Origin: Modestobacter sp. Leaf380 | Lineage (GTDB): Bacteria; Actinomycetota; Actinomycetes; Mycobacteriales; Geodermatophilaceae | Reading direction: 5' to 3' | DNA: 64,000 nucleotides | Assembly (NCBI RefSeq): GCF_001424485.1 | Contig: NZ_LMQC01000002.1 | Location: forward strand, 2,387 to 66,386 | Part shown: positions 1-64,000 of the stretch, piece after piece | Layout of the letters: the number at the start of each line of letters is the position of its first letter | Position numbering within the stretch: the stretch's first letter is position 1 | Notes under the pieces: generated by a model | Seen by the model: only the letters and a program-made list of their open reading frames with translations | What the model was told of the DNA's origin: nothing | Database searches by the model: none | Translations under genes and position numbers: made by a program

Positions 1-101
1 GAGGAGGGGGCCCGCCTGCTGGACACCCCCACGCCCAGCCCAGCAACGGTCAGGGCCCGCCCGGCGACCCGGGACAGACGCACACCACGACGAGAAGACA
101 C
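1..101 (-). CDS. 5' end of an unidentified gene, cut by the window edge
   Basis: An open frame runs leftward from a GTG at 101 and leaves the window after 33 codons. A GGAGG lies 8 bases upstream of the GTG, good spacing for this genome. The peptide begins with a basic stretch (MSSRRGVRLSR) followed by a short hydrophobic stretch (ALTVAGLGVGV), which could be a signal peptide or first membrane segment. Too little is present to name it, and the frame could also be fortuitous. Confidence 0.45.
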   Translation of the reverse strand, partial: MSSRRGVRLSRVAGRALTVAGLGVGVSSRRAPS

Positions 102-309
102 AGTGCACACCTCCACCCAGGGTCGACGGACGACGACACCCAGTACAACGGAACCAAGGGGTTCCAGGCACGGGGGCGGACGTCCTCCGATGGGGTGGAC
201 CGGCGGAACCGGCCGGTCACGTTCCGTAGGGCCCCCGGGGTCCCTGGGGCGCCCAGGCCACCCGCGGCACGGCGTCCGAGACCGGTGGCGGGGGTGCGGC
301 CAGCCGCCC

Positions 310-1509
310 TCAGGCGGGGGTCGGGTGCCGCCGGGTGAGGACGGCGGCCAGCGCCGACAGCACCAGCACCAGGACCGCCAGCGCGACAGCGGCGGTGGTC
401 AGCGAGCTGGCGGTCGCGATCTCACCGACCCCGACCACCGGCACCGTGATCCCCAGGTAGGCCACCACGAAGAAGCTCGACGTCACGGCGGCCCGCTCGT
501 CGGGGGAGGCGAGACCACCGACCCGGGCGACCGCGGACTGGAAGGAGAACCCGACGCCGGCTCCGGCCACCACCGCGGACAGCAGGAAGAGCACCAGCGA
601 CCCGGCTGCCAGTGCGACGACGACCAGCGCCGTCCCCAGCGGGAGCAGCAGCGCACCGACCAGAGCGGCGCGGTCCGGGTCCCACCGCTGCACCAGCAGC
701 TGCGCCGCGACCGCGGCCACGAACATCACCGCCACCGACAACCCGACGGTCTGTGGCCCGGGGTCGCCCAGCTCCTGCCCCAGGAACGACGACGTCAGGG
801 AGGTGAACAGCCCGAGCACCGCGAACGCGGCGAACCCACCGACCGCAGCGGCGACGAACCTCGGCCGCCCGGCGCGGGGCACCGACAACCGCTGCGGCCG
901 GACGGCGCCCAGCAGCCCGGTGGTCCGCGGCCGGGTCTCGGGCAGCAGCGGCAGGGCGAGCACCGGCAGCAGCAGGACCAGGAAGGCCACGTAGGGCCCG
1001 GTCGTCGGGCCCGGCAGGTGCTGGGCGACCAGGCCGGAGACGACCGGACCCAGGCCCAGCCCGCCCATGTTGGCCACCGTCGCCAGGGTGGTCGCGGTGC
1101 GCCGGTCGGGGTGCAGCTCGGCGATGGCAGCGGTCGCCGTCCCGGTGGTCAGCCCGACCGAGAGCCCGGACAGCACCCGGGCGACCAGCAGGCCCGGCAG
1201 CGTCGGGGCCAGCAGGAACACCGCGGTCGACGCGACCGCGATGCCGACGGCGAGGGCCAGCACCGGCCGCCGTCCGAGCCGGTCGGACAGGCCGCCGCCC
1301 AGCAGCAGCGCCGTCAGGGTGCCGACGGCGTAGGCGGCGAAGACCACCGTCACCTGCAGCTCGGAGAGGTCCAGGGAACGCACGTAGAACGGGTAGAGCG
1401 GTGCCGGCACCGTCCCGCCGAGCATGACCACCGTGAACAGCCAGACGACCAACCAGACCGCTCCGCGTCCCCGCACGGGGTGACCGTAGGCCCCGGCGTC
1501 ACCGCTCAT
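310..1509 (-). CDS. MFS transporter
   Basis: A 399-residue integral membrane protein of the major facilitator superfamily, probably a proton-coupled drug or metabolite exporter; the substrate cannot be told. The first membrane helix starts near residue 17. The family motif A loop (GGLSDRLGRRP) sits at about residues 72-82, between helices 2 and 3. Hydrophobic segments alternate with short basic loops to the end, and length is normal for 12 helices. Start choice is uncertain: in-frame ATG at 1542 and GTG at 1569 also exist, but the 1542 ATG has AAAGG touching it with no spacer. The gene is divergent from the GNAT-like gene at 1643. Confidence 0.85.
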   Translation of the reverse strand: MSGDAGAYGHPVRGRGAVWLVVWLFTVVMLGGTVPAPLYPFYVRSLDLSELQVTVVFAAYAVGTLTALLLGGGLSDRLGRRPVLALAVGIAVASTAVFLLAPTLPGLLVARVLSGLSVGLTTGTATAAIAELHPDRRTATTLATVANMGGLGLGPVVSGLVAQHLPGPTTGPYVAFLVLLLPVLALPLLPETRPRTTGLLGAVRPQRLSVPRAGRPRFVAAAVGGFAAFAVLGLFTSLTSSFLGQELGDPGPQTVGLSVAVMFVAAVAAQLLVQRWDPDRAALVGALLLPLGTALVVVALAAGSLVLFLLSAVVAGAGVGFSFQSAVARVGGLASPDERAAVTSSFFVVAYLGITVPVVGVGEIATASSLTTAAVALAVLVLVLSALAAVLTRRHPTPA

Positions 1510-1642
1510 CACCGTGGGTGAGTGCGTCGGGCGGACGTTCATCCTTTCGTGGCTCGATCGTCCACGCACGGCGAGCTGCCCTCACGATCAGTCACCGGAG
1601 AGGCCGCCATCCCGGGTGGCCCGAGCTGGATACGGAGCGTCG

Positions 1643-2221
1643 ATGACCACCCCGCACCACGGCCGCCCCCTGCAGGTGCAGCGGCTGCAGACGGTCCCCG
1701 CCGACCTGGTCGACTCCTTCTACGAGCTGTACCGCGCCGCCTTCGAGCCGCTGCGCACCCTGGCCGCGGCCCGGCACGTGCTGTCCCCCGCGGAGTTCGC
1801 CGAGGAGATGGCCGACGAGCGCATCGACAAGTACGTGGCCTTCGGCGAGGACGGCACCGCCCTGGGGCTGACCACCTTCACCGGCGACCTGACCGCCGTC
1901 CCCTGGATCGAGCCGGCCTACTTCGCCGCCCGGCACCCCGCCCACGCCGCCCGGGACGCCATCTACTACCTGGGCTTCACGCTCACCCACCCCGACGTCC
2001 GCCGCAGCCTGGTCTTCCGCACGACCCTGCAGCCGATCATCGACCGGGTCGTCGCCGACCGGGGCGTCGTCGCCTTCGACATCTGCGCGCACAACGACAC
2101 CGTCCAGCACATGAGCGCGACGTTGGAGCAGTGGATGGTCGGCGCCTGCGACGGCACGATGCGCGCCCCCGACCGGCAGACCTACTACGAGATGGAGGTC
2201 CACGGCCCCCGCGTCGCCTGA
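1643..2221 (+). CDS. GNAT-like hypothetical protein
   Basis: A 192-residue soluble protein. The layout (an N-terminal 'FYELYRAAFEPL' helix, a central 'YVAFGEDGTALGLTTF' strand pair, then a catalytic-fold-like second half) resembles the Gcn5 N-acetyltransferase fold, but I cannot point to a clear acetyl-CoA loop (Q/RxxGxG/A), so activity is unproven. The ATG at 1643 is chosen because GGAG lies 5 bases upstream; the open frame itself extends further 5'. It may form a divergent pair with the MFS transporter, which would fit an antibiotic-modifying or protective role, but that is only context. Confidence 0.7.
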   Translation: MTTPHHGRPLQVQRLQTVPADLVDSFYELYRAAFEPLRTLAAARHVLSPAEFAEEMADERIDKYVAFGEDGTALGLTTFTGDLTAVPWIEPAYFAARHPAHAARDAIYYLGFTLTHPDVRRSLVFRTTLQPIIDRVVADRGVVAFDICAHNDTVQHMSATLEQWMVGACDGTMRAPDRQTYYEMEVHGPRVA

Positions 2222-2382
2222 CCCGTGCCTGGTGGGACCACTGCGTCACGCGGAGTGCTGAGGACGCAGTCCCGCGGCCGAGTGCGTCCGGAGCACTCGC
2301 GGTCCTCGTCCACAGGTGCGGTCGGTGTCCACAGATCGTGGCGAGGGGCTGTCGGCCGGCCTCCGGGGGGCAGCTTGGGGCG

Positions 2383-3291
2383 GTGACCGTCGACCTCCGT
2401 GCGCTCCTGGGCCCCGACGGCGTCGCCCGCGTCGCGGACCTCGCGGCGCTCACGCATCGCACCAGCGTCAGTCGGTGGGTGGCCAGCGGTCGACTGCTCC
2501 GCCCTCTGCCGGGGCTCGTCGCGCTGCCGGAAGCGGCTGGGCACTGGCGGCCGCGTGCCCGGGCAGCGGTGCTCTGGAGCGGTGGCCTGCTGGCGGGCCG
2601 GTCCGCCCTCGCGGCGTGGGACGTCGTCGCGCAGCCGGGACCGGTGGTCCACGTGGCAGTCGGCCGGACGCAGAACATCCCCCCGTTGCCTCCGTGGCTT
2701 CGTGTCCACCGCGTCGATCGACCCGGCGGTCGGGTGCAGGACGGTCTCCCGGTGACGGGGTTGGCTGCGTCGTTGGTGGACGCCTGGGGTCACGCCCACG
2801 CCCCCGGCAACCCGCCGCTCCCGGTCGAGGTGGCGCGCGCGGGCGTCATCGGGGCCGTCCGGCGCCGGATGGTCACGGCGGGTGCGTGCCGGGAGGCGGC
2901 GGCCGGACTCCCGAGGCTCGCGGGCCGCTCCTCGCTCACCGGGCTGCTGGACCTGGTGGACGGCGGCTGCCAGAGCGAGTTCGAGGTCTGGGGCCTGCGG
3001 CACCTGCTCGACGTCCCGGGCCTCCCGCCGGTGCGGCAGCAGCTCCCGCTGCGTACGCGCATCGGGACGCTGCACCTGGACGGTGCGTGGGAGGACGTCC
3101 GGCTGGGGGTCGAGCTGGACGGCGCGGCCTGGCACCGGCAGCCCGACCAGCGGGAGCGCGACCTGCGCCGGGACGCCGCCGCCCTCGCCGAGGGCTGGGT
3201 GGTGGTCCGGGTCAGCCACCGGAGGGGCACCACGGAGCCGGGAGCCGTCCGACTGGACCTGGCCCGCGCGTACGCCGCTCGGCGGCGTTGA
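2383..3291 (+). CDS. DUF559 / AbiEi-like endonuclease-fold protein
   Basis: 302 residues from a GTG at 2383. The N-terminus (about 1-60) has the pattern of AbiEi-type winged-helix proteins: 'VADLAALTHRTSVSRWVASGRLLRPLPGLVAL', i.e. an HTH followed by the 'GRL..l..G.' wing. The C-terminal third looks like the DUF559/Vsr PD-(D/E)XK nuclease fold: a conserved E in 'SEFEVWGL', a D in 'LDGAWEDVRL', and 'GVELDGAAWH' followed by basic 'RERDLRRDAA' and a 'GWVVVRVS' strand. Proteins of this class are common as single genes in actinomycetes and their function is not settled; homology to type IV antitoxins covers only the N-terminal part. No toxin partner is adjacent. A strong terminator follows. Confidence 0.75.
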   Translation: MTVDLRALLGPDGVARVADLAALTHRTSVSRWVASGRLLRPLPGLVALPEAAGHWRPRARAAVLWSGGLLAGRSALAAWDVVAQPGPVVHVAVGRTQNIPPLPPWLRVHRVDRPGGRVQDGLPVTGLAASLVDAWGHAHAPGNPPLPVEVARAGVIGAVRRRMVTAGACREAAAGLPRLAGRSSLTGLLDLVDGGCQSEFEVWGLRHLLDVPGLPPVRQQLPLRTRIGTLHLDGAWEDVRLGVELDGAAWHRQPDQRERDLRRDAAALAEGWVVVRVSHRRGTTEPGAVRLDLARAYAARRR

Positions 3292-3301
3292 TCACCGGCG
3301 G

Positions 3302-3353
3302 AGGGAGTGCTGGCGCACCGTTCTGGGCTCAGACCGGTGCGCCGGCACTCCCT
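3302..3353. terminator. Bidirectional terminator, 19-bp stem
   Basis: Left arm 3302-3320 pairs with right arm 3335-3353 over 19 bases with one G-T mismatch and a 14-base loop. It lies between two convergent genes (ends at 3291 and 3382). There is no T-run, as is usual in GC-rich actinomycetes. Confidence 0.8.
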
Positions 3354-3381
3354 GTCCGACGACGGGCGCCGGGCGCCGGGG

Positions 3382-4665
3382 TCAGCGGGGGAAGGGGTCC
3401 CTGGCCAGGCCGAGCTGGCTGACGCCGAGGTAGCCCGAGCGGAAGCCGGCCTCGCAGTAGGCCAGGTAGAACTCCCACATCCGGCGGAAGGTGCCGTCGA
3501 AGGAGCCCTGCAGCTCCGGCCACGCGGCGATGAAGCGCTCGCGCCACATCTGCAGGGTGACCGCGTAGTGCGGGCCCAGGTCGCGGCGCTCGACGATGGA
3601 CAGGCCGGTGTGCGCGGTGAGGTTGTCCTCGATGGAGCGGATCGAGGGGATGATCCCGCCGGGGAAGACGTACTTGTGGATCCAGGTGTAGCTGCGCCGG
3701 GTCGCCGTCATCCGGTCGTGCGGCATGGTGATCGACTGCAGGCCGACCCGCCCGCCCGGCGCCAGCAGGGTGTCCAGGGCGGTGAAGTAGGTGGCCCAGA
3801 ACTGCTCGCCGACGGCCTCGATCATCTCCACGGAGACGACGGCGTCGTACTGGCCGGTGGCGTCCCGGTAGTCCTGCAGCTTCACGTCGACCAGGTGCGC
3901 GACGCCCGCGGCCTCGGCGCGGGCCCGGGCGAGGGCCTGCTGCTCGGAGGACAGCGTGAGCGTGGTGACCCGGGCGCCGCGCTGGGCGGCGCGGATGGCC
4001 AGGGCGCCCCAGCCGGAGCCGATCTCCAGCACGTGCATGCCCTCGCCGACCCGGGCCATGTCCAGCACGCCGTCGATCTTGCGGAGCTGGGCGGCGTCCA
4101 GGTCGTCGCCGGGCTCGAACCAGGCCGAGGAGTAGGTCATGGTCTCGTCGAGGAAGGCCTCGAAGAGCTCGTTGGACAGGTCGTAGTGCCGGCTGATGTT
4201 GTGCCGGCTGTTCTCCTTGGTGTTCACCTCGCCGATGGGCTGGGTGCGCTCCACCAGGTGCCGCAGCCGCTGCAGCGCCGGGTGCACCAGCGAGGCCATC
4301 CGGGCGGCGAACGGGGTGAGCAGGTCGGCCAGGTCGGTGTCCGGGCCGGTCGTCCAGTCCCCGGTCATGTAGGCCTCGCCGAAACCGATCTTGGCGTCGG
4401 CGCCGAGCCGGTGGAACACGTTGGCCGGGCGGACCATCCGCATCGTGGGGGCGTGCCGGTCGCCGGCACCGAGCACGGTGCCGTCGGGGAAGACCACCCG
4501 CACCGGCAGCGTGGAGACGGCGTGCCGGAACAGCCGCTCGGCGACCGCGGCCCGGAACGGGTCCCGCGGCGGGGTCGCCAGGCCCGGCCAGTGCGCCTCG
4601 TCCGGACGGGGCACGGGGAAGCGCGCGTCCTCGGTCCGGCTCGTGTTGTGGTGCACCGTCGTCAT
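3382..4665 (-). CDS. Cyclopropane-fatty-acyl-phospholipid synthase family methyltransferase
   Basis: 427 residues. It should transfer a methyl group from S-adenosylmethionine to the double bond of an unsaturated acyl chain in membrane phospholipid. SAM motif I (VLEIGSGWG) is at 212-220, preceded by the family block 'YDLSNELFEAFLD..MTYSSAWF' at 161-183. The N-terminal 120 residues match the lipid-binding extension of the family. The ATG at 4665 overlaps the stop of the DUF1365 gene by four bases (ATGA), so translation is probably coupled. It is the last gene of a four-gene leftward operon. The accompanying FAD oxidoreductase and DUF1365 protein suggest the product may be further modified, for example to a methyl-branched or furan acid. 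Confidence 0.92.
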   Translation of the reverse strand: MTTVHHNTSRTEDARFPVPRPDEAHWPGLATPPRDPFRAAVAERLFRHAVSTLPVRVVFPDGTVLGAGDRHAPTMRMVRPANVFHRLGADAKIGFGEAYMTGDWTTGPDTDLADLLTPFAARMASLVHPALQRLRHLVERTQPIGEVNTKENSRHNISRHYDLSNELFEAFLDETMTYSSAWFEPGDDLDAAQLRKIDGVLDMARVGEGMHVLEIGSGWGALAIRAAQRGARVTTLTLSSEQQALARARAEAAGVAHLVDVKLQDYRDATGQYDAVVSVEMIEAVGEQFWATYFTALDTLLAPGGRVGLQSITMPHDRMTATRRSYTWIHKYVFPGGIIPSIRSIEDNLTAHTGLSIVERRDLGPHYAVTLQMWRERFIAAWPELQGSFDGTFRRMWEFYLAYCEAGFRSGYLGVSQLGLARDPFPR

Positions 4666-5498
4666 GGCCTGTCCTCGTTCGCGGTCGGGGCGTGCTGCCG
4701 GGCAGTGTTCGCAACGACCCCGGCAACCGGATCATGCGGGGGGCGGGGGACCAGCGGCAGACGCCGTGCCCACAGGCGGATGCCCTGGAAACGGATCAGC
4801 GTCGACACCCACAGGCTCATGAGGGGCCAGCGCACCAACCGGGTGACGACGGCGCGCGTGGTGGCCGCCGTGGACCGCCCCCGCAGGGTGGCCACGAACG
4901 GCGTCCGGCCGCCCACCTGCAGCGCCATGGTCACGTGCAGCTGCTCCCCGGGGCCGGTGAACCGCATCAGGTAGCGGCCGTCGACGGTGTTGAACGGGGA
5001 GACGTAGAAGTCCTTCTCGGCCTGCGCGCGCCCGGCGTCGTCCGGCCGCAGCAGGTAGGCGTGCCGCTCGCCGTAGGTGTTGTGCACCTCGGCGACGATG
5101 CAGGCCAGCGAGCCGTCGGCCCGGTAGCACCAGTGGGTGGACAGCGGGTTGAACACGTGCGGCCCGCTGCGGGCGTTGGCCAGCATCACCACCCGAGCGA
5201 CGTCGTCCACGCCGTTCAGCGCGGCGAAGTGCGCCACGTTGGCCTTGATCGTCGACGACGGGTCACCCAGGTGGTCGGCGGCCTCGAACCGGGCGGCCCA
5301 GCCCAGCCCGCGGGGGAGCCGGGGCAGGTCGTCCAGGTCGACCAGCCACAGGTAGCCGCCGTGGTCGAAGGTGTGGCGCAGCGGGGCGGAGCGGGTGTGC
5401 CCGACCCGGACGTCGTACAGCGCCGGCGTCGCCACCGGGGTCCAGTCCTGGACCGTGCCGACGGTCGGGTCCGGGTCCGCCTGCACCCCAGCGGTCAC
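4662..5498 (-). CDS. DUF1365 family protein
   Basis: 278 residues from a GTG at 5498. Family landmarks are visible: the N-terminal 'YDVRVGHTRSAPLRHTF', 'FNPLSTHWCY', 'EVHNTYGERHAYL' and 'FYVSPFNTVDGRYLMRF'. The biochemical role of DUF1365 is unknown to me, but it is regularly encoded with CFA-type methyltransferases and amine-oxidase-like FAD proteins, so a step in membrane fatty-acid modification is likely. Both ends overlap the neighbouring genes by four bases (5495-5498 upstream, 4662-4665 downstream). The start is fixed by that overlap rather than by a strong ribosome site. Confidence 0.88.
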   Translation of the reverse strand: MTAGVQADPDPTVGTVQDWTPVATPALYDVRVGHTRSAPLRHTFDHGGYLWLVDLDDLPRLPRGLGWAARFEAADHLGDPSSTIKANVAHFAALNGVDDVARVVMLANARSGPHVFNPLSTHWCYRADGSLACIVAEVHNTYGERHAYLLRPDDAGRAQAEKDFYVSPFNTVDGRYLMRFTGPGEQLHVTMALQVGGRTPFVATLRGRSTAATTRAVVTRLVRWPLMSLWVSTLIRFQGIRLWARRLPLVPRPPHDPVAGVVANTARQHAPTANEDRP

Positions 5499-6808
5499 CA
5501 GCCGCTGCCGAGGGACTCCGCGGCCCGCACGCCCGACGCGCAGCCGTCCTCGTGGAAGCCCCAGCCGTGGTACGCCCCGGCGAAGGCGGTGCGCCCGGTG
5601 TTGAGCGCGGGCAGCCGGCGTTGGGCGGCGACGGACTCCGGGGTGTAGGTCGGGTGGTCGTAGACCATCCGGCGCAGCACCGTCGTGGGGTCGATCCGGT
5701 CGGTGGCGTTGAGGGTGACCAGGTAGTCCACCGGCTCGTCGATCGCGTGCAGCTTGTTCATCCAGTAGGTCACCTGGACGGCCTGGGTGTCGTCGGCGCA
5801 GCCGGGCATCCGGTAGTTCCAGGACGCCTTGGCCTGCTCGGCGCGCGGCATGATCGAGGCGTCGGAGTGCAGCAGGGTCTCGTTGCGCGAGTACTCGAAC
5901 GCGCCCAGGGTGGCCCGCTCGGCGTCGGTCGGGTCCCCGAGCAGTGCGAGGGCCTGGTCGGGGTGCGTGGCGACGACGACGACGTCGGCTGCGTGCCGCT
6001 GCCCGTCGGCGTCGGTGAGCTCGACGCCGTCGACGTGCCGGGTGAGCGTGGTGATGCCGGCGCCGGTCTGCACCGCCGTCAGGCCCTTGGCGGCCTTCTC
6101 GACGTAGGCCCGCGAGCCGCCGGTGACGGTGCGCCACTGCGGGGAGCCCGAGACCGAGAGCATCCCGTGGTTGGCCAGGAAGCGGAACAGGTAGACGGCC
6201 GGGTACTGCAGCGACAGCCCGGTGCCCGAGGACCACACGCAGGACACGACCGGGACCATGAAGTGCGCGACGAAGTAGTCGGAGTAGCCGCCCAGGGCCA
6301 GGAAGGCGCCGAGGGTCAGGCCGTCGAACTCGCTGGTCCCGCCGCCGCCGCGCTCGTGGTCGGCGCCGGCCAGCTCGAGCAGCCGGTGGGCCTGGCGGTG
6401 GAACCGCTTCACCTCGACGAGCATCCGCAGGTAGGCCGGGTTGGCCAGCTGCTTCTTCTGCGCGAAGACCCCGGACAGCCCGCGGGCGCCGGCGTACTCC
6501 AGCCCGCAGCCCTCGCAGACGATCGACATGCTCATCTCGGTGGGCTGGGTGGACACCCCCAGCTCGGCGAAGAGCTTGAGCAGGTTCGGGTAGGTCCGCT
6601 CGTTGTGCACGATGAACCCGGTGTCGATGGGGACGACCCGGTCGTCCGGCGTCGCCACGTCGTGGGTGTGCGCGTGCCCGCCGAGCCGGTTGTCGGTCTC
6701 GAAGAGGGTGACGTCGTGGGTGCGCTGCAGCAGGTGCGCCGCGGTCAGCCCGGAGACCCCGGACCCGACGACGGCGGCGCGGGGGCGCGCCATGGCCGCG
6801 GCCGTCAC
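5495..6808 (-). CDS. NAD(P)/FAD-dependent oxidoreductase (amine-oxidase fold) of the CFA cluster
   Basis: 437 residues. The dinucleotide-binding motif VVGSGVSG is at 13-20, followed by an acidic strand end (LFETDNRLGG) that contacts FAD ribose. The rest resembles flavin amine oxidases/desaturases ('GFIVHNERTYPNLLKLFAELG'). In this context it is expected to oxidise or reduce the acyl chain handled by the CFA-type methyltransferase; substrate not shown. The GTG at 6808 overlaps the upstream stop in a GTGA. An in-frame ATG at 6793 is the alternative and would begin 15 bases later. The gene ends in another GTGA overlap with the DUF1365 gene. Confidence 0.88.
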   Translation of the reverse strand: MTAAAMARPRAAVVGSGVSGLTAAHLLQRTHDVTLFETDNRLGGHAHTHDVATPDDRVVPIDTGFIVHNERTYPNLLKLFAELGVSTQPTEMSMSIVCEGCGLEYAGARGLSGVFAQKKQLANPAYLRMLVEVKRFHRQAHRLLELAGADHERGGGGTSEFDGLTLGAFLALGGYSDYFVAHFMVPVVSCVWSSGTGLSLQYPAVYLFRFLANHGMLSVSGSPQWRTVTGGSRAYVEKAAKGLTAVQTGAGITTLTRHVDGVELTDADGQRHAADVVVVATHPDQALALLGDPTDAERATLGAFEYSRNETLLHSDASIMPRAEQAKASWNYRMPGCADDTQAVQVTYWMNKLHAIDEPVDYLVTLNATDRIDPTTVLRRMVYDHPTYTPESVAAQRRLPALNTGRTAFAGAYHGWGFHEDGCASGVRAAESLGSGW

Positions 6809-7158
6809 TTGCCGGCCCCCTTGAGGGACGCCGCGCACAGCGCCGCGTAGCCCAGCGCGACCGCCAGCGACTTGGCCTTCTTGTCCCCGGTCGGGGCGTT
6901 GAGCCCGAAGGAGACGGCGTCGGTGAGGTCGGAGACGATCCGCATCACGGTGGCGGCCTGCAGCTGCGGGCCGGCCGGGGCGACGGTCATCGCCACGCCG
7001 ATCGCGATGTCGCGGGCGCCGAGGGAGTGGTGCAGGGTGCGCAGCGCCCGGGACGACGGGCCGAGGCCGGCGGCGTTGCCGTAGAGGTCGGTCTTGACGA
7101 ACTCGAGCACGCCGAAACCGGCGGTGGCGACTCCGAGCACACGGGACAGGACGGGCAT
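6805..7158 (-). CDS. Small membrane protein heading the CFA operon
   Basis: 117 residues with about three or four hydrophobic segments ('VLGVATAGFGVLEFV', 'DIAIGVAMTVAPAGPQL', 'LAVALGYAALCAASL'). It resembles small DUF4267-like membrane proteins, but I do not assign a function. GAGGAG sits 6 bases before the ATG at 7158. The gene overlaps the FAD oxidoreductase by four bases, so it is co-translated with the lipid-modifying genes and may anchor or regulate them. Confidence 0.75.
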   Translation of the reverse strand: MPVLSRVLGVATAGFGVLEFVKTDLYGNAAGLGPSSRALRTLHHSLGARDIAIGVAMTVAPAGPQLQAATVMRIVSDLTDAVSFGLNAPTGDKKAKSLAVALGYAALCAASLKGAGK

Positions 7159-7220
7159 TCTCTACTCCTCGGCAGGGTGGGGCCTTCTCGGCACCGGTCC
7201 TCACCCCGAGGAGCGGGCCG

Positions 7221-7916
7221 TCACAGCGGGACGGCCAGGCCCTCCGGGCTCGGTTGCTGGAGGGCGTTCGTCACGTCCTCGCGCATCGGTTCGAGCCCCG
7301 TGCCGGCGAGCACGATGTCACGGGCGAACTCGTGCCAGCGGTGGGCCCTGCGCAGCATGGTGTGGCCGCCGGGCGTGGTGAAGCGCGCGACGCGCGCGCC
7401 GGCCCGCCGGGCGCGCACCGCGAAGTCCGCGGAGAGCCGCGCCGGGACCCACCGGTCACCGGACCCGTGCAGGATCGCGACGGTCTGGTCGCGCAGGTGC
7501 ATGACCGGCTCGCCGGGCGGGGTCCAGGGCGCCAGCGCGCAGACGGCGGTGACCTGCGGGTCGCCGCCGGCCTTGAGCGCGGCCCGCCCGCCCATGGAGT
7601 GCCCGACCAGCACGATCGGCACGTCCTTGCCCAGGTCGTCGCGCAGCGCGTCGATGGAGTGCTGGACGTCGCGGTAGGCGTCGGCGGCGTCGCCGTTCCA
7701 GCCGGCCACCCGGTACCGGACGAGGGCGGTCTCGATGCCGCGCGGGCCCAGGTCGTTGCGCACGTAGGCCTCGAAGGCGCGCATCCGGACCAGGGAGAGG
7801 GCCTTCTCCTTGGGCGGGGCGATGCTGGCCGCCGTCCCGCCGTGGCAGAACAGCGCGACGCCGCGGGTCTCGCCGTCGACGGGGTGACGCTCGAGCTGGG
7901 GTTCGGTCACGGACAC
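7221..7916 (-). CDS. Alpha/beta hydrolase
   Basis: 231 residues, single alpha/beta-hydrolase domain. The nucleophile elbow is GHSMGG (about residues 104-109), the acid is probably the D in 'HGSGDRWVP', and the histidine is in 'TPGGHTML'. An oxyanion-side 'FCHGG' is near residue 30. It resembles dienelactone hydrolase-like esterases with unknown substrate. Start is a GTG at 7916; another GTG at 7910 is equally possible because neither has a clear ribosome site. It ends 62 bases before the CFA operon start and could be read into that operon. Confidence 0.85.
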   Translation of the reverse strand: MSVTEPQLERHPVDGETRGVALFCHGGTAASIAPPKEKALSLVRMRAFEAYVRNDLGPRGIETALVRYRVAGWNGDAADAYRDVQHSIDALRDDLGKDVPIVLVGHSMGGRAALKAGGDPQVTAVCALAPWTPPGEPVMHLRDQTVAILHGSGDRWVPARLSADFAVRARRAGARVARFTTPGGHTMLRRAHRWHEFARDIVLAGTGLEPMREDVTNALQQPSPEGLAVPL

Positions 7917-8015
7917 TCGTCGATCGTGGGCGCTGTGCGGACGTCCTGCACCCCCGAGGGGTGATCGCGGCCCGATCGGCTCATGTGATCCTCACCGCGC
8001 GCCGAAGGGACGACC

Positions 8016-9800
8016 ATGGACCCGGGCCCGCAGCGCTGGTACGCGCGGACGACGCTGCCCGTCGCCGAGTGGGTCGTGCGGCACCGGTGGATCGCCCGCC
8101 TCGCCGTCGCCCAGGCCGTCGGGGTGGCCATGCTGGCCGGCTCCCTGGGCCTGGGCCGGCCCGTGGCCGCCCAGGTGCTGCTGGTGATCGGGGTGCCCGC
8201 GCTGCTGTCGCTGCCGGCTGCCCTGCCGCCCCGGGTGCGGACCATGCTGGCCACCGGGAGCCTGGCGCTGGGGGCCTCCGTGCTGGTGCCGCTCACCGGT
8301 CAGGGCGAGACGTTCGCCTGGCTGCTGCTGGCCCTCACCGTCAGCGCGCTGTACCAGGACTGGGTCATCGTGCCCACCGTGCTGGTCGTCACCGGCGCCC
8401 ACTTCACCCTGATCGAGCTGGGCCCCAGCGGGCTGGACCCCTTCGACCTGGTGCCGCTGCTGGCCACCGTGCTGGCCGGCGCGGTGCACCACCGCAGCTG
8501 GCGGCTGGCCGAGGTCGAGGCCCGCACCGACCCGTTGACCGGCCTGGCCAACCGCCGGCGGCTGCGCGAGGCCGCGGACCGTCTGCTGCGCCGGGGCGGC
8601 CCCGCGAGCCTGCTCTTCCTGGACCTGGACGGCTTCAAGGCCGTCAACGACAGCCGTGGGCACGCCTTCGGCGACGCCCTCCTGGTGGAGGTCGCGGCCC
8701 GGCTGCGGGCCTGCGTCCGGGACGGCGACCTGGTGGTCCGGCTGGGCGGGGACGAGTTCGCCGTCCTGGTGCCGGGGGACCCCGTGCACGCCGAGGACGT
8801 CGCCCGCCGGGTGCGCGTCGACATGGCGGTGCCCGTGCAGCTCACCGGCCGGGCCGTGCGCGTGACGGCCAGCATCGGTGTCGCCCGGACGTCGGGTACC
8901 GCCGGGCGGCGCAGTGGTGCCGACCTGCTCCGGGACGCCGACGTCGCGATGTACCAGGCCAAGGCGGCCGGCCGGAACCGCGTGGTGGTGTGCGACGAGG
9001 GCATGGCGGAGGCCGTGCTGGACCGCGCGGCCCTGGCCGAGGACCTGCTCGCCGCCCTCGCCGCGGGCGACCAGCTGGCCGTGCACCACCAGCCCGTGGT
9101 CACCCTGCCCGCCGGCGTCACCGCCGGCTACGAGGCGCTGGTGCGCTGGCAGCACCCGGTGCGCGGTCCGGTACCGCCGCTGGACTTCGTGCCGCTGGCC
9201 GAGGAGACCGGAGCGGTGCTGGCGCTGGGCCGCTGGGTGCTGCGCCAGGCCACCCGGGACGCCGCGGCGGGCCTGGGCGGGGAGGTCGGACCCAGCAAGG
9301 TGGCCGTCAACGTGTCCTCCCGGCAGCTGGCCGACGACGGTTTCGTCGACGACGTCTGCGAGGCCCTGCGGGACAGCGGCCTGCCGGCGGACCGGCTCGT
9401 GCTGGAGGTGACCGAGACCTCGCTGGTCGAGGACCTGGACAGCGTCTGCGAGCGGCTGCAGGAGCTGCGCGCGCTGGGGGTGCGGATCGCCATCGACGAC
9501 TTCGGCACGGGCTGGTCGAGCCTGTCCTACCTGCGCCGGCTGCCCGTCGACATCGTCAAGATCGACCGCAGCTTCATCACCGACCTGGGGCGGACCCCCG
9601 CGGCCACCGCGCTGGTGGCCACCATCGTCGAGCTGGCCCGCGGGCTGTCCCTCGACGTCGTCGCCGAGGGCGTGGAGCGGACCGACCAGCGGGACGAGCT
9701 GGCCCGGCTGGGTTGCGCGTTCGCCCAGGGCTGGCTCTTCGGCCGGCCCGTCCCGCGGGAGCCGGTGCGGCGCGCACCGGCGTCGCTCACCTCCGGCTGA
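8016..9800 (+). CDS. Membrane GGDEF-EAL protein (c-di-GMP turnover)
   Basis: 594 residues. Residues 1-157 hold about five hydrophobic segments, with no recognisable periplasmic sensor. The GGDEF domain follows: substrate loop 'DPLTGLANRR' at 172-181, active site GGDEF intact at 244-248, and an inhibitory RxxD site (RDGD) at 236-239. The EAL domain has EAL at 373-375, the metal-binding 'DDFGTG' and 'KIDRSFI', so both catalytic halves look competent. It should make and/or break cyclic di-GMP at the membrane. An AAGGGA precedes the ATG by 6 bases. The two chemoreceptors in this window suggest a motile bacterium in which c-di-GMP would be relevant. Confidence 0.92.
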   Translation: MDPGPQRWYARTTLPVAEWVVRHRWIARLAVAQAVGVAMLAGSLGLGRPVAAQVLLVIGVPALLSLPAALPPRVRTMLATGSLALGASVLVPLTGQGETFAWLLLALTVSALYQDWVIVPTVLVVTGAHFTLIELGPSGLDPFDLVPLLATVLAGAVHHRSWRLAEVEARTDPLTGLANRRRLREAADRLLRRGGPASLLFLDLDGFKAVNDSRGHAFGDALLVEVAARLRACVRDGDLVVRLGGDEFAVLVPGDPVHAEDVARRVRVDMAVPVQLTGRAVRVTASIGVARTSGTAGRRSGADLLRDADVAMYQAKAAGRNRVVVCDEGMAEAVLDRAALAEDLLAALAAGDQLAVHHQPVVTLPAGVTAGYEALVRWQHPVRGPVPPLDFVPLAEETGAVLALGRWVLRQATRDAAAGLGGEVGPSKVAVNVSSRQLADDGFVDDVCEALRDSGLPADRLVLEVTETSLVEDLDSVCERLQELRALGVRIAIDDFGTGWSSLSYLRRLPVDIVKIDRSFITDLGRTPAATALVATIVELARGLSLDVVAEGVERTDQRDELARLGCAFAQGWLFGRPVPREPVRRAPASLTSG

Positions 9801-9818
9801 GACCCAGCGGCGGGTGGC

Positions 9819-10031
9819 TCAGCGGCGGGTGCCGGTACCGCGCTTGCCGCGGAGCCGCCCGGCGCCCTGCTCGGCGAGGTCACCGGCCTTGATCAGGTTC
9901 CGGCTGACCGCCGAGGGGCCCTTCGCACGCTCGAGCCGCCGGCCGAGGGAGCGGAGCACCCGGGTGCCGAGCGGGACCAGGACGGTGAGCAGCAGCCACA
10001 TGCGGATGCGCCGGGAGATGAAGAGCCACAT
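9819..10031 (-). CDS. Small hypothetical membrane-anchored protein
   Basis: 70 residues from the ATG at 10031, chosen because GAGAGG lies 5 bases upstream; an in-frame ATG at 10052 has no such site. One hydrophobic stretch (MWLLLTVLVPLGTRVL) lies near the N-terminus, followed by a highly basic tail. No family is recognised. It is convergent with the GGDEF-EAL gene. Confidence 0.6.
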   Translation of the reverse strand: MWLFISRRIRMWLLLTVLVPLGTRVLRSLGRRLERAKGPSAVSRNLIKAGDLAEQGAGRLRGKRGTGTRR

Positions 10032-10065
10032 GCGGCCCTCTCTGCCCCGCATCCACCCTGGTCAA

Positions 10066-10095
10066 CCGCGTCGCCGGGAGCCCGGCGACGCGGTC
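10066..10095. terminator. Hairpin after the CurA-like gene
   Basis: A 14-base perfect inverted repeat (10066-10079 with 10082-10095) just downstream of the leftward reductase gene. It separates that gene from the small leftward ORF. Confidence 0.7.
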
Positions 10096-10115
10096 CAGGA
10101 ACCGGGAGGCGGTGC

Positions 10116-11138
10116 TCAGGCCGGGTCGGGGGCCAGCCGGACGACCATCTTCCCGGTGTTGCCGCCGCGCAGCAGGTCCAGGAACGCGGGGACGGCGTCG
10201 TCCAGGCCCTCGCGGACGGTCTCGCGGACCTGCAGCTCACCCGAGCGCAGCCAGCCGCTGACGGTCTCCACGAACTGCGGGCGCAGGTCGGCGTGGTCGC
10301 CGACGATGAACCCGCGCAGGCTCAGCTGCTTGCCCACCAGCAGGAACATGTTGCCCGGCCCGGCGGTGGGGCCGGTGGAGTTGTAGCCGGAGATCGCCCC
10401 GCAGAGCGCGGCCCGGCCGTGCACGCGGAAGACGTCGATGGCGGCCTCCAGGTGGTCCCCGCCGACGTTGTCGAAGAAGACGTCGATGCCGTCGGGGGCG
10501 GCCCGGCGCAGCAGGTCCCGGACCGGTCCGTCGTGGTAGTCGAAGCCGGCGGTGAAGCCCAGCTCCTCGGTGATCCAGCGGACCTTCTCCGGCGTCCCCG
10601 CACTGCCCACGACGCTGGCGGCGCCGGACAGCCGGGCGAACTGGCCGACCAGGCTGCCGACGGCGCCCGCGGCGCCGGAGACGAAGACGTCGTCCCCGGC
10701 GCGGAAGTCGGCCAGCCGGAACAGCCCCGCCCAGGCGGTCAGCCCGGGCATCCCGAGCACGCCCAGGTGCCAGGACAGCGGGATGCCTTCCAGGTCGGGG
10801 AGCACGCTGACCAGCGTGTCGTCCAGCACGGCGGTGTCGCGCCACCCGGCGTTGTGCAGCACCAGGGCACCCTCGGGGACGCGCTGCGAACGGGAGGTGA
10901 CGACCCGGCCGACGGTGCCGCCCTGCATGGTCTCGCCGACCTCCCAGGCCGCGGCGTAGCTGGGGCCGGCGTTCATCCGGCCGCGCATGTAGGGGTCCAC
11001 GCTCATCGCCACGTTGGCGACGACGACCTGGCCCTCGGTCGGGTCGGGGCGCTCACGCTCGACGAGCGCGAAGTCGGCGGGCGTGGGCTCACCGTGGGGG
11101 CGGGCGGCCAGCTGGACCTCGCGGGTGGTGATCGGCAC
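10116..11138 (-). CDS. NADP-dependent alkenal/curcumin reductase-type oxidoreductase (zinc-free MDR)
   Basis: 340 residues of the medium-chain dehydrogenase superfamily without the catalytic zinc cysteines. It matches the CurA/leukotriene-B4 dehydrogenase branch: '[14 protein letters not shown]' near 42-55 and the cofactor loop [12 protein letters not shown] at 154-165. These enzymes reduce alpha,beta-unsaturated ketones and aldehydes with NADPH. It is a single gene, divergent from msrA, so both could belong to an oxidative/electrophile response; no shared operator is obvious. Confidence 0.9.
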
Positions 11139-11236
11139 GGGTGTCTCCTCTGCTCTCGGCGTCTCCTCCGGTCAGGGCGTGGGAGGCCGTCGGTGTTCCC
11201 GGGGCGGCGGTTGCGGGCCGGTCCTACATTCGGGGC

Positions 11237-11893
<657 letters not shown>

Positions 11894-11905
11894 CCCCGGA
11901 CCGAC

Positions 11906-11943
11906 ACCGGCCGCCCCCCGCGCGAGAGCGGGGGGCGGCCGGT
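11906..11943. terminator. Bidirectional terminator, perfect 16-bp stem
   Basis: Arms 11906-11921 and 11928-11943 are exact complements with a 6-base loop. It lies between convergent msrA (ends 11893) and the membrane-protein gene (ends 11961). Confidence 0.85.
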
Positions 11944-11960
11944 CGTGCGTCCGGGGACGG

Positions 11961-12392
11961 TCAGCGGGGAGGGGCGGGCGGCACCTGCTCCGGCGGCAGG
12001 TAGAACCGCTTGCGACGCTCCTTGCGGACCTCCTGGTCGTAGGCCTGCGCGAGCTCCGGGGAGGTCATCGCCTGGCCGCGCCGGGCGATCTCGGCCTCCC
12101 AGGCCAGCCGGGCGGCCGGGTCGGCCCGCCGGCGGCGCAGCACGCCCACCACGAACGCACCGACGAAGGCCAGGACGGCGACGACCAGCCCGCCGATCAG
12201 CTGATCGTGCATGAGCGACACCCGGTCGGCGTAGGACTGCTCGGACCCGTTGACGATGCAGCGGTCGCCGGGGGACATGACGTCGGCGCCGCACTCGACG
12301 CTGCCGGTCCCCAGCAGCAGGGCGAACGCCACACCCGCTGCGGCGACCACGAACAGCGGGATGCTGGGCCGGGAACTGACACCGGTGTCCAC
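11961..12392 (-). CDS. Hypothetical two-helix membrane protein
   Basis: 143 residues from a GTG at 12392, with a GAGGAG-type ribosome site just upstream. Two hydrophobic helices are clear: about 10-29 ('IPLFVVAAAGVAFALLLG') and about 66-87 ('LIGGLVVAVLAFVGAFVVGVL'). The loop between has two cysteines (in VECGAD and DRCIVN) that could form an extracellular disulfide. The C-terminal cytoplasmic tail is charged. No family recognised. It is divergent from the methyltransferase gene. Confidence 0.75.
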   Translation of the reverse strand: MDTGVSSRPSIPLFVVAAAGVAFALLLGTGSVECGADVMSPGDRCIVNGSEQSYADRVSLMHDQLIGGLVVAVLAFVGAFVVGVLRRRRADPAARLAWEAEIARRGQAMTSPELAQAYDQEVRKERRKRFYLPPEQVPPAPPR

Positions 12393-12482
12393 GAGGGTCT
12401 CCTCTCCCGGTGCGCCCCGTGCGACCGGTCCCGAGGAGCCTGCCGGACCACCGGTGCGGGCGCATCCTCCCGGTGGGGGACA

Positions 12483-13628
12483 GTGGACGGCGTGCCTGAC
12501 CCCTTCTTCGACCAGCTCCGCCGCGAACCCGACGTGGACGCCCCCGACCTGGTCGCGGTCGACGCCACCGACCGGCTGCTGCTGGACGAGGCCGCCGCGG
12601 CGATCGCCGTGGCGCCGGACGCCGTCGTCACGATCGACGACTCGCACGGCGCGCTGACCCTGGGCGCGATCGCGCTGCACGGGGCCACCGGCGTCCGGGT
12701 GCACCAGGACCTGCGGGTGGGGGAGCGGGCGCTGGCCGCCAACGCCGAGCGCACCGGGCACACCGGCTCGTACACCCAGCACGGCCTGGACGCCGACCTG
12801 GTCCGGGGCGCTGAGCTGGTGCTGGTGCAGGCGCCCAAGAGCCTGGACGCGCTCCGGGAGATCGCCGAGACCGTCGCCCGCGACGCCGCCCCGGGCGTGA
12901 CGCTGCTGGTCGGCGGCCGGGTCAAGCACATGACCCGGGCGATGAACGACGTGCTGGGCGACTCCTTCGGCCACGTGCACGCCACGCTGGCCCGGCAGAA
13001 GTCCCGGGTCCTGGTGGCGAGCGGCCCGACGCCGGGGGCCTCGAGCTTCCCCCGCCGGCAGGTCCACGCCGACCTCGGCGTCACCGTGCTGGCGCACGGC
13101 GCGGCCTTCGCCGGCACCAAGGTCGACCTGGGGACCCGGGCCCTGCTGGCCGCGCTGCCGGCGCAGGGCTCGGGCAGTGCCGTCGACCTGGGCTGCGGCA
13201 CCGGCGTGCTGGCCGTGGCCCTCGCGCGCGCCGGGTACGACGTGCTGGCCAGCGACGCGAGCGCCGCCGCGGTCGCCTCGGCCCGGGCCACCGTGGAGGC
13301 CAACGGCGTCGCCGACCGGGTCACCGTCACCCGCGAGGACGCGCTGGACGGCGTCCCGGACGCCAGCGTCGACCTGGTCGTCTGCAACCCGCCGTTCCAC
13401 CTCGGCGTCGCCGTGCACACCGGCGCGGCCGAGCGGCTCTTCGACGCCGCCGCCCGGGTGCTGCGGCCCGGCGGGGAGCTCTGGTGCGTCTACAACTCCC
13501 ACCTGCCGCACCGGGCCACCCTGCAGCAGACGGTCGGCCCCACCCGGCAGCTGTCCCGGGACCCCAAGTTCACCGTGACGGCCTCCACCAAGCGGGCCGC
13601 GGGCGGCGGGATCCGCCGGATCGCGTGA
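12483..13628 (+). CDS. Class I SAM methyltransferase, RsmC/RlmG-like
   Basis: 381 residues with the two-domain plan of 16S/23S rRNA guanine N2-methyltransferases. A degenerate N-terminal methyltransferase-like half is followed by a catalytic half with SAM motif 'VDLGCGTGVLAVAL' and the base-flipping motif NPPFH ('VVCNPPFHLGVAVHTGAAERLF'). It probably methylates a guanine in ribosomal RNA; which one cannot be told. Start is either GTG 12483 or GTG 12492 in the same frame; the GGGGGA at 12475-12480 is close to the first and rather far from the second. Confidence 0.88.
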   Translation: MDGVPDPFFDQLRREPDVDAPDLVAVDATDRLLLDEAAAAIAVAPDAVVTIDDSHGALTLGAIALHGATGVRVHQDLRVGERALAANAERTGHTGSYTQHGLDADLVRGAELVLVQAPKSLDALREIAETVARDAAPGVTLLVGGRVKHMTRAMNDVLGDSFGHVHATLARQKSRVLVASGPTPGASSFPRRQVHADLGVTVLAHGAAFAGTKVDLGTRALLAALPAQGSGSAVDLGCGTGVLAVALARAGYDVLASDASAAAVASARATVEANGVADRVTVTREDALDGVPDASVDLVVCNPPFHLGVAVHTGAAERLFDAAARVLRPGGELWCVYNSHLPHRATLQQTVGPTRQLSRDPKFTVTASTKRAAGGGIRRIA

Positions 13629-13734
13629 GCGCCGAGCTCTGCCGGCGCGCGGCCTACCGGCTGGAGGCACTCGCCGCCCGGACGACACCGGGAGCTGGAC
13701 CTCTCGGACTGCCCCGCTGAGCTGCGTGTTCGGC

Positions 13735-13761
13735 TCAACTCGGCTCGGACGGTGCCGTAAG
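13735..13761 (+). promoter_or_regulatory. FliA/WhiG-type (sigma-28) promoter candidate for the chemoreceptor
   Basis: TCAA at 13735-13738, a spacer of exactly 15 bases, then GCCGTAAG at 13754-13761. The sigma-28 consensus is TAAA-N15-GCCGATAA. The predicted transcript would begin near 13768, leaving about 40 bases of leader before the ATG at 13809. That also argues against the earlier ATG at 13770. Confidence 0.6.
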
Positions 13762-13808
13762 CCCGGGGGATGCCCGCTGTCGCAGCGGACCGGTCCCTGG
13801 AGTCCACG

Positions 13809-15392
13809 ATGGCGCACGCCCGCTGGTCCGACCTGCCCCTCGGCGGGAAGCTGTCCGTCCTCGTCGGCACGGGGGTGCTCGCCCTGGTGGGCGTGGCCAC
13901 CGTCGGTGCGCTCGCGCAGGCCGGTGCGGTCGAGGGCGCTGCCGCGCAGAGCCGGGCTGCGGACGCGGTGCGGCTCACCATGCAGGCCGACATGATGCAC
14001 GACGCGATCCGCGGCGACGTGCTGTCCGCGCTCGTCGCCCGCACGTCCGGCGACCTGACCGCGGCCGCTGCCGCCCTCGAGGAGCACTCGGCGACGCTGC
14101 GGTCGGACCTGGCTGCCGCGGCCGGCTCCGGCCTGGGCGCCGAGGTCACCCGGGCGGCCGACGCCGTCGGTCCGGACGTCGAGGCCTACGTCGCCGCCGC
14201 CGACGACCTGGTCCGCACCGCCGCCCAGGACCCCGACGCGGCGCTGGCCGCCTACCCCGACTTCGGCCGGGTGTTCAGCCGGCTGGAGCAGAGCCTGCCC
14301 ACGGTCGCCACCGCCATCGACGCCCAGGAGGAGGCCGTCCGCGCCGAGACGCAGGCAGCCCAGTCGACCGCGCAGGCGGTGCTGGTGGGCACGGCCCTGG
14401 CCGCCACCGCGCTGCTGGTCGGGCTGGGCTGGGCGGTCACCCGCTCCGTCGTCCGGCCGCTGCGCGCGGTGGGCACCGTCGTCGCGGCACTGGCCGAGGG
14501 CGACCTGCGGGCGCAGACCGGCGTGGACAGCCGCGACGAGGTCGGCACGATCGCCCGCAGCCTGGACTCCTCGATGGTCGGTCTGCGCGGGCTGCTGGCC
14601 ACCGTCGGGGCCAACGCCACGGCCGTCGCCACGGCCACCGGTCAGCTGGTCGCCACCTCCACGTCGGTGCTGGGCCTGGCCGGGCAGTCCGCCACCGGCA
14701 CCGAGGACGCCTCGACGACGGCCGGCCAGGTGGCCGCCAGCGTCGACGACGCCGCCGCGGCGTCCCAGCAGCTCAGCTCCTCGGTGCGCACCATCGCCGC
14801 CAGCAGCGCCGAGGTGCTCGAGGTCGCCGCCCGCGCGGTCACCGTGGCCCGGTCCACCACCGAGACCGTCGCGCAGCTGGGCGTCTCCTCCCAGGAGATC
14901 GCCGGCGTCGTGGCCGTGGTCAGCTCCATCGCCGCGCAGACCAACCTGCTGGCGCTCAACGCCACCATCGAGGCGGCCCGCGCCGGGGAGTCCGGCAAGG
15001 GCTTCGCGGTCGTCGCCAACGAGGTCAAGGAGCTCGCGCAGGAGACCGCCCGGGCCACCCAGGACATCACCCGCCGGGTCGAGACCATCCGCGCCGACAC
15101 CGAGCAGGCCGTGCAGGCCATCGCCGACATCACCGCGATCATCGGCCGCATCGACGGCGCGCAGCGGGACATCTCGCTGGTCCTGGAGCAGCAGGCCGGC
15201 ACCGTGGCCAGCGTCGACGGCAGCGTCGGGGAGGCCTCCACCGGGGCGGCCCGGATCGCCCGCGCCACCGCCGGGGTGTCCGCCGTCGCCGCCCGCACCA
15301 CCGAGGGCATGCAGGAGGCGCGGGTCGCGATCGACGAGGTGGCCCGGGTCGCCGGGGAGATGGAGAGCTCGATCAGCCGCTTCCGCTGGTGA
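13809..15392 (+). CDS. Methyl-accepting chemotaxis protein
   Basis: 527 residues. Membrane helix 1 is near residues 14-35; a periplasmic region rich in alanine helices follows; helix 2 is near 190-215 ('AVLVGTALAATALLVGLGWAV'). A HAMP linker with 'RPLRAVGTVVAALAEGDL' comes next, then the signalling domain with the hairpin '[32 protein letters not shown]', the CheA/CheW contact tip. It senses an unknown ligand and controls the flagellar kinase. GGAG lies 6 bases upstream of the ATG at 13809; an in-frame ATG at 13770 has no spacer from its G-run. A sigma-28-like promoter precedes it. Confidence 0.9.
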   Translation: MAHARWSDLPLGGKLSVLVGTGVLALVGVATVGALAQAGAVEGAAAQSRAADAVRLTMQADMMHDAIRGDVLSALVARTSGDLTAAAAALEEHSATLRSDLAAAAGSGLGAEVTRAADAVGPDVEAYVAAADDLVRTAAQDPDAALAAYPDFGRVFSRLEQSLPTVATAIDAQEEAVRAETQAAQSTAQAVLVGTALAATALLVGLGWAVTRSVVRPLRAVGTVVAALAEGDLRAQTGVDSRDEVGTIARSLDSSMVGLRGLLATVGANATAVATATGQLVATSTSVLGLAGQSATGTEDASTTAGQVAASVDDAAAASQQLSSSVRTIAASSAEVLEVAARAVTVARSTTETVAQLGVSSQEIAGVVAVVSSIAAQTNLLALNATIEAARAGESGKGFAVVANEVKELAQETARATQDITRRVETIRADTEQAVQAIADITAIIGRIDGAQRDISLVLEQQAGTVASVDGSVGEASTGAARIARATAGVSAVAARTTEGMQEARVAIDEVARVAGEMESSISRFRW

Positions 15393-15398
15393 CCGCCC

Positions 15399-15896
15399 TC
15401 AGTGCGCGAGGCCCCCGCGCCGGTTGACGACCGGGGGCTGGACCGACCACGGGAAGTCGATCCAGTCGTCGGTGCGCTTCCAGACGTAGTCGCACTTCAC
15501 CACCGAGCGCGGCTTCTCGTAGACCACCGCGGAGCGCACCTCGGCCACGTAGCCGGTGCAGAAGTCCCGGACCAGCTCCAGGGTCTTGCCGGTGTCGGCG
15601 ACGTCGTCGGCGATGAGCACGTTCGAGCCGGTCAGGTCCACCCGGTCCAGGTTCGGCGGCAGCATCACCGGCAGCTCGAGCCGCTCGTCGACGCCGGTGT
15701 AGAACTCCACGTTCATCACGAAGAGGTTCTTCACGTCCAACGCGTAGCCCAGCGCCCCGCCCAGGAACAGCCCGCCACGGGCGATCGCCAGGATCAGGTC
15801 GGGCTCGAAGCCGTCGTCGGCGACCTGCTGGGCGAGGTCCCGGCTCGCCGTCCCGAAGGTCTCGTAGGTCAGCGTCTCGCGTTCCGGTGCGGTCAC
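15399..15896 (-). CDS. Phosphoribosyltransferase (purine-type)
   Basis: 165 residues of the type I phosphoribosyltransferase fold. The PRPP-binding loop is 'VLIADDVADTGKT' at 93-105, and 'ILAIARGGLFLGG' near 35-47 forms the pyrophosphate loop. The size and the C-terminal 'DDWIDFPW' resemble xanthine/hypoxanthine-type enzymes of actinomycetes (salvage of a free purine base to the nucleotide). It sits next to the uricase gene, so purine salvage and purine breakdown are side by side. Start is a GTG at 15896. Only six bases separate its stop from that of the convergent chemoreceptor. Confidence 0.85.
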   Translation of the reverse strand: MTAPERETLTYETFGTASRDLAQQVADDGFEPDLILAIARGGLFLGGALGYALDVKNLFVMNVEFYTGVDERLELPVMLPPNLDRVDLTGSNVLIADDVADTGKTLELVRDFCTGYVAEVRSAVVYEKPRSVVKCDYVWKRTDDWIDFPWSVQPPVVNRRGGLAH

Positions 15897-15906
15897 GACG
15901 GTGATC

Positions 15907-16812
15907 TCAGCAGAAGCCCGGCGTACCCGCCCAGGCCACCTCGGCCGGGGGGACGTCGTCGCGCAGCACCTGGCCCTCGATGAGCCCGTAGGGCCGGTCG
16001 GTGGCGTGGTAGACGGCGGCCGCGCTGCCCTCGGGGTCGTTGTCCAGGCCGAACGCGCCGAGGTCCTGCAGGAAGTGGTGCTTGTTCGGCATCGACATCC
16101 GCACCTCGGCGACCTCGGGCACCCTCTCCAGGACGGCGGTGCCCATCGCGAAGAGCGTCTGCTGCAGGGCCAGCGAGTGGGTCGAGGCGAAGGTCTCCAG
16201 CAACGTCGTGCGGACGGTGTCGAAGACGACGTCCCAGTCCAGGTCGGTGCCGACGTAGCGCCAGCGGGCGGTCACCGCGGTGGCCAGCACACGGTCCCGG
16301 GTCTCGGGCAGCGTCGTGTACGCATCGCGCGGGAAGCCCCAGAACTCCGACCCGGTCGACTTGAGCACCACCAGGTCGCTCAGCCCGGCCAGCACGTGCA
16401 GGTCGTCGCCGTCGGCGGTGACGACGGCGGTGCGCACCTCGCCACCGGCCCGGCGGAACGCGTGGTCGTGCGGCTGCCCGCCCACGCGGATCCGGTCCCA
16501 CCCGTAGGACTCGACGGCGACCCGGGCGCCGGAGACCCAGTCGTAGGAGCCGGCGAAGTGGGTGGCCAGCCGGAGGCCGAACGCCTCGGGGCTGCCCACG
16601 CCGTCCCGGGCGAAGGCGAAGACGGTGTTCTTCTGCGCGTCCGTGGTCAGCACGTGGGCGTTGTCGCCGGTGAGGTGCGCGGCGGCGAAGTCACCCCGCA
16701 GCGCGGAGCTGACGTTCAGGTCGACCAGGGAGTGTCGCGGGGTGGAGCGGTCGACCGCGACCACCCGCACCTCGGCCTTCCCGTACTGGTTGGGTCCGAG
16801 CACGATCGCCAT
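15907..16812 (-). CDS. Urate oxidase (uricase)
   Basis: 301 residues. It oxidises uric acid with O2 to 5-hydroxyisourate and H2O2 without a cofactor. Catalytic residues are in place: Lys12 in 'YGKAEVR', and Thr57-Asp58 in 'VLTTDAQKNT'. The signature 'MPNKHHFLQDL' lies near the C-terminus. The ATG at 16812 gives the family N-terminus (MAIVLGPNQYGK); the open frame extends upstream without similarity. It is the third gene of a leftward set behind the OHCU decarboxylase and HIU hydrolase genes, so the order in transcription is uraD, uraH, uricase. Confidence 0.94.
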   Translation of the reverse strand: MAIVLGPNQYGKAEVRVVAVDRSTPRHSLVDLNVSSALRGDFAAAHLTGDNAHVLTTDAQKNTVFAFARDGVGSPEAFGLRLATHFAGSYDWVSGARVAVESYGWDRIRVGGQPHDHAFRRAGGEVRTAVVTADGDDLHVLAGLSDLVVLKSTGSEFWGFPRDAYTTLPETRDRVLATAVTARWRYVGTDLDWDVVFDTVRTTLLETFASTHSLALQQTLFAMGTAVLERVPEVAEVRMSMPNKHHFLQDLGAFGLDNDPEGSAAAVYHATDRPYGLIEGQVLRDDVPPAEVAWAGTPGFC

Positions 16813-16886
16813 GCGCGCAGCCTCTCCGATCGGTGTTGCCGTGGTGTTGCACGTGGAACCACGAAGGGACCACGGGGGACGTCTCC

Positions 16887-17204
16887 TCACGAACCCCGGT
16901 AGGTGGAGAAGGCGAACGGGGCCAGCAGGAGCGGCACGTGGTGGTGCGCGGCCGGGTCGACGACGGAGAACTCCAGCGTCACCGAGGGGTAGAAGGTCTC
17001 CCGGTCCTGCGCGGCGAACCACTCCCCGGTGCCGAAGACCACCCGGTGCGGGCCCGCCTCGGTGTCGCCGTCGGCGAGACGGGCCCGGCCGTCGGCGTCG
17101 GTGACGCCCTCGGCCAGCACCGTGGAGCCGCGCAGCAGCTGCACCGTCATCCCCGCGGCGGGGCGGCCGAGCACCGAGTCCAGGACGTGCGTGGAGACGC
17201 TCAC
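16887..17204 (-). CDS. uraH: 5-hydroxyisourate hydrolase (transthyretin-like)
   Basis: 105 residues, normal for the family. The diagnostic C-terminal tetrapeptide YRGS is present, as are the active-site His in 'VSTHVLDS' and the Arg in 'GPHRVVF'. It hydrolyses the uricase product 5-hydroxyisourate to OHCU. The GTG at 17204 overlaps the stop of the OHCU decarboxylase gene in a GTGA, so the two are translationally coupled. Confidence 0.95.
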   Translation of the reverse strand: MSVSTHVLDSVLGRPAAGMTVQLLRGSTVLAEGVTDADGRARLADGDTEAGPHRVVFGTGEWFAAQDRETFYPSVTLEFSVVDPAAHHHVPLLLAPFAFSTYRGS

Positions 17205-17710
17205 GCGACCAGCCCCCGGACCCGCAGCTCGGTGATCTGGGCGAGCTGCTCCAGCACCTCGGGTCGCTCCTGCTCCGGGGTGTGGGTCAGGCGGCGCTGC
17301 AGCTCGGCCAACATCTCCGCCGGGGTGCGGCCGGCGGCGCGGATGAGGAAGACGTGGTCGAAGCGGTCCTCGTACGCGCGGTTGCCCGCCAGGATCGCCT
17401 CCGTGACCTGCTCGTCGGCCGAGCCCATCGAGGACTGCTCCCGCCGGGAGGACGCCGCCTCCGCCGAGTCCCCGGACACCCGGTCGCCGATCCGGGGGTG
17501 CGCGGCCAGGGCCTGCGCGACCTCCTCCCACGGGAGCGCACGGGACACCTCGCCGGCCCGGGCGACCAGCGCGTCGGCCGAGCCGTAGGGCCGGCCGGCG
17601 GCCACCGCCGGGGCGAAGGAGGCGGCGGCGTTGCACGAGCGCAGCGCCGCCGTCACCTGAGCGACGTCCGCGGTGTCGAAGCTGGTCACGGTCCAGCCGT
17701 CGGAGGGCAT
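17201..17710 (-). CDS. uraD: 2-oxo-4-hydroxy-4-carboxy-5-ureidoimidazoline (OHCU) decarboxylase
   Basis: 169 residues. The catalytic motif HPRIGD is at 71-76, followed by the family's 'EAASSRREQSSM' near 84-95. It decarboxylates OHCU to S-allantoin, the third step from urate. It begins at an ATG (17710) in a 46-base gap divergent from malate synthase. First gene of the leftward urate operon. Confidence 0.94.
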   Translation of the reverse strand: MPSDGWTVTSFDTADVAQVTAALRSCNAAASFAPAVAAGRPYGSADALVARAGEVSRALPWEEVAQALAAHPRIGDRVSGDSAEAASSRREQSSMGSADEQVTEAILAGNRAYEDRFDHVFLIRAAGRTPAEMLAELQRRLTHTPEQERPEVLEQLAQITELRVRGLVA

Positions 17711-17756
17711 GGCTGCGAGGATGCCAGGGCAGGTCCAACCGAGCTGAGGAGTGCGT

Positions 17757-19328
17757 GTGATCGACGTCCAGGTGGTCGGGCCCGAGGTCCAGCGGTCGGA
17801 GGAGGTGCTCACCCCGGAGGCGCTGCAGTTCATCGGGCAGCTGCAGCACCTCTTCGGCGCCAGCCGCGACGAGCTGCTGGCCACCCGCGCGCTGCGCCGG
17901 CAGGCCATCGCCGACGGCGAGCCGCTGGACTTCCGCAGCGAGACCGCCGACGTCCGGGAGATGGACTGGCAGGTCCCGCCGCCCCCGCCGGGCCTCACCC
18001 GGCGCCGGGTCGAGATCACCGGGCCGACCGAGCCGAAGATGGCGATCAACGCCCTCAACTGCGGTGCCGACGTGTGGCTGGCCGACCTGGAGGACGCCAA
18101 CACCCCGCACTGGCACAACGTGGTCACCGGCCAGCTGGTGCTGCGCGACGCCGTCCGGGGGTCGCTGTCGTTCACCAGCCCCGAGGGCAAGCAGTACGCC
18201 GTCCGCCCGGACGCCGTGCTGCCCACGATCGTGCCCCGCCCGCGCGGCTGGCACCTGGACGAGCGGCACGTGCTCGTCGACGGCGACCCGGTGGTCGGCG
18301 CGTTCGTCGACGCCGGGCTGTACCTGTTCCACAACGCCGTCTCCCAGCTCGAGCGCGGCAGCGGGCCCTACTTCTACCTGCCCAAGATGGAGTCCCACCT
18401 GGAGGCGCGGCTGTGGGCCGACGTCTTCGTGCACTGCGAGCGCGAGCTGGGCATCCCGCGCGGCTCGATCCGGGCCACCATGCTCATCGAGACCATCCCG
18501 GCCGCGTTCGAGATGGACGAGATGCTCTACGAGCTCCGCGAGCACGCCACCGGCCTGAACGCGGGCCGCTGGGACTACCTGTTCAGCGTGGTCAAGGTCT
18601 TCCGGGACGCCGGGCCCGAGTTCGTGCTGCCCGACCGCTCCGCGGTCACGATGACCGCCCCGATGATGCGCGCCTACTCCGAGCAGCTGGTCGCGACCTG
18701 CCACCGCCGCGGCGCGATGGCGATCGGCGGGATGGCCGCGGCCATCCCCAGCCGCCGCGACGCCGAGGCCAACGAGCGGGCCCTGGCCAAGGTCCGTGAG
18801 GACAAGACCCGGGAGGCCGGCGACGGCTTCGACGGCTCCTGGGTCGCCCACCCGGACCTGGTCGGCGTCTGCCGCGAGGTGTTCGAGGGCGTCCTCGGGG
18901 ACGCCGACAACCAGCTCACCCGGCAGCGGGACGACGTGCACGTGACCCGGGAGCAGCTGCTCGACGTCGCCGGCGTGCCCGGGGAGCGCACCGAGGTGGG
19001 CCTGCGGGCCAACGTCGAGGTCGGCATCCGCTACCTCGCCGCCTGGCTGTCCGGGAACGGCGCGGTCGGCATCCACGGTCTGATGGAGGACGCCGCCACC
19101 GCCGAGATCAGCCGCTCCCAGGTCTGGCAGTGGGTCCGCTCGGGCGTCGTGCTGGACACCGGGGAGACGGTGACCGCGGAGTTCGTGCACCGGGTCATCG
19201 AGGAGGAGGTCGCCGGCATCGGCGAGCTGGACCGGCTGGAGGACGCCCGCCGGCTCTTCGAGCAGGTCGCGCTCGCCGACGAGTTCCCGGACTTCCTCAC
19301 CCTGCCCGCCTACGCGCTCATCGACTAG
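17757..19328 (+). CDS. aceB: Malate synthase A
   Basis: 523 residues. It condenses glyoxylate with acetyl-CoA to malate. Family landmarks: 'EPKMAINALNCGADVWLADLEDANTPHW' (the LEDA segment binds the metal), 'PYFYLPKMESHLEARLWADVF', and 'SRSQVWQW' in the C-terminal domain. The GTG at 17757 is preferred because GAGGA lies 6 bases upstream; GTG 17751 in frame is the alternative. It is divergent from the urate operon. No isocitrate lyase gene is seen here, which suggests that this copy takes up glyoxylate from allantoin/ureidoglycolate breakdown. Confidence 0.94.
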   Translation: MIDVQVVGPEVQRSEEVLTPEALQFIGQLQHLFGASRDELLATRALRRQAIADGEPLDFRSETADVREMDWQVPPPPPGLTRRRVEITGPTEPKMAINALNCGADVWLADLEDANTPHWHNVVTGQLVLRDAVRGSLSFTSPEGKQYAVRPDAVLPTIVPRPRGWHLDERHVLVDGDPVVGAFVDAGLYLFHNAVSQLERGSGPYFYLPKMESHLEARLWADVFVHCERELGIPRGSIRATMLIETIPAAFEMDEMLYELREHATGLNAGRWDYLFSVVKVFRDAGPEFVLPDRSAVTMTAPMMRAYSEQLVATCHRRGAMAIGGMAAAIPSRRDAEANERALAKVREDKTREAGDGFDGSWVAHPDLVGVCREVFEGVLGDADNQLTRQRDDVHVTREQLLDVAGVPGERTEVGLRANVEVGIRYLAAWLSGNGAVGIHGLMEDAATAEISRSQVWQWVRSGVVLDTGETVTAEFVHRVIEEEVAGIGELDRLEDARRLFEQVALADEFPDFLTLPAYALID

Positions 19329-19338
19329 GGCCGGCGCC

Positions 19339-20538
19339 GTGATCCCCGAGGACGTCTACGCCGAGCTGGACCGGCGGCTCGCGCCGGTCGACGCGGCGCG
19401 GGCGGCGGCGTACCCGGGGGAGCGGTCCACCCGGCAGCCGGTGCACACCTGCTACGTGCCGGCCGACGCCGTCGTACCCGGGCTGACCACGGCCTGGGGG
19501 ACGGCGGCGCTGGCCGCGCTGGACGAGCACGGCCTGCCCGACCTGGGGCTGGACCCCGGCCTGGTCGAGCAGGTGCTGCCCCGGGTGCGGGAGAAGCTGG
19601 CCCGCGAGCCCGTCGAGGACCTGCGGGTGGACAGCGAGGACGGCTACCGCGGCCCGCCCGACCGTGAGGACGACGACGTGACGACGGCGGCGCGGGTGCT
19701 GGCCGCCGAGCCGGTGCTGCCGCTGGTCTGGGGCACCCGGGCCAAGTCGCTGGAGGGCCCGACCCGGCACCGCGGTGTCCGGTCCCTGGACCTCTTCCTG
19801 GGCGGGCTGTCCGGCCGGGACCGGGCGGTGGTGACGCTGCCCAAGGTCACCGCCGTCGAGCAGGTGGCCGCGTTCCTCCCGGTGCTCGACGCGCTGGAGC
19901 AGGCGCACGGCCTGGCCCTGGACCTGGAGCTGCAGGTCGAGACCCCGCAGGCCGTGCTGGGGGCCGACGGCGTCGCCACGCTGGCGGCGATGCTGCACGC
20001 CGGCGGCGGGCGGGTGACGGGGCTGCACTACGGCACCTACGACTACTCGGCGTCCCTGGGCATCGCCGCGGCCCACCAGGCCAGCGACCACCCGGCCGCC
20101 GACCACGCCAAGGCCACGATGCAGGTCGCGGTCGCCGGAACCGGGGCGCGCGCGGTCGACGGCTCGACCAACGTGCTGCCGGTCGGTGACCGGGACGCGG
20201 TGCACCACGGGTGGCAGCTGCACGCCGGGCTGGTCCGCCGGGCCCTGGAGCGCGGCTTCTACCAGGGCTGGGACCTGCACCCCGCCCAGCTGGTCACCCG
20301 GTACGTGGCCACCTACGCCTTCTTCCGGGCCGCGCTGCCGGCTGCCGGGGCCCGGCTGGCGGCCTACGTCAGCCGGGTCGACGGCGGGGTCCTGGACGAG
20401 CCGGCCACCGCGCGTGCCCTGGCCACGGTGGTGCTGCGCGGTCTGGACTGCGGTGCGCTGGACGTCGCCGAGGTCGAGCAGGCCACGGGCCTGCGGCGCG
20501 ACGACCTCGACGGCCTGGCCGGCCGGCGGGGAGCGTGA
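19339..20538 (+). CDS. DUF6986 aldolase/citrate-lyase-like protein
   Basis: 399 residues, 10 bases after malate synthase and surely co-transcribed. It resembles the HpcH/HpaI aldolase superfamily (CitE, malyl-CoA lyase). An acidic 'LRVDSEDGYRG' near residue 94 stands where CitE-like enzymes have their metal-binding acidic motif, 'VVTLPKVTAVEQV' resembles the LPKV strand, and 'LELQVETPQAV' resembles the catalytic E-T strand. Its reaction is not known to me; DUF6986 proteins are typically found beside purine catabolism genes, so an aldol-type reaction making or using glyoxylate or a related oxo-acid is an inference. Confidence 0.8.
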   Translation: MIPEDVYAELDRRLAPVDAARAAAYPGERSTRQPVHTCYVPADAVVPGLTTAWGTAALAALDEHGLPDLGLDPGLVEQVLPRVREKLAREPVEDLRVDSEDGYRGPPDREDDDVTTAARVLAAEPVLPLVWGTRAKSLEGPTRHRGVRSLDLFLGGLSGRDRAVVTLPKVTAVEQVAAFLPVLDALEQAHGLALDLELQVETPQAVLGADGVATLAAMLHAGGGRVTGLHYGTYDYSASLGIAAAHQASDHPAADHAKATMQVAVAGTGARAVDGSTNVLPVGDRDAVHHGWQLHAGLVRRALERGFYQGWDLHPAQLVTRYVATYAFFRAALPAAGARLAAYVSRVDGGVLDEPATARALATVVLRGLDCGALDVAEVEQATGLRRDDLDGLAGRRGA

Positions 20539-20673
20539 TCACGACACGCCGGTATGTGCGCGCTCACATCTCGTGTCCGGACGAACGTCCAGGTCAGACG
20601 GGTGGTCGCCGGACAGTCGTCCAGACGGCGCGGGGGTGGCTGGCCCCCTGGGCCTGCAGTCCCCCATGATGGG

Positions 20674-20685
20674 CTGTCCGGACAG
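20674..20685. repeat. 12-bp perfect palindrome upstream of the RsbA-like gene
   Basis: CTGTCCGGACAG is self-complementary and lies 31 bases before the GTG at 20717. The 8-base core GTCCGGAC recurs at 20576-20583 in the same intergenic region. It could be an operator; the regulator is unknown. Confidence 0.4.
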
Positions 20686-20716
20686 GTCGAGCCGGGTGGG
20701 TCGGGTGGGAGGTCAC

Positions 20717-21766
20717 GTGGACACCGAGCGAGGTGCTGACGTGGCTGCGCCGTCCCCGCCGTCCCCGCCGCGCCTCTCGGCCGAGGCCCCGACCGCACCG
20801 GTCATCGTCGCCTCCCCGCTGCCCGGCGGTCCGGTGGACCGGCCCGGGACGGGACGGGTGCACCGCGTCGCCGTGGTCGGCGGTGACGACGAGCTGGTCG
20901 CCGTCGCCCTGGGCTGGCTGCGCGAGGGCGTCGCCGCGGGGGAGCTGACCGTGGCCGCCGTCTTGCCCGCCCTGGCCGCGCACGTGCGCGAGCAGCTGCC
21001 CGACGTGGAGGTCGTCGAGCTCACCGGGGACTCCCCGCGCGAGCCCGACGCCATCGCCTGCCAGCTCAAGCTGCTCGACCGGGCCACCGCCGAGGGGCGT
21101 CGACTGCGGGTGCTGGGCCAGGTCCGCGAGCGGGAGTCGCGGGCGTGGGACGAGCGGGTCCACGGCGAGGCCGCCCACCAGCACGTGTTCGCAGGTCAGC
21201 CGTTCGCCTCGCTGTGCGTCTACGACCGGCGGTCCACGCCGCCGGCCGTGCTGGAGGCCGCTGTCGCGGCCCACCCCGAGGTGGTCACCGACGACCGGAC
21301 CGTGGCGAACGCCGGGTACCTGCCCCCGGAGCAGCTGCTGGCCTCGCTGCCCTGGCCGGTGGAGCCGCTGCAGGCCTACCCGCCGCTGCTCGCCGTGGAG
21401 GACGCGCCGTCCCTGCCCGAGCTCCGGCACCAGCTGGCCCGGGCGCTGCACGGCCGCGCCGGCAGCCGGGACGCCGAGGAGGACTTCCACCTGGCCGCGA
21501 GCGAGATCGCCGCGAACGCCTTCCGGCACGGTGGCCGCCCGGTCGGTGCCCGGGTGTGGGCGTCGGCGGACCGGCTGGTCTGCACCATCTCCGACGGCGG
21601 CCACGCCTACTCCGGCATCCTCTCCGGCTACCGCCCGGCCCACGGCGACGACCTGTCCCGCGGCGGCATGGGCCTCTGGCTGGCCCGCAAGCTCTGCGAC
21701 CACGTCGACCTGCAGACCACCGAGGCCGGGCTCACCGTCCGGCTGTCCAGCGCCGTCCGGCACTGA
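20717..21766 (+). CDS. RsbA-like anti-sigma regulatory protein (MEDS + HATPase)
   Basis: 349 residues. After a proline-rich N-terminus, residues about 55-200 ('HRVAVVGGDDELVAVALGWLREGVAAGELTVAAVLP') resemble the MEDS/DcmR-type sensory domain. The C-terminal third is an RsbW-like ATPase: N-box 'LAASEIAANAFRHGG', G1 'CTISDGGHAYSG' and G2 'GGMGLWLARKLCD'. Such proteins of the RsbA family control sigma-B-type factors by partner switching. GGGAGG lies 5 bases before the GTG start. No sigma factor or anti-anti-sigma gene is adjacent, so the partner must be elsewhere. Confidence 0.82.
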   Translation: MDTERGADVAAPSPPSPPRLSAEAPTAPVIVASPLPGGPVDRPGTGRVHRVAVVGGDDELVAVALGWLREGVAAGELTVAAVLPALAAHVREQLPDVEVVELTGDSPREPDAIACQLKLLDRATAEGRRLRVLGQVRERESRAWDERVHGEAAHQHVFAGQPFASLCVYDRRSTPPAVLEAAVAAHPEVVTDDRTVANAGYLPPEQLLASLPWPVEPLQAYPPLLAVEDAPSLPELRHQLARALHGRAGSRDAEEDFHLAASEIAANAFRHGGRPVGARVWASADRLVCTISDGGHAYSGILSGYRPAHGDDLSRGGMGLWLARKLCDHVDLQTTEAGLTVRLSSAVRH

Positions 21767-21816
21767 CCCCGCGTCGGGCTTGACTCGGACGGTCTCTCAC
21801 CGCTGAGCTACCCCCT

Positions 21817-22653
21817 GTGATCGTGGTGACCGCGGCAGGCGGCAAGACCGGGACGGCGGTGGTCCGCGCGCTGCGGGCGCGCGGTGAGGACGTGCGCGCC
21901 GTGGTGGGCTCGGCCCGCCCACGTCCGGCGCTGGACGGCACGGGCGCCGAGGTCGTCGTCGCCGACCTGGTGGGCGCGCCCGGCGGGCTGCCGCTGGCGG
22001 GCGCGGACGCGCTGTACCTCATCTGGCCCAACGTCGAGCCCAGCGAGGCGGCCGGCGCGCCGACGGCCTTCCGGGCCGCGGCGGACGCCGGGGTGGGCCG
22101 CGTCGTCTACCACTCGGTGCTGCGACCGCAGCTGCGCTCGATGCCGCACCACGCGGCCAAGGACCGTGCCGAGGAGGCGCTGGACGGCGTCGGCGTGCCG
22201 TGGCGGGTGCTGCAGCCGTGCGCGTACGCCGACAACTTCGACGCCCAGCTGGCCACGGTCGCCGACACCGGGGAGCTGCGCAGCCCGTGGGGGCTGAGGA
22301 CGGCGCAGTCGCTGGTGGACCTGCGAGACGTCGCCGAGGCCGCGGTCGTGCTGCTCACCGAGGACGGCCTGGACGGCGGCACGTTCGAGGCGGTCGGTCC
22401 GCAGCCGCTCACCGCGCCGGACCTGGCGGCCGCGGTCGGTACGCACCTGGGCCGGCCGGTGACCGCCGTCGACAGCCGGCCCGCCACGGGTGAGGACTAC
22501 GCCGGCCGCTGCCTGCGCACGATGTTCGACTGGTACCGCGCGCACGGGTTCACCGGCAGCCCACGCGTGCTCACCACGCTGCTCGGCCGCCCGCCACGGA
22601 CCTTCGCCGACCACCTCGCCGCGCTGACCAGCGACGACGCCGGGTTACGGTGA
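21817..22653 (+). CDS. NmrA-like NAD(P)-binding protein
   Basis: 278 residues, atypical short-chain dehydrogenase fold. The cofactor motif 'VTAAGGKTGTAVVRAL' is at the very N-terminus, and 'RVVYHSVLRP' and 'WRVLQPCAYADNFD' follow as in NmrA/quinone-reductase-2-like proteins. Such proteins act as redox sensors or NAD(P)H-quinone reductases. It overlaps the MarR gene by four bases (GTGA at 22650-22653), so the two are coupled: a redox enzyme and its probable regulator. Confidence 0.85.
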   Translation: MIVVTAAGGKTGTAVVRALRARGEDVRAVVGSARPRPALDGTGAEVVVADLVGAPGGLPLAGADALYLIWPNVEPSEAAGAPTAFRAAADAGVGRVVYHSVLRPQLRSMPHHAAKDRAEEALDGVGVPWRVLQPCAYADNFDAQLATVADTGELRSPWGLRTAQSLVDLRDVAEAAVVLLTEDGLDGGTFEAVGPQPLTAPDLAAAVGTHLGRPVTAVDSRPATGEDYAGRCLRTMFDWYRAHGFTGSPRVLTTLLGRPPRTFADHLAALTSDDAGLR

Positions 22654-23177
22654 CCGGCGTGGAGGACGCCCTGGACGTGATCCTGGCCCAGTGGGGCCGG
22701 GAACGGCCCGATCTGGACTGCTCGCCGATGGGCGTGATCGGCCGGATCAGCCAGCTGCAGCGCGAGGTGTTCCTGGCCCAGCGGGCCACCTTCGCCCGGC
22801 ACGGGCTGGACGCGCCCTCCTTCGACGTGCTGGCCGCGCTGCGCCGGGCCGGGGAGCCCTACCAGCTGACCCCCACCGCACTGATGCGCACGGCGCTGGT
22901 CACCAGCGGTGCGATCACCCAGCGGCTGGACCGGCTGGAGGAGAAGGGCCTGATCACCCGGGGCCGCAGCGAGGCCGACGGGCGGGCCGTCGTCGTCACC
23001 CTCACCGAGGCCGGCCGGACGGCGCTGGACACCGCCCTGCCCGACCACCTGGAGACCGAGCGCGGCATGCTCGCCGGGCTCAGCGCCGCCGAGCAGCGGC
23101 AGCTGGCCGACCTGCTGCGCCGGTTCCTGGTGGCCCTGGGCCGGGTCCCCGACGGGCCGCCGCGCGACCCCAGCTGA
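22650..23177 (+). CDS. MarR family transcriptional regulator
   Basis: 175 residues. The winged helix spans about 50-115: 'LTPTALMRTALVTSGAITQRLDRLEEKGLITR' is the recognition region, and 'GRSEADGRAVVVTLTEAGR' is the wing. MarR dimers usually repress a neighbouring gene and release DNA on binding a phenolic or oxidant. Its start lies within the end of the NmrA-like gene, which makes that gene the obvious target and the pair an autoregulated unit. Confidence 0.9.
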   Translation: MTGVEDALDVILAQWGRERPDLDCSPMGVIGRISQLQREVFLAQRATFARHGLDAPSFDVLAALRRAGEPYQLTPTALMRTALVTSGAITQRLDRLEEKGLITRGRSEADGRAVVVTLTEAGRTALDTALPDHLETERGMLAGLSAAEQRQLADLLRRFLVALGRVPDGPPRDPS

Positions 23178-23195
23178 CCGCGCGGGGCGGGTGCC

Positions 23196-24182
23196 TCAGC
23201 CCGCGGCCGCGAGCCGTCCGGCGGTCGTCCCGCAGCTGCCCCGGACGACCAGCTCGACGTCGGGGGGTCCTGCGCTCGGTGGTCGTACGGCCGGGCCGTG
23301 GAGGAGCCCGTCGACCAGGCGGGTGGCCGGCCCGGCCAGGTGGTGTCGGACGACGGTCAGCCCCGGTCGGCTGAACGCGGCGCCAGGGGCGTCGCCGCAG
23401 CTCACCAGGGCCACGTCCTCGGGCACCCGGACGCCCAGCCGACGGAGGTCGGACAGCAGGTGCCACGCCGTCCGGTCGCTCTCCGCCACGACGGCCGACG
23501 CACCCGACGTGGCCAGGGCGGTGGCGACCGTGGGGCCGGTCCCGGCTGGGTCCCGTCCGACGGTGACGACCCGGACCCGAGCCGTCGACGGACCGACGGT
23601 GGACCGGCGCAGCAGGGCCTGTGCCCGGGCCGCCTCCGGGTCCCCGACCACCACGTGGACGACCGCGTGCCCGACGGACCGCAGGTGCCGCACCGCGAGC
23701 ACCCCGGAGCTCGTCCACGTGTTGTGCTCGCCCTCCCAGTCGTGCGCTGACTGCAGGGGCACCGTCCCGGCTGCATCCCGCAGCCGCGGGAGGTCGACCT
23801 CCTGCGACGGGCACAGCAGGGCGATCCCGTCGACCTGCTGTGCGGCCAGCTCCTGCACTGCCCGGGTCAGGGAACCGGGGCACCCGTCGGGCACCGTGCG
23901 GACCACCAGGGCCCTCCCGGTCAGCCGGGTCGCGCGCTCGACGGCGGCCACCCACGTCGCCGACTCCGGGTCCAGTGGTCCACCCAGCACGACCCCGAGC
24001 GCGCCCGCCCGCCCGCTCGCCAGTGTTCGTGCCGCGCTCGAGGGTCGGTAGTCGAGTTCCTGCACCACCTGTTGGACCCGCGCCCGTGTCCCGGCAGAGA
24101 CGTAGCGGTGCCCCTGGACCACCCGGGTGACGGTCGCGCGGGACACCCCGGCCCTGCGGGCCACCTCCTCGATCGCGTTCAC
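23196..24182 (-). CDS. LacI family transcriptional regulator (first of two)
   Basis: 328 residues from a GTG at 24182. The HTH 'IEEVARRAGVSRATVTRVVQG' begins at residue 3, and the hinge 'YRPSSAARTLASG' ends near residue 57; a periplasmic-binding-protein-like ligand domain follows. An in-frame ATG at 24239 exists, but it would put the palindromic operator inside the coding sequence and add a non-homologous tail. No good ribosome site is seen. Divergent from the sugar-transport ATPase, with the operator at 24225-24240 between them. Its hinge and recognition helix differ from the second LacI protein, so the two may read different signals or sites. Confidence 0.85.
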   Translation of the reverse strand: MNAIEEVARRAGVSRATVTRVVQGHRYVSAGTRARVQQVVQELDYRPSSAARTLASGRAGALGVVLGGPLDPESATWVAAVERATRLTGRALVVRTVPDGCPGSLTRAVQELAAQQVDGIALLCPSQEVDLPRLRDAAGTVPLQSAHDWEGEHNTWTSSGVLAVRHLRSVGHAVVHVVVGDPEAARAQALLRRSTVGPSTARVRVVTVGRDPAGTGPTVATALATSGASAVVAESDRTAWHLLSDLRRLGVRVPEDVALVSCGDAPGAAFSRPGLTVVRHHLAGPATRLVDGLLHGPAVRPPSAGPPDVELVVRGSCGTTAGRLAAAG

Positions 24183-24224
24183 GCCGGGGACGGTGCTGCG
24201 ACGAGGGTCATGGACGCATCTTCG

Positions 24225-24240
24225 TGTTATCGGTAACATC
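24225..24240 (+). promoter_or_regulatory. LacI-type operator with embedded -10, upstream of the transport ATPase
   Basis: TGTTATCGGTAACATC; the first 14 bases are a near-perfect palindrome around a central CG, the usual LacI-family form. A promoter TGGACG (24211-24216), 17-base spacer, TAACAT (24234-24239) fits with its -10 inside the operator. The same 16-mer stands upstream of the first GH42 gene, and a one-base variant precedes the secreted propeller protein. Confidence 0.8.
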
Positions 24241-24245
24241 CGTCT

Positions 24246-24271
24246 AGTGGGTCACACCGGTGAGCCCCACT
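24246..24271 (+). other. Leader hairpin of the transport ATPase mRNA
   Basis: AGTGGG-TCAC pairs with GTGA-(bulge)-CCCACT around a 4-base loop. It starts 7 bases after the predicted -10, so it would form the 5' end of the transcript. The GH42 operon leader has a similar 5' hairpin. Confidence 0.4.
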
Positions 24272-24317
24272 CGACCCGCACCGGGGGCACGACGTGCCCC
24301 GGGAGGAGACCCACCCG

Positions 24318-25391
<1,074 letters not shown>

Positions 25392-25394
25392 TCC

Positions 25395-25434
25395 ACCGGG
25401 GCGTCCCCGTGTCCACGACCGGGGACGCCCCGGT
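25395..25434. terminator. Bidirectional terminator, perfect 15-bp stem
   Basis: Arms 25395-25409 and 25420-25434 with a 10-base loop, between the convergent ATPase and LacI genes. Confidence 0.85.
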
Positions 25435-25473
25435 CCGCCACACCGGCGTCGCGGGGCCGCACTCGAGCAGGTG

Positions 25474-26526
25474 TCAGGCCCCCGGTGCCCGGGTCGTGGA
25501 CTCCCGCACCACCAGCGCGGACTGCAGCGAGGGTGTGGCCGGCACCTGTGTACCGGTGATGCGACCCAGCAGCTCGGCCACCGCGGCCCTGCCCTGGGCG
25601 GCGAAGTCCACGCGGACCGTGGTCAGCGGAGGGGTGAAGAACGCCGCCTCCGGGATGTCGTCGACGCCGGTGACGCTGACGTCACCGGGGACGGACAGGC
25701 CCCGCACCGTCAGGGCGCGCACCGCCCCCAGGGCCATCTGGTCGTTGGCCGCCACGACCGCCGTCGCACCCCCCGTGCCACCCAGCTGACCGATCGCGGC
25801 GTAGCCGGATGCTGCCGACCAGTCCCCGTGCACCAGTGCGACCGACTGCAGACCACGCCGCGCGACGGCCGACTCGTAGGCGCGGGCACGGTTGCGCGCG
25901 GCGGCCCACGTGGACGGTCCGGCGATGTGCACCAGGGACCGGTGGCCCAGGTCCGCCAGGTGGTCCACGAGGGCCGGCAGGCCGGTCGAGGACAGCTCGC
26001 TGGGTGCTCCCGAGCGGTCTTCGTCGGCCTCGGCGGCGATGAAGGCGGGCACCCGGAAGTCGGTGGCCTCCAGGGCCTCGGTCATCTCGTCGGTCGAGGC
26101 CAGCGCGAGCACCCCCGCGAGGTCGTGCTTGGCCACCAGCGCCAGAGCGCTGTCGATCGAGGTCCGGTCGGTCATGTCCAGGGTCACGATGTCGAGCAGG
26201 TACCCGGCCTCGCGGGCCGCGGCACTGGCTCCCTGGGCGATCCTGCTGGGACCGACCTGGTCGATCTCGTGGGTGAGGGCCCCCAGCCGATGGGACCGGC
26301 CGGTGGTCAGCGACCGGGCGGTCAGGTTCGGGCGGTAGTCCAGCGCCTCCAGGGCCTCGGTGACGCGCTCCCGGGTCTCGGGTCTGATGCCCTGGTAGCC
26401 CTTGAGCAGCCGGCTGACCGTCTGTCCCGAGACGCCGGCCATGCGGGCCACGTCGTAGATGGTGGCCGGACGGGCTTCGGACACCGCGGCGTCCGGTGAC
26501 TGCGGGGTCTGACCCGACGCGGTCAT
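25474..26526 (-). CDS. LacI family transcriptional regulator (second of two)
   Basis: 350 residues. The HTH 'TIYDVARMAGVSGQTVSRLLKG' begins near residue 22 after a disordered lead, and the hinge is 'YRPNLTARSLTTGR'. The ligand domain ends with the usual 'GDVSVTGVDDIPEAAFFTPPLTTVRVDFAAQG' block. AGGAGAG precedes the ATG at 26526; an upstream in-frame start at 26571 lacks such a site. Divergent from the GH42 operon, with two operator-like palindromes between. It is the best candidate repressor of the beta-galactoside regulon, and the degenerate site nearer its own start suggests autoregulation. Confidence 0.9.
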   Translation of the reverse strand: MTASGQTPQSPDAAVSEARPATIYDVARMAGVSGQTVSRLLKGYQGIRPETRERVTEALEALDYRPNLTARSLTTGRSHRLGALTHEIDQVGPSRIAQGASAAAREAGYLLDIVTLDMTDRTSIDSALALVAKHDLAGVLALASTDEMTEALEATDFRVPAFIAAEADEDRSGAPSELSSTGLPALVDHLADLGHRSLVHIAGPSTWAAARNRARAYESAVARRGLQSVALVHGDWSAASGYAAIGQLGGTGGATAVVAANDQMALGAVRALTVRGLSVPGDVSVTGVDDIPEAAFFTPPLTTVRVDFAAQGRAAVAELLGRITGTQVPATPSLQSALVVRESTTRAPGA

Positions 26527-26626
26527 GTGCTGGCTCTCCTGCCTGTCCCCGCGTGACTCGCGGTGGCGCACCGGTCGTCCGCCCGCTGCTGGACGGTCCG
26601 TGCGTCAGCTCACCACGTCTGGTGCA

Positions 26627-26640
26627 CGTTACCGATGACA
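26627..26640 (-). promoter_or_regulatory. Degenerate second operator copy
   Basis: CGTTACCGATGACA on the plus strand is TGTCATCGGTAACG on the minus strand, two mismatches from the island's consensus operator. Its centre lies 32 bases (about three helical turns) from that of the strong site at 26659. It faces the LacI gene, suggesting cooperative binding or autoregulation. Confidence 0.6.
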
Positions 26641-26658
26641 TTCGCCAACCACAGCTCT

Positions 26659-26674
26659 TGTTATCGGTAACATC
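26659..26674 (+). promoter_or_regulatory. LacI-type operator of the GH42/transport operon
   Basis: TGTTATCGGTAACATC, identical over 16 bases to the site at 24225. TAACAT (26668-26673) would be the -10; the -35 is weak. It is 54 bases upstream of the GH42 ATG. Confidence 0.8.
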
Positions 26675-26679
26675 CCGTG

Positions 26680-26701
26680 CGAGTGTGGCGCGGCACACTC
26701 G
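26680..26701 (+). other. 5' leader hairpin of the GH42 operon
   Basis: CGAGTGTG (26680-26687) pairs exactly with CACACTCG (26694-26701) over a 6-base loop. It begins 7 bases after the predicted -10 and so would cap the 5' end of the mRNA. Confidence 0.45.
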
Positions 26702-26727
26702 CCTCGCACCGACGGAGAACCACCTCG

Positions 26728-28827
26728 ATGAGCTCGCTGCCCACCTCGCACGCCCCCAGCCGGGTCCTCTTCGGCGCGGCCTACTACGCGGAGTACCAGC
26801 AGACCGACCGGCTGGAGCAGGACCTCGACCTGATGGCGGCCGCCGGTTTCACGGTGATCCGGGTCGGTGAGTCGGTGTGGTCGACGTGGGAACCCCGCGA
26901 CGGCGAGTTCGACCTGGAGTGGCTGCTGCCGGTGCTCGACGGGGCCCACGCCCGGGGGATCAGCGTCGTCCTGGGCACACCGACCTACGCCGTCCCCCCG
27001 TGGCTGCAGCAGGCCCACCCCGAGATCGCCGCCGAGCGCAGCACCGGGGAGCGGATCCCGTGGGGCGCCCGCCAGGAGGTGGACTACACCCACCCGGCGT
27101 TCCTGTTCCACGCCGAACGGGTCGTCCGCGCCGTGCTGCGCCGCTACGCCACCCACCCCGCGGTGATCGGCTTCCAGGTCGACAACGAGCCGGGTCTGGA
27201 GCTGTTCCACAACCAGGGCGTCTTCAGCCGGTTCGTGCGTCGGCTCAAGGCCGAGTTCGGCGACGTCGAGACCCTCAACCGGGAGTGGGGCCTCGCCTAC
27301 TGGTCACACCGCCTGGACGACTGGTCGGAGCTGTGGCGCCCGGAGGGCAACAGCTTCCCGCAGTACGACCTGGCCTGGCGCCGGTTCCAGGCCGAGCTCA
27401 CCACCGAGTTCATCGGCTGGCAGGCCGCCCTGGTGGGTGAGTACAAGGCGCCCGGCCAGTTCGTCACCACGTGCCTGCAGTACCCCCGCCGGGGCCTGGA
27501 CGACGAGCAGCTGTTCGCCGGTCTCGACATCGCCGCGGGCAACCCCTACTACGGGATGCAGGACCAGCTGGCGATCGGCCAGGAGCACGAGCCGCTGGAC
27601 TACTGGGTCACCAGCGGGGTGCCGGGTCTCTTCCGCCAGGCCGACCGCATGTGGGCCTCCAAGCAGGCGCGGTACCTCATCACCGAGACCAACGCCCAGG
27701 GCATCGGGGCCGCGGACACGACGTTCCCGCCCTACCCCGGTCAGCTCAAGCAGGCGGCGTACGCGTTCGTCTCCCGCGGCGCGGCGATGATCGAGTACTG
27801 GCAGTGGAACACGCTGCCCTACGGAGCCGAGACCTACTGGGGCGGGATCCTCCCGCACAGCCTCCAGCCGGGCCGGGTGTACCGGGAGATCGCCGAGATC
27901 GGTGCCGAGCTGCAGGCGGTCGGCACGACCCTGGACGGCTACGAGCCCGACGCCGATGTCGCGGTCCTGTGGTCGAACCCCAGCCGGTTCGCCCTGCAGT
28001 TCATGCCGCCCTTCCGCACCGACGGGGTGGCCGACGACGCTGCCTACGAGAAGATCGTCGACGCCTTCCACCGCGGTGTCGTCGACTCCGGTCGACAGGC
28101 CCGGCTGCTGCACACCGGTCAGGCCCTGGCCCTGGGAGCGCAGGCGCTGGTCGACCGCTTCCCGGTGCTGGTCGCCGCCGGGGTGTACGTCGCCACCGAC
28201 GACGAGCTGGACCTGCTGGCCGAGTACGCCCGGCTGGGCGGTCACCTCGTCCTGGGTCCCCGCACCGGCTACGCCGACGAGCAGGCCCGGGCCCGTGCCG
28301 CTGTGTCGCCGGCGCGGCTCGCAGCGGCGGCCGGCGTCCACTACGCGGAGTTCAGCAACCTGCTCGCCGCCGTCCCCGTGCACGCGGTCGGCCCCGACCT
28401 CCAGGCCACCGGTCACGCCCGGGACTGGGTCGACGGGCTGGTGCTCGACGGCGCCACGCCCCTCGCCTCCTACGACCACCCGCACTTCGGCACCTTCCCG
28501 GCCGTGACCACGCACGCCCACGGTCGGGGTCGGGTCACCGTGGTCGGTTGCCTGCCCTCCCCGGACCTGGCGGCCGCCGTCCTCGCCTGGGCCCAGCCCG
28601 CCCCGGTGGCTGCGGCCCTGGGCGCCGCAGGGAGCCCCCAGGTGACCGTGTCGTCGGGCCGACTGCCGGACGGACGGCGGGCCTGGTTCGTCTTCAACTG
28701 GGGCTGGGCCCCCACCGATCTGGTCCTGAGCTCTTCCGTCCAGGACCTGACGACCGGGAGCCTGCACACCAGCGGCTCCGCGATCGCCCTCGATGCCTGG
28801 TCGACGCACGCCCTGGTCGACCAGTGA
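26728..28827 (+). CDS. GH42 family beta-galactosidase (divergent member)
   Basis: 699 residues with no signal peptide, so cytoplasmic. A TIM barrel carries the GH42 acid/base at Glu154 ('VIGFQVDNEPG') and the nucleophile at Glu320 ('RYLITETNAQG'). A trimerisation-like domain (about 395-600) and a small C-terminal beta domain ending 'RRAWFVFNWGWAP' follow. It should split imported beta-galactosides. Its opening 'FGAAYYAEYQQTDRLEQDL' differs from the classical 'GGDYNPEQW' of the second GH42 here, so the two enzymes probably prefer different linkages or chain lengths. GGAG precedes the ATG. First gene of a five-gene operon. Confidence 0.9.
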   Translation: MSSLPTSHAPSRVLFGAAYYAEYQQTDRLEQDLDLMAAAGFTVIRVGESVWSTWEPRDGEFDLEWLLPVLDGAHARGISVVLGTPTYAVPPWLQQAHPEIAAERSTGERIPWGARQEVDYTHPAFLFHAERVVRAVLRRYATHPAVIGFQVDNEPGLELFHNQGVFSRFVRRLKAEFGDVETLNREWGLAYWSHRLDDWSELWRPEGNSFPQYDLAWRRFQAELTTEFIGWQAALVGEYKAPGQFVTTCLQYPRRGLDDEQLFAGLDIAAGNPYYGMQDQLAIGQEHEPLDYWVTSGVPGLFRQADRMWASKQARYLITETNAQGIGAADTTFPPYPGQLKQAAYAFVSRGAAMIEYWQWNTLPYGAETYWGGILPHSLQPGRVYREIAEIGAELQAVGTTLDGYEPDADVAVLWSNPSRFALQFMPPFRTDGVADDAAYEKIVDAFHRGVVDSGRQARLLHTGQALALGAQALVDRFPVLVAAGVYVATDDELDLLAEYARLGGHLVLGPRTGYADEQARARAAVSPARLAAAAGVHYAEFSNLLAAVPVHAVGPDLQATGHARDWVDGLVLDGATPLASYDHPHFGTFPAVTTHAHGRGRVTVVGCLPSPDLAAAVLAWAQPAPVAAALGAAGSPQVTVSSGRLPDGRRAWFVFNWGWAPTDLVLSSSVQDLTTGSLHTSGSAIALDAWSTHALVDQ

Positions 28828-28877
28828 CCCACCCCCGGCCGCCCTGGCGCGGGACTGCACCCACAGAGAGAGCAACG

Positions 28878-30233
28878 ATGAAGAAGGCACCGCGCACCGC
28901 ACTGGCCATGGCGACCAGCGCCGCGATCCTGGGCATGACGCTCGCGGGATGTTCCTCCGGTGGCGGGGAGGACGACACCGCAGGCTCCGAGCCGGTCTCC
29001 CAGGCCGACATCGACGAGGCGCTGCAGACCCCGACCGAGCTGACGTTCTGGACCTGGGTGCCCGACATCGAGGACGAGGTGGCCCTCTTCGAGGCGGCGT
29101 ACCCCGCCATCGACGTCACCGTCGAGAACGTCGGCCAGGGCCTGGACCACTACCAGAAGGTGCGCACGGCCCTCGAGGCCGGCGACGGCGCCCCCGACGT
29201 CATCCAGGTCGAGTACCAGTACATCCCCTCCTTCACCCTCACCGACTCGTTGCTGGACCTGACCCCCTACGGGGCCGCGGACATCAGCGGCGACTACGTC
29301 GACTGGGCCTGGAACCAGGTCTCCTCCGACGAGGGCATCTGGGCGATCCCGCAGGACATCGGCCCGATGGGCAACCTCTACCGGTCCGACATCATGGCCC
29401 AGGCCGGCGTCACCGAGCCCCCGGCCACCTACGCCGACTACGCCACCGCGGCCGAGCAGGTCCGCAGTGCCACCGGCAGCTACATCTCCAACCTGCCGAG
29501 CAACGACCCGGCCCAGGTCACCGGTCTGCTCTGGCAGGCCGGCGTCCGGCCGTGGAGCTGGGACGGCGACCAGACGGTCTCCATCGACGTCAACAGCCCC
29601 GAGGCGCAGGAGGTCATGACCTACTGGCAGGACCTGATCGACCGCGACCTGGTCGGGACCGATGCCGACTTCAACGACGCCTTCTACCAGGGCCTGTCGA
29701 CCGGCACCTACGCCGGCTGGCTGACCGCGGCCTGGGGCCCGATCTTCCTGCAGGGCACGGCCGAGGCGACCTCGGGCCAGTGGTCGGCAGCCCCGCTGCC
29801 GCAGTGGGAGGAGGGCCAGGAGGTCTCCGGCAACTGGGGCGGGTCCACCGACGCCGTGCTGTCCACCACGGAGAACCCGATCGCCGCGGCGGCCCTGGCG
29901 CAGTTCATCAACCACGACCCCGAGTCGACGGCGCTCTTCGCCAACCAGCAGTTCCTCTTCCCGGCCAGCACCGAGCTGCTCGCCGACGAGTCCTTCACCG
30001 GCTCCGAGGTCGCGTTCTTCGGTGGTCAGAAGGTGAACGAGCTCTTCGCCGGCATCGCCGAGACGGTGGACACCGACTTCACCTGGCTGCCCTTCATGGA
30101 GTTCGTCTACTCCTCGTTCAACGAGACCGTCGGCACCGCCATCGGTGACCGCGGCGACCTCGTCGGCGCCCTCGACGACTGGCAGGCCCAGATCGTCCGC
30201 TACGCCGAGGACCAGGGCTTCACCGTCGAGTAA
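28878..30233 (+). CDS. CUT1 ABC transporter sugar-binding lipoprotein
   Basis: 451 residues. A lipoprotein signal (MKKAPRTALAMATSAAILGM) ends in the lipobox LAGC with the lipidated cysteine at 25. The mature part is a family 1 solute-binding protein ('LTFWTWVPDIEDEVALFEAAYPAIDV', 'YQKVRTALEAGDGAPDVIQVEYQYIPSF'). It captures a sugar, probably a beta-galacto-oligosaccharide given its operon, outside the membrane and delivers it to the two permeases that follow. A stem-loop lies between it and the permeases. An in-frame extension upstream overlapping the GH42 gene is spurious. Confidence 0.93.
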   Translation: MKKAPRTALAMATSAAILGMTLAGCSSGGGEDDTAGSEPVSQADIDEALQTPTELTFWTWVPDIEDEVALFEAAYPAIDVTVENVGQGLDHYQKVRTALEAGDGAPDVIQVEYQYIPSFTLTDSLLDLTPYGAADISGDYVDWAWNQVSSDEGIWAIPQDIGPMGNLYRSDIMAQAGVTEPPATYADYATAAEQVRSATGSYISNLPSNDPAQVTGLLWQAGVRPWSWDGDQTVSIDVNSPEAQEVMTYWQDLIDRDLVGTDADFNDAFYQGLSTGTYAGWLTAAWGPIFLQGTAEATSGQWSAAPLPQWEEGQEVSGNWGGSTDAVLSTTENPIAAAALAQFINHDPESTALFANQQFLFPASTELLADESFTGSEVAFFGGQKVNELFAGIAETVDTDFTWLPFMEFVYSSFNETVGTAIGDRGDLVGALDDWQAQIVRYAEDQGFTVE

Positions 30234-30242
30234 CCGTCCGCG

Positions 30243-30275
30243 GTGGGGCGGCACCAGGACCTGGTGTCGCCCCAC
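30243..30275 (+). terminator. Intra-operon stem-loop after the binding-protein gene
   Basis: Arms 30243-30256 and 30262-30275 form a 14-bp stem with one G-T pair and a 5-base loop, between the binding-protein gene and the permeases. Such structures often protect the upstream mRNA or partly terminate it, making more binding protein than permease. Confidence 0.6.
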
Positions 30276-30301
30276 CCGGCCCCGTCAGGCAGAGGAACCC
30301 C

Positions 30302-31228
30302 ATGGCGAGCACCACCACGACGCACCGACCCACCGCGACCAGGCGGCGCAAGCAGGCTGCGGCCGCCTACCTGTTCATCGCACCGTTCTTCCTGGTCTTC
30401 ACCACGATGCTGGTGGTCCCGCTGGGCTACTCCCTGTACCTGAGCCTCTTCCAGGACCGGCTCATCGGCGGGACGTCCTTCGTGGGGCTGGACAACTACG
30501 TCCAGGCCCTCACGGACTCGGCGTTCTTCGGCGGGCTGGGACGCATGGCGGTGTTCCTCGTCGTCCAGGTGCCGATCATGCTCGGGGTGGCCCTGTTCCT
30601 GGCCCTGGCGCTGGACAGCGGTCGCGCCCGAGGCTCCAAGGCGCTGCGGCTGGTCTACTTCGTGCCCTACGCCGTCCCCGGCGTCGTCGCCACCCTCATG
30701 TGGGGCTACCTGTACGGCCGCGACTTCGGCCCGATCGCCCAGCTGGCCCGGGCCGTGGGTCTGGACACCCCGACCTTCCTGGACTCCGGCAGCATCCTCG
30801 GCTCGATGATGAACATCGTCACCTGGGAGTACGTCGGCTACAACATGATCATCATGTACGCCGCGCTGCGGTCGATCCCGACCGAGCTCTACGAGGCCGC
30901 CGAGATGGACGGTGCCAGCCAGGCCCGCATCGCCTGGAGCATCAAGATCCCCGCCATCCGCCCGGCGATCCTGCTGACGGTCATCTTCTCGGTGATCGGG
31001 ACCTTCCAGCTCTTCAACGAGCCCAGCCTCCTGGACACCATCGCGCCCAACGCGATCTCCAACGCCTTCACCCCGAACTTCTACGCGTACAACCTCGCCT
31101 TCGTGAACCAGGACGTGAACTACGCAGCCGCGATCGCCTTCCTCCTCGGGCTCTTCATCGCGGTCGTGTCCTACGTCGTCCAACTGGGCTCCGCACGCGG
31201 GGAGCGCAAGCAGGAGAGCTCCCGATGA
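30302..31228 (+). CDS. CUT1 ABC permease (MalF type)
   Basis: 308 residues, six hydrophobic helices after a basic N-terminus. The first helix is 'AAAYLFIAPFFLVFTTMLVVPLGYSLY'. The EAA loop that contacts the ATPase is near 197 ('YEAAEMDGASQARIAWSIKIPAIRP'). It forms half of the transmembrane channel for the sugar caught by the preceding lipoprotein. Its stop overlaps the start of the second permease (ATGA). Confidence 0.93.
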   Translation: MASTTTTHRPTATRRRKQAAAAYLFIAPFFLVFTTMLVVPLGYSLYLSLFQDRLIGGTSFVGLDNYVQALTDSAFFGGLGRMAVFLVVQVPIMLGVALFLALALDSGRARGSKALRLVYFVPYAVPGVVATLMWGYLYGRDFGPIAQLARAVGLDTPTFLDSGSILGSMMNIVTWEYVGYNMIIMYAALRSIPTELYEAAEMDGASQARIAWSIKIPAIRPAILLTVIFSVIGTFQLFNEPSLLDTIAPNAISNAFTPNFYAYNLAFVNQDVNYAAAIAFLLGLFIAVVSYVVQLGSARGERKQESSR

Positions 31229-32142
31229 CCACCACGTTGCTCCCGCCCGTGGAACGCCCCACGGCACCCCCGGCACGACGACGGCGCAACCCGCGCGACC
31301 GGCGCAGCACCCCGCTGACGGTCCTGCTGTGGCTCTGTGCCGCCTACTTCCTGCTGCCCCTGGTCTGGCTGGTCATCGCCAGCACCAAGGACAACGCGGA
31401 CCTGTTCTCCACGTTCGGGCTCTGGTTCGGCGAGCGGTTCTCCCTCTGGGACAACCTGGTGTCGGTGTTCACCAACCGCGACGGCATCTACGGCCGGTGG
31501 GCGCTGAACACCGTCTTCTACGCGCTGGCCAGCGGTGGCGGTGCGGCCCTGCTGTCCACGATGGCCGGCTACGCCTTCGCCAAGTACCGGTTCCCGGGCT
31601 CGCGGGCCCTGTTCAGCGTCACCCTCGGCGCGATCATGATCCCGCTGACGGCGCTGGCCCTGCCGACCTACCTGCTGTTCAACACCTTCGGGATCACCGA
31701 CACCCCGTGGGCAGTCATCCTGCCCTCGCTGGTCAGCCCGTTCGGGGTCTACCTGATGCGCGTCTACGCAGCAGACGCCGTCCCGGACTCGCTGATCGAG
31801 GCGGCCCGGGTCGACGGGGCCGGGGAGTTCCGCATCTTCTGGCAGGTCAGCCTGCGGCTGCTCGGGCCCGGCGTGGTCACGGTGTTCCTCTTCGCGCTGG
31901 TCGCCACCTGGAACAACTACTTCCTGCCGCTGATCATGCTCAACCGTTCCGAGCTCTACCCCCTCACCGTCGGGCTGGCCCAGCAGCAGCTGGCCAGCGC
32001 CCAGGGGGGCGGTGGCTCCCAGGCCCTGTTCTCGACAGTGATCACCGGCTCCCTGGTGAGCATCGTGCCGCTGGTCGTGGCCTTCCTCTTCCTGCAGCGC
32101 TACTGGCAGTCGGGTCTGGCGGCCGGGTCGGTCAAGCAGTGA
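31225..32142 (+). CDS. CUT1 ABC permease (MalG type)
   Basis: 305 residues, six helices. It has the MalG-type opening ('PLTVLLWLCAAYFLLPLVWLVIAS') and an EAA loop near 192 ('IEAARVDGAGEFRIFWQVSLRLLGP'). It pairs with the MalF-type subunit. Start overlaps the previous stop by four bases (31225-31228), and its own stop overlaps the second GH42 gene in a GTGA (32139-32142), so three consecutive genes are translationally coupled. Confidence 0.93.
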   Translation: MTTTLLPPVERPTAPPARRRRNPRDRRSTPLTVLLWLCAAYFLLPLVWLVIASTKDNADLFSTFGLWFGERFSLWDNLVSVFTNRDGIYGRWALNTVFYALASGGGAALLSTMAGYAFAKYRFPGSRALFSVTLGAIMIPLTALALPTYLLFNTFGITDTPWAVILPSLVSPFGVYLMRVYAADAVPDSLIEAARVDGAGEFRIFWQVSLRLLGPGVVTVFLFALVATWNNYFLPLIMLNRSELYPLTVGLAQQQLASAQGGGGSQALFSTVITGSLVSIVPLVVAFLFLQRYWQSGLAAGSVKQ

Positions 32143-34085
32143 TCGGCGGCCACCGGTTCCTCTACGGCGGGGACTACAACCCCGAGCAGTGGCCCGAGCC
32201 CGTGTGGACCGACGACGTCGCCAGGATGCGCGAGGCGGGTGTCACCACGGCCACCGTGGGGGTGTTCTCCTGGGCCGACCTGCAGCCGCGTCAGGGCGCC
32301 TTCGAGTTCGGCTGGCTGGACCGCGTGCTCGACCTGCTGCACGCCGGCGGCATCGGTGTCGACCTGGCCACCGCGACGGCGTCCCCGCCGCCCTGGGCCG
32401 GAACGGGGCACCCGGACCTCTACGCCGTCGACGAGCGTGGCGCCCGGTACTGGCACGGCAGCCGGCAGCACTACGCGCCCACGTCGGTGCGGTACCGCCG
32501 CCTGGCGGCCGAGCTGGTCCACGCCATGGCCGAGCGCTACGTCGACCACCCCGCCGTCCAGATGTGGCACGTGAACAACGAGTACGGCTGCCACGTGGCA
32601 CTGGACCACTCGGCGTCCGCCGAACGGGCCTTCCGCGAGTGGCTGCAGGACCGGTACCTCACCATCGGCGGCCTCAACGACGCGTGGGGAACCTCCTTCT
32701 GGTCCCAGCGCTACGGCACCTTCGACGAGGTCACGACCCCCCGGCACGCGCCCTACAGTCGCAACCCCGCCCAGGTCCTGGACTTCCGCCGGTTCTCCTC
32801 CGACGCGCTGCTGGAGTGCTACCTGGCCGAGCGGGACGTCCTCCGGGCGGCCGGTGCCATCCAGCCGATCACCACGAACTTCATCGGGTTCAACAAGAAC
32901 GTCGACTACCGCACCTGGGCGCCTGAGATCGACGTCGTCAGCGACGACTGCTACCCCGACCCCGCCCACCCCGACGGGTACCGGCACGGCGCCTTCGAAC
33001 GCGACCTGGTCCGTGGGCTGAGCCCCGATCGCCCCTGGCTGCTGATGGAGCAGGCCAGCAGTGCGGTCAACTGGCGCCCCCGCAACGCGCCCAAGTCACC
33101 GGGACAGATGGCGGCCTGGTCGATGCAGTCGATCGCTCGGGGTGCCGACGGCATCCTGTTCTTCCAGTGGCGGCAGTCCCGGGCCGGTGCCGAGAAGTTC
33201 CACTCCGCGATGCTGCCGCACGCCGGGACGGGGACCCGCACCTGGCGGGAGGTGTGTGCCCTCGGTGCCCGCCTGCGCGAGCTCCCCGCGCTGCCAGCTG
33301 CCGCACCCGCGCCGGTGGCGCTGGTCCACGAGTGGGAGAACTGGTGGGCGCTGGAGGGCACGGACCACCCGGCCGACCTGGACCACCAGCAGGTGCTCAC
33401 CGCCTGGCACCTGGCCACCCAGGACGAGCACCTGGCCTGCGACGTGACCGGGGCGGCGGGGCCGTTCGGGGACCGGCGGGTCGTCCTGGCCCCGGCGTTG
33501 TACCTGCTCCGCGCCGAGGCCGCCGCAGCCCTGGTCGCGTTCGTGACGGCGGGTGGGACGCTGGTGCTGACGTCCTTCAGCGACGTCGTCGACGAGTGCG
33601 ACCGCCTCCGTGAGGGCGGCTTCCTGACCCAGCTGCGCGACATCGCCGGCATCGAGGTCCTCGAGCACGCCGGTGTCCCCGACGACGCCGCCCGTGCCGT
33701 CGGGCAGCTCGACCTGACCCTGGGCGGGATCGTGGAGGACGTCGAGGCGCGGGAGGCGACCGTGCTCGCCCGCTTCACCGACGGGCCCTACGCCGGCGGC
33801 CCGGCCCTGACGCGGAAGACCCACGCCTCCGGCGGTTCGGTGGTCTACGCGGCGGGACAGCTCGACCGGGCGTCGGCCCGGGCGGTCCTGCAGCTCGTGG
33901 TCCCCCAGGACGCCCGGGACCCCGACTTCGAGGGTCTCCCCGAGGACGTCGAGGCCGTGCGCCGTGGCGGGGTCGTATTCGTGGTCAACCACGCCGCCCA
34001 CCCGGTCCACGTCCGGGTCGGCGGCACCGACCTGGACCTCGAGTCGCAGGAGGTCGCGGTCCTCGACGGCACCCGGCGGGTGTGA
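32139..34085 (+). CDS. GH42 beta-galactosidase (classical type)
   Basis: 648 residues, cytoplasmic. It opens with the family signature 'FLYGGDYNPEQW'. The acid/base is Glu148 ('MWHVNNEYGCH'), and the nucleophile is Glu304 ('LLMEQASS'). The barrel is followed by the trimerisation domain ('PVALVHEWENWWALEG') and the small C-terminal beta domain. It hydrolyses terminal beta-galactose from imported oligosaccharides, complementing the divergent GH42 at the head of the operon. The GTG at 32139 is fixed by the GTGA overlap with the permease gene. Confidence 0.95.
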   Translation: MIGGHRFLYGGDYNPEQWPEPVWTDDVARMREAGVTTATVGVFSWADLQPRQGAFEFGWLDRVLDLLHAGGIGVDLATATASPPPWAGTGHPDLYAVDERGARYWHGSRQHYAPTSVRYRRLAAELVHAMAERYVDHPAVQMWHVNNEYGCHVALDHSASAERAFREWLQDRYLTIGGLNDAWGTSFWSQRYGTFDEVTTPRHAPYSRNPAQVLDFRRFSSDALLECYLAERDVLRAAGAIQPITTNFIGFNKNVDYRTWAPEIDVVSDDCYPDPAHPDGYRHGAFERDLVRGLSPDRPWLLMEQASSAVNWRPRNAPKSPGQMAAWSMQSIARGADGILFFQWRQSRAGAEKFHSAMLPHAGTGTRTWREVCALGARLRELPALPAAAPAPVALVHEWENWWALEGTDHPADLDHQQVLTAWHLATQDEHLACDVTGAAGPFGDRRVVLAPALYLLRAEAAAALVAFVTAGGTLVLTSFSDVVDECDRLREGGFLTQLRDIAGIEVLEHAGVPDDAARAVGQLDLTLGGIVEDVEAREATVLARFTDGPYAGGPALTRKTHASGGSVVYAAGQLDRASARAVLQLVVPQDARDPDFEGLPEDVEAVRRGGVVFVVNHAAHPVHVRVGGTDLDLESQEVAVLDGTRRV

Positions 34086-34297
34086 GCGTGGCGCCCGGCG
34101 CCGCCCACCCCGGGGGCATGGACGGGCGGCCGTGCGACAACTGCGGCGGCGACCGGTTCACCCGTCGCCGCCGCTGCCGTCTGTGCGGCACCCTGGGGGC
34201 GCCGCCGGCCCCGTGCGTGCCCGGTGCGGTCCGCTCGGCACCCGTCCCCCCACCAGACGGGGGTTCCGCCTGGTCCTCTGGACCGCCGGCTGTCTGA
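34082..34297 (+). CDS. Possible small zinc-ribbon protein
   Basis: A 71-codon frame whose GTG overlaps the GH42 stop (GTGA), the same junction type as the genes before it. It encodes two CxxC knuckles, 'CDNCGGDRFTRRRRCRLCG', at about residues 18-36, like a zinc ribbon, then a proline-rich tail. No ribosome site independent of the overlap is seen, and codon use beyond the ribbon looks ordinary. It may be a real microprotein translated by coupling, or chance; I lean slightly against. Confidence 0.3.
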   Translation: MSVAPGAAHPGGMDGRPCDNCGGDRFTRRRRCRLCGTLGAPPAPCVPGAVRSAPVPPPDGGSAWSSGPPAV

Positions 34298-34651
34298 AGA
34301 ACTGTCGTCCGCACGGTCGGGTCGTCCTCTGGCCGCGCGGCTGCGGGTGTCGGAGCCGCGTGACGACGACGGCACCGAACCCGGGGTGGGCAGCGGCACC
34401 GGATCCCGATCGTCCCGGCACCCTCCGTGCTGCCGCTGTCAGGCGTTCCCGCTGGTCCCACGAGCGTGACGGAGGGGACGGTCCTGGGCGAGCGCGTGGC
34501 CTGGGCAACGCCGACGGGGACGCCGTGCTCGATGATCGGGGTCGGTGGGCTGGCCGTCCACCGACCTCCCCGGATCGGATGGGCCCGGTACGACAGCAGG
34601 GCCGGGCGTGAACCGCCCGGCCCTGCTGTCCTCACGAGGTGACCGGTCGGA
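34298..34651. other. Gene-poor stretch between operon end and the secreted protein gene
   Basis: About 350 bases with no convincing gene on either strand. The short open frames show no family motifs and no ribosome sites. Its only clear element is the 17-bp terminator at 34592-34630. Confidence 0.6.
34592..34630. terminator. Bidirectional terminator, perfect 17-bp stem
   Basis: Arms 34592-34608 and 34614-34630 with a 5-base loop, between the rightward GH42 operon and the leftward secreted-protein gene. Confidence 0.9.
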
Positions 34652-37600
34652 TCACCGCACCGTGACCGTGCGGCTCACCGTCAGGCCGTCCGCTGTCGCA
34701 GCGGTCAAGGGTGCCGTGCCGAGGGGTACGTCCGCGGGGATCCGCACGGTCGTGCGGGCGGTCCCGTTGACGTCGGTCACGGCCGTGCCCAGGACCCGGT
34801 CTCCGAGGGTGTAGGTCACGTCGGCGTACCGGCTGAACCCGGCCACCGAGATCGTGAGGGTCCCACCGGGGGCGGCCGCGGAGCCGGCGCGCACCGACAC
34901 CGCAGGGTCCGGGTTGATCGTCACCGTCGCGGTGCGGACCGTCGAGACGTTCCCCGCCCGGTCCACGGCCCGGGTGGAGACCACGTGGTCCCCGACCGTG
35001 GAGATGACGACAGCCGCGGTGTACGGCTGCCACGCGCTGCCGTCGACCCGGTACTCGAGGGCGGCGACCCCGGAGTGGCCGTCCGTCGCCGTCGCGGACA
35101 CCGTGATCGGGTTCCTCGGCGTACCGATGGTGACGTTCGGTGCCCGGGTGGCCGTCGCGGCGGGCAGGGTGCGGTCCACCTTCACCACCGTCTGGGCCTG
35201 GGAGCCGGCCACCGTCTCCCCCCCGGCGACCAGTCGGTGGTCGATGAGGGTGCTCCCGTTCTTCGACACGGTCAGGGAGGTGGTGTAGGTGCGCCACGTC
35301 CCCTGGTCGATCCGGTACTGGACACGCTGCCCGGCCGGAGCAGTGAGGGCGACCAGCACCGGCTCCTGGTACCAGCCGTCGGCGGAGGCCTGGTCTGCCG
35401 AGGTGATGCGCACGTCCGCCGTGGTGGCCGGGGGAGCGACGGTCAGCACGACCTCGCGGGTGGCCTCGGTGTTGCCGGCGACGTCGCTGGCCCGGTACTG
35501 CAGCCGGTGCGCCCCGGTGGCCGTGACCGCGATGCCGTCGGCGGGCACTGCTGTCCACGCGCCACCGTCGAGGGCGTACTGGACGGCACCCACGCCGGAG
35601 CCCGAGTCCGCCGCCGTGACCCGCGCCGTGATGGTCGACCCGGCTTGCGCCGTCCCGGATGCCGGGTCGGTCGCGACGCTGCTGACCGGTGCTGTGCGGT
35701 CCACCCGCACCTCCAGCGAGCCTTCAGAGCCGGTGACGGGGGAGCCCCCGACGGAGGCCCGGTACTGGAGCGTCGTCACCCCCTCCGTGGTGACGACGAC
35801 CGGACCGGTCACTGTCTGCCACTCACCGGTGGCGGCCAGCCGGTACTGCGCCGAGGCCGTCGAGGGTGACGGCGTCAGGGCCACCGAGACGTCTCCCCGG
35901 AACCACCCGGCCTCGTTCGCCGGCGACGCCGACGACGGGACGGCGGTCACGGAGACGTCGGCGACCTGCACGGTGTCCCGCACGAGCGGGCTGGCGTCGA
36001 AGGACACCGAGATGGTGGTCTCCCCACGCCCGGTGTAGGACGCCGGGAGCACGAGCGTGGCTCGCTGCTCGGCATCGAGGGTGACCGAGCCCAGCGGCGT
36101 CGGGGACCCGCCTCCCGCCGGGTGGGCGAAGACGCGGCCCACGGTCCCGGCACGGGAGTCGACACCGGTGCGTGCGACCGGGGTTGCGTCGATCGTGATC
36201 GTCGAGCCCGGCAACACCGACTGTTCGGCGACCAGGTCGGACGACGGCGTCCCTGCCGCGAGCGCGGCGGCCGAGGGTGCCACGGGGACCAGGAGCCACT
36301 CCTGCTCGTCGTCGGCGTTGCCGCCTCCGGTCACCGGGGGCTGCAAGACCGGCGTCCCGTTCGAGACGCCGACCACCAGCTGGGGGTTCACGACGGACTG
36401 GATGCGGACGTGCCCGTCGCTGCTGGGCACCAGCGTCCAGGTGCCGCCGGCCCGGTCGTCGACCCACTGGGCGAGGCGCTGACCCGGGGTGGCGTTGCCG
36501 GTCCAGATCGAGGCCTCGCGACCACCGGACCCGTTGAGGAACGTGACTGCCCCACCGGCCTCGGGGACGACGTGCCAGGACTGGGTCGCGGAGTCAGCCG
36601 CGGACCCCGACGCCTCGAGCCGGATGTCGGGACGGTCGGCGTTGCCGCGGTCGGCGTCGTTCGTGCTGTCGCCGGTGCCCCAGACCTGACCGGTGCGGCG
36701 GTTGACGACCTCGTAGTAGGACCCGACAGAACTGCCGAGATCGACCTCGCCGTAGCGGATCGTGGAACCTGCGGTCGCCCCGCCCCAGACGCCCTGGAGC
36801 ACCACGATGCGGCCGGTGTTCGAGACGTACTGCATGGTCCGGCTGTAGCCCGAACCCAGGGTCGTCCGGTAGCGCGTCCACACGCCGTCGCTGCGACCGC
36901 TCGCGTTCACCCAGATGTCGCCGTTGCCGTCGGCGTTGTAGGTGATGCGGCCGTCGGGGAGGACCTCGAGGACGGGGCTGCCCCCGTTCTGCAACTGGCC
37001 CGACCCGGCGTCCGTCGGGAGGTCGCTGATGTTCCCGCCGGCGTCCCCGCTGCCGAACCGGAAGTCCAGCGGGCTGTCCGCGAACTTGTAGTGGGCGATG
37101 TTGCCCCCGCCGAAGTACTCGAACGTCATCATCCACCGGCCATCGGTCGTCGGGACGACCGTCGTCATGCCCGGCCGTCCGCCACCGATCGACACGTCAC
37201 CGGGGGCGCCGAACGTCGTGCCCGAGACGTCCAGCACGGGCTCGCTCCACGACCCGGTGCCGTCCCAGGTCCGGTGCGCCAGGATCTGTGCCCCGGTGTC
37301 CTGGCCGGTGTCGTTGTCCGGCCGCAGGGTGGGCACCCCGGTGACAGCGTCGTACCCCGAGTAGTCGTTCTCGTCGGAGTAGTAGGCGACGAGTCGGCCG
37401 TCGTGGACGAGCAGGTGCGGCTCCCACACGGGGTCGATCTGCCGAGCGGTGTTGGCGGCAGCGATGTTCTGGCCGATGGCCCCGGCGCTGCCACCCTGCC
37501 AGCCACCCCGGGCGATGATGTCCTCGAAGGACCAGTCCGCGCCCTCGTTCGTGCTCGAGTACAGCGCGATGGCCAGGTCGCGGCGGTCTCCGTCGTTGGC

Positions 37601-38119
37601 GGGCACCCAGTTCGGGTCGGCGGCCTTGCGCTCGGTGTAGTACTCGTCCTGCCCGGAGACCACCGTGGCCAGGAGCAGCGTCCCGGCGTCCAGTTCACCG
37701 ACGTCCTCAGGCAGGACGTACAGGTAGGGGTTGGTCCAGTTGCTGGTGTAGGGGTCCATCGCCGGGTCGTCGCTCATCTCGGCAGGCGAGGCCACGGTCG
37801 TCAGCGGCTGCCAGGAGCTGCCGTTGTCGTCGCTCTTGTAGAGCGGCATGGTCTGGCCGACAGCGCCGTCGTTCCCGGCGGTCACCGTCGACAGCTCGAA
37901 CGCCGCCACCAGCCGACCGCTGGGCAACTCGGCGCTCTTGGGGTAGATGGCGCAGTTGCCCCGGCCCTTGAGGCACTCGTTGCCCCCGAGTTCGTACATC
38001 ACGCCACCGGTCGGGGCGTACGCCCGGGCAGTGGGTGGATCGGCCACCGCCACGACCGTCATCGCGGTCAGCGCTGCTGCCACCGCGCCGGCTGCTCTCA
38101 GGGACCTGCGTCTGTGCAC
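34652..38119 (-). CDS. Large secreted sialidase-like beta-propeller protein with lectin and Ig-like repeats
   Basis: 1155 residues. The GTG at 38119 is chosen because GGAG lies 5 bases upstream and it begins a signal peptide (MHRRRSLRAA..., cleavage probably after ARAYA at 35). Residues about 38-465 form a BNR/sialidase-like propeller with two Asp-boxes (SDDNGSSW at 96-103, STNEGADW at 189-196). About 466-613 is a ricin-type lectin-like region with QxW-like repeats (QSW at 513-515, EQEW). The remainder is bacterial Ig/OmpL47-like repeats with alternating 'YRVDGSAWQPY', 'DRAGN' and similar. There is no sortase motif or membrane anchor, so it is probably released. The shared operator ties it to the GH42 genes, so it probably binds or cuts an extracellular galactose-containing glycan; catalytic residues are not identified. 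Confidence 0.85.
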   Translation of the reverse strand: MHRRRSLRAAGAVAAALTAMTVVAVADPPTARAYAPTGGVMYELGGNECLKGRGNCAIYPKSAELPSGRLVAAFELSTVTAGNDGAVGQTMPLYKSDDNGSSWQPLTTVASPAEMSDDPAMDPYTSNWTNPYLYVLPEDVGELDAGTLLLATVVSGQDEYYTERKAADPNWVPANDGDRRDLAIALYSSTNEGADWSFEDIIARGGWQGGSAGAIGQNIAAANTARQIDPVWEPHLLVHDGRLVAYYSDENDYSGYDAVTGVPTLRPDNDTGQDTGAQILAHRTWDGTGSWSEPVLDVSGTTFGAPGDVSIGGGRPGMTTVVPTTDGRWMMTFEYFGGGNIAHYKFADSPLDFRFGSGDAGGNISDLPTDAGSGQLQNGGSPVLEVLPDGRITYNADGNGDIWVNASGRSDGVWTRYRTTLGSGYSRTMQYVSNTGRIVVLQGVWGGATAGSTIRYGEVDLGSSVGSYYEVVNRRTGQVWGTGDSTNDADRGNADRPDIRLEASGSAADSATQSWHVVPEAGGAVTFLNGSGGREASIWTGNATPGQRLAQWVDDRAGGTWTLVPSSDGHVRIQSVVNPQLVVGVSNGTPVLQPPVTGGGNADDEQEWLLVPVAPSAAALAAGTPSSDLVAEQSVLPGSTITIDATPVARTGVDSRAGTVGRVFAHPAGGGSPTPLGSVTLDAEQRATLVLPASYTGRGETTISVSFDASPLVRDTVQVADVSVTAVPSSASPANEAGWFRGDVSVALTPSPSTASAQYRLAATGEWQTVTGPVVVTTEGVTTLQYRASVGGSPVTGSEGSLEVRVDRTAPVSSVATDPASGTAQAGSTITARVTAADSGSGVGAVQYALDGGAWTAVPADGIAVTATGAHRLQYRASDVAGNTEATREVVLTVAPPATTADVRITSADQASADGWYQEPVLVALTAPAGQRVQYRIDQGTWRTYTTSLTVSKNGSTLIDHRLVAGGETVAGSQAQTVVKVDRTLPAATATRAPNVTIGTPRNPITVSATATDGHSGVAALEYRVDGSAWQPYTAAVVISTVGDHVVSTRAVDRAGNVSTVRTATVTINPDPAVSVRAGSAAAPGGTLTISVAGFSRYADVTYTLGDRVLGTAVTDVNGTARTTVRIPADVPLGTAPLTAATADGLTVSRTVTVR

Positions 38120-38356
38120 GTCGTCTCCAGGGTGAGGGATGTCGTCGTCGACTCCGTCGCCGACCACGACCGGTCGCTCCCGCAGGCAGCGGTAGCGGTC
38201 GGGCCCGCCCGCCTCGTCCGTGGACCGTCGGCTCGCCACGTGGGGCGGTCGACGGACGAGGGACCCGCTGTCTGATCAGCACGGGTGGACCGAGATCCCG
38301 AGGTCCGGGCATCTCGCAGGGGTGCCTCGACTGTGGTGCAACACTCCCGCCCGGCT

Positions 38357-38385
38357 GATGTTATCGATAACACAGAAGGGGTCAA
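38357..38385 (-). promoter_or_regulatory. Promoter-operator of the secreted propeller gene
   Basis: On the minus strand: TTGACC (38385-38380), a 16-base spacer, then TAACAT, with a perfect 14-bp palindrome TGTTATCGATAACA at 38359-38372 overlapping the -10. It is one base from the sites at 24225 and 26659 and is followed by the same ATC. The -35 overlaps the stop of the upstream methyltransferase gene. Confidence 0.75.
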
Positions 38386-39104
38386 TGTCCCTGGAGATCC
38401 AGGTGTCGAGCAGGTGTCGGCTCCTCCACCAGGACCGATGCACCCGACGGGTCCTGGTCAGGGGGATCAGCCAGCAGTCGGGTGACGCGAGCGGGAGGCA
38501 GGTTGCCCCAGACGTCGTGCCGGCTGCCGCCGCGGGCCGCGAGCAGGTGCTCGACGCGGGCGTGCCGGAGGCGGTCGGCGTGGCTGCCGGTCAGTCCACG
38601 GAGGTGGCGGCTGCCGAGGTAGGCGAACCAGGTGAGGGACCCGCCGGGCTGCAGCAGCTCCTCGTAGCGGTCCAGCGTGCTGCGGACGAAGTCGGGGTCG
38701 AAGTTCGTGAACGGCAGCGCAGAGACGATGACGTCGTAGCCGGCGGCCAGGTGTGGCTCGGCGTCGGCGAACGCGACGCCGTGCAGACGCGCGTCGACGG
38801 GGGCGCCGGTGAGCAGGTCCCGGAGCGCGGGCAGGAAGGCCGGGTTGACCTCCACGACGTCCAGGCGGCTGCCCGGAGCCAGGAGGGGGAGGAGGACCCG
38901 GGTGACGGCCCCGGTGCCCGCGCCGACCTCCAGCACGGTGAGCGGGCGACCCGTCCGCTCGAGCACGGGGGCGGTGAGGCTGCGGGCCAGCCGCGAGCCG
39001 CTGGGCGCGATCGCGCCGGTGAGGACCGGTCGCGACCAGCTCTGCCGCAGGAAGGACCACCGTGCGCTGCCGCGGGCCCACGCGGTGCAGACCGCCGCGG
39101 TCAC
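38382..39104 (-). CDS. SAM-dependent methyltransferase, phospholipid N-methyltransferase-like
   Basis: 240 residues. SAM motif I 'VLEVGAGTGAVT' is near 57-68, an acidic strand end 'LDVVEVNPAF' follows, and 'VIVSALPFTNFD' stands where PmtA/rRNA dimethylase-like enzymes carry the S-x-LP motif. It resembles phosphatidylethanolamine N-methyltransferases of the PmtA type; the substrate is not proven. GTG start at 39104 without a strong ribosome site. Although upstream of the secreted-protein gene on the same strand, it is separated from it by 262 bases and a dedicated promoter, so it is probably not part of the sugar regulon. Confidence 0.75.
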   Translation of the reverse strand: MTAAVCTAWARGSARWSFLRQSWSRPVLTGAIAPSGSRLARSLTAPVLERTGRPLTVLEVGAGTGAVTRVLLPLLAPGSRLDVVEVNPAFLPALRDLLTGAPVDARLHGVAFADAEPHLAAGYDVIVSALPFTNFDPDFVRSTLDRYEELLQPGGSLTWFAYLGSRHLRGLTGSHADRLRHARVEHLLAARGGSRHDVWGNLPPARVTRLLADPPDQDPSGASVLVEEPTPARHLDLQGH

Positions 39105-39229
39105 GAGGGCCGCCGGCAGGTGACGGTGTGCTGGCGGCGGCTGAGCACGGCCAGGACGAGCAGGGCGCCCACGGGGTCTCCTCGGGGTGGGTCGGCGGTC
39201 ACGGTGGGCTGGGTGCCTGGGGACGAGGG

Positions 39230-39262
39230 CGTCCCGCCGCCGGGGGGGAGGGCGGCGGGACG
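39230..39262. terminator. Terminator of the Old Yellow Enzyme gene
   Basis: Arms 39230-39241 and 39251-39262, a 12-bp perfect stem with a 9-base loop, directly downstream of the leftward gene ending at 39269. Confidence 0.75.
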
Positions 39263-39268
39263 ACCCGT

Positions 39269-40384
39269 TCAGACGCCGGCCTGCTGCAGGGTCGGGTAGT
39301 CGGTGTAGCCGGGGGCGCCGCCCTCGGCGCCCGAGGCGTAGAACGTCGCCGGGTCGGGGGCGTTGAGCGGGTGGTCACCGGCCCAGCGCTCGACGAGGTC
39401 GGGGTTGGCGATCAGCGGTCGTCCCACGACGACGCCGTCGGCGAGGCCGTCGGCGAGGACGTTGACGGCCTGCTCACGCGTGGTGCCGGTGGCGGTGGCC
39501 AGGTTGACCACCGTCGTCCCGCCGAAGGTGCGGCGCAGGTGCTGGACCAGGTCACTGCCGGGCTCGGGGTGCAGCACCGACAAGTAGGCCAGACCCAGCG
39601 GCGCCAGCCCCTCGACCAGGGCGGTGTAGGTGGCGAGGACGTCGTCGGCGTCGGGCTCCTGGACACCCTGCACGCCGACCCCGGGGGAGACCCGGATGCC
39701 GACCCGCGCGGCGCCGATCGCGGCGGAGACCTCGGTGGCGACCTCGATCACGAACCGGGCACGAGCCTGGGGGCTGCCGCCGTAGACGTCGGTGCGGGTG
39801 TTGGAGTCCGCGCCGAGGAACTCGTGCAGCAGGTAGCCGTTGGCCGAGTGCAGCTCGACGCCGTCCAGTCCGGCGTCGACCGCACGCCGTGCAGCGGCGA
39901 CGAACTCGGCCTTGACCGAGACGGCCTCCTCCGTGGTCAGGGCCCGCGGCACGGGGTAGGGCTGCGGGCCGCTGGGGGTGAACACCTCGCCCTGGGTGAT
40001 GGCGATCGCCGAGGGTGCGACGAGGTCGTCGGTGCCGGTCACGTCGGGGTGCGACACCCGGCCAGCGTGCATGACCTGGGCGACGATGCGACCACCGCGG
40101 GCGTGCACGGCGTCGGCGACCCGGGCCCAGCCGGCGGTGTGGGCGTCGGTGGCCAACCCGGCCTGGCCGGTGTAGCCGCGCGAGCCGGTGCTGGGGAAGG
40201 TGCCCTCGGTGACGATCAGGCCGGTGCTGGCGCGCTGGGCGTAGTACTCGACGTTGAGGTCGCTGGGGGTGCCGTCGACGAGCGAGCGCATCCGGGTCAA
40301 GGGCGCCATCACGACGCGGTTGGGGAGCTGGAGGTCACCTGCCTGCAGCGGGGAGAAGAGGTCGGGCGTGGGGTGGGTGCTCAT
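39269..40384 (-). CDS. Old Yellow Enzyme-family alkene reductase
   Basis: 371 residues, FMN-dependent TIM barrel. It opens with 'LFSPLQAGDLQLPNRVVMAPLTRMRS'. The substrate-binding pair His-Asn is in 'VELHSANGYLLHEFL', followed by the family 'SNTRTDVYGG' stretch. It reduces activated C=C bonds (enones, nitroesters, maleimides) with NAD(P)H. ATG at 40384. It follows the SDR gene on the same strand by 41 bases, so the two are probably one operon, divergent from an MmyB-like regulator. Confidence 0.93.
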   Translation of the reverse strand: MSTHPTPDLFSPLQAGDLQLPNRVVMAPLTRMRSLVDGTPSDLNVEYYAQRASTGLIVTEGTFPSTGSRGYTGQAGLATDAHTAGWARVADAVHARGGRIVAQVMHAGRVSHPDVTGTDDLVAPSAIAITQGEVFTPSGPQPYPVPRALTTEEAVSVKAEFVAAARRAVDAGLDGVELHSANGYLLHEFLGADSNTRTDVYGGSPQARARFVIEVATEVSAAIGAARVGIRVSPGVGVQGVQEPDADDVLATYTALVEGLAPLGLAYLSVLHPEPGSDLVQHLRRTFGGTTVVNLATATGTTREQAVNVLADGLADGVVVGRPLIANPDLVERWAGDHPLNAPDPATFYASGAEGGAPGYTDYPTLQQAGV

Positions 40385-40425
40385 GGCTGTCCCTCGGTCT
40401 GGGGTGCGTGTGGGGTGGGCGGGGA

Positions 40426-41265
40426 TCAGGCGTCGTGCGACAGCGATGCGCTGAGCTCGCGGTGGGCGTCGATCTCGGCCTGCAGCGTGGCGATCCGGGC
40501 CTCGATGCCGGCCATCGCGTCGGCACCGGCCACGAAGCGGGCGGGGGGCTCCTCGGAGGTGGCCAGGTCGATCAGCGCGGCGGCGAGCTTCGCGGGGTCA
40601 CCGGGCTGCTGGCCGTTCATCCCGGCGAAGGCGGCGACGGTGGCCTCGGTGCCGGCCGCGTAGTCCTCGATCGTGGAGTCGGCGACGGTGGTGGACTCCG
40701 GGCTGAGCAGCTGGGTGCGGAAGAACCCGGGCTCCACGGTCAGCGTGCGGATGCCGAAGCCGGCGACCTCGGGGGCCAGTGACTCCATGAAGCCCTCGAG
40801 GGCGAACTTGGAGGCGGCGTAGGCGGAGGTGAAGGCGCCGCCGACGATGCCGGCGGTGGAGGTGATGGTGACGACGACGCCGGAGCGCTGGGCCCGCAGC
40901 AGCGGCAGCACCGCCCTGGTGACGTTGAGCGGGCCGGTGAAGTTGGTGTCCATCTGGGCCTGGAAGTGCTCGGGGCTGATCTGCTCGAAGAACCCGGCCT
41001 GGAACGAGCCGGCGTTGTTGACCAGGACGTCGAGCCGACCGAACCGCTCGACCGCGGCGTCCACGGCAGCCTGGATGCTGGCCGGGTCGGTCACGTCCAG
41101 CGCGACGGCGAGCAGGTCCGGGGACTCACCGAGTGCAGCGGTGACCCGGGCGGCGTCGCGGGCGGTGGCCACGACCTGGTGGCCGGCGGTCAGTGCGGCG
41201 CGGGCGATGTCGACGCCCATGCCGCGGGCAGCTCCGGTGACGAGCACGACCTTCTTCTCGGACAC
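40426..41265 (-). CDS. SDR family NAD(P)-dependent oxidoreductase (first)
   Basis: 279 residues, classical short-chain dehydrogenase. Cofactor motif TGAARGMG near 10-17, 'NNAG' after 'LDVLV', and catalytic Ser plus 'YAASK' in 'SAYAASKFALEGF'. The 'MESLAPEVAGFGIRTLTVEPGFFRT' stretch is typical of the branch. Substrate unknown. The GTG at 41265 has GAGGAG 6 bases upstream. It heads an operon with the Old Yellow Enzyme gene, divergent from the MmyB-like regulator at 41443, with a conserved inverted-repeat box between them. Confidence 0.92.
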   Translation of the reverse strand: MSEKKVVLVTGAARGMGVDIARAALTAGHQVVATARDAARVTAALGESPDLLAVALDVTDPASIQAAVDAAVERFGRLDVLVNNAGSFQAGFFEQISPEHFQAQMDTNFTGPLNVTRAVLPLLRAQRSGVVVTITSTAGIVGGAFTSAYAASKFALEGFMESLAPEVAGFGIRTLTVEPGFFRTQLLSPESTTVADSTIEDYAAGTEATVAAFAGMNGQQPGDPAKLAAALIDLATSEEPPARFVAGADAMAGIEARIATLQAEIDAHRELSASLSHDA

Positions 41266-41368
41266 GGTGTTCTCCTCTGCGGTCGAGGTGGGCCTGCGGT
41301 GTGCAGGACGTGTGCGCCTCGATGCCGTCAGGAGCAAGACAACGCGGGATCGACAGCACCAGCCAGAC

Positions 41369-41396
41369 CCGCTGGAGAGGGGTACTCGCAGTGACT
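41369..41396. promoter_or_regulatory. GTACCCC box, copy A
   Basis: On the minus strand AGTCACTGCGAGTACCCCTCTCCAGCGG; the core GAG-TACCCCT-CTC is an inverted repeat. Similar boxes occur at 44815-44869 (B) and 47206-47230 (C), each beside an oxidoreductase gene. It probably binds the MmyB-like regulators. Confidence 0.55.
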
Positions 41397-41442
41397 CCTT
41401 CGGGCGTTCCCGCAGCTCAACGTCGCCCCTACGCTCGATCCC

Positions 41443-42327
41443 GTGAACGACAAGGAAGCCGCCCGGAACGCCGTCCAGGAGTTCCTCAGCACGCGGCGCG
41501 ACCGGACCACCCCCGAGCAGCTCGGTCTGCCGAGCTCTGGCACGCGGCGACGAGTCAAGGGGCTGCGGCGTGAGGAGGTGGCCCTGCTGGCGGGGATCAG
41601 CCCGGAGTACTACGTGCGCCTCGAACGCGGACAGGCGACCGGTCCCTCGGCCAGCGTCGTGGACGCCATCTCCCGGGTGCTCGGGCTCGACGACGACGAG
41701 CGCACCCACTTGGACCGGCTGCTCGCCGCGCTCACCCCGGGGACCCGACGACGGGTCCGGCCCGCGCCCAAGGAGACCATCAGCCCCGGGGTGCAGGTGC
41801 TGCTGGACTCACTGGACCACCTGCCGGCCATGGTGTTCAACTCCCGGCTCGACGTGCTGGCCTTCAACGACCTGGCCCGGGCGCTCTACGCCTCGGTGCT
41901 CCCGGCGGAAGGCCCGGTCAACACCGCCCGGTTGCTCTTCCTGGACGAAGACCGCTTCCGGTCCCTGCAGCCGGACTGGGACGACCTGGCCGACGACGCG
42001 GTCTCCATCCTGAGGATCGAGGCCGGACGCCGTCCCGACGACCCGGCGCTGACGACGCTGATCGGGCAGCTGTCCACCCGCAGCGCTGCGTTCCGCACCC
42101 GCTGGGCCGCGGCGAACGTCCGGGCGCACCGGGGCGGGAGCAAGACCTTCCAGCACCCGGTGGTCGGCCACCTGGTGCTGCCCTTCGAGAACCTCACCGT
42201 CGACGCGACCGGCGACCAGGTCCTGACCGTCTTCACCCCGCAGCCCGGCACCCCGGCGCACGACTCGATCCAGCTGCTGGCCAGCCTGGCGGTGTCGGGG
42301 ACCCGCGGCCCCGCGCGCACGGCCTGA
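41443..42327 (+). CDS. MmyB-like XRE family regulator (first)
   Basis: 294 residues. An N-terminal helix-turn-helix of the XRE type spans about 35-80 ('LRREEVALLAGISPEYYVRLERG'). A long C-terminal domain resembles the MmyB ligand-binding fold ('LPAMVFNSRLDVLAFNDLARALY', 'DWDDLADDAVSILRIEAGRRPDD'), which binds fatty-acid-like ligands in related proteins. GTG start at 41443. Divergent from the SDR/OYE operon, the usual arrangement of such regulators with their target. A close paralogue is at 43916. Confidence 0.9.
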   Translation: MNDKEAARNAVQEFLSTRRDRTTPEQLGLPSSGTRRRVKGLRREEVALLAGISPEYYVRLERGQATGPSASVVDAISRVLGLDDDERTHLDRLLAALTPGTRRRVRPAPKETISPGVQVLLDSLDHLPAMVFNSRLDVLAFNDLARALYASVLPAEGPVNTARLLFLDEDRFRSLQPDWDDLADDAVSILRIEAGRRPDDPALTTLIGQLSTRSAAFRTRWAAANVRAHRGGSKTFQHPVVGHLVLPFENLTVDATGDQVLTVFTPQPGTPAHDSIQLLASLAVSGTRGPARTA

Positions 42328-42344
42328 CCGTGCGACGCCGACCT

Positions 42345-42409
42345 CGACCACGACCTGAGCCACGGCCCACCGACCACGACCGATCGACCACGACCCACCG
42401 ACCACGACA
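42345..42409 (+). repeat. Short degenerate tandem repeat (CGACCACGAC unit)
   Basis: Four copies of CGACCACGAC start at 42345, 42371, 42385 and 42399; the last three are spaced exactly 14 bases apart. The array lies between the regulator and the 6-phosphogluconate dehydrogenase gene. Function unknown. Confidence 0.6.
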
Positions 42410-42424
42410 CGCAGGAGGCACACC

Positions 42425-43891
42425 GTGACCGACGGACGAGACGTCCCCACCGGGCAGGCGAACATCGGGGTGGTGGGTCTGGCCGTGATGGGCTCCAACC
42501 TGGCCCGCAACCTGGCCAGCCGGGAGGGCAACACCGTGGCGGTCTACAACCGCTCACCCGAGCGGACCCGCACTCTGCTCGCCGAGCACCCCGAGGCCGG
42601 GTTCCTCGCCTCGGAGACCGTCGAGGACTTCGTCGCCTCCCTCGCCCGGCCCCGGACGGCGATCATCATGGTCCAGGCCGGCGCGGGAACCGACGCGGTC
42701 ATCGAGCAGCTGGCGGCACACCTCGAGCCCGGTGACGTCCTCGTCGACGGCGGGAACGCCAACTTCGTGGACACCATCCGCCGCGAACGCGACCTCCGCG
42801 AGCGGGGTCTGGACTTCGTGGGCACCGGGATCTCCGGCGGCGAGGAGGGGGCCCTGCACGGGCCCTCGATCATGCCCGGCGGATCGGTCGAGGCCTACCG
42901 GACCCTGGGCCCGATCCTGGAGTCCATCGCGGCCGTCGCCGAGGGCAAGCCGTGCGTCACCCACGTGGGCACCGGCGGGGCCGGCCACTTCGTGAAGATG
43001 GTGCACAACGGCATCGAGTACGCCGACATGCAGCTCATCGCCGAGTCCTACGACCTCCTCCGCCGGGTGGGCGGCCTGGACGTGCCGGCGATCGCCGACG
43101 TGTTCGCGGAGTGGAACGGCGGGGACCTGGAGTCCTACCTGATCGAGATCACCGCCCAGGTGCTCCGCCAGACCGACGCCCGCAGCGGGGGACCGCTCGT
43201 CGACGTCGTCCTGGACGAGGCCGGCTCCAAGGGCACCGGCGTCTGGACCGTGCAGAACGCCGTCGGACTCGGCGTGCCCGTCTCGGGGATCGGTGAGGCG
43301 GTCTTCGCCCGGGCCGTGTCCAGCAAGCGGGCCCAGCGCGACGCCGTCCGGGCGGCGGCGGGACCCCGACCGGCGGCCCATCCGACGCCCCCGGACTTCC
43401 AGGACGACGTCCGCGCGGCGCTGTACGCCTCCAAGGTGGTCGCCTACGCGCAGGGCTTCGACACGATCGTCGCCGGCGCGCAGCAGTACGGCTGGGACAT
43501 CGACCTCGGCGCCATCGCCGAGATCTGGCGGGGCGGCTGCATCATCCGGGCGCAGTTCCTCAACCGCATCGTCGAGGCCTACGAGCGGGACCCGCAGCTG
43601 ACCTCGCTGCTCGAAGACCCGTACTTCGCCCGCGCCGTCTCCGCGGGGGAGGAGGCTTGGCGGCGGGTGGTGTCCACCGCGGCCCTGTCGGCGGTTCCTG
43701 CCCCGGGGTTCGCGTCGGCCCTGGCGTACTTCGACGCGCTCACCTCACCGCGGCTGCCCGCTGCCCTCATCCAGGGGCAGCGGGACTTCTTCGGTGCCCA
43801 CACCTACCGGCGGATCGACACCCCGGGGGTCTTCCACACGCTGTGGTCCGGGGACCGCACCGAGATCGAGACGGTCCCCTCCTCGCACTGA
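42425..43891 (+). CDS. gnd: 6-phosphogluconate dehydrogenase, decarboxylating
   Basis: 488 residues, the long homodimeric form. NADP-binding 'IGVVGLAVMGSNLARN' at the N-terminus, substrate loop 'GTGISGGEEGALHGPSIMPGG', catalytic Lys and Asn in 'FVKMVHNGIEY', and 'IWRGGCIIRA' in the helical domain. It oxidises 6-phosphogluconate to ribulose 5-phosphate in the pentose phosphate pathway and gives NADPH. That fits its place among NADPH-using reductases. AGGAGG precedes the GTG at 42425. Confidence 0.95.
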   Translation: MTDGRDVPTGQANIGVVGLAVMGSNLARNLASREGNTVAVYNRSPERTRTLLAEHPEAGFLASETVEDFVASLARPRTAIIMVQAGAGTDAVIEQLAAHLEPGDVLVDGGNANFVDTIRRERDLRERGLDFVGTGISGGEEGALHGPSIMPGGSVEAYRTLGPILESIAAVAEGKPCVTHVGTGGAGHFVKMVHNGIEYADMQLIAESYDLLRRVGGLDVPAIADVFAEWNGGDLESYLIEITAQVLRQTDARSGGPLVDVVLDEAGSKGTGVWTVQNAVGLGVPVSGIGEAVFARAVSSKRAQRDAVRAAAGPRPAAHPTPPDFQDDVRAALYASKVVAYAQGFDTIVAGAQQYGWDIDLGAIAEIWRGGCIIRAQFLNRIVEAYERDPQLTSLLEDPYFARAVSAGEEAWRRVVSTAALSAVPAPGFASALAYFDALTSPRLPAALIQGQRDFFGAHTYRRIDTPGVFHTLWSGDRTEIETVPSSH

Positions 43892-43895
43892 CCGA

Positions 43896-43921
43896 GGGTG
43901 AGCCCCGCACGGGGCTCACCC
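43896..43921. terminator. Terminator between gnd and the second MmyB-like gene
   Basis: Arms 43896-43906 and 43911-43921, 11 bp perfect with a 4-base loop. The right arm overlaps the last codons of the convergent regulator gene. Confidence 0.75.
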
Positions 43922-44797
43922 CGGGCCGGGTGCCCCGGTGGTCCTGCCGGCAGCCCAGCTCGCGAGCAGCTGGAGGGCGTCGTGGGCCGGGGACCCCGGT
44001 GCTGGGGCGAAGACGGTCATCGTGTGGTCGGCGGCGGCGTCGACCAGGAGGTTCTCGTAGGGCAGGACGAGCTCGCCGACCAGGTGGTGGGCGAAGAGCT
44101 TGACCCCGGCGTTGTGCGCCCGGACGTCGTTGCGTGCCCACCGGGTGCGGAACGGGGCGCTGCGGGTGGACAGCTGACCGATGAGCTCGTGGATGGCCTG
44201 GTCGTCAGGGTGCCTGCCGGCCTCGATGCGCAGCAGACCGACGGTGTCGTCGGCGAGCTGCTCCCACTGCGGGAAGAGCCGGCGGGCACGGTGCTCGTCC
44301 AGGAAGAGGAACCGGGCGCTGTTGGGCCCCCCCTCCAGGTCGAACAGAGGCGCGTAGAGCACCCGGCCCAGGGCGTTGGTGGACAGCAGGTCCAACCGGG
44401 CGTTCTGCACCACGGCCGGCAGGGTCGGCATGGCGTCGAGCACCACCTGCACCCCGGTGCTCACGACCTCGGTGACCGGTCGTCGGCGCCGTTTGCGCGC
44501 CTCGGGGGTGAGCTCGGCGAGGAGTCGGCCCAGGTGGGCGCGCTCGTCCTCGCCCAGTCGCAGCGCCCCGGCGACGGCGTCGACCACGCTCGGCGAAGGG
44601 CCGGTCGCCAACCCGCGCTCCAGCCGCACGTAGTACTCGGCGCTGATGCCGGCCAGCAGTGCCACCTCCTCACGCCGCAGTCCCGTCACCCGTCGCCGGG
44701 TCCCGACGACCAGACCGCAGCTCTCGGGGTCCACCCGGGCCCGGCGGGTGCCCAGGAACGTCCGTAGAGCCGTCCGAGCGGCGTCCTTGTCGACCAT
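43916..44797 (-). CDS. MmyB-like XRE family regulator (second)
   Basis: 293 residues, a paralogue of the gene at 41443 along its whole length: 'LRREEVALLAGISAEYYVRLERG' is nearly identical in the HTH, and the C-terminal domain repeats 'DTVGLLRIEAGRHPDDQAIHELIGQLSTRSAPFRTRWA'. It is divergent from the aldo/keto reductase gene with box B between them, so that enzyme is the likely target. The near-identical recognition helices imply that the two paralogues could bind each other's sites. Confidence 0.9.
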   Translation of the reverse strand: MVDKDAARTALRTFLGTRRARVDPESCGLVVGTRRRVTGLRREEVALLAGISAEYYVRLERGLATGPSPSVVDAVAGALRLGEDERAHLGRLLAELTPEARKRRRRPVTEVVSTGVQVVLDAMPTLPAVVQNARLDLLSTNALGRVLYAPLFDLEGGPNSARFLFLDEHRARRLFPQWEQLADDTVGLLRIEAGRHPDDQAIHELIGQLSTRSAPFRTRWARNDVRAHNAGVKLFAHHLVGELVLPYENLLVDAAADHTMTVFAPAPGSPAHDALQLLASWAAGRTTGAPGPG

Positions 44798-44814
44798 CAG
44801 GCCAGGCTAGGGCG

Positions 44815-44869
44815 GTGGCAGTCCCGGAGAGAGTCCCTCCGAGTACCCCCTCTCGGCAGGGACTGCCAC
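44815..44869. promoter_or_regulatory. GTACCCC box, copy B, with nested inverted repeats
   Basis: Outer perfect 11-bp arms GTGGCAGTCCC (44815-44825) and GGGACTGCCAC (44859-44869) enclose a second inverted repeat, CCGAG-TACCCCCT-CTCGG. It sits between the divergent regulator and aldo/keto reductase genes. Confidence 0.6.
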
Positions 44870-44927
44870 GCACGCGCGCCCGGGGTCACGGTGGGGGACC
44901 ACACGACCGACTCTCGCAGGAGCAGAC

Positions 44928-45908
<981 letters not shown>

Positions 45909-45910
45909 GC

Positions 45911-45954
45911 CCGGCGAGTGGGGCCCGGGACCCATGGGTCCCGGGCACTGCCGG
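45911..45954. terminator. Bidirectional terminator around a 24-bp palindrome
   Basis: GCCCGGGACCCATGGGTCCCGGGC at 45923-45946 is fully self-complementary and is extended by imperfect outer arms (CCGGC.AGTG / CACT.GCCGG). It lies between convergent genes. Confidence 0.8.
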
Positions 45955-47166
45955 TCAGGTCGGGACCAACTCCACGACGGTGAGCTCGGGACGCGCCCCG
46001 ACCCGCATCGGCGGCCCCCAGTACCCGACCCCGGCGGTCACGTACAGCTGGGTGTCGCCGTGGCGGGAGAGCCCTCGGACGGCGGGCTGCTCCAGCCCGA
46101 CCACGTGGGTCAGGGGCCACAGCTGCCCGCCGTGGGTGTGGCCGGACAGCTGCAGGTCCACGCCGGCCGTGCGGGCCTGCTCGACCTGCACCGGCTGGTG
46201 GGCCAGCAGCACGACCGGGGTGTCCACCGCACGGCCGGCCAGGGCGGCCGTCAGGTCGGCGCCGTGCCCCCGGACGCCGGCATCCCGGGCGGTGACGTCG
46301 TCGACGCCGGCCAGGTCGAAGGCCGCCCCGCCGCGCGAGAGAGTCACTCGCTCGTTGCGCAACACGTCGACCCCGAGGGTGGGCAGGTGTGCCATCCACT
46401 CGGCGGTGTCCACGTAGTACTCGTGGTTGCCGGTGACGAAGAAGGTGCCGTCCCGGCTCGCGATGTCCCCCAGGGGTGCGACGTCTCGCCGGAGGTCGGC
46501 GACCGAGCCGTCGACCAGGTCCCCGACGACGGCCACGAGGTCGGGCTCGGTGGCGTTGACCATCCGCACGAGACGGGCGAAGCGGTCTCGTCCGTACAGC
46601 GAGGACAGGTGGGCGTCGGAGAAGGTGGTGATCCGGTACCCGGCCAGCTCCGGGGCCAGCTCGTCGATCGCGACCCGCACTCGTCGAACCACCGGCGGGG
46701 CGGCCGCGGCCCAGGTGCCGTACCCCACCGTGCCCACGGTGGCCGCCCCCGCGGTGACGGCCAGGGACCGGGACAGGAACAGCCGGCGGGAGGCGTCCGC
46801 GACCTGCCGGGGCGCGGCGGGCTCCGCCGCAGGAGCCACGGGGGTGGCGGGGGGGACGTGCCTGCGGTCCCGGCGGAGCAGCCACCACCGCAGGGGTTCG
46901 AGCGCCAGCAGCGCCAGCACCAGGTAGACCAGCGCACCCAGCCACCCGAACCCCACCAGGTCCAGCGGCGCCTGGACCTCGCGGGGGAGCACCTGGCGCC
47001 CGGCGTCGGCGGCGATGGAGCTCGCCGTGAGCGCCACGACGGCGCAGGTGGCGACACGACGGGTCCCCCCGGGTCGGGTCGTGTCACGGACCAGCCGAGA
47101 CCAGACCAGGGCGAGCGCGCCGAGGAGGACGAGGGCGAGCACGGCGTAGAACACCAGGGCGGACAC
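45955..47166 (-). CDS. Membrane-anchored metallophosphoesterase (YkuE-like)
   Basis: 403 residues. The first 110 or so hold three or four membrane helices; another hydrophobic stretch ('LFLSRSLAVTAGAATVGTVGYGTW') near 130-155 precedes the catalytic domain, preceded by basic residues (RR). Metal-binding motifs are complete: 'TFSDAHLS', 'VVGDLVDG', 'FVTGNHEYY' and 'SGHTHGGQLWP'. It hydrolyses a phosphoester, probably outside the membrane; related proteins act on UDP-sugars or lipids, substrate unknown here. GTG start at 47166. Confidence 0.9.
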   Translation of the reverse strand: MSALVFYAVLALVLLGALALVWSRLVRDTTRPGGTRRVATCAVVALTASSIAADAGRQVLPREVQAPLDLVGFGWLGALVYLVLALLALEPLRWWLLRRDRRHVPPATPVAPAAEPAAPRQVADASRRLFLSRSLAVTAGAATVGTVGYGTWAAAAPPVVRRVRVAIDELAPELAGYRITTFSDAHLSSLYGRDRFARLVRMVNATEPDLVAVVGDLVDGSVADLRRDVAPLGDIASRDGTFFVTGNHEYYVDTAEWMAHLPTLGVDVLRNERVTLSRGGAAFDLAGVDDVTARDAGVRGHGADLTAALAGRAVDTPVVLLAHQPVQVEQARTAGVDLQLSGHTHGGQLWPLTHVVGLEQPAVRGLSRHGDTQLYVTAGVGYWGPPMRVGARPELTVVELVPT

Positions 47167-47205
47167 GGGGCGACGGTCCTCGGCACCTGACCCCGCGAGA
47201 CAGGT

Positions 47206-47230
47206 CCTGTCAGTACCCCCTCCTGGCAGG
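47206..47230. promoter_or_regulatory. GTACCCC box, copy C
   Basis: CCTGTCAG-TACCCCCT-CCTGGCAGG, an inverted repeat with one mismatch, sharing its GTACCCCCTC centre with copies A and B. It lies between the phosphoesterase gene and the second SDR gene. No MmyB-like gene is directly adjacent here. Confidence 0.55.
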
Positions 47231-47314
47231 CTCTTCCTCGGCGGCCTCGACCGTCCTCCACTGGTGACAGAGCCCGGGCACACCGCCGGGGCATCGTCAG
47301 AGGGGTCACCGCAC

Positions 47315-48082
47315 ATGTCATCGCGCCTGGACAACACCGTCGCCGTCGTCACCGGAGCCAGCAGCGGCATCGGTGAGGCCACCGCCCGCGAGCTGGCGGG
47401 CCTCGGCGCGACCGTCGTCGTCGTCGCCCGCCGCGCCGACCGACTGGACACCCTCGTCGCCACCATCGAGGCCGCCGGCGGCACCGCGCTGGCCATCGCC
47501 GCGGACATCGCCGACCGCGGGCAGGCCGAGGCCGCGGTGCAGACCGTCATCGACCGGTTCGGCCGGCTCGACGTCCTGGTCAACAACGCCGGTCTGATGC
47601 TGCTGGGGACCGTCCTGGACCAGGACGTCGAGGAGTGGGAGCGGATGATCGCGGTCAACCAGAAGGGCCTGCTGTACCTCACCAAGGCGGCCCTGCCGCA
47701 CCTGCTCGCCGCCGCCGCGGACGACCTGCGTCAGGTCGCCGACATCGTCAACGTCTCCTCCATCGCCGGTCGTCAGGCCTGGCCCGAGTTCGGCGTCTAC
47801 AGCATGACGAAGTCCGGCGTGCAGGCCTTCACCGAGGCGCTGCGCCAGGAGGTCACCCAGCGGTACGTCCGGGTCGGGGTCCTCGAGCCCGGTGCCGTCG
47901 CCACCGAGCTCGTGGCCCAGAACAGCCAAGCCGTGCAGGACGCGCTGGCTGCCTCCGACGCCGAGCGGATCCGCGAGCGCCTGCAGCCCGAGGACATCGC
48001 CGAGAGCATCGCCCACATGGTGACCCGCCCCCGACGCTCGTCGATCGCCGAGCTGTGGGCCATGCCCACCTCACAGGCCTGA
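47315..48082 (+). CDS. SDR family NAD(P)-dependent oxidoreductase (second)
   Basis: 255 residues. Cofactor motif TGASSGIG near 13-20, 'VLVNNAG', and the catalytic 'VSSIAGRQAWPEFGVYSMTKSG' with Y-x3-K. Classical short-chain dehydrogenase close to the YdfG/CsgA-like group; substrate unknown. GAGGGG is 9 bases upstream of the ATG at 47315. Box C precedes it, so it may belong to the same regulatory network as the first SDR and the aldo/keto reductase. Confidence 0.92.
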   Translation: MSSRLDNTVAVVTGASSGIGEATARELAGLGATVVVVARRADRLDTLVATIEAAGGTALAIAADIADRGQAEAAVQTVIDRFGRLDVLVNNAGLMLLGTVLDQDVEEWERMIAVNQKGLLYLTKAALPHLLAAAADDLRQVADIVNVSSIAGRQAWPEFGVYSMTKSGVQAFTEALRQEVTQRYVRVGVLEPGAVATELVAQNSQAVQDALAASDAERIRERLQPEDIAESIAHMVTRPRRSSIAELWAMPTSQA

Positions 48083-48111
48083 CCCGGCGGTGGCCGACCC
48101 CGGTGCCGGCG

Positions 48112-49224
48112 TCAGGCCAGCAGGTCGCCGGCCCGGGCGACCGGGAGCCCGTGCGCCTGCCCCACCGGCTCGCTGACCAGCTGCCCGCCCAGGCTGGTGA
48201 GGCCCGCCGCCAGCACCGGTGAGACCTGCGCCGCGCCCCGGACGCCGTGGTCGGCGACGGTGAGCAGGTACTGCAGGGTGGCCGAGGTCAGCGCCAGGGT
48301 GGAGGTGCGGGCGACGGCGCCGGGGATGTTGGCCACGCAGTAGTGCACGACGCCCTCCTCGACGTAGGTCGGGTCGGAGTGCGTGGTGGGCCGGCTGGTC
48401 TCGAAGCAGCCGCCCTGGTCGATGGCGATGTCGACGGCGACGCTGCCCGGCCGCATCGAGGCGATCATCTCCCGGCTGACCAGCTTCGGGGCCTTCGTGC
48501 CCGGGACCAGCACGGCCCCGATGAGGACGTCGGAGTCGGCGACGTAGGCGGCCAGCCGCGCCCGGTTGGGCTGCACCAGGTCCAGCCGGCCCTCGAAGAC
48601 GTCGGAGAGGTAGGCCAGCCGGGACGGGTTGGTGTCGAAGACGCGCACGATGGCCCGCATGCCGACGGCGATCTTGGCCGCCTCGGTGCCCGAGACCCCG
48701 CCGCCGATGATCGTCATCTTGGCGGCTGGGGTGCCGGGGACGCCGCCCAGCAGCAGGCCGGCGCCGCCGGCGGGGCTCTCCAGGTGGTGCGCCGCGGCCT
48801 GCACGGCCATCCGGCCGGCGACCTCGCTCATCGGGGTCAGCAGCGGCAGCCGGCCGTCGGGGGTCTGCACGGTCTCGTAGGCGATCGAGTCGATGCGCCG
48901 CTCCAGCAGGAAGTCGGTGAGCGACCGGTCGGCGGCGGCGTGCAGGTAGGTGAAGAGCTGCTGGCCCTCCCGGAAGCGGTGGTACTCGGCGGGGACCGGC
49001 TCCTTCACCTTCACGATCAGGTCGGCGGCGAACACCTCGTCGGCGGTGGCCACGACCCGGGCGCCGGCGGCGGTGAACTCCTCGTCGCTGAACCGGGACC
49101 CCACGCCGGCCCCGGACTGCACCAGCACCTCGTGGCCGTGGTGCACGAGCTCGGCAGCGCCGTCGGGCTGCAGGGAGACCCGCTTCTCGTTGTCCTTGAT
49201 CTCGCTGGGGATGCCGATCCGCAC
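48112..49224 (-). CDS. ald: Alanine dehydrogenase
   Basis: 370 residues, the standard length. It interconverts L-alanine with pyruvate and ammonia using NAD. Landmarks: 'RIGIPSEIKDNEKRVSLQP' at the N-terminus, substrate Lys in 'VKVKEPVP', catalytic His in 'FTYLHAAAD', NAD motif 'IIGGGVSGTEAA', and Asp in 'VDIAIDQGGCFETSRPTTHSDP'. GGAGG lies 7 bases before the GTG at 49224. Divergent from an Lrp-type regulator, as in mycobacteria, where AldR controls ald. Confidence 0.96.
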   Translation of the reverse strand: MRIGIPSEIKDNEKRVSLQPDGAAELVHHGHEVLVQSGAGVGSRFSDEEFTAAGARVVATADEVFAADLIVKVKEPVPAEYHRFREGQQLFTYLHAAADRSLTDFLLERRIDSIAYETVQTPDGRLPLLTPMSEVAGRMAVQAAAHHLESPAGGAGLLLGGVPGTPAAKMTIIGGGVSGTEAAKIAVGMRAIVRVFDTNPSRLAYLSDVFEGRLDLVQPNRARLAAYVADSDVLIGAVLVPGTKAPKLVSREMIASMRPGSVAVDIAIDQGGCFETSRPTTHSDPTYVEEGVVHYCVANIPGAVARTSTLALTSATLQYLLTVADHGVRGAAQVSPVLAAGLTSLGGQLVSEPVGQAHGLPVARAGDLLA

Positions 49225-49327
49225 GGTGGGCCTCCGGTGGTGGTGGGTGATGCGTGGCACCATCCACCCAGCTGCTGCGGTCGGGGACCAGGGGGGACGA
49301 ACAAGTGCGCAGGTTCAAGGCCTCCGA

Positions 49328-49342
49328 CCGCAGGATCTGCGG
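49328..49342. promoter_or_regulatory. Palindrome in the ald/Lrp intergenic region
   Basis: CCGCAG-GAT-CTGCGG, 6-bp perfect arms, 19 bases before the Lrp-type start and 104 bases before the ald start. A plausible regulator site; unproven. Confidence 0.45.
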
Positions 49343-49360
49343 CGAACGCGGGGTGGCGGG

Positions 49361-49831
49361 GTGACCGACCGGCCGGACCCACGCCCGCCCCGGCTCCTCG
49401 ACGACGTCGACCGCCGGCTGCTGGAGCTGCTCCGCGCCGACGGCCGCCGGCCCAACAACCAGCTCGCCGCCGCGGTCGGGGTGTCGCCGTCCACCTGCCT
49501 GGCGCGGGTGCGGGCGCTCGTCGCCGACGGCGTGGTCACCCGGTTCACCGTCGACGTGGACCCCGACGCGCTGGGCCAGTCGCTGCAGGCGCTGGTGTCG
49601 GTGCGGATCCGGACCGGGGCCCGGCACCAGCTGACCGCCTTCGCCGACGGGTTGCGCGGCCTGCCCGAGGTGACCCAGTTCTTCTACCTGGCCGGGGCGG
49701 AGGACTTCGTCGTCCACGTGCGGGCGCGCAGCACCCACGAGCTGCGCGACTTCGTCACCGACCGGATCTCCACCCAGCCGATGGTCGCCGCTACCAACAC
49801 CAGTCTGATCTTCGAACACGAGCACCGATGA
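49361..49831 (+). CDS. Lrp/AsnC family regulator (AldR-like)
   Basis: 156 residues. HTH at about 12-60 ('LLDDVDRRLLELLRADGRRPNNQLAAAVGVSPSTCLARVRALVADGVV'), then the RAM ligand domain ('QALVSVRIRTGARHQLTAF', 'EVTQFFYLAGAEDFVVHVRA'). Lrp-type proteins sense amino acids. Divergence from ald makes alanine the likely effector and ald activation or repression the likely role. GTG start at 49361. Confidence 0.92.
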   Translation: MTDRPDPRPPRLLDDVDRRLLELLRADGRRPNNQLAAAVGVSPSTCLARVRALVADGVVTRFTVDVDPDALGQSLQALVSVRIRTGARHQLTAFADGLRGLPEVTQFFYLAGAEDFVVHVRARSTHELRDFVTDRISTQPMVAATNTSLIFEHEHR

Positions 49832-49847
49832 CCCCGGAGGTCCCCTG

Positions 49848-50459
49848 ATGGCGCGCCTGCTCTACTCCGCGATCTGCTCGCTGGACGGCTTCACCGCCGA
49901 CGCCGCGGGCGACTTCGGCTTCGCCTTCCCCGACCCGGAGGTGATGGCCTTCGTCAACGAGCAGACGGCGGCCGTGGGGACCTTCCTGCACGGGCGACGG
50001 ATGTACGAGCTGATGCGCGGCTGGGAGACCGACCCGTCCTGGGCCGAGGGCACCTCCGGCGAGGCCGACTTCGCCGCGCACTGGCAGCGGGTGGACAAGG
50101 TGGTGTTCTCCGCGACGCTGGACCCCGCCGAGGTCGTCACCCGCCGGACCCGGCTGGAACGTGTTTTCGACCCGGTCGCCGTCCGCGCGCTGGTGGCGGG
50201 GGCGGACCAGGACGTCACCGTCGACGGCCCGACGCTGGCCGCGTCGGCGTTCCGCGCCGGGATCGTCGACGAGGTCCACCTGCTGCTGGCCCCGGCCGTC
50301 GTCGGCGCGGGCCTGCGGGCGTTGCCCGACGACGTCCCGACGGCCCTGCGGCTGCTGGACACCCGGCGGTTCGAGGGCGGGTTCGTGCACGTGCGGTACG
50401 CGGTGCAGGGCGGGCCTCCCCGGTGGTCGCCCACCGGGGAGGCCGGCCCGACGGGCTAG
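49848..50459 (+). CDS. Dihydrofolate reductase-like (RibD C-terminal) family protein
   Basis: 203 residues of the RibD-C/DHFR-like fold: '[15 protein letters not shown]' opens the NADPH-binding sheet, '[12 protein letters not shown]' is the family G-R-x-T/M-Y helix, 'VFSATLDP' follows, and '[14 protein letters not shown]' corresponds to the glycine-rich cofactor turn. True DHFR and riboflavin roles are unlikely for this stand-alone branch; the substrate is unknown. GGAGG is 7 bases before the ATG. A terminator hairpin is inside its last codons, and its stop shares a CTAG with the convergent chemoreceptor. Confidence 0.88.
50413..50444. terminator. Terminator hairpin embedded in a coding sequence
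   Basis: A perfect 14-bp stem (50413-50426 with 50431-50444) and a 4-base loop lie wholly within the last 16 codons of the DHFR-like gene. The convergent chemoreceptor gene ends at 50456. Confidence 0.7.
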
Positions 50460-52051
50460 AGCCGGAAGGACGCCACCAGGTCCGTCATCGACCGGGACGA
50501 CGCCGTCAGCTCCTGCGCGGTGGCCGAGGTGCGCTCGGCCGCCGCGCGGGTGCCGGAGACCGAGCCGGAGATGGCCTCGATGGTGTCGGAGATGCGGGCA
50601 GACCCACCGGCGACGTCGGTGACGTTGCGGACCACCTCGTTCGTGGTGGCCGACTGCTCCTCCACCGCTGCGGCCACCATGGACTGCAACTCGTCGATCC
50701 GGGCGATGACGTTCGCGATGTCACCGATGGCGACACCGGCTGCCTGCGCGTCGTTCTGGGTGGCGGCGACCCGGGAGGTGATCTCGTCGGTGGCCCGGGC
50801 GGTCTGCTGTGCGAGCTCCTTGACCTCGCCGGCCACGACCGCGAAGCCCTTGCCGGCGTCGCCGGCCCGAGCCGCCTCGATGGTGGCGTTGAGGGCCAGC
50901 AGGTTGGTCTGCTCGGCGATCGCGGTGATGAGCTTGACGACCTCACCGATCTCCCGGCTGGAGGCGGTGAGGCGCTCCAGGGTGTCGGCGGCCTCCTGGG
51001 CGTTGGTCACCGCACCAGCGGCGACCTGGGACGCCTGGCTGGTCGAGGTGGCGATCTCGCGGATGGCCACCGACATCTCCTCGCTGGCCGAGGCGACGGT
51101 GTCGATGCTGGAGGCGATCTCCCGGCTCGCCCCCGAGACCTGCTGGCTCTGGGCCTCGGTCTGGCCGGCCTGGTGGGCCAAGGACTCGGCGATCGCCGAC
51201 ATCGACGCGGAGGACTGGGTCATCACGTCGGCGTTGGCGGCGATGGCGCGCACCGTCTCGCGGAGGTGGTCGAAGGAGGCGTTCAGCGCGGCGGCGGTCA
51301 TGCCGATCTCGTCGCGGCTGGTGCTCTCGATGCGCAGGTCCAGGCGGCCCTCGGCGAGGGCCTCGGCGACCTCGCGGGTGCGGGCCAGCGGGCGGGTGAT
51401 CATCCGGGTGACCGCCACGAGCACCGCCAGCAGCAGGAGGGAGCCCACCGCGGCCACGCCGGAGATGACCCACGTCGCCGTCGTCGTCGCGTCGTGACCG
51501 TCCTCGGCGGCGACCTGGGCGGCCGCGGCCTCGGCGCTCTGCATGTCGTCCAGGGCGGTGTTGATGTCGGCGTAGGCCTGGAGGGCGGGCGAGGCCCGGT
51601 AGGCGTCCACCCAGCCGGCGTTGTCCCCGAGGATCGCCAGGGGGTCCAGGTCGTCGACCCGGGCCTGACGGTAGGTGGCCAGGTTGGCCTGGAAGTCCTC
51701 CTGCTGGGCCGTGGTGCTCGCCGGGCCGGCGGCGAGGTACAGCTCCCAGGCCCGGTCGACCTCGGCGTCGTGGGTGGCCCGGTTGACGTCGCGGACCTCC
51801 TGGGTCTTCACCTCCGGCTCCTGCGTGATGAGCATGTCGGTGTTGTCCTTGGCGCTGGAGTTGAACGAGGCGCGCACCCGGCCCAGCTCGACGGCCGCCG
51901 CGACGGTGGAGCTGTACATGGTGTCCAGCCGGTCGCTGAGCCGATTCGCCTGGACCAGCGACACCGCGGCCACGACGCTCACCGTGACCACCGCCAGCAC
52001 CCCGATCGTGGCCAGCTTGACCCACATCCTGGCGTTCCTCAGGTACGACAT
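50456..52051 (-). CDS. Methyl-accepting chemotaxis protein (four-helix-bundle sensor)
   Basis: 531 residues. Membrane helix 1 near 13-35, a periplasmic four-helix-bundle-like sensor (about 36-190), helix 2 near 198-220, HAMP with '[20 protein letters not shown]', then the signalling domain with the conserved tip '[33 protein letters not shown]'. GGGAG lies 8 bases before the ATG at 52051. It neighbours the tricarboxylate sensor system, so an organic acid ligand is possible, but that is only context. I do not see as clear a sigma-28 promoter as for the first receptor. Confidence 0.92.
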
Positions 52052-52208
52052 GTCCCCGCTCCCTCCGCCTCCACGGACGTCGCGGAGCACGGCACGGACA
52101 TCGGTCCGAAACCGCTTCAGTCCAGTCGTGACGCGAGAAAGTGGAGTGACCGTCCGGCGCCGGTCGACATGTCGAGCGGGGTGTCGGCGCGCGGTGTGGC
52201 GCGTGGCC

Positions 52209-52943
52209 TCAGCCCGCCGGCGCCTGAGCCGACCGCCACCGGTAGCCGTTCTCCGGGCGCCCGGCGCGCCCGTACCGCGGCCGGACGTCGGCGAAGCCGG
52301 TGCGCTCCAGGTGGTCCAGGTAGCGGCGGGCGCTCACCCGGGAGAGCCCGCACAGCTCGGCGACCTCGACGGCGGACAGGTCGTCCGCGGTGGACCCGCG
52401 CAGGGTCTCCACGACCAGGTCCATGGTGCGGTCCGAGAGCGCCTTGGGCAGGGTCAGGGGGCGCAGGGCGACGGGGCGGGGCGCCAGGCCCAGGAGCCGG
52501 TCCACCTCGTCCTGGCCCAGCGGGCCCTCGGCCTCCTCGCGCAGCCGGCGGAAGCGGTCCCGGTGCTCGGCGTAGTCGCGGAGGCGGTCGGCGAAGACCT
52601 GCAGAGGGAAGGGCTTGACCAGGTAGCTGGACACCCCGCCGGCCATGGCCTCCCGCACGGTCTCGATCTCCCGCGCAGCGGTGATGGTGATGACGTCGAC
52701 CGGCACCCGGCGGGCCCGCAGCTCTCGCAGCACGTCGATGCCCGAGCGGTCGGGCAGGTGGACGTCGAGCAGGACCAGGTCGGGCCGGGTCCGGGTGACC
52801 GCCGGGAGCACCTCGGACCCCCGGTGGACGACGCCGACCACGGCGAAGCCCGGGATCCGCTGCACGTACCCGCGGTGGACCGCGGCGACGGCCTCGTCGT
52901 CGTCGACCACGAGGACCCGGACCGGCCGCTCCGGGCCGGTCAC
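52209..52943 (-). CDS. Response regulator, CitB/DcuR type
   Basis: 244 residues. Receiver domain 1-125 with the acidic triad 'VVDDDE' at 13-17, phosphoacceptor Asp60 in '[10 protein letters not shown]', and the conserved Lys in 'SYLVKPF'. The C-terminal winged HTH ('[31 protein letters not shown]') is of the CitB kind. It overlaps the kinase stop by four bases (GTGA at 52940-52943). It should activate the divergent tct genes when its kinase senses the acid. Confidence 0.92.
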
Positions 52944-54547
52944 CGGGGACCCGTCGAGGACAGCTGGACCGCCGGCGCCGGGCGCCCGGCGTCGGCCGGC
53001 CGGAGGGTGACGGTGACCCGGGCCCCGCCCAGGGGCGACCGGGAGAGCACCGCGGACCCCGACCGGCGTTCGGCCAGCCGGGCGACGAGGGCCAGCCCGA
53101 TGCCCCGCCCGTGCGCGCCGCGGTGGGCCTTGGTGCTGACCCCGGTCTGGAAGACCCGGTCGCCCAGGTGCTCGGGCACGCCGGGGCCGTCGTCGTCGAC
53201 GCGCACCACCGTCTGCTCCTGGTCCTGCCGCACCTCCAGCTCCACCCGCCCACCGGGGCCGACGGCGTCCGCGGCGTTGTCCAGCAGGTTGCCCAGCACG
53301 GTGAGGACGTCGTCGTCGGGGACGCCCACCCGGCTGGCGGGGTGCACGTGCAGGCGCGCCCCGCGCTCCCGGACGACGGCGGCCTTGGCCAGCACCAGGG
53401 CCGCGGTGCCGACGTCCCGGACGGCGACCAGCTCGTCGGCCCGCAGCAGCCCGCCGCCACCGCCGATGCGCTCGATGTAGGCGCTGGCCTGCGCGGGCTC
53501 GTCGAGCTCGATGAGGCCCTGCAGGACGTGCAGCTGGTTGCTGAACTCGTGCGCCTGGGCCCGCAGGGTGGCCGTCAGGCTCCGCTGGTCGTCCAGCTCG
53601 CGGACGGCGCTGGAGATCTCGGTGCGGTCCCGCAGGGTGAGCACCCGGGCGACCTGCCGGTCGCCGACCACGGCGTTGCTGCGGCTGGCCAGCAGCAGCC
53701 GCTCGCCCACCAGCAGCGGCTCGTCCACGACGTCGTCGGCCCCGGTCAGCAGGTCGACGACCGCGGGGTCCAGCGCCTGGTCGGCCGCGAGCCCGGTGAG
53801 CTCGGCGTCGGTGTCCAGCAGCCGGAGGGCCTCGTCGTTGACCAGCACGACCCGGCCGTCGGCGTCGACGGCGATGACGCCCTCGCGGATGCCGTGCAGC
53901 ATCGCCTCCCGGGTCTGCAGCAGGTGCGCGATCTCGTCGGGTTCCAGGCCGTAGATGCGCCGGCGGACGGTACGCGCGACGAGCAGGGAGGCCAGCACCC
54001 CGGCCAGTGCCGCCCCGGTCATCCAGGCCACGAGCATGGGGACGTCCTCCTGGAGGTCCTCCTGCAGGGCGGTCTCCAGGATGCCGACGGAGGCGGCCCC
54101 GATGACCCGGCCCGAGGCGTCCCGGACCGGGACCTTGGCCCGCAGCGAGACCCCGAGCGTGCCGGTCTCGGTGCCCACGAAGGTCTCCCCGGCCAGGGTG
54201 CCGCTGGGGTCGGTGGACACCCGCTGCCCGATGCGGTCGGGGTCGGGGTGGCTGTAGCGCACCCCGTTGACGTCGGTCATCACCACGAACGTCATGCCGG
54301 AGGCCTCGCGCAGCAGCTCGGCCAGTGGCTGGAGGGTGAGGGCGGGGTCGGGTGCGGCGTAGGCGTCGATGACGCTGGGGAGTCGGGCGGTGGACTGCGC
54401 CACGGTGAGCACCTGCTGGCGGTAGGCGTCCCGGATCTGTCGTTCCTGCAGCTGGACGGCGAGGGTGCCGGCCAGCACCACGGTCACCACGACGATCGCC
54501 ACCTGGAGGAGCACCAGCTGGGACCGCAGGGTCAGGGAACGCCGCAC
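52940..54547 (-). CDS. Sensor histidine kinase, CitA/DcuS type
   Basis: 535 residues. Membrane helix 1 at 10-32; periplasmic PAS-like citrate/dicarboxylate sensor at about 35-165 ('MTDVNGVRYSHPDPDRIG'); helix 2 at 171-191; cytoplasmic PAS at about 205-310. The phosphorylated His333 is in 'AQAHEFSNQLHVLQGL', the CitA/DcuS form. An ATPase domain has 'NLLDNAADAV' (N-box), 'DDDGPGVPE' and 'GRGIGLALV'. Start is uncertain: GTG at 54547 gives the usual short N-terminus, while an in-frame GTG at 54628 would add 27 residues. Confidence 0.9.
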   Translation of the reverse strand: MRRSLTLRSQLVLLQVAIVVVTVVLAGTLAVQLQERQIRDAYRQQVLTVAQSTARLPSVIDAYAAPDPALTLQPLAELLREASGMTFVVMTDVNGVRYSHPDPDRIGQRVSTDPSGTLAGETFVGTETGTLGVSLRAKVPVRDASGRVIGAASVGILETALQEDLQEDVPMLVAWMTGAALAGVLASLLVARTVRRRIYGLEPDEIAHLLQTREAMLHGIREGVIAVDADGRVVLVNDEALRLLDTDAELTGLAADQALDPAVVDLLTGADDVVDEPLLVGERLLLASRSNAVVGDRQVARVLTLRDRTEISSAVRELDDQRSLTATLRAQAHEFSNQLHVLQGLIELDEPAQASAYIERIGGGGGLLRADELVAVRDVGTAALVLAKAAVVRERGARLHVHPASRVGVPDDDVLTVLGNLLDNAADAVGPGGRVELEVRQDQEQTVVRVDDDGPGVPEHLGDRVFQTGVSTKAHRGAHGRGIGLALVARLAERRSGSAVLSRSPLGGARVTVTLRPADAGRPAPAVQLSSTGPR

Positions 54548-54570
54548 GAGTCGGGAGTGTGCACCACTGC

Positions 54571-54590
54571 AGAGTGACCAAATCGACCAA
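54571..54590 (+). promoter_or_regulatory. AT-richer direct repeat, possible CitB-type binding site
   Basis: GACCAA at 54576-54581 and again at 54585-54590 (period 9) in a locally AT-rich stretch between the divergent kinase and tctC genes. Direct repeats of this kind are typical response-regulator sites. Weak evidence. Confidence 0.35.
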
Positions 54591-54691
54591 TGTGTCCTCA
54601 ACCACCAGAAACGCGTGACAGCCACCACCCCCGCCTAGCTTTCCCGTCGACCGAGCCGCTGTGTCGCGGCTCACCTCGACGAGGAGGACTC

Positions 54692-55729
54692 GTGTCCCGC
54701 TCCACGCTCCCCAAGCACCCCCGCCGTACCCGCACCGCCCGTCTCGTCGCCGCCGCCGGCGCGACCGCCCTGCTGCTCACCGCCTGTGGCACCACCTCCG
54801 GCACCTCCGGCGGCGGCTCGGCCGACGCCGAGGGCGGCGCGGAGCCCATCGCCCGCCTCCAGGTCATGGCCCCGGCCGACCCGGGCGGCGGCTGGGACTC
54901 CAGTGCCCGCGCGCTGGCCGCGGCCATGGAGGAGGAGGGCCTGGCCGACTCGGTCAGCGTCACCAACGTCGGCGGCGCCGGCGGCACCGTGGGTCTGGCC
55001 GAGCTCGCCGACGAGCGCAGCGAGGACTTCCTGATGGTCATGGGCCTGGTCATGGTCGGGGCCATCGAGACCAACGACTCGCAGGCCACCCTGGCCGACA
55101 CCACGCCGCTGGCCCGGATCACCGCCGAGGACGAGATCGTCGTCGTCCCCGCCGAGTCCCCGTACGAGACCATCGAGGACCTCGTCGCCGACATGCAGGA
55201 CAACGGCCGCGACGTCTCCATCGCCGGTGGTTCGGCCGGCGGCACCGACAACATCCTGGCCGGACTCATCGCCCAGGCCGGCGACGTGCCGATCAGCGAC
55301 CTGAACTACGTGCCCTTCTCCGGTGGTGGCGAGTCGCTGGCCGCGTTGCTGGGCAACAACGTCTCCGCCGGCATCTCCGGGGTCAGCGAGTACGCCGAGC
55401 AGATCGAGGCGGGCACGCTGCGCGCCCTCGCCGTCTCCGGTGACGAGCGGGTCGAGGGCATCGACGCCCCGACCCTCACCGAGGCCGGCTACGACGTCGA
55501 GCTGTCGAACTGGCGTGGCGTGGTGGCCCCGCCGAACATCAGCGACGAGGCCCGCGAGCGCCTGCTCGCCGTGATCGAGGCGACCGTCGAGAGCCCCGCG
55601 TGGGCCGAGGCGCTGGAGACCAACGGCTGGGAGGACACCTACCTGGCCGGCGAGGAGTTCGAGACCTTCCTCGACGAGGAGCAGGCCCGGATCTCCGACG
55701 TCCTGGACGAGCTGGGTCTCACCCAGTGA
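54692..55729 (+). CDS. tctC: Tripartite tricarboxylate transporter binding protein
   Basis: 345 residues. A lipoprotein signal runs to the lipobox LLTAC with Cys32. The mature protein is of the TctC/Bug family ('LQVMAPADPGGGWDSSARALAAAMEEEGL', 'VTNVGGAGGTVGLAEL', 'AGGSAGGTDNILAGLIA'). It captures a tricarboxylate or similar acid outside the cell for the TctAB carrier. GAGGAGG lies just before the GTG at 54692. First gene of tctCBA, divergent from the sensor kinase. Confidence 0.92.
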   Translation: MSRSTLPKHPRRTRTARLVAAAGATALLLTACGTTSGTSGGGSADAEGGAEPIARLQVMAPADPGGGWDSSARALAAAMEEEGLADSVSVTNVGGAGGTVGLAELADERSEDFLMVMGLVMVGAIETNDSQATLADTTPLARITAEDEIVVVPAESPYETIEDLVADMQDNGRDVSIAGGSAGGTDNILAGLIAQAGDVPISDLNYVPFSGGGESLAALLGNNVSAGISGVSEYAEQIEAGTLRALAVSGDERVEGIDAPTLTEAGYDVELSNWRGVVAPPNISDEARERLLAVIEATVESPAWAEALETNGWEDTYLAGEEFETFLDEEQARISDVLDELGLTQ

Positions 55730-56259
55730 CCCACGCTCTCCCGGAGCAGGCCCCGGCCGCGCCCGAGCGCGCCCGGGTCTGGCCCGAGTACGCCTTCCCC
55801 GCGGGTCTGCTCGCGCTGGGCGTCTTCACCCTCGTCGACGCCGCCACCATCGCGGTGCCGGTCTCGACCAACACCGTCGGCCCCCGGGTCTTCCCCTACG
55901 CGGTCGGGGCGCTGCTCGTCCTGGCCGCGGTCCTCGTCGGGCTCGGCGTCCGCCGCGGTGAGCGGGCCGAGATCGAGGACGGCGAGGACGTCGACACCAC
56001 CGCCGCCACCGACTGGCCCACCGTGGCCAAGGTGGCCGCGGCCTTCATCGCCCTGGTCGTGCTCGTCGAGCCGGCCGGCTTCCCGATCGCCGCGACCGTG
56101 CTCTTCGGTGCGGTGGCCTGGTCCCTCGGGGCCCGACCGCTGCTCCGCCCCGTCCTCGTGGGGGCCCTCATCGCGGTGACCCTCCACGTCCTCTTCACCC
56201 AGGTGCTCGGCGTGTTCCTGCCCGCCGGCCCGCTCGAGGGAGTGCCCGGCTTTGGGTGA
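55726..56259 (+). CDS. tctB: Tripartite tricarboxylate transporter small membrane subunit
   Basis: 177 residues with four hydrophobic helices and the TctB N-terminal pattern ('[16 protein letters not shown]', '[23 protein letters not shown]'). The GTG at 55726 overlaps the tctC stop in a GTGA, and its end overlaps tctA by eight bases. It assists the large subunit TctA in sodium/proton-driven uptake. Confidence 0.88.
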
Positions 56260-57910
56260 CATCGGCCTGCTCATGGACGGCTTCGCCAACGCGCTGCAGC
56301 CGATCTACCTCGTCTACGCCCTGATCGGCGTCACGCTGGGCACCGCGGTCGGCGTGCTGCCCGGCATCGGCCCGGCCATGACAGTGGCCCTGCTGCTGCC
56401 GTTGACCCTGACGCTGGAGCCCACCGCGGCGTTCATCATGTTCGCCGGGATCTACTACGGCGGCATGTACGGCGGGTCGACGACGTCGATCCTGCTCAAC
56501 ACCCCCGGTGAGTCCGCCTCGATCGTCACCGCACTCGAGGGCAACCGGATGGCCAAGGCCGGGCGGGGGGCCGCGGCACTGGCCACGGCCGCCGTCGGCT
56601 CCTTCGTCGCCGGCACGATCGCCACGATGCTGCTGACCCTGGTGGCGCCCACCGTGGCGCGGCTGGCCGTCCAGCTGTCCCCGGCGGACTTCGTGGCGCT
56701 GATGGTCGTCGCCTTCCTGACCGTGGCCGCCATGCTGGGCACCTCGCCCAGCCGCGGCCTGGCCTCGCTGGGACTGGGCCTGTTCCTCGGCCTGGTGGGC
56801 ACCGACAGCCTCACCGCCCAGCAGCGCTTCACCTTCGGCATCCCGGCCCTGGCCGACGGCATCGAGGTGGTCGTGGTGGCGGTCGGCGTCTTCGCCGTCG
56901 GCGAGACCCTCTTCGTCGCGGCTCGCCTGCGCCGGGGCCCCGTCCCGGTGATCCCGGTCAGCGGGTCGTGGATGACCCGCGAGGACTTCCGCCGGTCCTG
57001 GCCGGCCTGGTTGCGCGGGACGGCCATCGGCTTCCCGGTCGGGACGATCCCCGCCGGTGGCGCCGACGTCTCGACGTTCCTGTCCTACTCCGCGGAGCGC
57101 AAGCTCTCCAAGCGGAAGTCGGAGTTCGGCAAGGGCGCCATCGAGGGCGTCGCCGGTCCCGAGGCCGCCAACAACGCGGCCGCGGCCGGGGTGCTGGTGC
57201 CGCTGCTGACGCTGGGCATCCCGACGTCGGCGACGGCGGCGGTCATCCTGGCCGCCTTCAACAGCTACGGCATCCGTCCGGGCCCGCTGCTCTTCGAGAA
57301 CGAGCCCGAGCTGATCTGGGCGCTCATCGCCAGCCTGTACATCGGCAACGTGATGCTGCTGGTGCTCAACCTGCCGCTGGTCGGGCTCTGGGTGCGCCTG
57401 CTGCAGATCCCCCGTCCCTACCTGTACGCGGGCATCCTCACCTTCGCCGCGCTGGGGAGCTACGCCGTCGGTGCGTCGACGACCGACCTGGTGCTGCTCG
57501 GGCTGCTCGGCCTGCTGGGTTGGGCGATGCGGGTCTTCGGCTACCCGATCGCCCCGGCGGTGATCGGCCTGATCCTCGGCCCGATCGCCGAGGAGCAGTT
57601 CCGACGGGCGATGCAGATCAGTCAGGGCGACCCCACGGCGCTGGTGACCAGCCCGTTCGCGGCCATCACGTACTCGGTGCTGATCGGGCTGTTCGCGCTG
57701 TCCTGGTGGCTGCGCCGCCGGCAGAGCCGGCTGGCCGCCGAGGTCCTGGGCGACGACGACGTCGTCCCCGCGACCGAGGCCCTGCCCGCCGGTGAGGTCG
57801 TCGACCGGGAGGGCAGCGGGGAGCCCCAGCCCACCGGCGTCCTCCCGGTGGCCCTGCTCGACCCCCCGGCCGGGACGACCCCGGACGACGAGAGAGGAGA
57901 CCGACGGTGA
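56252..57910 (+). CDS. tctA: Tripartite tricarboxylate transporter large permease
   Basis: 552 residues, about 12 helices. Family signatures: '[23 protein letters not shown]' near 30-52, '[20 protein letters not shown]', and '[30 protein letters not shown]'. Start is a TTG at 56252 with GAGGGAG about 10 bases upstream; the next in-frame ATG (56273) lacks a site and would cut into the first helix. The C-terminal 70 residues after the last helix are longer and more acidic than usual. Overlaps the universal stress protein gene by four bases. Confidence 0.92.
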
Positions 57911-58296
57911 CCGTCGTCGTCGGCTACACGCCGCGGCCGCAGGGCCGGGCCGCGCTCCGGGTCGGCATCGCCGAGGCGCGGGCGCGCGGGGAGGACCTGT
58001 ACGTGCTCAACGTGTCCTCGGGTGCCTCGCTGTCGGACCCGACGTACGCCACGGAGGAGCAGTGGGCCGAGGTGGTCGAGGAGCTGCGCGCGTCCGGGGT
58101 GGAGCACCGGGCCGAGCGGCACGTCGACGGGCGCGGCGGCGCCGAGGAGGTCACCCGGGCCGCGGCCGAGCACGACGCGACCCTGGTCGTCATCGGCATC
58201 CGGCACCGCACCGCCACGGGCAAGATGCTCTTCGGCAGCGATGCCCAGCGGATCCTGCTGGACGTGGACTGCCCGGTCCTCGCGGTCAAGGCCTGA
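57907..58296 (+). CDS. Universal stress protein (UspA family)
   Basis: 129 residues. The fold is evident: '[34 protein letters not shown]' at the N-terminus and the ATP-binding-type '[34 protein letters not shown]' at the end, with G-x2-G-x(9)-G-(S/T)-like spacing. The GTG at 57907 overlaps the tctA stop (GTGA), so it is made together with the transporter. USP genes often close TTT operons; whether it binds and tunes TctA is unknown. Confidence 0.88.
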
Positions 58297-58299
58297 GCA

Positions 58300-58332
58300 C
58301 CCGGCCGGCTCGGTCACCCCGGGCCGGCCGGG
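58300..58332. terminator. Terminator between tct operon and phosphofructokinase
   Basis: 9-bp arms 58300-58308 and 58324-58332 with a 15-base loop, between convergent genes. Weaker than the others in the window. Confidence 0.5.
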
Positions 58333-58339
58333 CCCCGGC

Positions 58340-59674
58340 TCAGACGTGGACCGGCTGCCCCGTCGCCTCGAGCACCGACAGCCACAGGTCACCGCGGGGG
58401 TCGACCTGGTTGCGGGTCCGGGTGACCAGCGGGATCGGCAGGTTGACGAAGCGGCCGTGCCAGCGCCCGGCGACGGCCGCCGTCCGGCCGGCCATGGCGG
58501 CGTGCACGGCGGCCTGGGCCAGCCGGGTGCAGTAGACGGAGTCGTGGCTGTTGGCCGGCACGCTGCGGATGGCGTACCCGGGGTCGACGTAGCGCAGCTG
58601 GAACTGCTTGCCGACCGAGGCCAGGTGCGCGGTGAGCTTGTCGCGCAGCAGGGTGCCGATGTCGTGCAGCTTGGCGTTGCCGGAGGGGTCGGTGGCGCCG
58701 GTGCCCTGGAAGAGCTCCTGCCCGGCGCCCTCGGCGACGACGATCAGCGCGTGGTTCTGCCGGTCCAGGGTGCGTTCCACGTGCGCCAGCACCCCGCGCT
58801 CGCCCTCCAGCGGCATCGAGACCTCGGGGATGAGCACCAGGTCGACGTCGTCGCTGGCCAGTGTGGCGTAGGCGGCGATGAAGCCGGAGTGCCGGCCCAT
58901 CAGCTTCACCAGGCCGACCCCACCGGGGTGCGAGCGCGCCTCGGTCGCGGCCGCGCGGATGGACTCGGCGGCCCGCCCGAACGCGGTCTGGAAGCCGAAG
59001 CTGCGGTCGATCCAGGGGATGTCGTTGTCGATCGTCTTGGGCACCCCGACGACGGCGATGGGCAGCCCACGCCGCTGGGCCTCCTCGGCGATGGTCTGCG
59101 CCCCGCGCAGCGAGCCGTCGCCGCCGATGACGAAGAGCACGTCGATCCGGCGCAGCCGCAGGGTCTCGACCATCACCTTGGGGTCGTGCCCACCGCGGGA
59201 GGTGCCCAGCACGGTGCCGCCCTGCTGGTTGATCCAGCGCACCGACTCCGGGGTCAGGACCATCGGCTCCGCGCCCGAGGGGGTGAGCCCCTGGTAGCCG
59301 TCCCGGAAGCCCAGCACCTGGGTGACCCCGTAGTGCTCGGCGAGCTCGTCGACGAGCCCGCGGATGACGTTGTTGAGCCCCGGGCACAGCCCGCCGCAGG
59401 TGACGATGCCGACCTTGGTGCGCTTGGGGTCGAAGAAGAGCATCCGGCGGGGGCCGCCCGGCTCGAACGTGGGCAGCTCCTCCACCGGGACGCCGCGCTT
59501 CATCGCGACCCCCAGCGTGCCGTCGACGAGGACCCGGTCGTGCTCGCCGACGTAGTGCATCGACTCACCGCGTTCCAGCAGGCCACCGTCGAGCGGGGAG
59601 TGCACGGTCAGCTCGCCCAGCGTGCGCACCGCCAGGTCGGCTGCCGTCAGCTCGAGCTGTTCCACCGTGTCCAC
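58340..59674 (-). CDS. 6-phosphofructokinase, ATP-type long form
   Basis: 444 residues, longer than the 320-340 of E. coli PfkA because of an N-terminal extension of about 85 residues like that of plant-type and 'group III' enzymes. Active-site blocks: 'GIVTCGGLCPGLNNV' at 89-103, GGDGS at 184-188, PKTIDND at 212-218 and MGRHSG at 259-264. Gly in GGDGS favours ATP over pyrophosphate as donor, while Lys in PKTIDND is the plant/PPi-like residue, a combination known for ATP enzymes of this subgroup. It makes fructose 1,6-bisphosphate. GTG start at 59674. Convergent with the tct operon. Confidence 0.93.
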   Translation of the reverse strand: MDTVEQLELTAADLAVRTLGELTVHSPLDGGLLERGESMHYVGEHDRVLVDGTLGVAMKRGVPVEELPTFEPGGPRRMLFFDPKRTKVGIVTCGGLCPGLNNVIRGLVDELAEHYGVTQVLGFRDGYQGLTPSGAEPMVLTPESVRWINQQGGTVLGTSRGGHDPKVMVETLRLRRIDVLFVIGGDGSLRGAQTIAEEAQRRGLPIAVVGVPKTIDNDIPWIDRSFGFQTAFGRAAESIRAAATEARSHPGGVGLVKLMGRHSGFIAAYATLASDDVDLVLIPEVSMPLEGERGVLAHVERTLDRQNHALIVVAEGAGQELFQGTGATDPSGNAKLHDIGTLLRDKLTAHLASVGKQFQLRYVDPGYAIRSVPANSHDSVYCTRLAQAAVHAAMAGRTAAVAGRWHGRFVNLPIPLVTRTRNQVDPRGDLWLSVLEATGQPVHV

Positions 59675-59803
59675 GGTGCCAGTCTGCCCGGCGACCAGCC
59701 TCCTGTGACACCCGCCTCGCCCGTGACCTGCACGAACGAGGTGGACGTCCCAGACGTCTGACCCGCTGGTGGGCGTCCGCGGCGCGCCTCGCCGACGGGC
59801 TGC

Positions 59804-60490
59804 TCAGGCCCCCGGGGACGGCGTCGGTGGCCACCCGTCCTCGAGGTCGGCCAGCGTCCGCCCGGACAGCGAGGCCCACGTGCGGACGACGGGCCGCTCG
59901 TCCGGGCCGGCGCCGCCCAGGCGCACCACGCGGCAGCCCGCCGCGACCGCCGACTCGGTCCCCGGGGCGGAGTCCTCCACGGCGGTGCACCGCTCCGGCG
60001 ACCGGCCCAGCAGGCGGGCGGCGAGCAGGTAGGGCTCGGGGTCGGGCTTGGGGTGGGCGACGTCGTCGCCGGTGACCACCACGTCGAAGAGGGCGCCACC
60101 GGAGGCCTCGGCCGCCGCGGCCGCGACGGCGTCGGCGATGGCGGCGGGGGAGGAGGTGACCAGTGCGGTCGCGTGGCCGGCCGTCCGGCACTCCTGCACC
60201 AGCTCCAGGGCGCCCGGCATCCAGGGGACGCCCCGGGCCACCTCGCCGGCCACCGCGCCGACGAGGACGGCGAGGACCTCCTGCGGGGTCATCGCCACCC
60301 CGGCCCGGGTGAGGGCCGCCGCCGTCCGGGCCGGGCTCTGCCCCACCGTGGCCGCGCTCTCCGCCGGCCCCCAGGTGACGCCGTGGGCGCGTGCCAGCTG
60401 CTGCTCGGCCGCCGCCCAGGAGGGCTCGGTGTCCACGAGCGTCCCGTCCATGTCCCACAGGAACGCCGTCCCGGTGCTGCTCACGCGCAT
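59804..60490 (-). CDS. HAD superfamily hydrolase (beta-phosphoglucomutase-like)
   Basis: 228 residues. Motif I 'LWDMDGTLVDTEP' (Asp13 nucleophile, Asp15), motif II 'ALVTSS', motif III Lys in 'HPKPDPEPY', and motif IV 'AVEDSAPG', with a helical cap typical of subfamily IA. It should dephosphorylate or isomerise a sugar phosphate. It is divergent from the ribose-type ABC transporter with paired operators between, so it probably acts on the phosphorylated form of that transported sugar. ATG at 60490; GTG 60484 in frame is an alternative, and neither has a good ribosome site. Confidence 0.9.
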   Translation of the reverse strand: MRVSSTGTAFLWDMDGTLVDTEPSWAAAEQQLARAHGVTWGPAESAATVGQSPARTAAALTRAGVAMTPQEVLAVLVGAVAGEVARGVPWMPGALELVQECRTAGHATALVTSSPAAIADAVAAAAAEASGGALFDVVVTGDDVAHPKPDPEPYLLAARLLGRSPERCTAVEDSAPGTESAVAAGCRVVRLGGAGPDERPVVRTWASLSGRTLADLEDGWPPTPSPGA

Positions 60491-60510
60491 GGAGGGACGG
60501 TACGCCCTGC

Positions 60511-60523
60511 GTAGCGAGACTAC
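60511..60523. promoter_or_regulatory. Operator half of the sugar-transport divergon (near HAD gene)
   Basis: GTAGCGAGACTAC, arms GTAG...CTAC. It lies 20 bases upstream of the HAD start and resembles the perfect site at 60595-60607; centres are 84 bases apart, about eight helical turns. Confidence 0.55.
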
Positions 60524-60561
60524 GTCCGGCACTCCACGACAGGCCTCCAGGGCCACCCTCC

Positions 60562-60607
60562 TTGCGGTTTGTGGCGCGCGACACCTATCGTTAGGTAGTC
60601 CGACTAC
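60562..60607 (+). promoter_or_regulatory. Promoter and operator of the ribose-type ABC operon
   Basis: TTGCGG (60562-60567), 18-base spacer, TATCGT (60586-60591) form a plausible promoter. Just downstream is GTAGTC-C-GACTAC (60595-60607), a perfect 6-bp inverted repeat around a single central base, where a repressor would block transcription. No regulator gene is in the window. Confidence 0.55.
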
Positions 60608-60625
60608 ATCGTGGAGGGAGCATCC

Positions 60626-62167
60626 GTGACCCAGGCACTGCGCGAGCACCCCCAGGGTGCCGCCGTCCCGGCGTTCGCCCTCCGCGGGGTGGGCAAGTCC
60701 TACCCCGGGGTGACCGCCCTGGCCGACATCGACCTCGAGGCCTTCCCCGGGGAGGTGCTGGCCATCTGCGGTGCCAACGGCGCCGGCAAGTCGACGATGG
60801 CCAAGATGATCGCCGGGCAGGAGCAGCCCTCCACCGGCCGGGTGGAGATCGCCGGGCGGTCCACGCCGATCACCAGCCCCGCCGACGCCGAGAGCGCCGG
60901 GGTCCTGCTGATGCACCAGGAGCCGCTGGTCATCGAGGACTTCACCGTGGAGGAGAACGTCTGGCTCCGCCGGATCAGCTCCGCGGGGTCCAACCGCCCC
61001 TGGCGCCGCCTGCGCCGGGGCAGCGACCCGCGCACCCGCGGGGCCCTGGACGCCGTCGGGCTGACCGACGTCTCCCCCGACACCCCGGCCCGCGAGCTGG
61101 GCCCGGGCCCCCGGCAGATGCTGGCCCTGAGCCGCACGCAGGTCGTCGAGCACCGGGTCCTGCTGCTGGACGAGACCACGGCGTCGACCACCGAGGAGCA
61201 CTTCCGCGACGTGCTGGACCTGGTGGACCGGGAACGGGCCGCCGGGGTGTGCGTCGTGTTCGTCTCCCACCGGATGGACGAGGTCTTCGCCATGGCCGAC
61301 CGGATCGCGGTCATGCGCAGCGGCCGGCTGGTCGACGTGCTGCGCACCGCCGACACCACCCCCGGCGCGGTCATCGACCTGATGATCGGGGAGTCGGTGG
61401 CCGCCCTGGAGCCGCTGTCCCTCCCCGTCCGCCCCGACGAGGAGCCGCTGCTGGAGGTCGAGGACCTCGCGGCCGGCTCCGCGCGGGAGGTCACCCTCCG
61501 GGTCGGGCCCGGCGAGGTCGTCGGCGTCTACGGCCTGGTCGGCAGTGGTCGCTCGTCGGTGGCCCGCTCGATCACCGGGCACCAGCCCCGGCTGGCGGGC
61601 CGGGTCCGCCTGCGCGGCCGGGACGTCGACGCCCGCAGCCCGCGGGCCGCACTGCGCGCCGGGCTGGCCTACCTCACCGAGGACCGCCGCCGCGAGGGCT
61701 TCGTCCCCGCCTTCACCAACGGCGAGAACATGACGCTGTCCACCCTGCCGGCCTTCGCCACCCGGGGGGTGCTCCGGGGCGGCGCCGAGCGGCGCCGCGT
61801 CCAGCAGCTGATCGGGGAGTTCCAGGTCAAGGGCGGCCCCCGCACGCTGACCCGGACCCTGTCCGGGGGCAACCAGCAGAAGGTCATCCTCGCCAAGTGG
61901 CTGGAGGCCGCCCCCCAGGTGCTGGTCCTGGACGAGCCGACCAAGGGCATCGACGTCGGTGCCCGCGCCAACATCTACGAGATCGTCCGGGCCCTCGCCG
62001 CGCAGGGGCGCGGCGTCCTCGTCGTCACCAGCGAGGCCGAGGAGGCCCTGGTGCTCTGCAACCGCGTGCTGATCATGCGCGACGGCCGGCTCGTCGACGA
62101 GTTCCGGCCCGCCACCAGCACCACCGACGACCTGATCCGTGCTGCCCTCGGAGGAGACACCGCATGA
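60626..62167 (+). CDS. Sugar ABC transporter ATPase, RbsA/MglA type (two nucleotide-binding domains)
   Basis: 513 residues. Domain 1: Walker A GANGAGKST near 54-62, but its signature reads LGPGPRQ instead of LSxGxxQ, and Walker B is 'LLLDETTAS'. Domain 2: a degenerate Walker A (GLVGSGRSS), as usual in this family, with an intact signature LSGGNQQ and Walker B 'VLVLDEPTKGID'. CUT2 transporters normally use one strong and one weak site; here the N-terminal signature is also altered. GGAGG precedes the GTG at 60626 by about 10 bases. Stop overlaps the permease start (ATGA). Confidence 0.92.
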   Translation: MTQALREHPQGAAVPAFALRGVGKSYPGVTALADIDLEAFPGEVLAICGANGAGKSTMAKMIAGQEQPSTGRVEIAGRSTPITSPADAESAGVLLMHQEPLVIEDFTVEENVWLRRISSAGSNRPWRRLRRGSDPRTRGALDAVGLTDVSPDTPARELGPGPRQMLALSRTQVVEHRVLLLDETTASTTEEHFRDVLDLVDRERAAGVCVVFVSHRMDEVFAMADRIAVMRSGRLVDVLRTADTTPGAVIDLMIGESVAALEPLSLPVRPDEEPLLEVEDLAAGSAREVTLRVGPGEVVGVYGLVGSGRSSVARSITGHQPRLAGRVRLRGRDVDARSPRAALRAGLAYLTEDRRREGFVPAFTNGENMTLSTLPAFATRGVLRGGAERRRVQQLIGEFQVKGGPRTLTRTLSGGNQQKVILAKWLEAAPQVLVLDEPTKGIDVGARANIYEIVRALAAQGRGVLVVTSEAEEALVLCNRVLIMRDGRLVDEFRPATSTTDDLIRAALGGDTA

Positions 62168-63159
62168 CCGACGTGACCGCTGCCCCCTCGCGGCGGCCCT
62201 CCCCGGGCCGCGCCGGGTTCGGCCGCTGGGCCAAGGAGCAGTACCCGCTCTACATCCTGCTCGTGCTCCTGGTCATCGCCGGGTTCAGCAGTGACGCCTT
62301 CTTCACCTCGCGCAACCTCACCAACCTGGTGCTGCAGACCTCGGTCATCGGCATCGTGACCCTCGCCCAGTTCCTCATCGTGCTCACCGGCGGCATCGAC
62401 ATCAGCGTCGGCTCCGTCGTGGGCCTCAGCGGGGTGCTGGCCGCCGGGCTCTTCAGTGGCAGCAGCGTCGTGCTCGCCGTCGTCGTCGCCATCGCCGTCG
62501 GCGCCCTCATCGGCACGCTGAACGGCTACCTGGTCGCCTTCCGCGGGCTGGAGCCCTTCATCGTCACCCTGGGCATGCTGGCCCTGGCCCGCGGCCTGGT
62601 CTACGCCTACACCGAGGGCAGCCCGGTGCGCCCCGAGGCCGAGGACTTCCGCAGCATCGCCACCGCCACGGTCGCCGGGTTCCCCGTGATCGGCCTGATC
62701 TGGCTGGGGCTGGCCGTCGCCATCGCCTTCCTGGCCCGGGGCACCGTCTTCGGCCGCCGGGTCTACGCCGTGGGCAGCAGCAAGGACGCCGCCCACGCCT
62801 CCGGGGTCCCGGTCAAGGCCACCCTGGTCGCCGTCTACGCGATGGCCGGGGTGATGGTCGGCTTCGCCGGCTTCCTGCTGGCCTCCCGGGTCGGCGCCGG
62901 CACCCCGACCGCCGGCAACCTCTACGAGCTGGACTCCATCGCCGCCGTCGTCATCGGCGGGGCCGCGCTGGCCGGCGGGAAGGGCCGCGTCTTCGGCGCG
63001 GTGGTGGGGACGCTGATCTTCGCCGTCATCACCAACCTGCTGGTCCTGCTCAACGTCTCCACGTTCCTGCAGGACGCCTTCCGCGGCGGCCTGATCCTGC
63101 TCGCGGTGGTCCTCACGACCTTCCGGTTCTCCCGAGGGGGCACCGGCTCCCGGCGCTGA
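62164..63159 (+). CDS. Sugar ABC transporter permease, RbsC type
   Basis: 331 residues, eight to ten helices. The CUT2 signature 'LIVLTGGIDISVGSVVGLSGVLAAGL' is near 75-100, and the coupling region is 'GRRVYAVGSSKDAAHASGVPV'. It forms the homodimeric channel with the double ATPase. ATG at 62164 overlaps the ATPase stop by four bases. The substrate is a monosaccharide or polyol, not determined from sequence. Confidence 0.93.
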   Translation: MTDVTAAPSRRPSPGRAGFGRWAKEQYPLYILLVLLVIAGFSSDAFFTSRNLTNLVLQTSVIGIVTLAQFLIVLTGGIDISVGSVVGLSGVLAAGLFSGSSVVLAVVVAIAVGALIGTLNGYLVAFRGLEPFIVTLGMLALARGLVYAYTEGSPVRPEAEDFRSIATATVAGFPVIGLIWLGLAVAIAFLARGTVFGRRVYAVGSSKDAAHASGVPVKATLVAVYAMAGVMVGFAGFLLASRVGAGTPTAGNLYELDSIAAVVIGGAALAGGKGRVFGAVVGTLIFAVITNLLVLLNVSTFLQDAFRGGLILLAVVLTTFRFSRGGTGSRR

Positions 63160-63173
63160 CCGCCGTCCCCCGC

Positions 63174-63194
63174 GACCGGGGCGCCACCCCGGTC
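63174..63194 (+). other. Intra-operon hairpin before the binding-protein gene
   Basis: GACCGGGG (63174-63181) pairs with CCCCGGTC (63187-63194) over a 5-base loop, in the 144-base gap between permease and binding-protein genes. It may adjust their relative mRNA levels. Confidence 0.4.
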
Positions 63195-63303
63195 GACCCC
63201 GTTCCCACACCCGCACCGCACCTCGCTGCCGGGTGTGCCCGAGCTGTACCCGCGACCTCCCGCACCACCCCCCGGCACCACCCGTCAGAGAGGCACAGAT
63301 CCC

Positions 63304-64000
63304 ATGAACCGACGCATCGGCACCGCCGTGGTCGCCGCGAGCGTGCTCGCCCTCACCGCCTGCGGCAGCGTGGGCGACAGCGACAGCAGCAGCGGGGGGA
63401 GCGCCGACTCCCCCGAGGACGTGACCATCGGCTTCCTGCAGCGCCAGCTGGACGCGCCCTACTACTCGGCCATGCAGGCCGCGGCCGAGGACATCGCCGA
63501 GGAGCAGGGCTTCACCCTGCTCTTCCAGAACGCCAGCGGTGACCCCGTCACCCAGCTGGACCAGGCCCAGACGATGCTCTCCCAGGGCGCCGACGTGCTG
63601 GTGGTCAACGCCATCAGCCCGGAGACCGAACGCTCCCAGCTCGAGGCCCTGGCCGACCAGGTGCCGCTGCTGTTCATCGACACCGGCATCCCCGAGGTCG
63701 GCGTCACCTCGGTCGGTTCGGACAACGCGGCCATCGGCCGCGACTCCGGCGAGATCGCCGCGGAGCGCTTCGAGCAGGGGCAGACGGTGAGCCTGGCCGT
63801 CATCAACGGCGGACCCAACGACGAGATCGTCGGGCCGGCCCGCCAGCAGGGCTTCATCGAGGGCCTGGAGTCCGCCGGCCTGACCGTCGACGTCGTCGCC
63901 GAGGCCACCGGCAACTACTCCCAGGACGAGGCCGTCCCGGCCACGGAGTCGGTGCTGGCCGCCAACCCCGACGTCGACCTGGTGCTCGGGCTGAACGACG
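63304..64000 (+). CDS. Sugar ABC transporter binding lipoprotein, RbsB type (3' end cut by window)
   Basis: The first 232 residues are present. The signal MNRRIGTAVVAASVLALTAC ends in a lipobox with Cys20. The mature part is a family 4 (type I periplasmic) sugar-binding protein: 'IGFLQRQLDAPYYSAMQAAAEDIAEEQGF', 'TMLSQGADVLVVNAISPE', 'PLLFIDTGIPE', 'SVGSDNAAIGRDSGEIAAE'. GAGAGG lies about 11 bases before the ATG at 63304. It feeds the RbsA/RbsC-type transporter before it. The gene runs off the end of the window with no sign of disruption. Confidence 0.92.
   Translation, partial: MNRRIGTAVVAASVLALTACGSVGDSDSSSGGSADSPEDVTIGFLQRQLDAPYYSAMQAAAEDIAEEQGFTLLFQNASGDPVTQLDQAQTMLSQGADVLVVNAISPETERSQLEALADQVPLLFIDTGIPEVGVTSVGSDNAAIGRDSGEIAAERFEQGQTVSLAVINGGPNDEIVGPARQQGFIEGLESAGLTVDVVAEATGNYSQDEAVPATESVLAANPDVDLVLGLND

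Follow-up and report, generated by a model that had tools for sequence, protein, structure and literature searches.

The secreted enzymes closest to the protein described here are the fungal GH93 exo-1,5-alpha-L-arabinanases, and the catalytic residues of GH93 are given as E170, E242 and Y337 (PMC11813348). Two Streptomyces proteins have also been annotated as GH93, SCAB_77441, which carries a CBM13 module (PMC4567563), and SACTE_5629 (PMC12772271); a pairing of GH93 with CBM13, listed earlier in Streptomyces, is thus not new, and the term GH42 is absent from the main text of both papers. In GH42 alpha-L-arabinopyranosidases a Trp replaces the His that meets the C6-OH; the accessible sections of the report on one of these, BlArap42B, describe it with plant glycosides, for example ginsenoside Rb2, as substrates and make no mention of a secreted partner (PMC8106489). 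In pectic galactans, alpha-L-arabinopyranose (Arap) is reported in both terminal and internal positions (PMC4226231, PMC6175989), and their degradation, it is remarked, would be restricted in the absence of enzymes able to hydrolyse the internal residues (PMC4226231).

Architecture and family of the secreted protein

The gene under study lies on the minus strand of a 64-kb window, the whole stretch of DNA analysed here; its start codon is GTG, with GGAG five bases upstream. The basis of each assignment is given in brackets.

34652..38119, minus strand: GH93-like secreted enzyme gene, ORF of 1155 aa (profile match, fold)
38021..38119, minus strand: signal-peptide-like N terminus, residues 1-33 (by eye)
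36722..38020, minus strand: GH93-type propeller domain, residues 34-466 (profile search, predicted model, superposition)
37421..37423, minus strand: codon of E233, aligned with GH93 catalytic Glu E170 (alignment)
37118..37120, minus strand: codon of E334, aligned with GH93 catalytic Glu E242 (alignment)
36845..36847, minus strand: codon of Y425, aligned with the 3A71 Tyr taken for Y337 (alignment, spacing only)
36281..36721, minus strand: ricin-type beta-trefoil (CBM13-like), about residues 467-613 (PF14200)
35966..36280, minus strand: Ig-like domain, residues 614-718 (by eye)
34904..35965, minus strand: four OmpL47/Ig-type repeats, residues 719-1072 (NF047446; boundaries by eye)
34655..34903, minus strand: last Ig-like domain, residues 1073-1155 (by eye)
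34592..34630, unstranded: terminator-like hairpin, a perfect 17-bp inverted repeat without a T run (past the stop codon)

The order of parts given in the initial annotation, a signal peptide, a propeller with two Asp-boxes, a ricin-like lectin and Ig/OmpL47 repeats, was borne out. Judged by eye, without a prediction program, the signal peptide ends between ARA and Y at residue 33, and the N termini of relatives resemble it; one Asp-box is canonical (SDDNGSSW at 96) and the other, recognised by eye, is degenerate (SSTNEGADW at 188). PF14200 matched the trefoil above the cut-off in two stretches (1e-8) and was found in all 35 clade members scanned; with QxW motifs at 478, 513 and 606, the domain is on its sequence a CBM13 or ricin-type trefoil, and binding is predicted. 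The tail was matched by NF047446 in four stretches (1.4e-49). The Ig-like domain at 614-718 is similar by eye to one in the relatives L009, L015 and L022.

Pfam returned no propeller family above the cut-off for the 1155-aa protein (BNR_2, 0.02). A phmmer comparison with 3A71 gave 9.7e-14, and a family profile search returned 3A71 (2.4e-29), 2YDT (6.9e-18) and 2W5N (7.5e-18). The same search also listed 9UAN, a miniGq chain, at E 0.017, which was taken for chance. Identity to 3A71 was 32% over alignment columns and 28% in the structural alignment, and the RPGM motif is common to the GH93 exo-arabinanases and this protein.

The initial annotation had called the propeller sialidase-like and had proposed structure prediction with a search against GH33, GH43 and GH93 propellers; when this was carried out, GH93 came closest. 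The predicted model (pLDDT 85.7, pTM 0.86) superposed on 2W5O with a Z of 41.9 and an rmsd of 2.5 over 343 aligned residues, and GH93 structures reached Z 41.6-41.9 versus 28.3 for the next entries, which were sialidases. An arginine triad is a feature of GH33 sialidases. No GH33 chain appeared among the profile-search matches up to E 0.1, and the sialidase reading was dropped on this and on the Z of 28 against 42 for GH93; nothing in the sequence, fold or locus analyses pointed to sialyl substrates. A lyase was likewise dropped, as no lyase was found among the profile matches and the GH93 catalytic set is present.

That set, which had earlier been thought unrecognisable, consists of E233, E334 and Y425, and was kept in 80 of 80 clade members, a figure that describes near relatives since one of the peptides used to find them spans E334. 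Sequence similarity, closest fold and catalytic residues all place the protein in GH93 by homology, so the earlier proposal of a new glycoside hydrolase or lyase family, or of a lectin, is not supported. The protein is very probably a catalytic GH93-type enzyme, most likely one with an exo mode of action. Two inserts, around residues 155-180 and 205-228, are conserved but absent from the fungal GH93 sequence. In a tree with several long branches, where the fungal row joins L164 doubtfully, the protein and its relatives form their own deep clade (support 100/100, stem 2.72); so long a stem suggests that specificity may have drifted away from arabinan altogether.

Operators, neighbouring genes and co-occurrence

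The window also holds a GH42-ABC operon and a set of LacI-type operator sites.

23196..24239, minus strand: LacI1
24225..24238, unstranded: operator between LacI1 and the ABC ATPase (operator search)
24294..25391, plus strand: ABC ATPase, MsmK/UgpC type
25474..26571, minus strand: LacI2, likely regulator, with relatives in other loci
26627..26672, unstranded: double operator before GH42a, 26627-26640 (3 mismatches) and 26659-26672 (1 mismatch)
26677..28827, plus strand: GH42a, W388 (manual count) aligned with Trp358 of BlArap42B
28878..30233, plus strand: solute-binding protein (SBP)
30302..31228, plus strand: MalF-type permease
31225..32142, plus strand: MalG-type permease
32139..34085, plus strand: GH42b, H355 (manual count) at the Trp358 position, a beta-galactosidase signature
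38359..38372, unstranded: perfect LacI-type operator TGTTATCGATAACA of the GH93-like gene (operator search)

Four sites with at most three mismatches were found in the window versus 0.12 expected, and across the 4.76-Mb genome exact matches to TGTTATCGNTAACA occurred at 24225, 26659 and 38359 only, all within the regulon, which upholds the perfect operator claimed earlier; the reversed control of TGTTATCGNTAACA had no genome-wide match even with one mismatch allowed. A promoter-like pair, TTGACC-16-TAACAT (38385-38358, minus strand; a consensus match), overlaps the operator at 38359-38372.

Operator scans of five named genomes, allowing one mismatch, gave matches in four; those in a Microbacterium genome include a pair in L009, an Isoptericola genome had two, and an Agromyces genome (L012) had none. 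In Rathayibacter, operator-like sites (1-2 mismatches) stand before the GH93-like gene as well as before the GH42 operon. In Antribacter soli the genes are unlinked; of five operator-like places genome-wide, one precedes the GH93-like gene and another, on a different contig, precedes the GH42-ABC operon. The strict operator TGTTANCGNTAACA was present in only 4 of 79 relatives' loci, and in just one of the 79 did it lie no more than 600 bases upstream of the GH93-like gene; a different operator is therefore probable for the majority of loci, particularly those of Streptomyces. We regard it as almost certain that the GH93-like gene shares the LacI regulon of the GH42-ABC operon, through predicted operator binding, with LacI2 the likely regulator and presumed repressor.

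Neighbourhoods were compared in the best 79 of 139 confirmed matches from one scan seeded with query peptides. Within 10 kb of the GH93-like gene, these loci held GH42a (65/79), SBP (67/79), MalF (66/79) and MalG (66/79), and GH42b-type genes in 4/79. The gene had been called an orphan, a description dropped in view of the GH42a count; its assignment as the extracellular part of the importer system is supported by the conserved cluster and by the shared operator in Antribacter soli despite the unlinked genes. At the identity used, GH42 and importer genes were both missing from eight of the 79, four of them with an incomplete flank; members L167 and L169 adjoin GH3 genes instead.

In family f18, which we guess to be Streptomycetaceae, GH42a was present in 13 of 14 genomes that have a full-length member versus 1 of 14 that have none, the controls being the first 14 listed genomes lacking a match, most of them from other genera. 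In genus g38 it was present in 9 of 9 genomes with a member versus 3 of 19 listed without a full-length one. The counts leave out 69 further genomes and a partial member in G488. GH42a also stands beside another GH93 clade in L166; among 12 loci of other GH93 clades, it was found in L161 and L166, and a GH42b-like gene in L159. The organism of the window, at a guess, lives in soil.

Substrate and competing explanations

The nearest solved relative of GH42a is 5XB7 (2.8e-85; next 9e-45). The arabinopyranosidase Trp was present in 62 of 62 GH42a proteins scored, 62 of the 65 loci having alignments that cover the signature; in loci L191-L210 a simple pattern gave Trp in 17 of 20 copies and no match in three. 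This signature, a structural argument about one enzyme, suggests that GH42a is of the alpha-L-arabinopyranosidase type. The L-ribulokinase gene araB was found in 6 of 79 loci, five from Streptomyces and one from 'Actinobacteria bacterium OV320', with araBAD complete in four. The 'galactoside system' of the initial annotation is therefore doubtful, and is probably better read as 'arabinoside, perhaps with galactoside', because of the GH42a Trp and of araB beside the gene in 6/79; GH42b carries the beta-galactosidase His, and galactose may also be involved.

We propose that the CBM13-like lectin would hold the secreted exo-acting enzyme near the polymer, where it would attack pectic or arabinogalactan side chains from the non-reducing end, clipping off disaccharides at an L-arabinosyl linkage. 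The co-regulated SBP-MalF-MalG importer would take up the disaccharide, GH42a would split it inside the cell to give L-arabinose for AraBAD, GH42b would handle beta-galactosides from the same side chains, and LacI2 would repress the whole set from TGTTATCGNTAACA operators. The disaccharide is most likely capped by alpha-L-arabinopyranose, for example as Arap-L-Ara, its identity being a guess. To the scheme as a whole, a GH93-type exo-enzyme feeding an Arap-capped disaccharide to the importer and GH42a, we assign a probability of about 0.45. Arabinose as a product is quite probable on its own; Arap at the non-reducing end falls somewhat short of even odds. Alpha-L-Arap is documented on beta-1,4-galactan (PMC4226231, PMC6175989), and in the literature accessible to us no report was found of alpha-L-Arap on L-Araf with a defined linkage. 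Only tentatively do we suggest a separate GH93 clade shifted from arabinofuranose to pyranose-capped substrates, which would strip pectic side chains of disaccharides carrying or containing alpha-L-arabinopyranose.

An ordinary exo-1,5-alpha-L-arabinanase of the fungal GH93 kind would instead release alpha-1,5-arabinobiose for import, with an arabinofuranosidase encoded elsewhere and GH42a dealing with another sugar from the same plant side chains. In favour of this are the GH93 similarity in sequence and fold, the catalytic residues, the araBAD linkage in some loci and the listing of SCAB_77441 as an alpha-arabinanase of GH93 with CBM13 (PMC4567563). It is nevertheless unlikely: the conserved cytosolic partner is a GH42 with the arabinopyranosidase signature, GH51-type genes occur in 0 of 79 loci versus 2 of 12 for other GH93 clades (both with importer and ara genes), and the protein belongs to its own long-stem clade with inserts foreign to the fungal sequence.

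The initial annotation had assigned the protein to a galactoside system; in a reading along these lines, an exo-enzyme would supply the importer with a beta-galactoside, galactobiose or similar, from galactan or arabinogalactan protein. The His of GH42b, the GH2 LacZ-type and GH35 genes that neighbour it in L068 and L067, and a Foldseek result placing the GH43 exo-beta-1,3-galactanase 3VSF below GH93 entries with a low TM-score speak for it; we consider it improbable, as GH42b-type genes occur in only 4 loci against 65 for GH42a, GH93 homology indicates L-arabinosyl linkages, and L-arabinose genes adjoin the gene in some loci. Comparably improbable is a change of ring form, in which the enzyme would cut pectic galactan at internal alpha-(1->4)-L-arabinopyranosyl linkages and release a Gal-Ara disaccharide. 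Such linkages are isomeric with 1->5-arabinofuranosyl ones, internal Arap residues occur in potato and apple galactans (PMC4226231, PMC6175989), the long clade stem and the conserved inserts speak for it, and the presence of both GH42a and GH42b in the window would be explained; however, in most loci the Trp-type GH42 stands alone and should not accept terminal galactose. The ricin-type domain in 35/35 members speaks for a non-catalytic glycan-capturing lectin, but the catalytic residues kept in 80/80 make this highly improbable.

A secreted enzyme tied to an arabinopyranosidase-type GH42 by cluster, operator and co-occurrence is a candidate for studies of Arap-bearing pectic structures. If true, the shifted clade would open chains closed to ordinary exo-arabinanases and beta-galactosidases and, with the importer and the Trp-type GH42, would form a dedicated alpha-L-arabinopyranoside uptake route in actinobacteria. 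GH93 relatives occur near GH51, GH42, GH78, GH3 and GH2 genes; they would then form a family of exo-disaccharidases in which the partner enzyme would reveal the cap sugar, a candidate rule by which the product of a GH93 relative could be guessed from its cytosolic partner.

Comparison with described systems

The protein is like the GH93 exo-1,5-alpha-L-arabinanases of P. chrysogenum (Abnx, 3A71/3A72) and F. graminearum (Arb93A, 2W5N/2W5O) in profile, fold, E/E/Y set and RPGM motif, but unlike them has two inserts, a CBM13-like domain, an Ig tail and a GH42 cytosolic partner. SCAB_77441 and SACTE_5629 resemble it by annotation, in GH93 and, in one, CBM13, whichever GH93 clade they belong to. 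With the GH42 alpha-L-arabinopyranosidase BlArap42B (5XB7, PMC8106489), GH42a shares Trp358. The arrangement as a whole resembles that reported for the Bifidobacterium GH39 GAfase/AAfase loci (PMC10688797), in which a secreted exo-disaccharidase is accompanied by a LacI regulator, an SBP, two permeases and a cytosolic glycosidase that splits the disaccharide, there Arap-Ara or Gal-Ara. Those loci use GH39 outside and GH36 inside, whereas GH93 and GH42 are found here, and their caps are beta-L-Arap or alpha-D-Gal, whereas alpha-L-Arap is suggested for the present system.

A GH93-type propeller with a ricin-type domain

The initial annotation had described a secreted propeller-lectin-Ig protein carrying the regulon's operator, and re-examination confirmed its reading frame, domains and operator. 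The gene and its neighbours are as follows.

23196-24239, minus strand, LacI1
24294-25391, plus strand, ABC ATPase
25474-26571, minus strand, LacI2, the likely regulator
26677-28827, plus strand, GH42a
28878-30233, plus strand, solute-binding protein (SBP) of the importer
30302-31228, plus strand, permease MalF
31225-32142, plus strand, permease MalG
32139-34085, plus strand, GH42b
34652-38119, minus strand, GH93-like protein (1155 aa)

When the single protein was searched against solved structures, Penicillium Abnx (3A71) was recovered at 9.7e-14 and Fusarium Arb93A weakly. A family profile built from 35 members matched, at E < 0.01, the GH93 entries 3A71 (2.4e-29), 2YDT (6.9e-18), 2W5N (7.5e-18) and 2YDP (7.8e-17); the only non-GH93 entry at this threshold was a trefoil, 3PG0, and one more chain, 9UAN, was listed at E 0.017. 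With an AlphaFold2 model of residues 34-645 (pLDDT 85.7, pTM 0.86), Foldseek placed six GH93 rows first, followed at lower scores by GH43 enzymes and sialidases; VIA-align gave Z 41.6-41.9 against GH93 (rmsd 2.5-2.9, 338-344 aligned), the next matches being sialidases at Z 28.3. E233, E334 and Y425 align with the GH93 catalytic residues E170, E242 and Y337, as named in the review PMC11813348, and each is conserved in 80/80 members.

A single scan of the genome collection yielded 139 confirmed relatives, for which 79 loci were retained, all actinobacterial by record titles (identity 58-66%). The relatives, 601-907 aa in length, share a core of propeller plus ricin-type domain, and PF14200 was present in all 35 members scanned. 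The OmpL47 tail is an addition to the common core: with residues 651-1155 as query and a cut-off of 1e-10, none of the 79 loci showed a match within the gene. The GH93-like gene is present in tandem in Isoptericola (L010) and in Agromyces (L012). In a tree with long branches, the GH93-like clade was monophyletic (100/100), its stem measuring 2.72 changes per column; a neighbouring group containing fungal 3A71 and seven GH93 proteins of family f18 was more weakly supported (94/96). Four more distant GH93-like proteins (L157, L158, L109, L165) retained WEP and RPGM but gave no match to simple patterns representing the second Glu and Tyr; they may represent another family.

Among 396 genomes sampled across the phylum, eight held a profile match of any kind and three a full-length one, including the window's own. 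Among 35 relatives drawn from the window genome's own family, none carried the GH93-like gene, and its presence in that family is therefore patchy. In 200 genomes of f18, which we take to be Streptomycetaceae, 14 were listed with a full-length member above 700 bits.

Linkage to GH42 and the operators

GH42a was found in 65/79 loci (at least 40% identity), SBP in 67/79 (30%), MalF and MalG in 66/79 each (40%) and a LacI in 66/79 (at least 33%); any other neighbour family reached at most 19/79 with the settings used. Eight loci held neither GH42 nor importer genes, four of these having an incomplete flank. The usual Streptomyces order is LacI, SBP, MalF, MalG, GH42, GH93-like, and an alternative (e.g. 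L009, L013) is LacI on the opposite strand, GH42, MalF, MalG, SBP, GH93-like. In L009, of Microbacterium hydrocarbonoxydans, a GH59 (galactocerebrosidase-like) protein adjoins the locus (L009:2-3376); in Agromyces, a D-arabinono-1,4-lactone oxidase-like gene lies immediately 3' of GH42b (L012:5116-6384).

In f18, GH42a (scored at E <= 1e-60) occurred in 13/14 genomes with a full-length GH93-like member versus 1/14 without (Fisher p 9.8e-6), and in genus g38 in 9/9 versus 3/19, the controls being taken non-randomly from the genomes listed. No close GH42a was found in the 24 relatives searched from the window's own family (three matches, 28-29% identity).

A scan of the whole genome (4,764,686 bases, 25 contigs) returned three exact matches to TGTTATCGNTAACA, all in the window: between LacI1 and the ABC ATPase (24225), upstream of the GH42 operon (26659), and upstream of the GH93-like gene (38359), where it overlaps a promoter-like pair. 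A perfect 17-bp hairpin lies 3' of the GH93-like stop codon. The operator at 24225-24238 falls within the longest LacI1 reading frame, and the true LacI1 start is therefore probably further downstream. Allowing one mismatch added a single site genome-wide, TGTTAGCGCTAACA, between a further LacI gene and the L-ribulokinase gene araB (G000 contig C3:12970-14638; L004, L087, L111). In this genome araB has a separate LacI gene and, beside it, an operator that resembles the regulon's but differs from it.

In relatives, the strict operator pattern was found in only 4/79 loci, which counts against an operator shared across loci. Rathayibacter (L016) has operator-like sites with one to two mismatches, two before GH42 and one between LacI and the GH93-like gene; Microbacterium L009, like the window, has a double site before GH42 (32-bp spacing), and Myceligenerans (L021) has two TGTTACCGGTAACA sites upstream of GH42. 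In Antribacter (L008) the GH93-like gene is unlinked to the GH42 and importer genes. The only exact operator in that genome precedes the GH93-like gene; of four one-mismatch places, three are TGTTAGCGCTAACA and one, TGTTACCGGTAACA, precedes a GH42a-MalF-MalG-SBP operon whose LacI is 69% identical to LacI2.

The sugar probably handled by GH42a

The nearest solved relative of GH42a is 5XB7 (2.8e-85; runner-up 9e-45), the alpha-L-arabinopyranosidase BlArap42B, in which, according to PMC8106489, Trp358 replaces a His and fills space otherwise taken by the C6-OH of galactose. GH42a has Trp at this position (ETYW), as do 62/62 scored orthologues; GH42b has His. An L-ribulokinase gene adjoins the GH93-like gene in 6/79 loci, and araB, araA and araD all follow in 4/79.

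A GH51-type gene was found in none of the 79 loci of the GH93-like clade and in 2/12 loci of other GH93 clades: L108 (two GH51-type genes, importer, araA, araB-like gene, LacI) and L160 (SBP, MalF, MalG, GH51-type gene, araBAD). GH51 there holds the place taken by GH42 in the GH93-like clade. The same 12 loci include GH42a in L161 and L166 and a GH42b-like gene in L159; downstream of the GH42a operon, L166 (G469) carries a GH93 protein from another clade and L161 (G479) both GH93 kinds in tandem. Another GH93 relative, L158, lies near a GH2-like gene, and loci of the GH93-like clade without GH42a carry GH35, GH2 or GH43 genes (L067, L068, L052, L074). We infer that the sugar at the non-reducing end of the disaccharide taken up can be read from the cytosolic partner enzyme. 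L163 (G453 C135) places a GH93 relative with the catalytic residues near LacI, permease-like and GH78-type alpha-L-rhamnosidase genes, possibly a Rha-Ara disaccharide route. Two divergent members of the GH93-like clade, L167 and L169, lie near GH3 and importer-like genes in place of GH42.

A proposed route and its counterparts

We propose that the extracellular GH93-type exo-hydrolase would set free a disaccharide, which would enter via the importer and from which GH42a would take off alpha-L-arabinopyranose. This sugar is known on and inside pectic galactans (PMC4226231, PMC6175989), and terminal arabinopyranoses occur in amaranth arabinans as well, per the title of a reference cited in PMC6175989. 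The literature examined held no report of alpha-L-Arap linked to L-Araf.

GH93 combined with CBM13 in Streptomyces has already been published, as one table line in PMC4567563. The literature found on GH93 together with arabinopyranosides describes no such activity for the family, and the papers listed on GH93 with GH42 and LacI operons or with Streptomyces included, by title and abstract start, none on the present locus, subscription papers lying largely outside this coverage. The Bifidobacterium GH39 loci described in PMC10688797 follow the same plan as that proposed here with other families.
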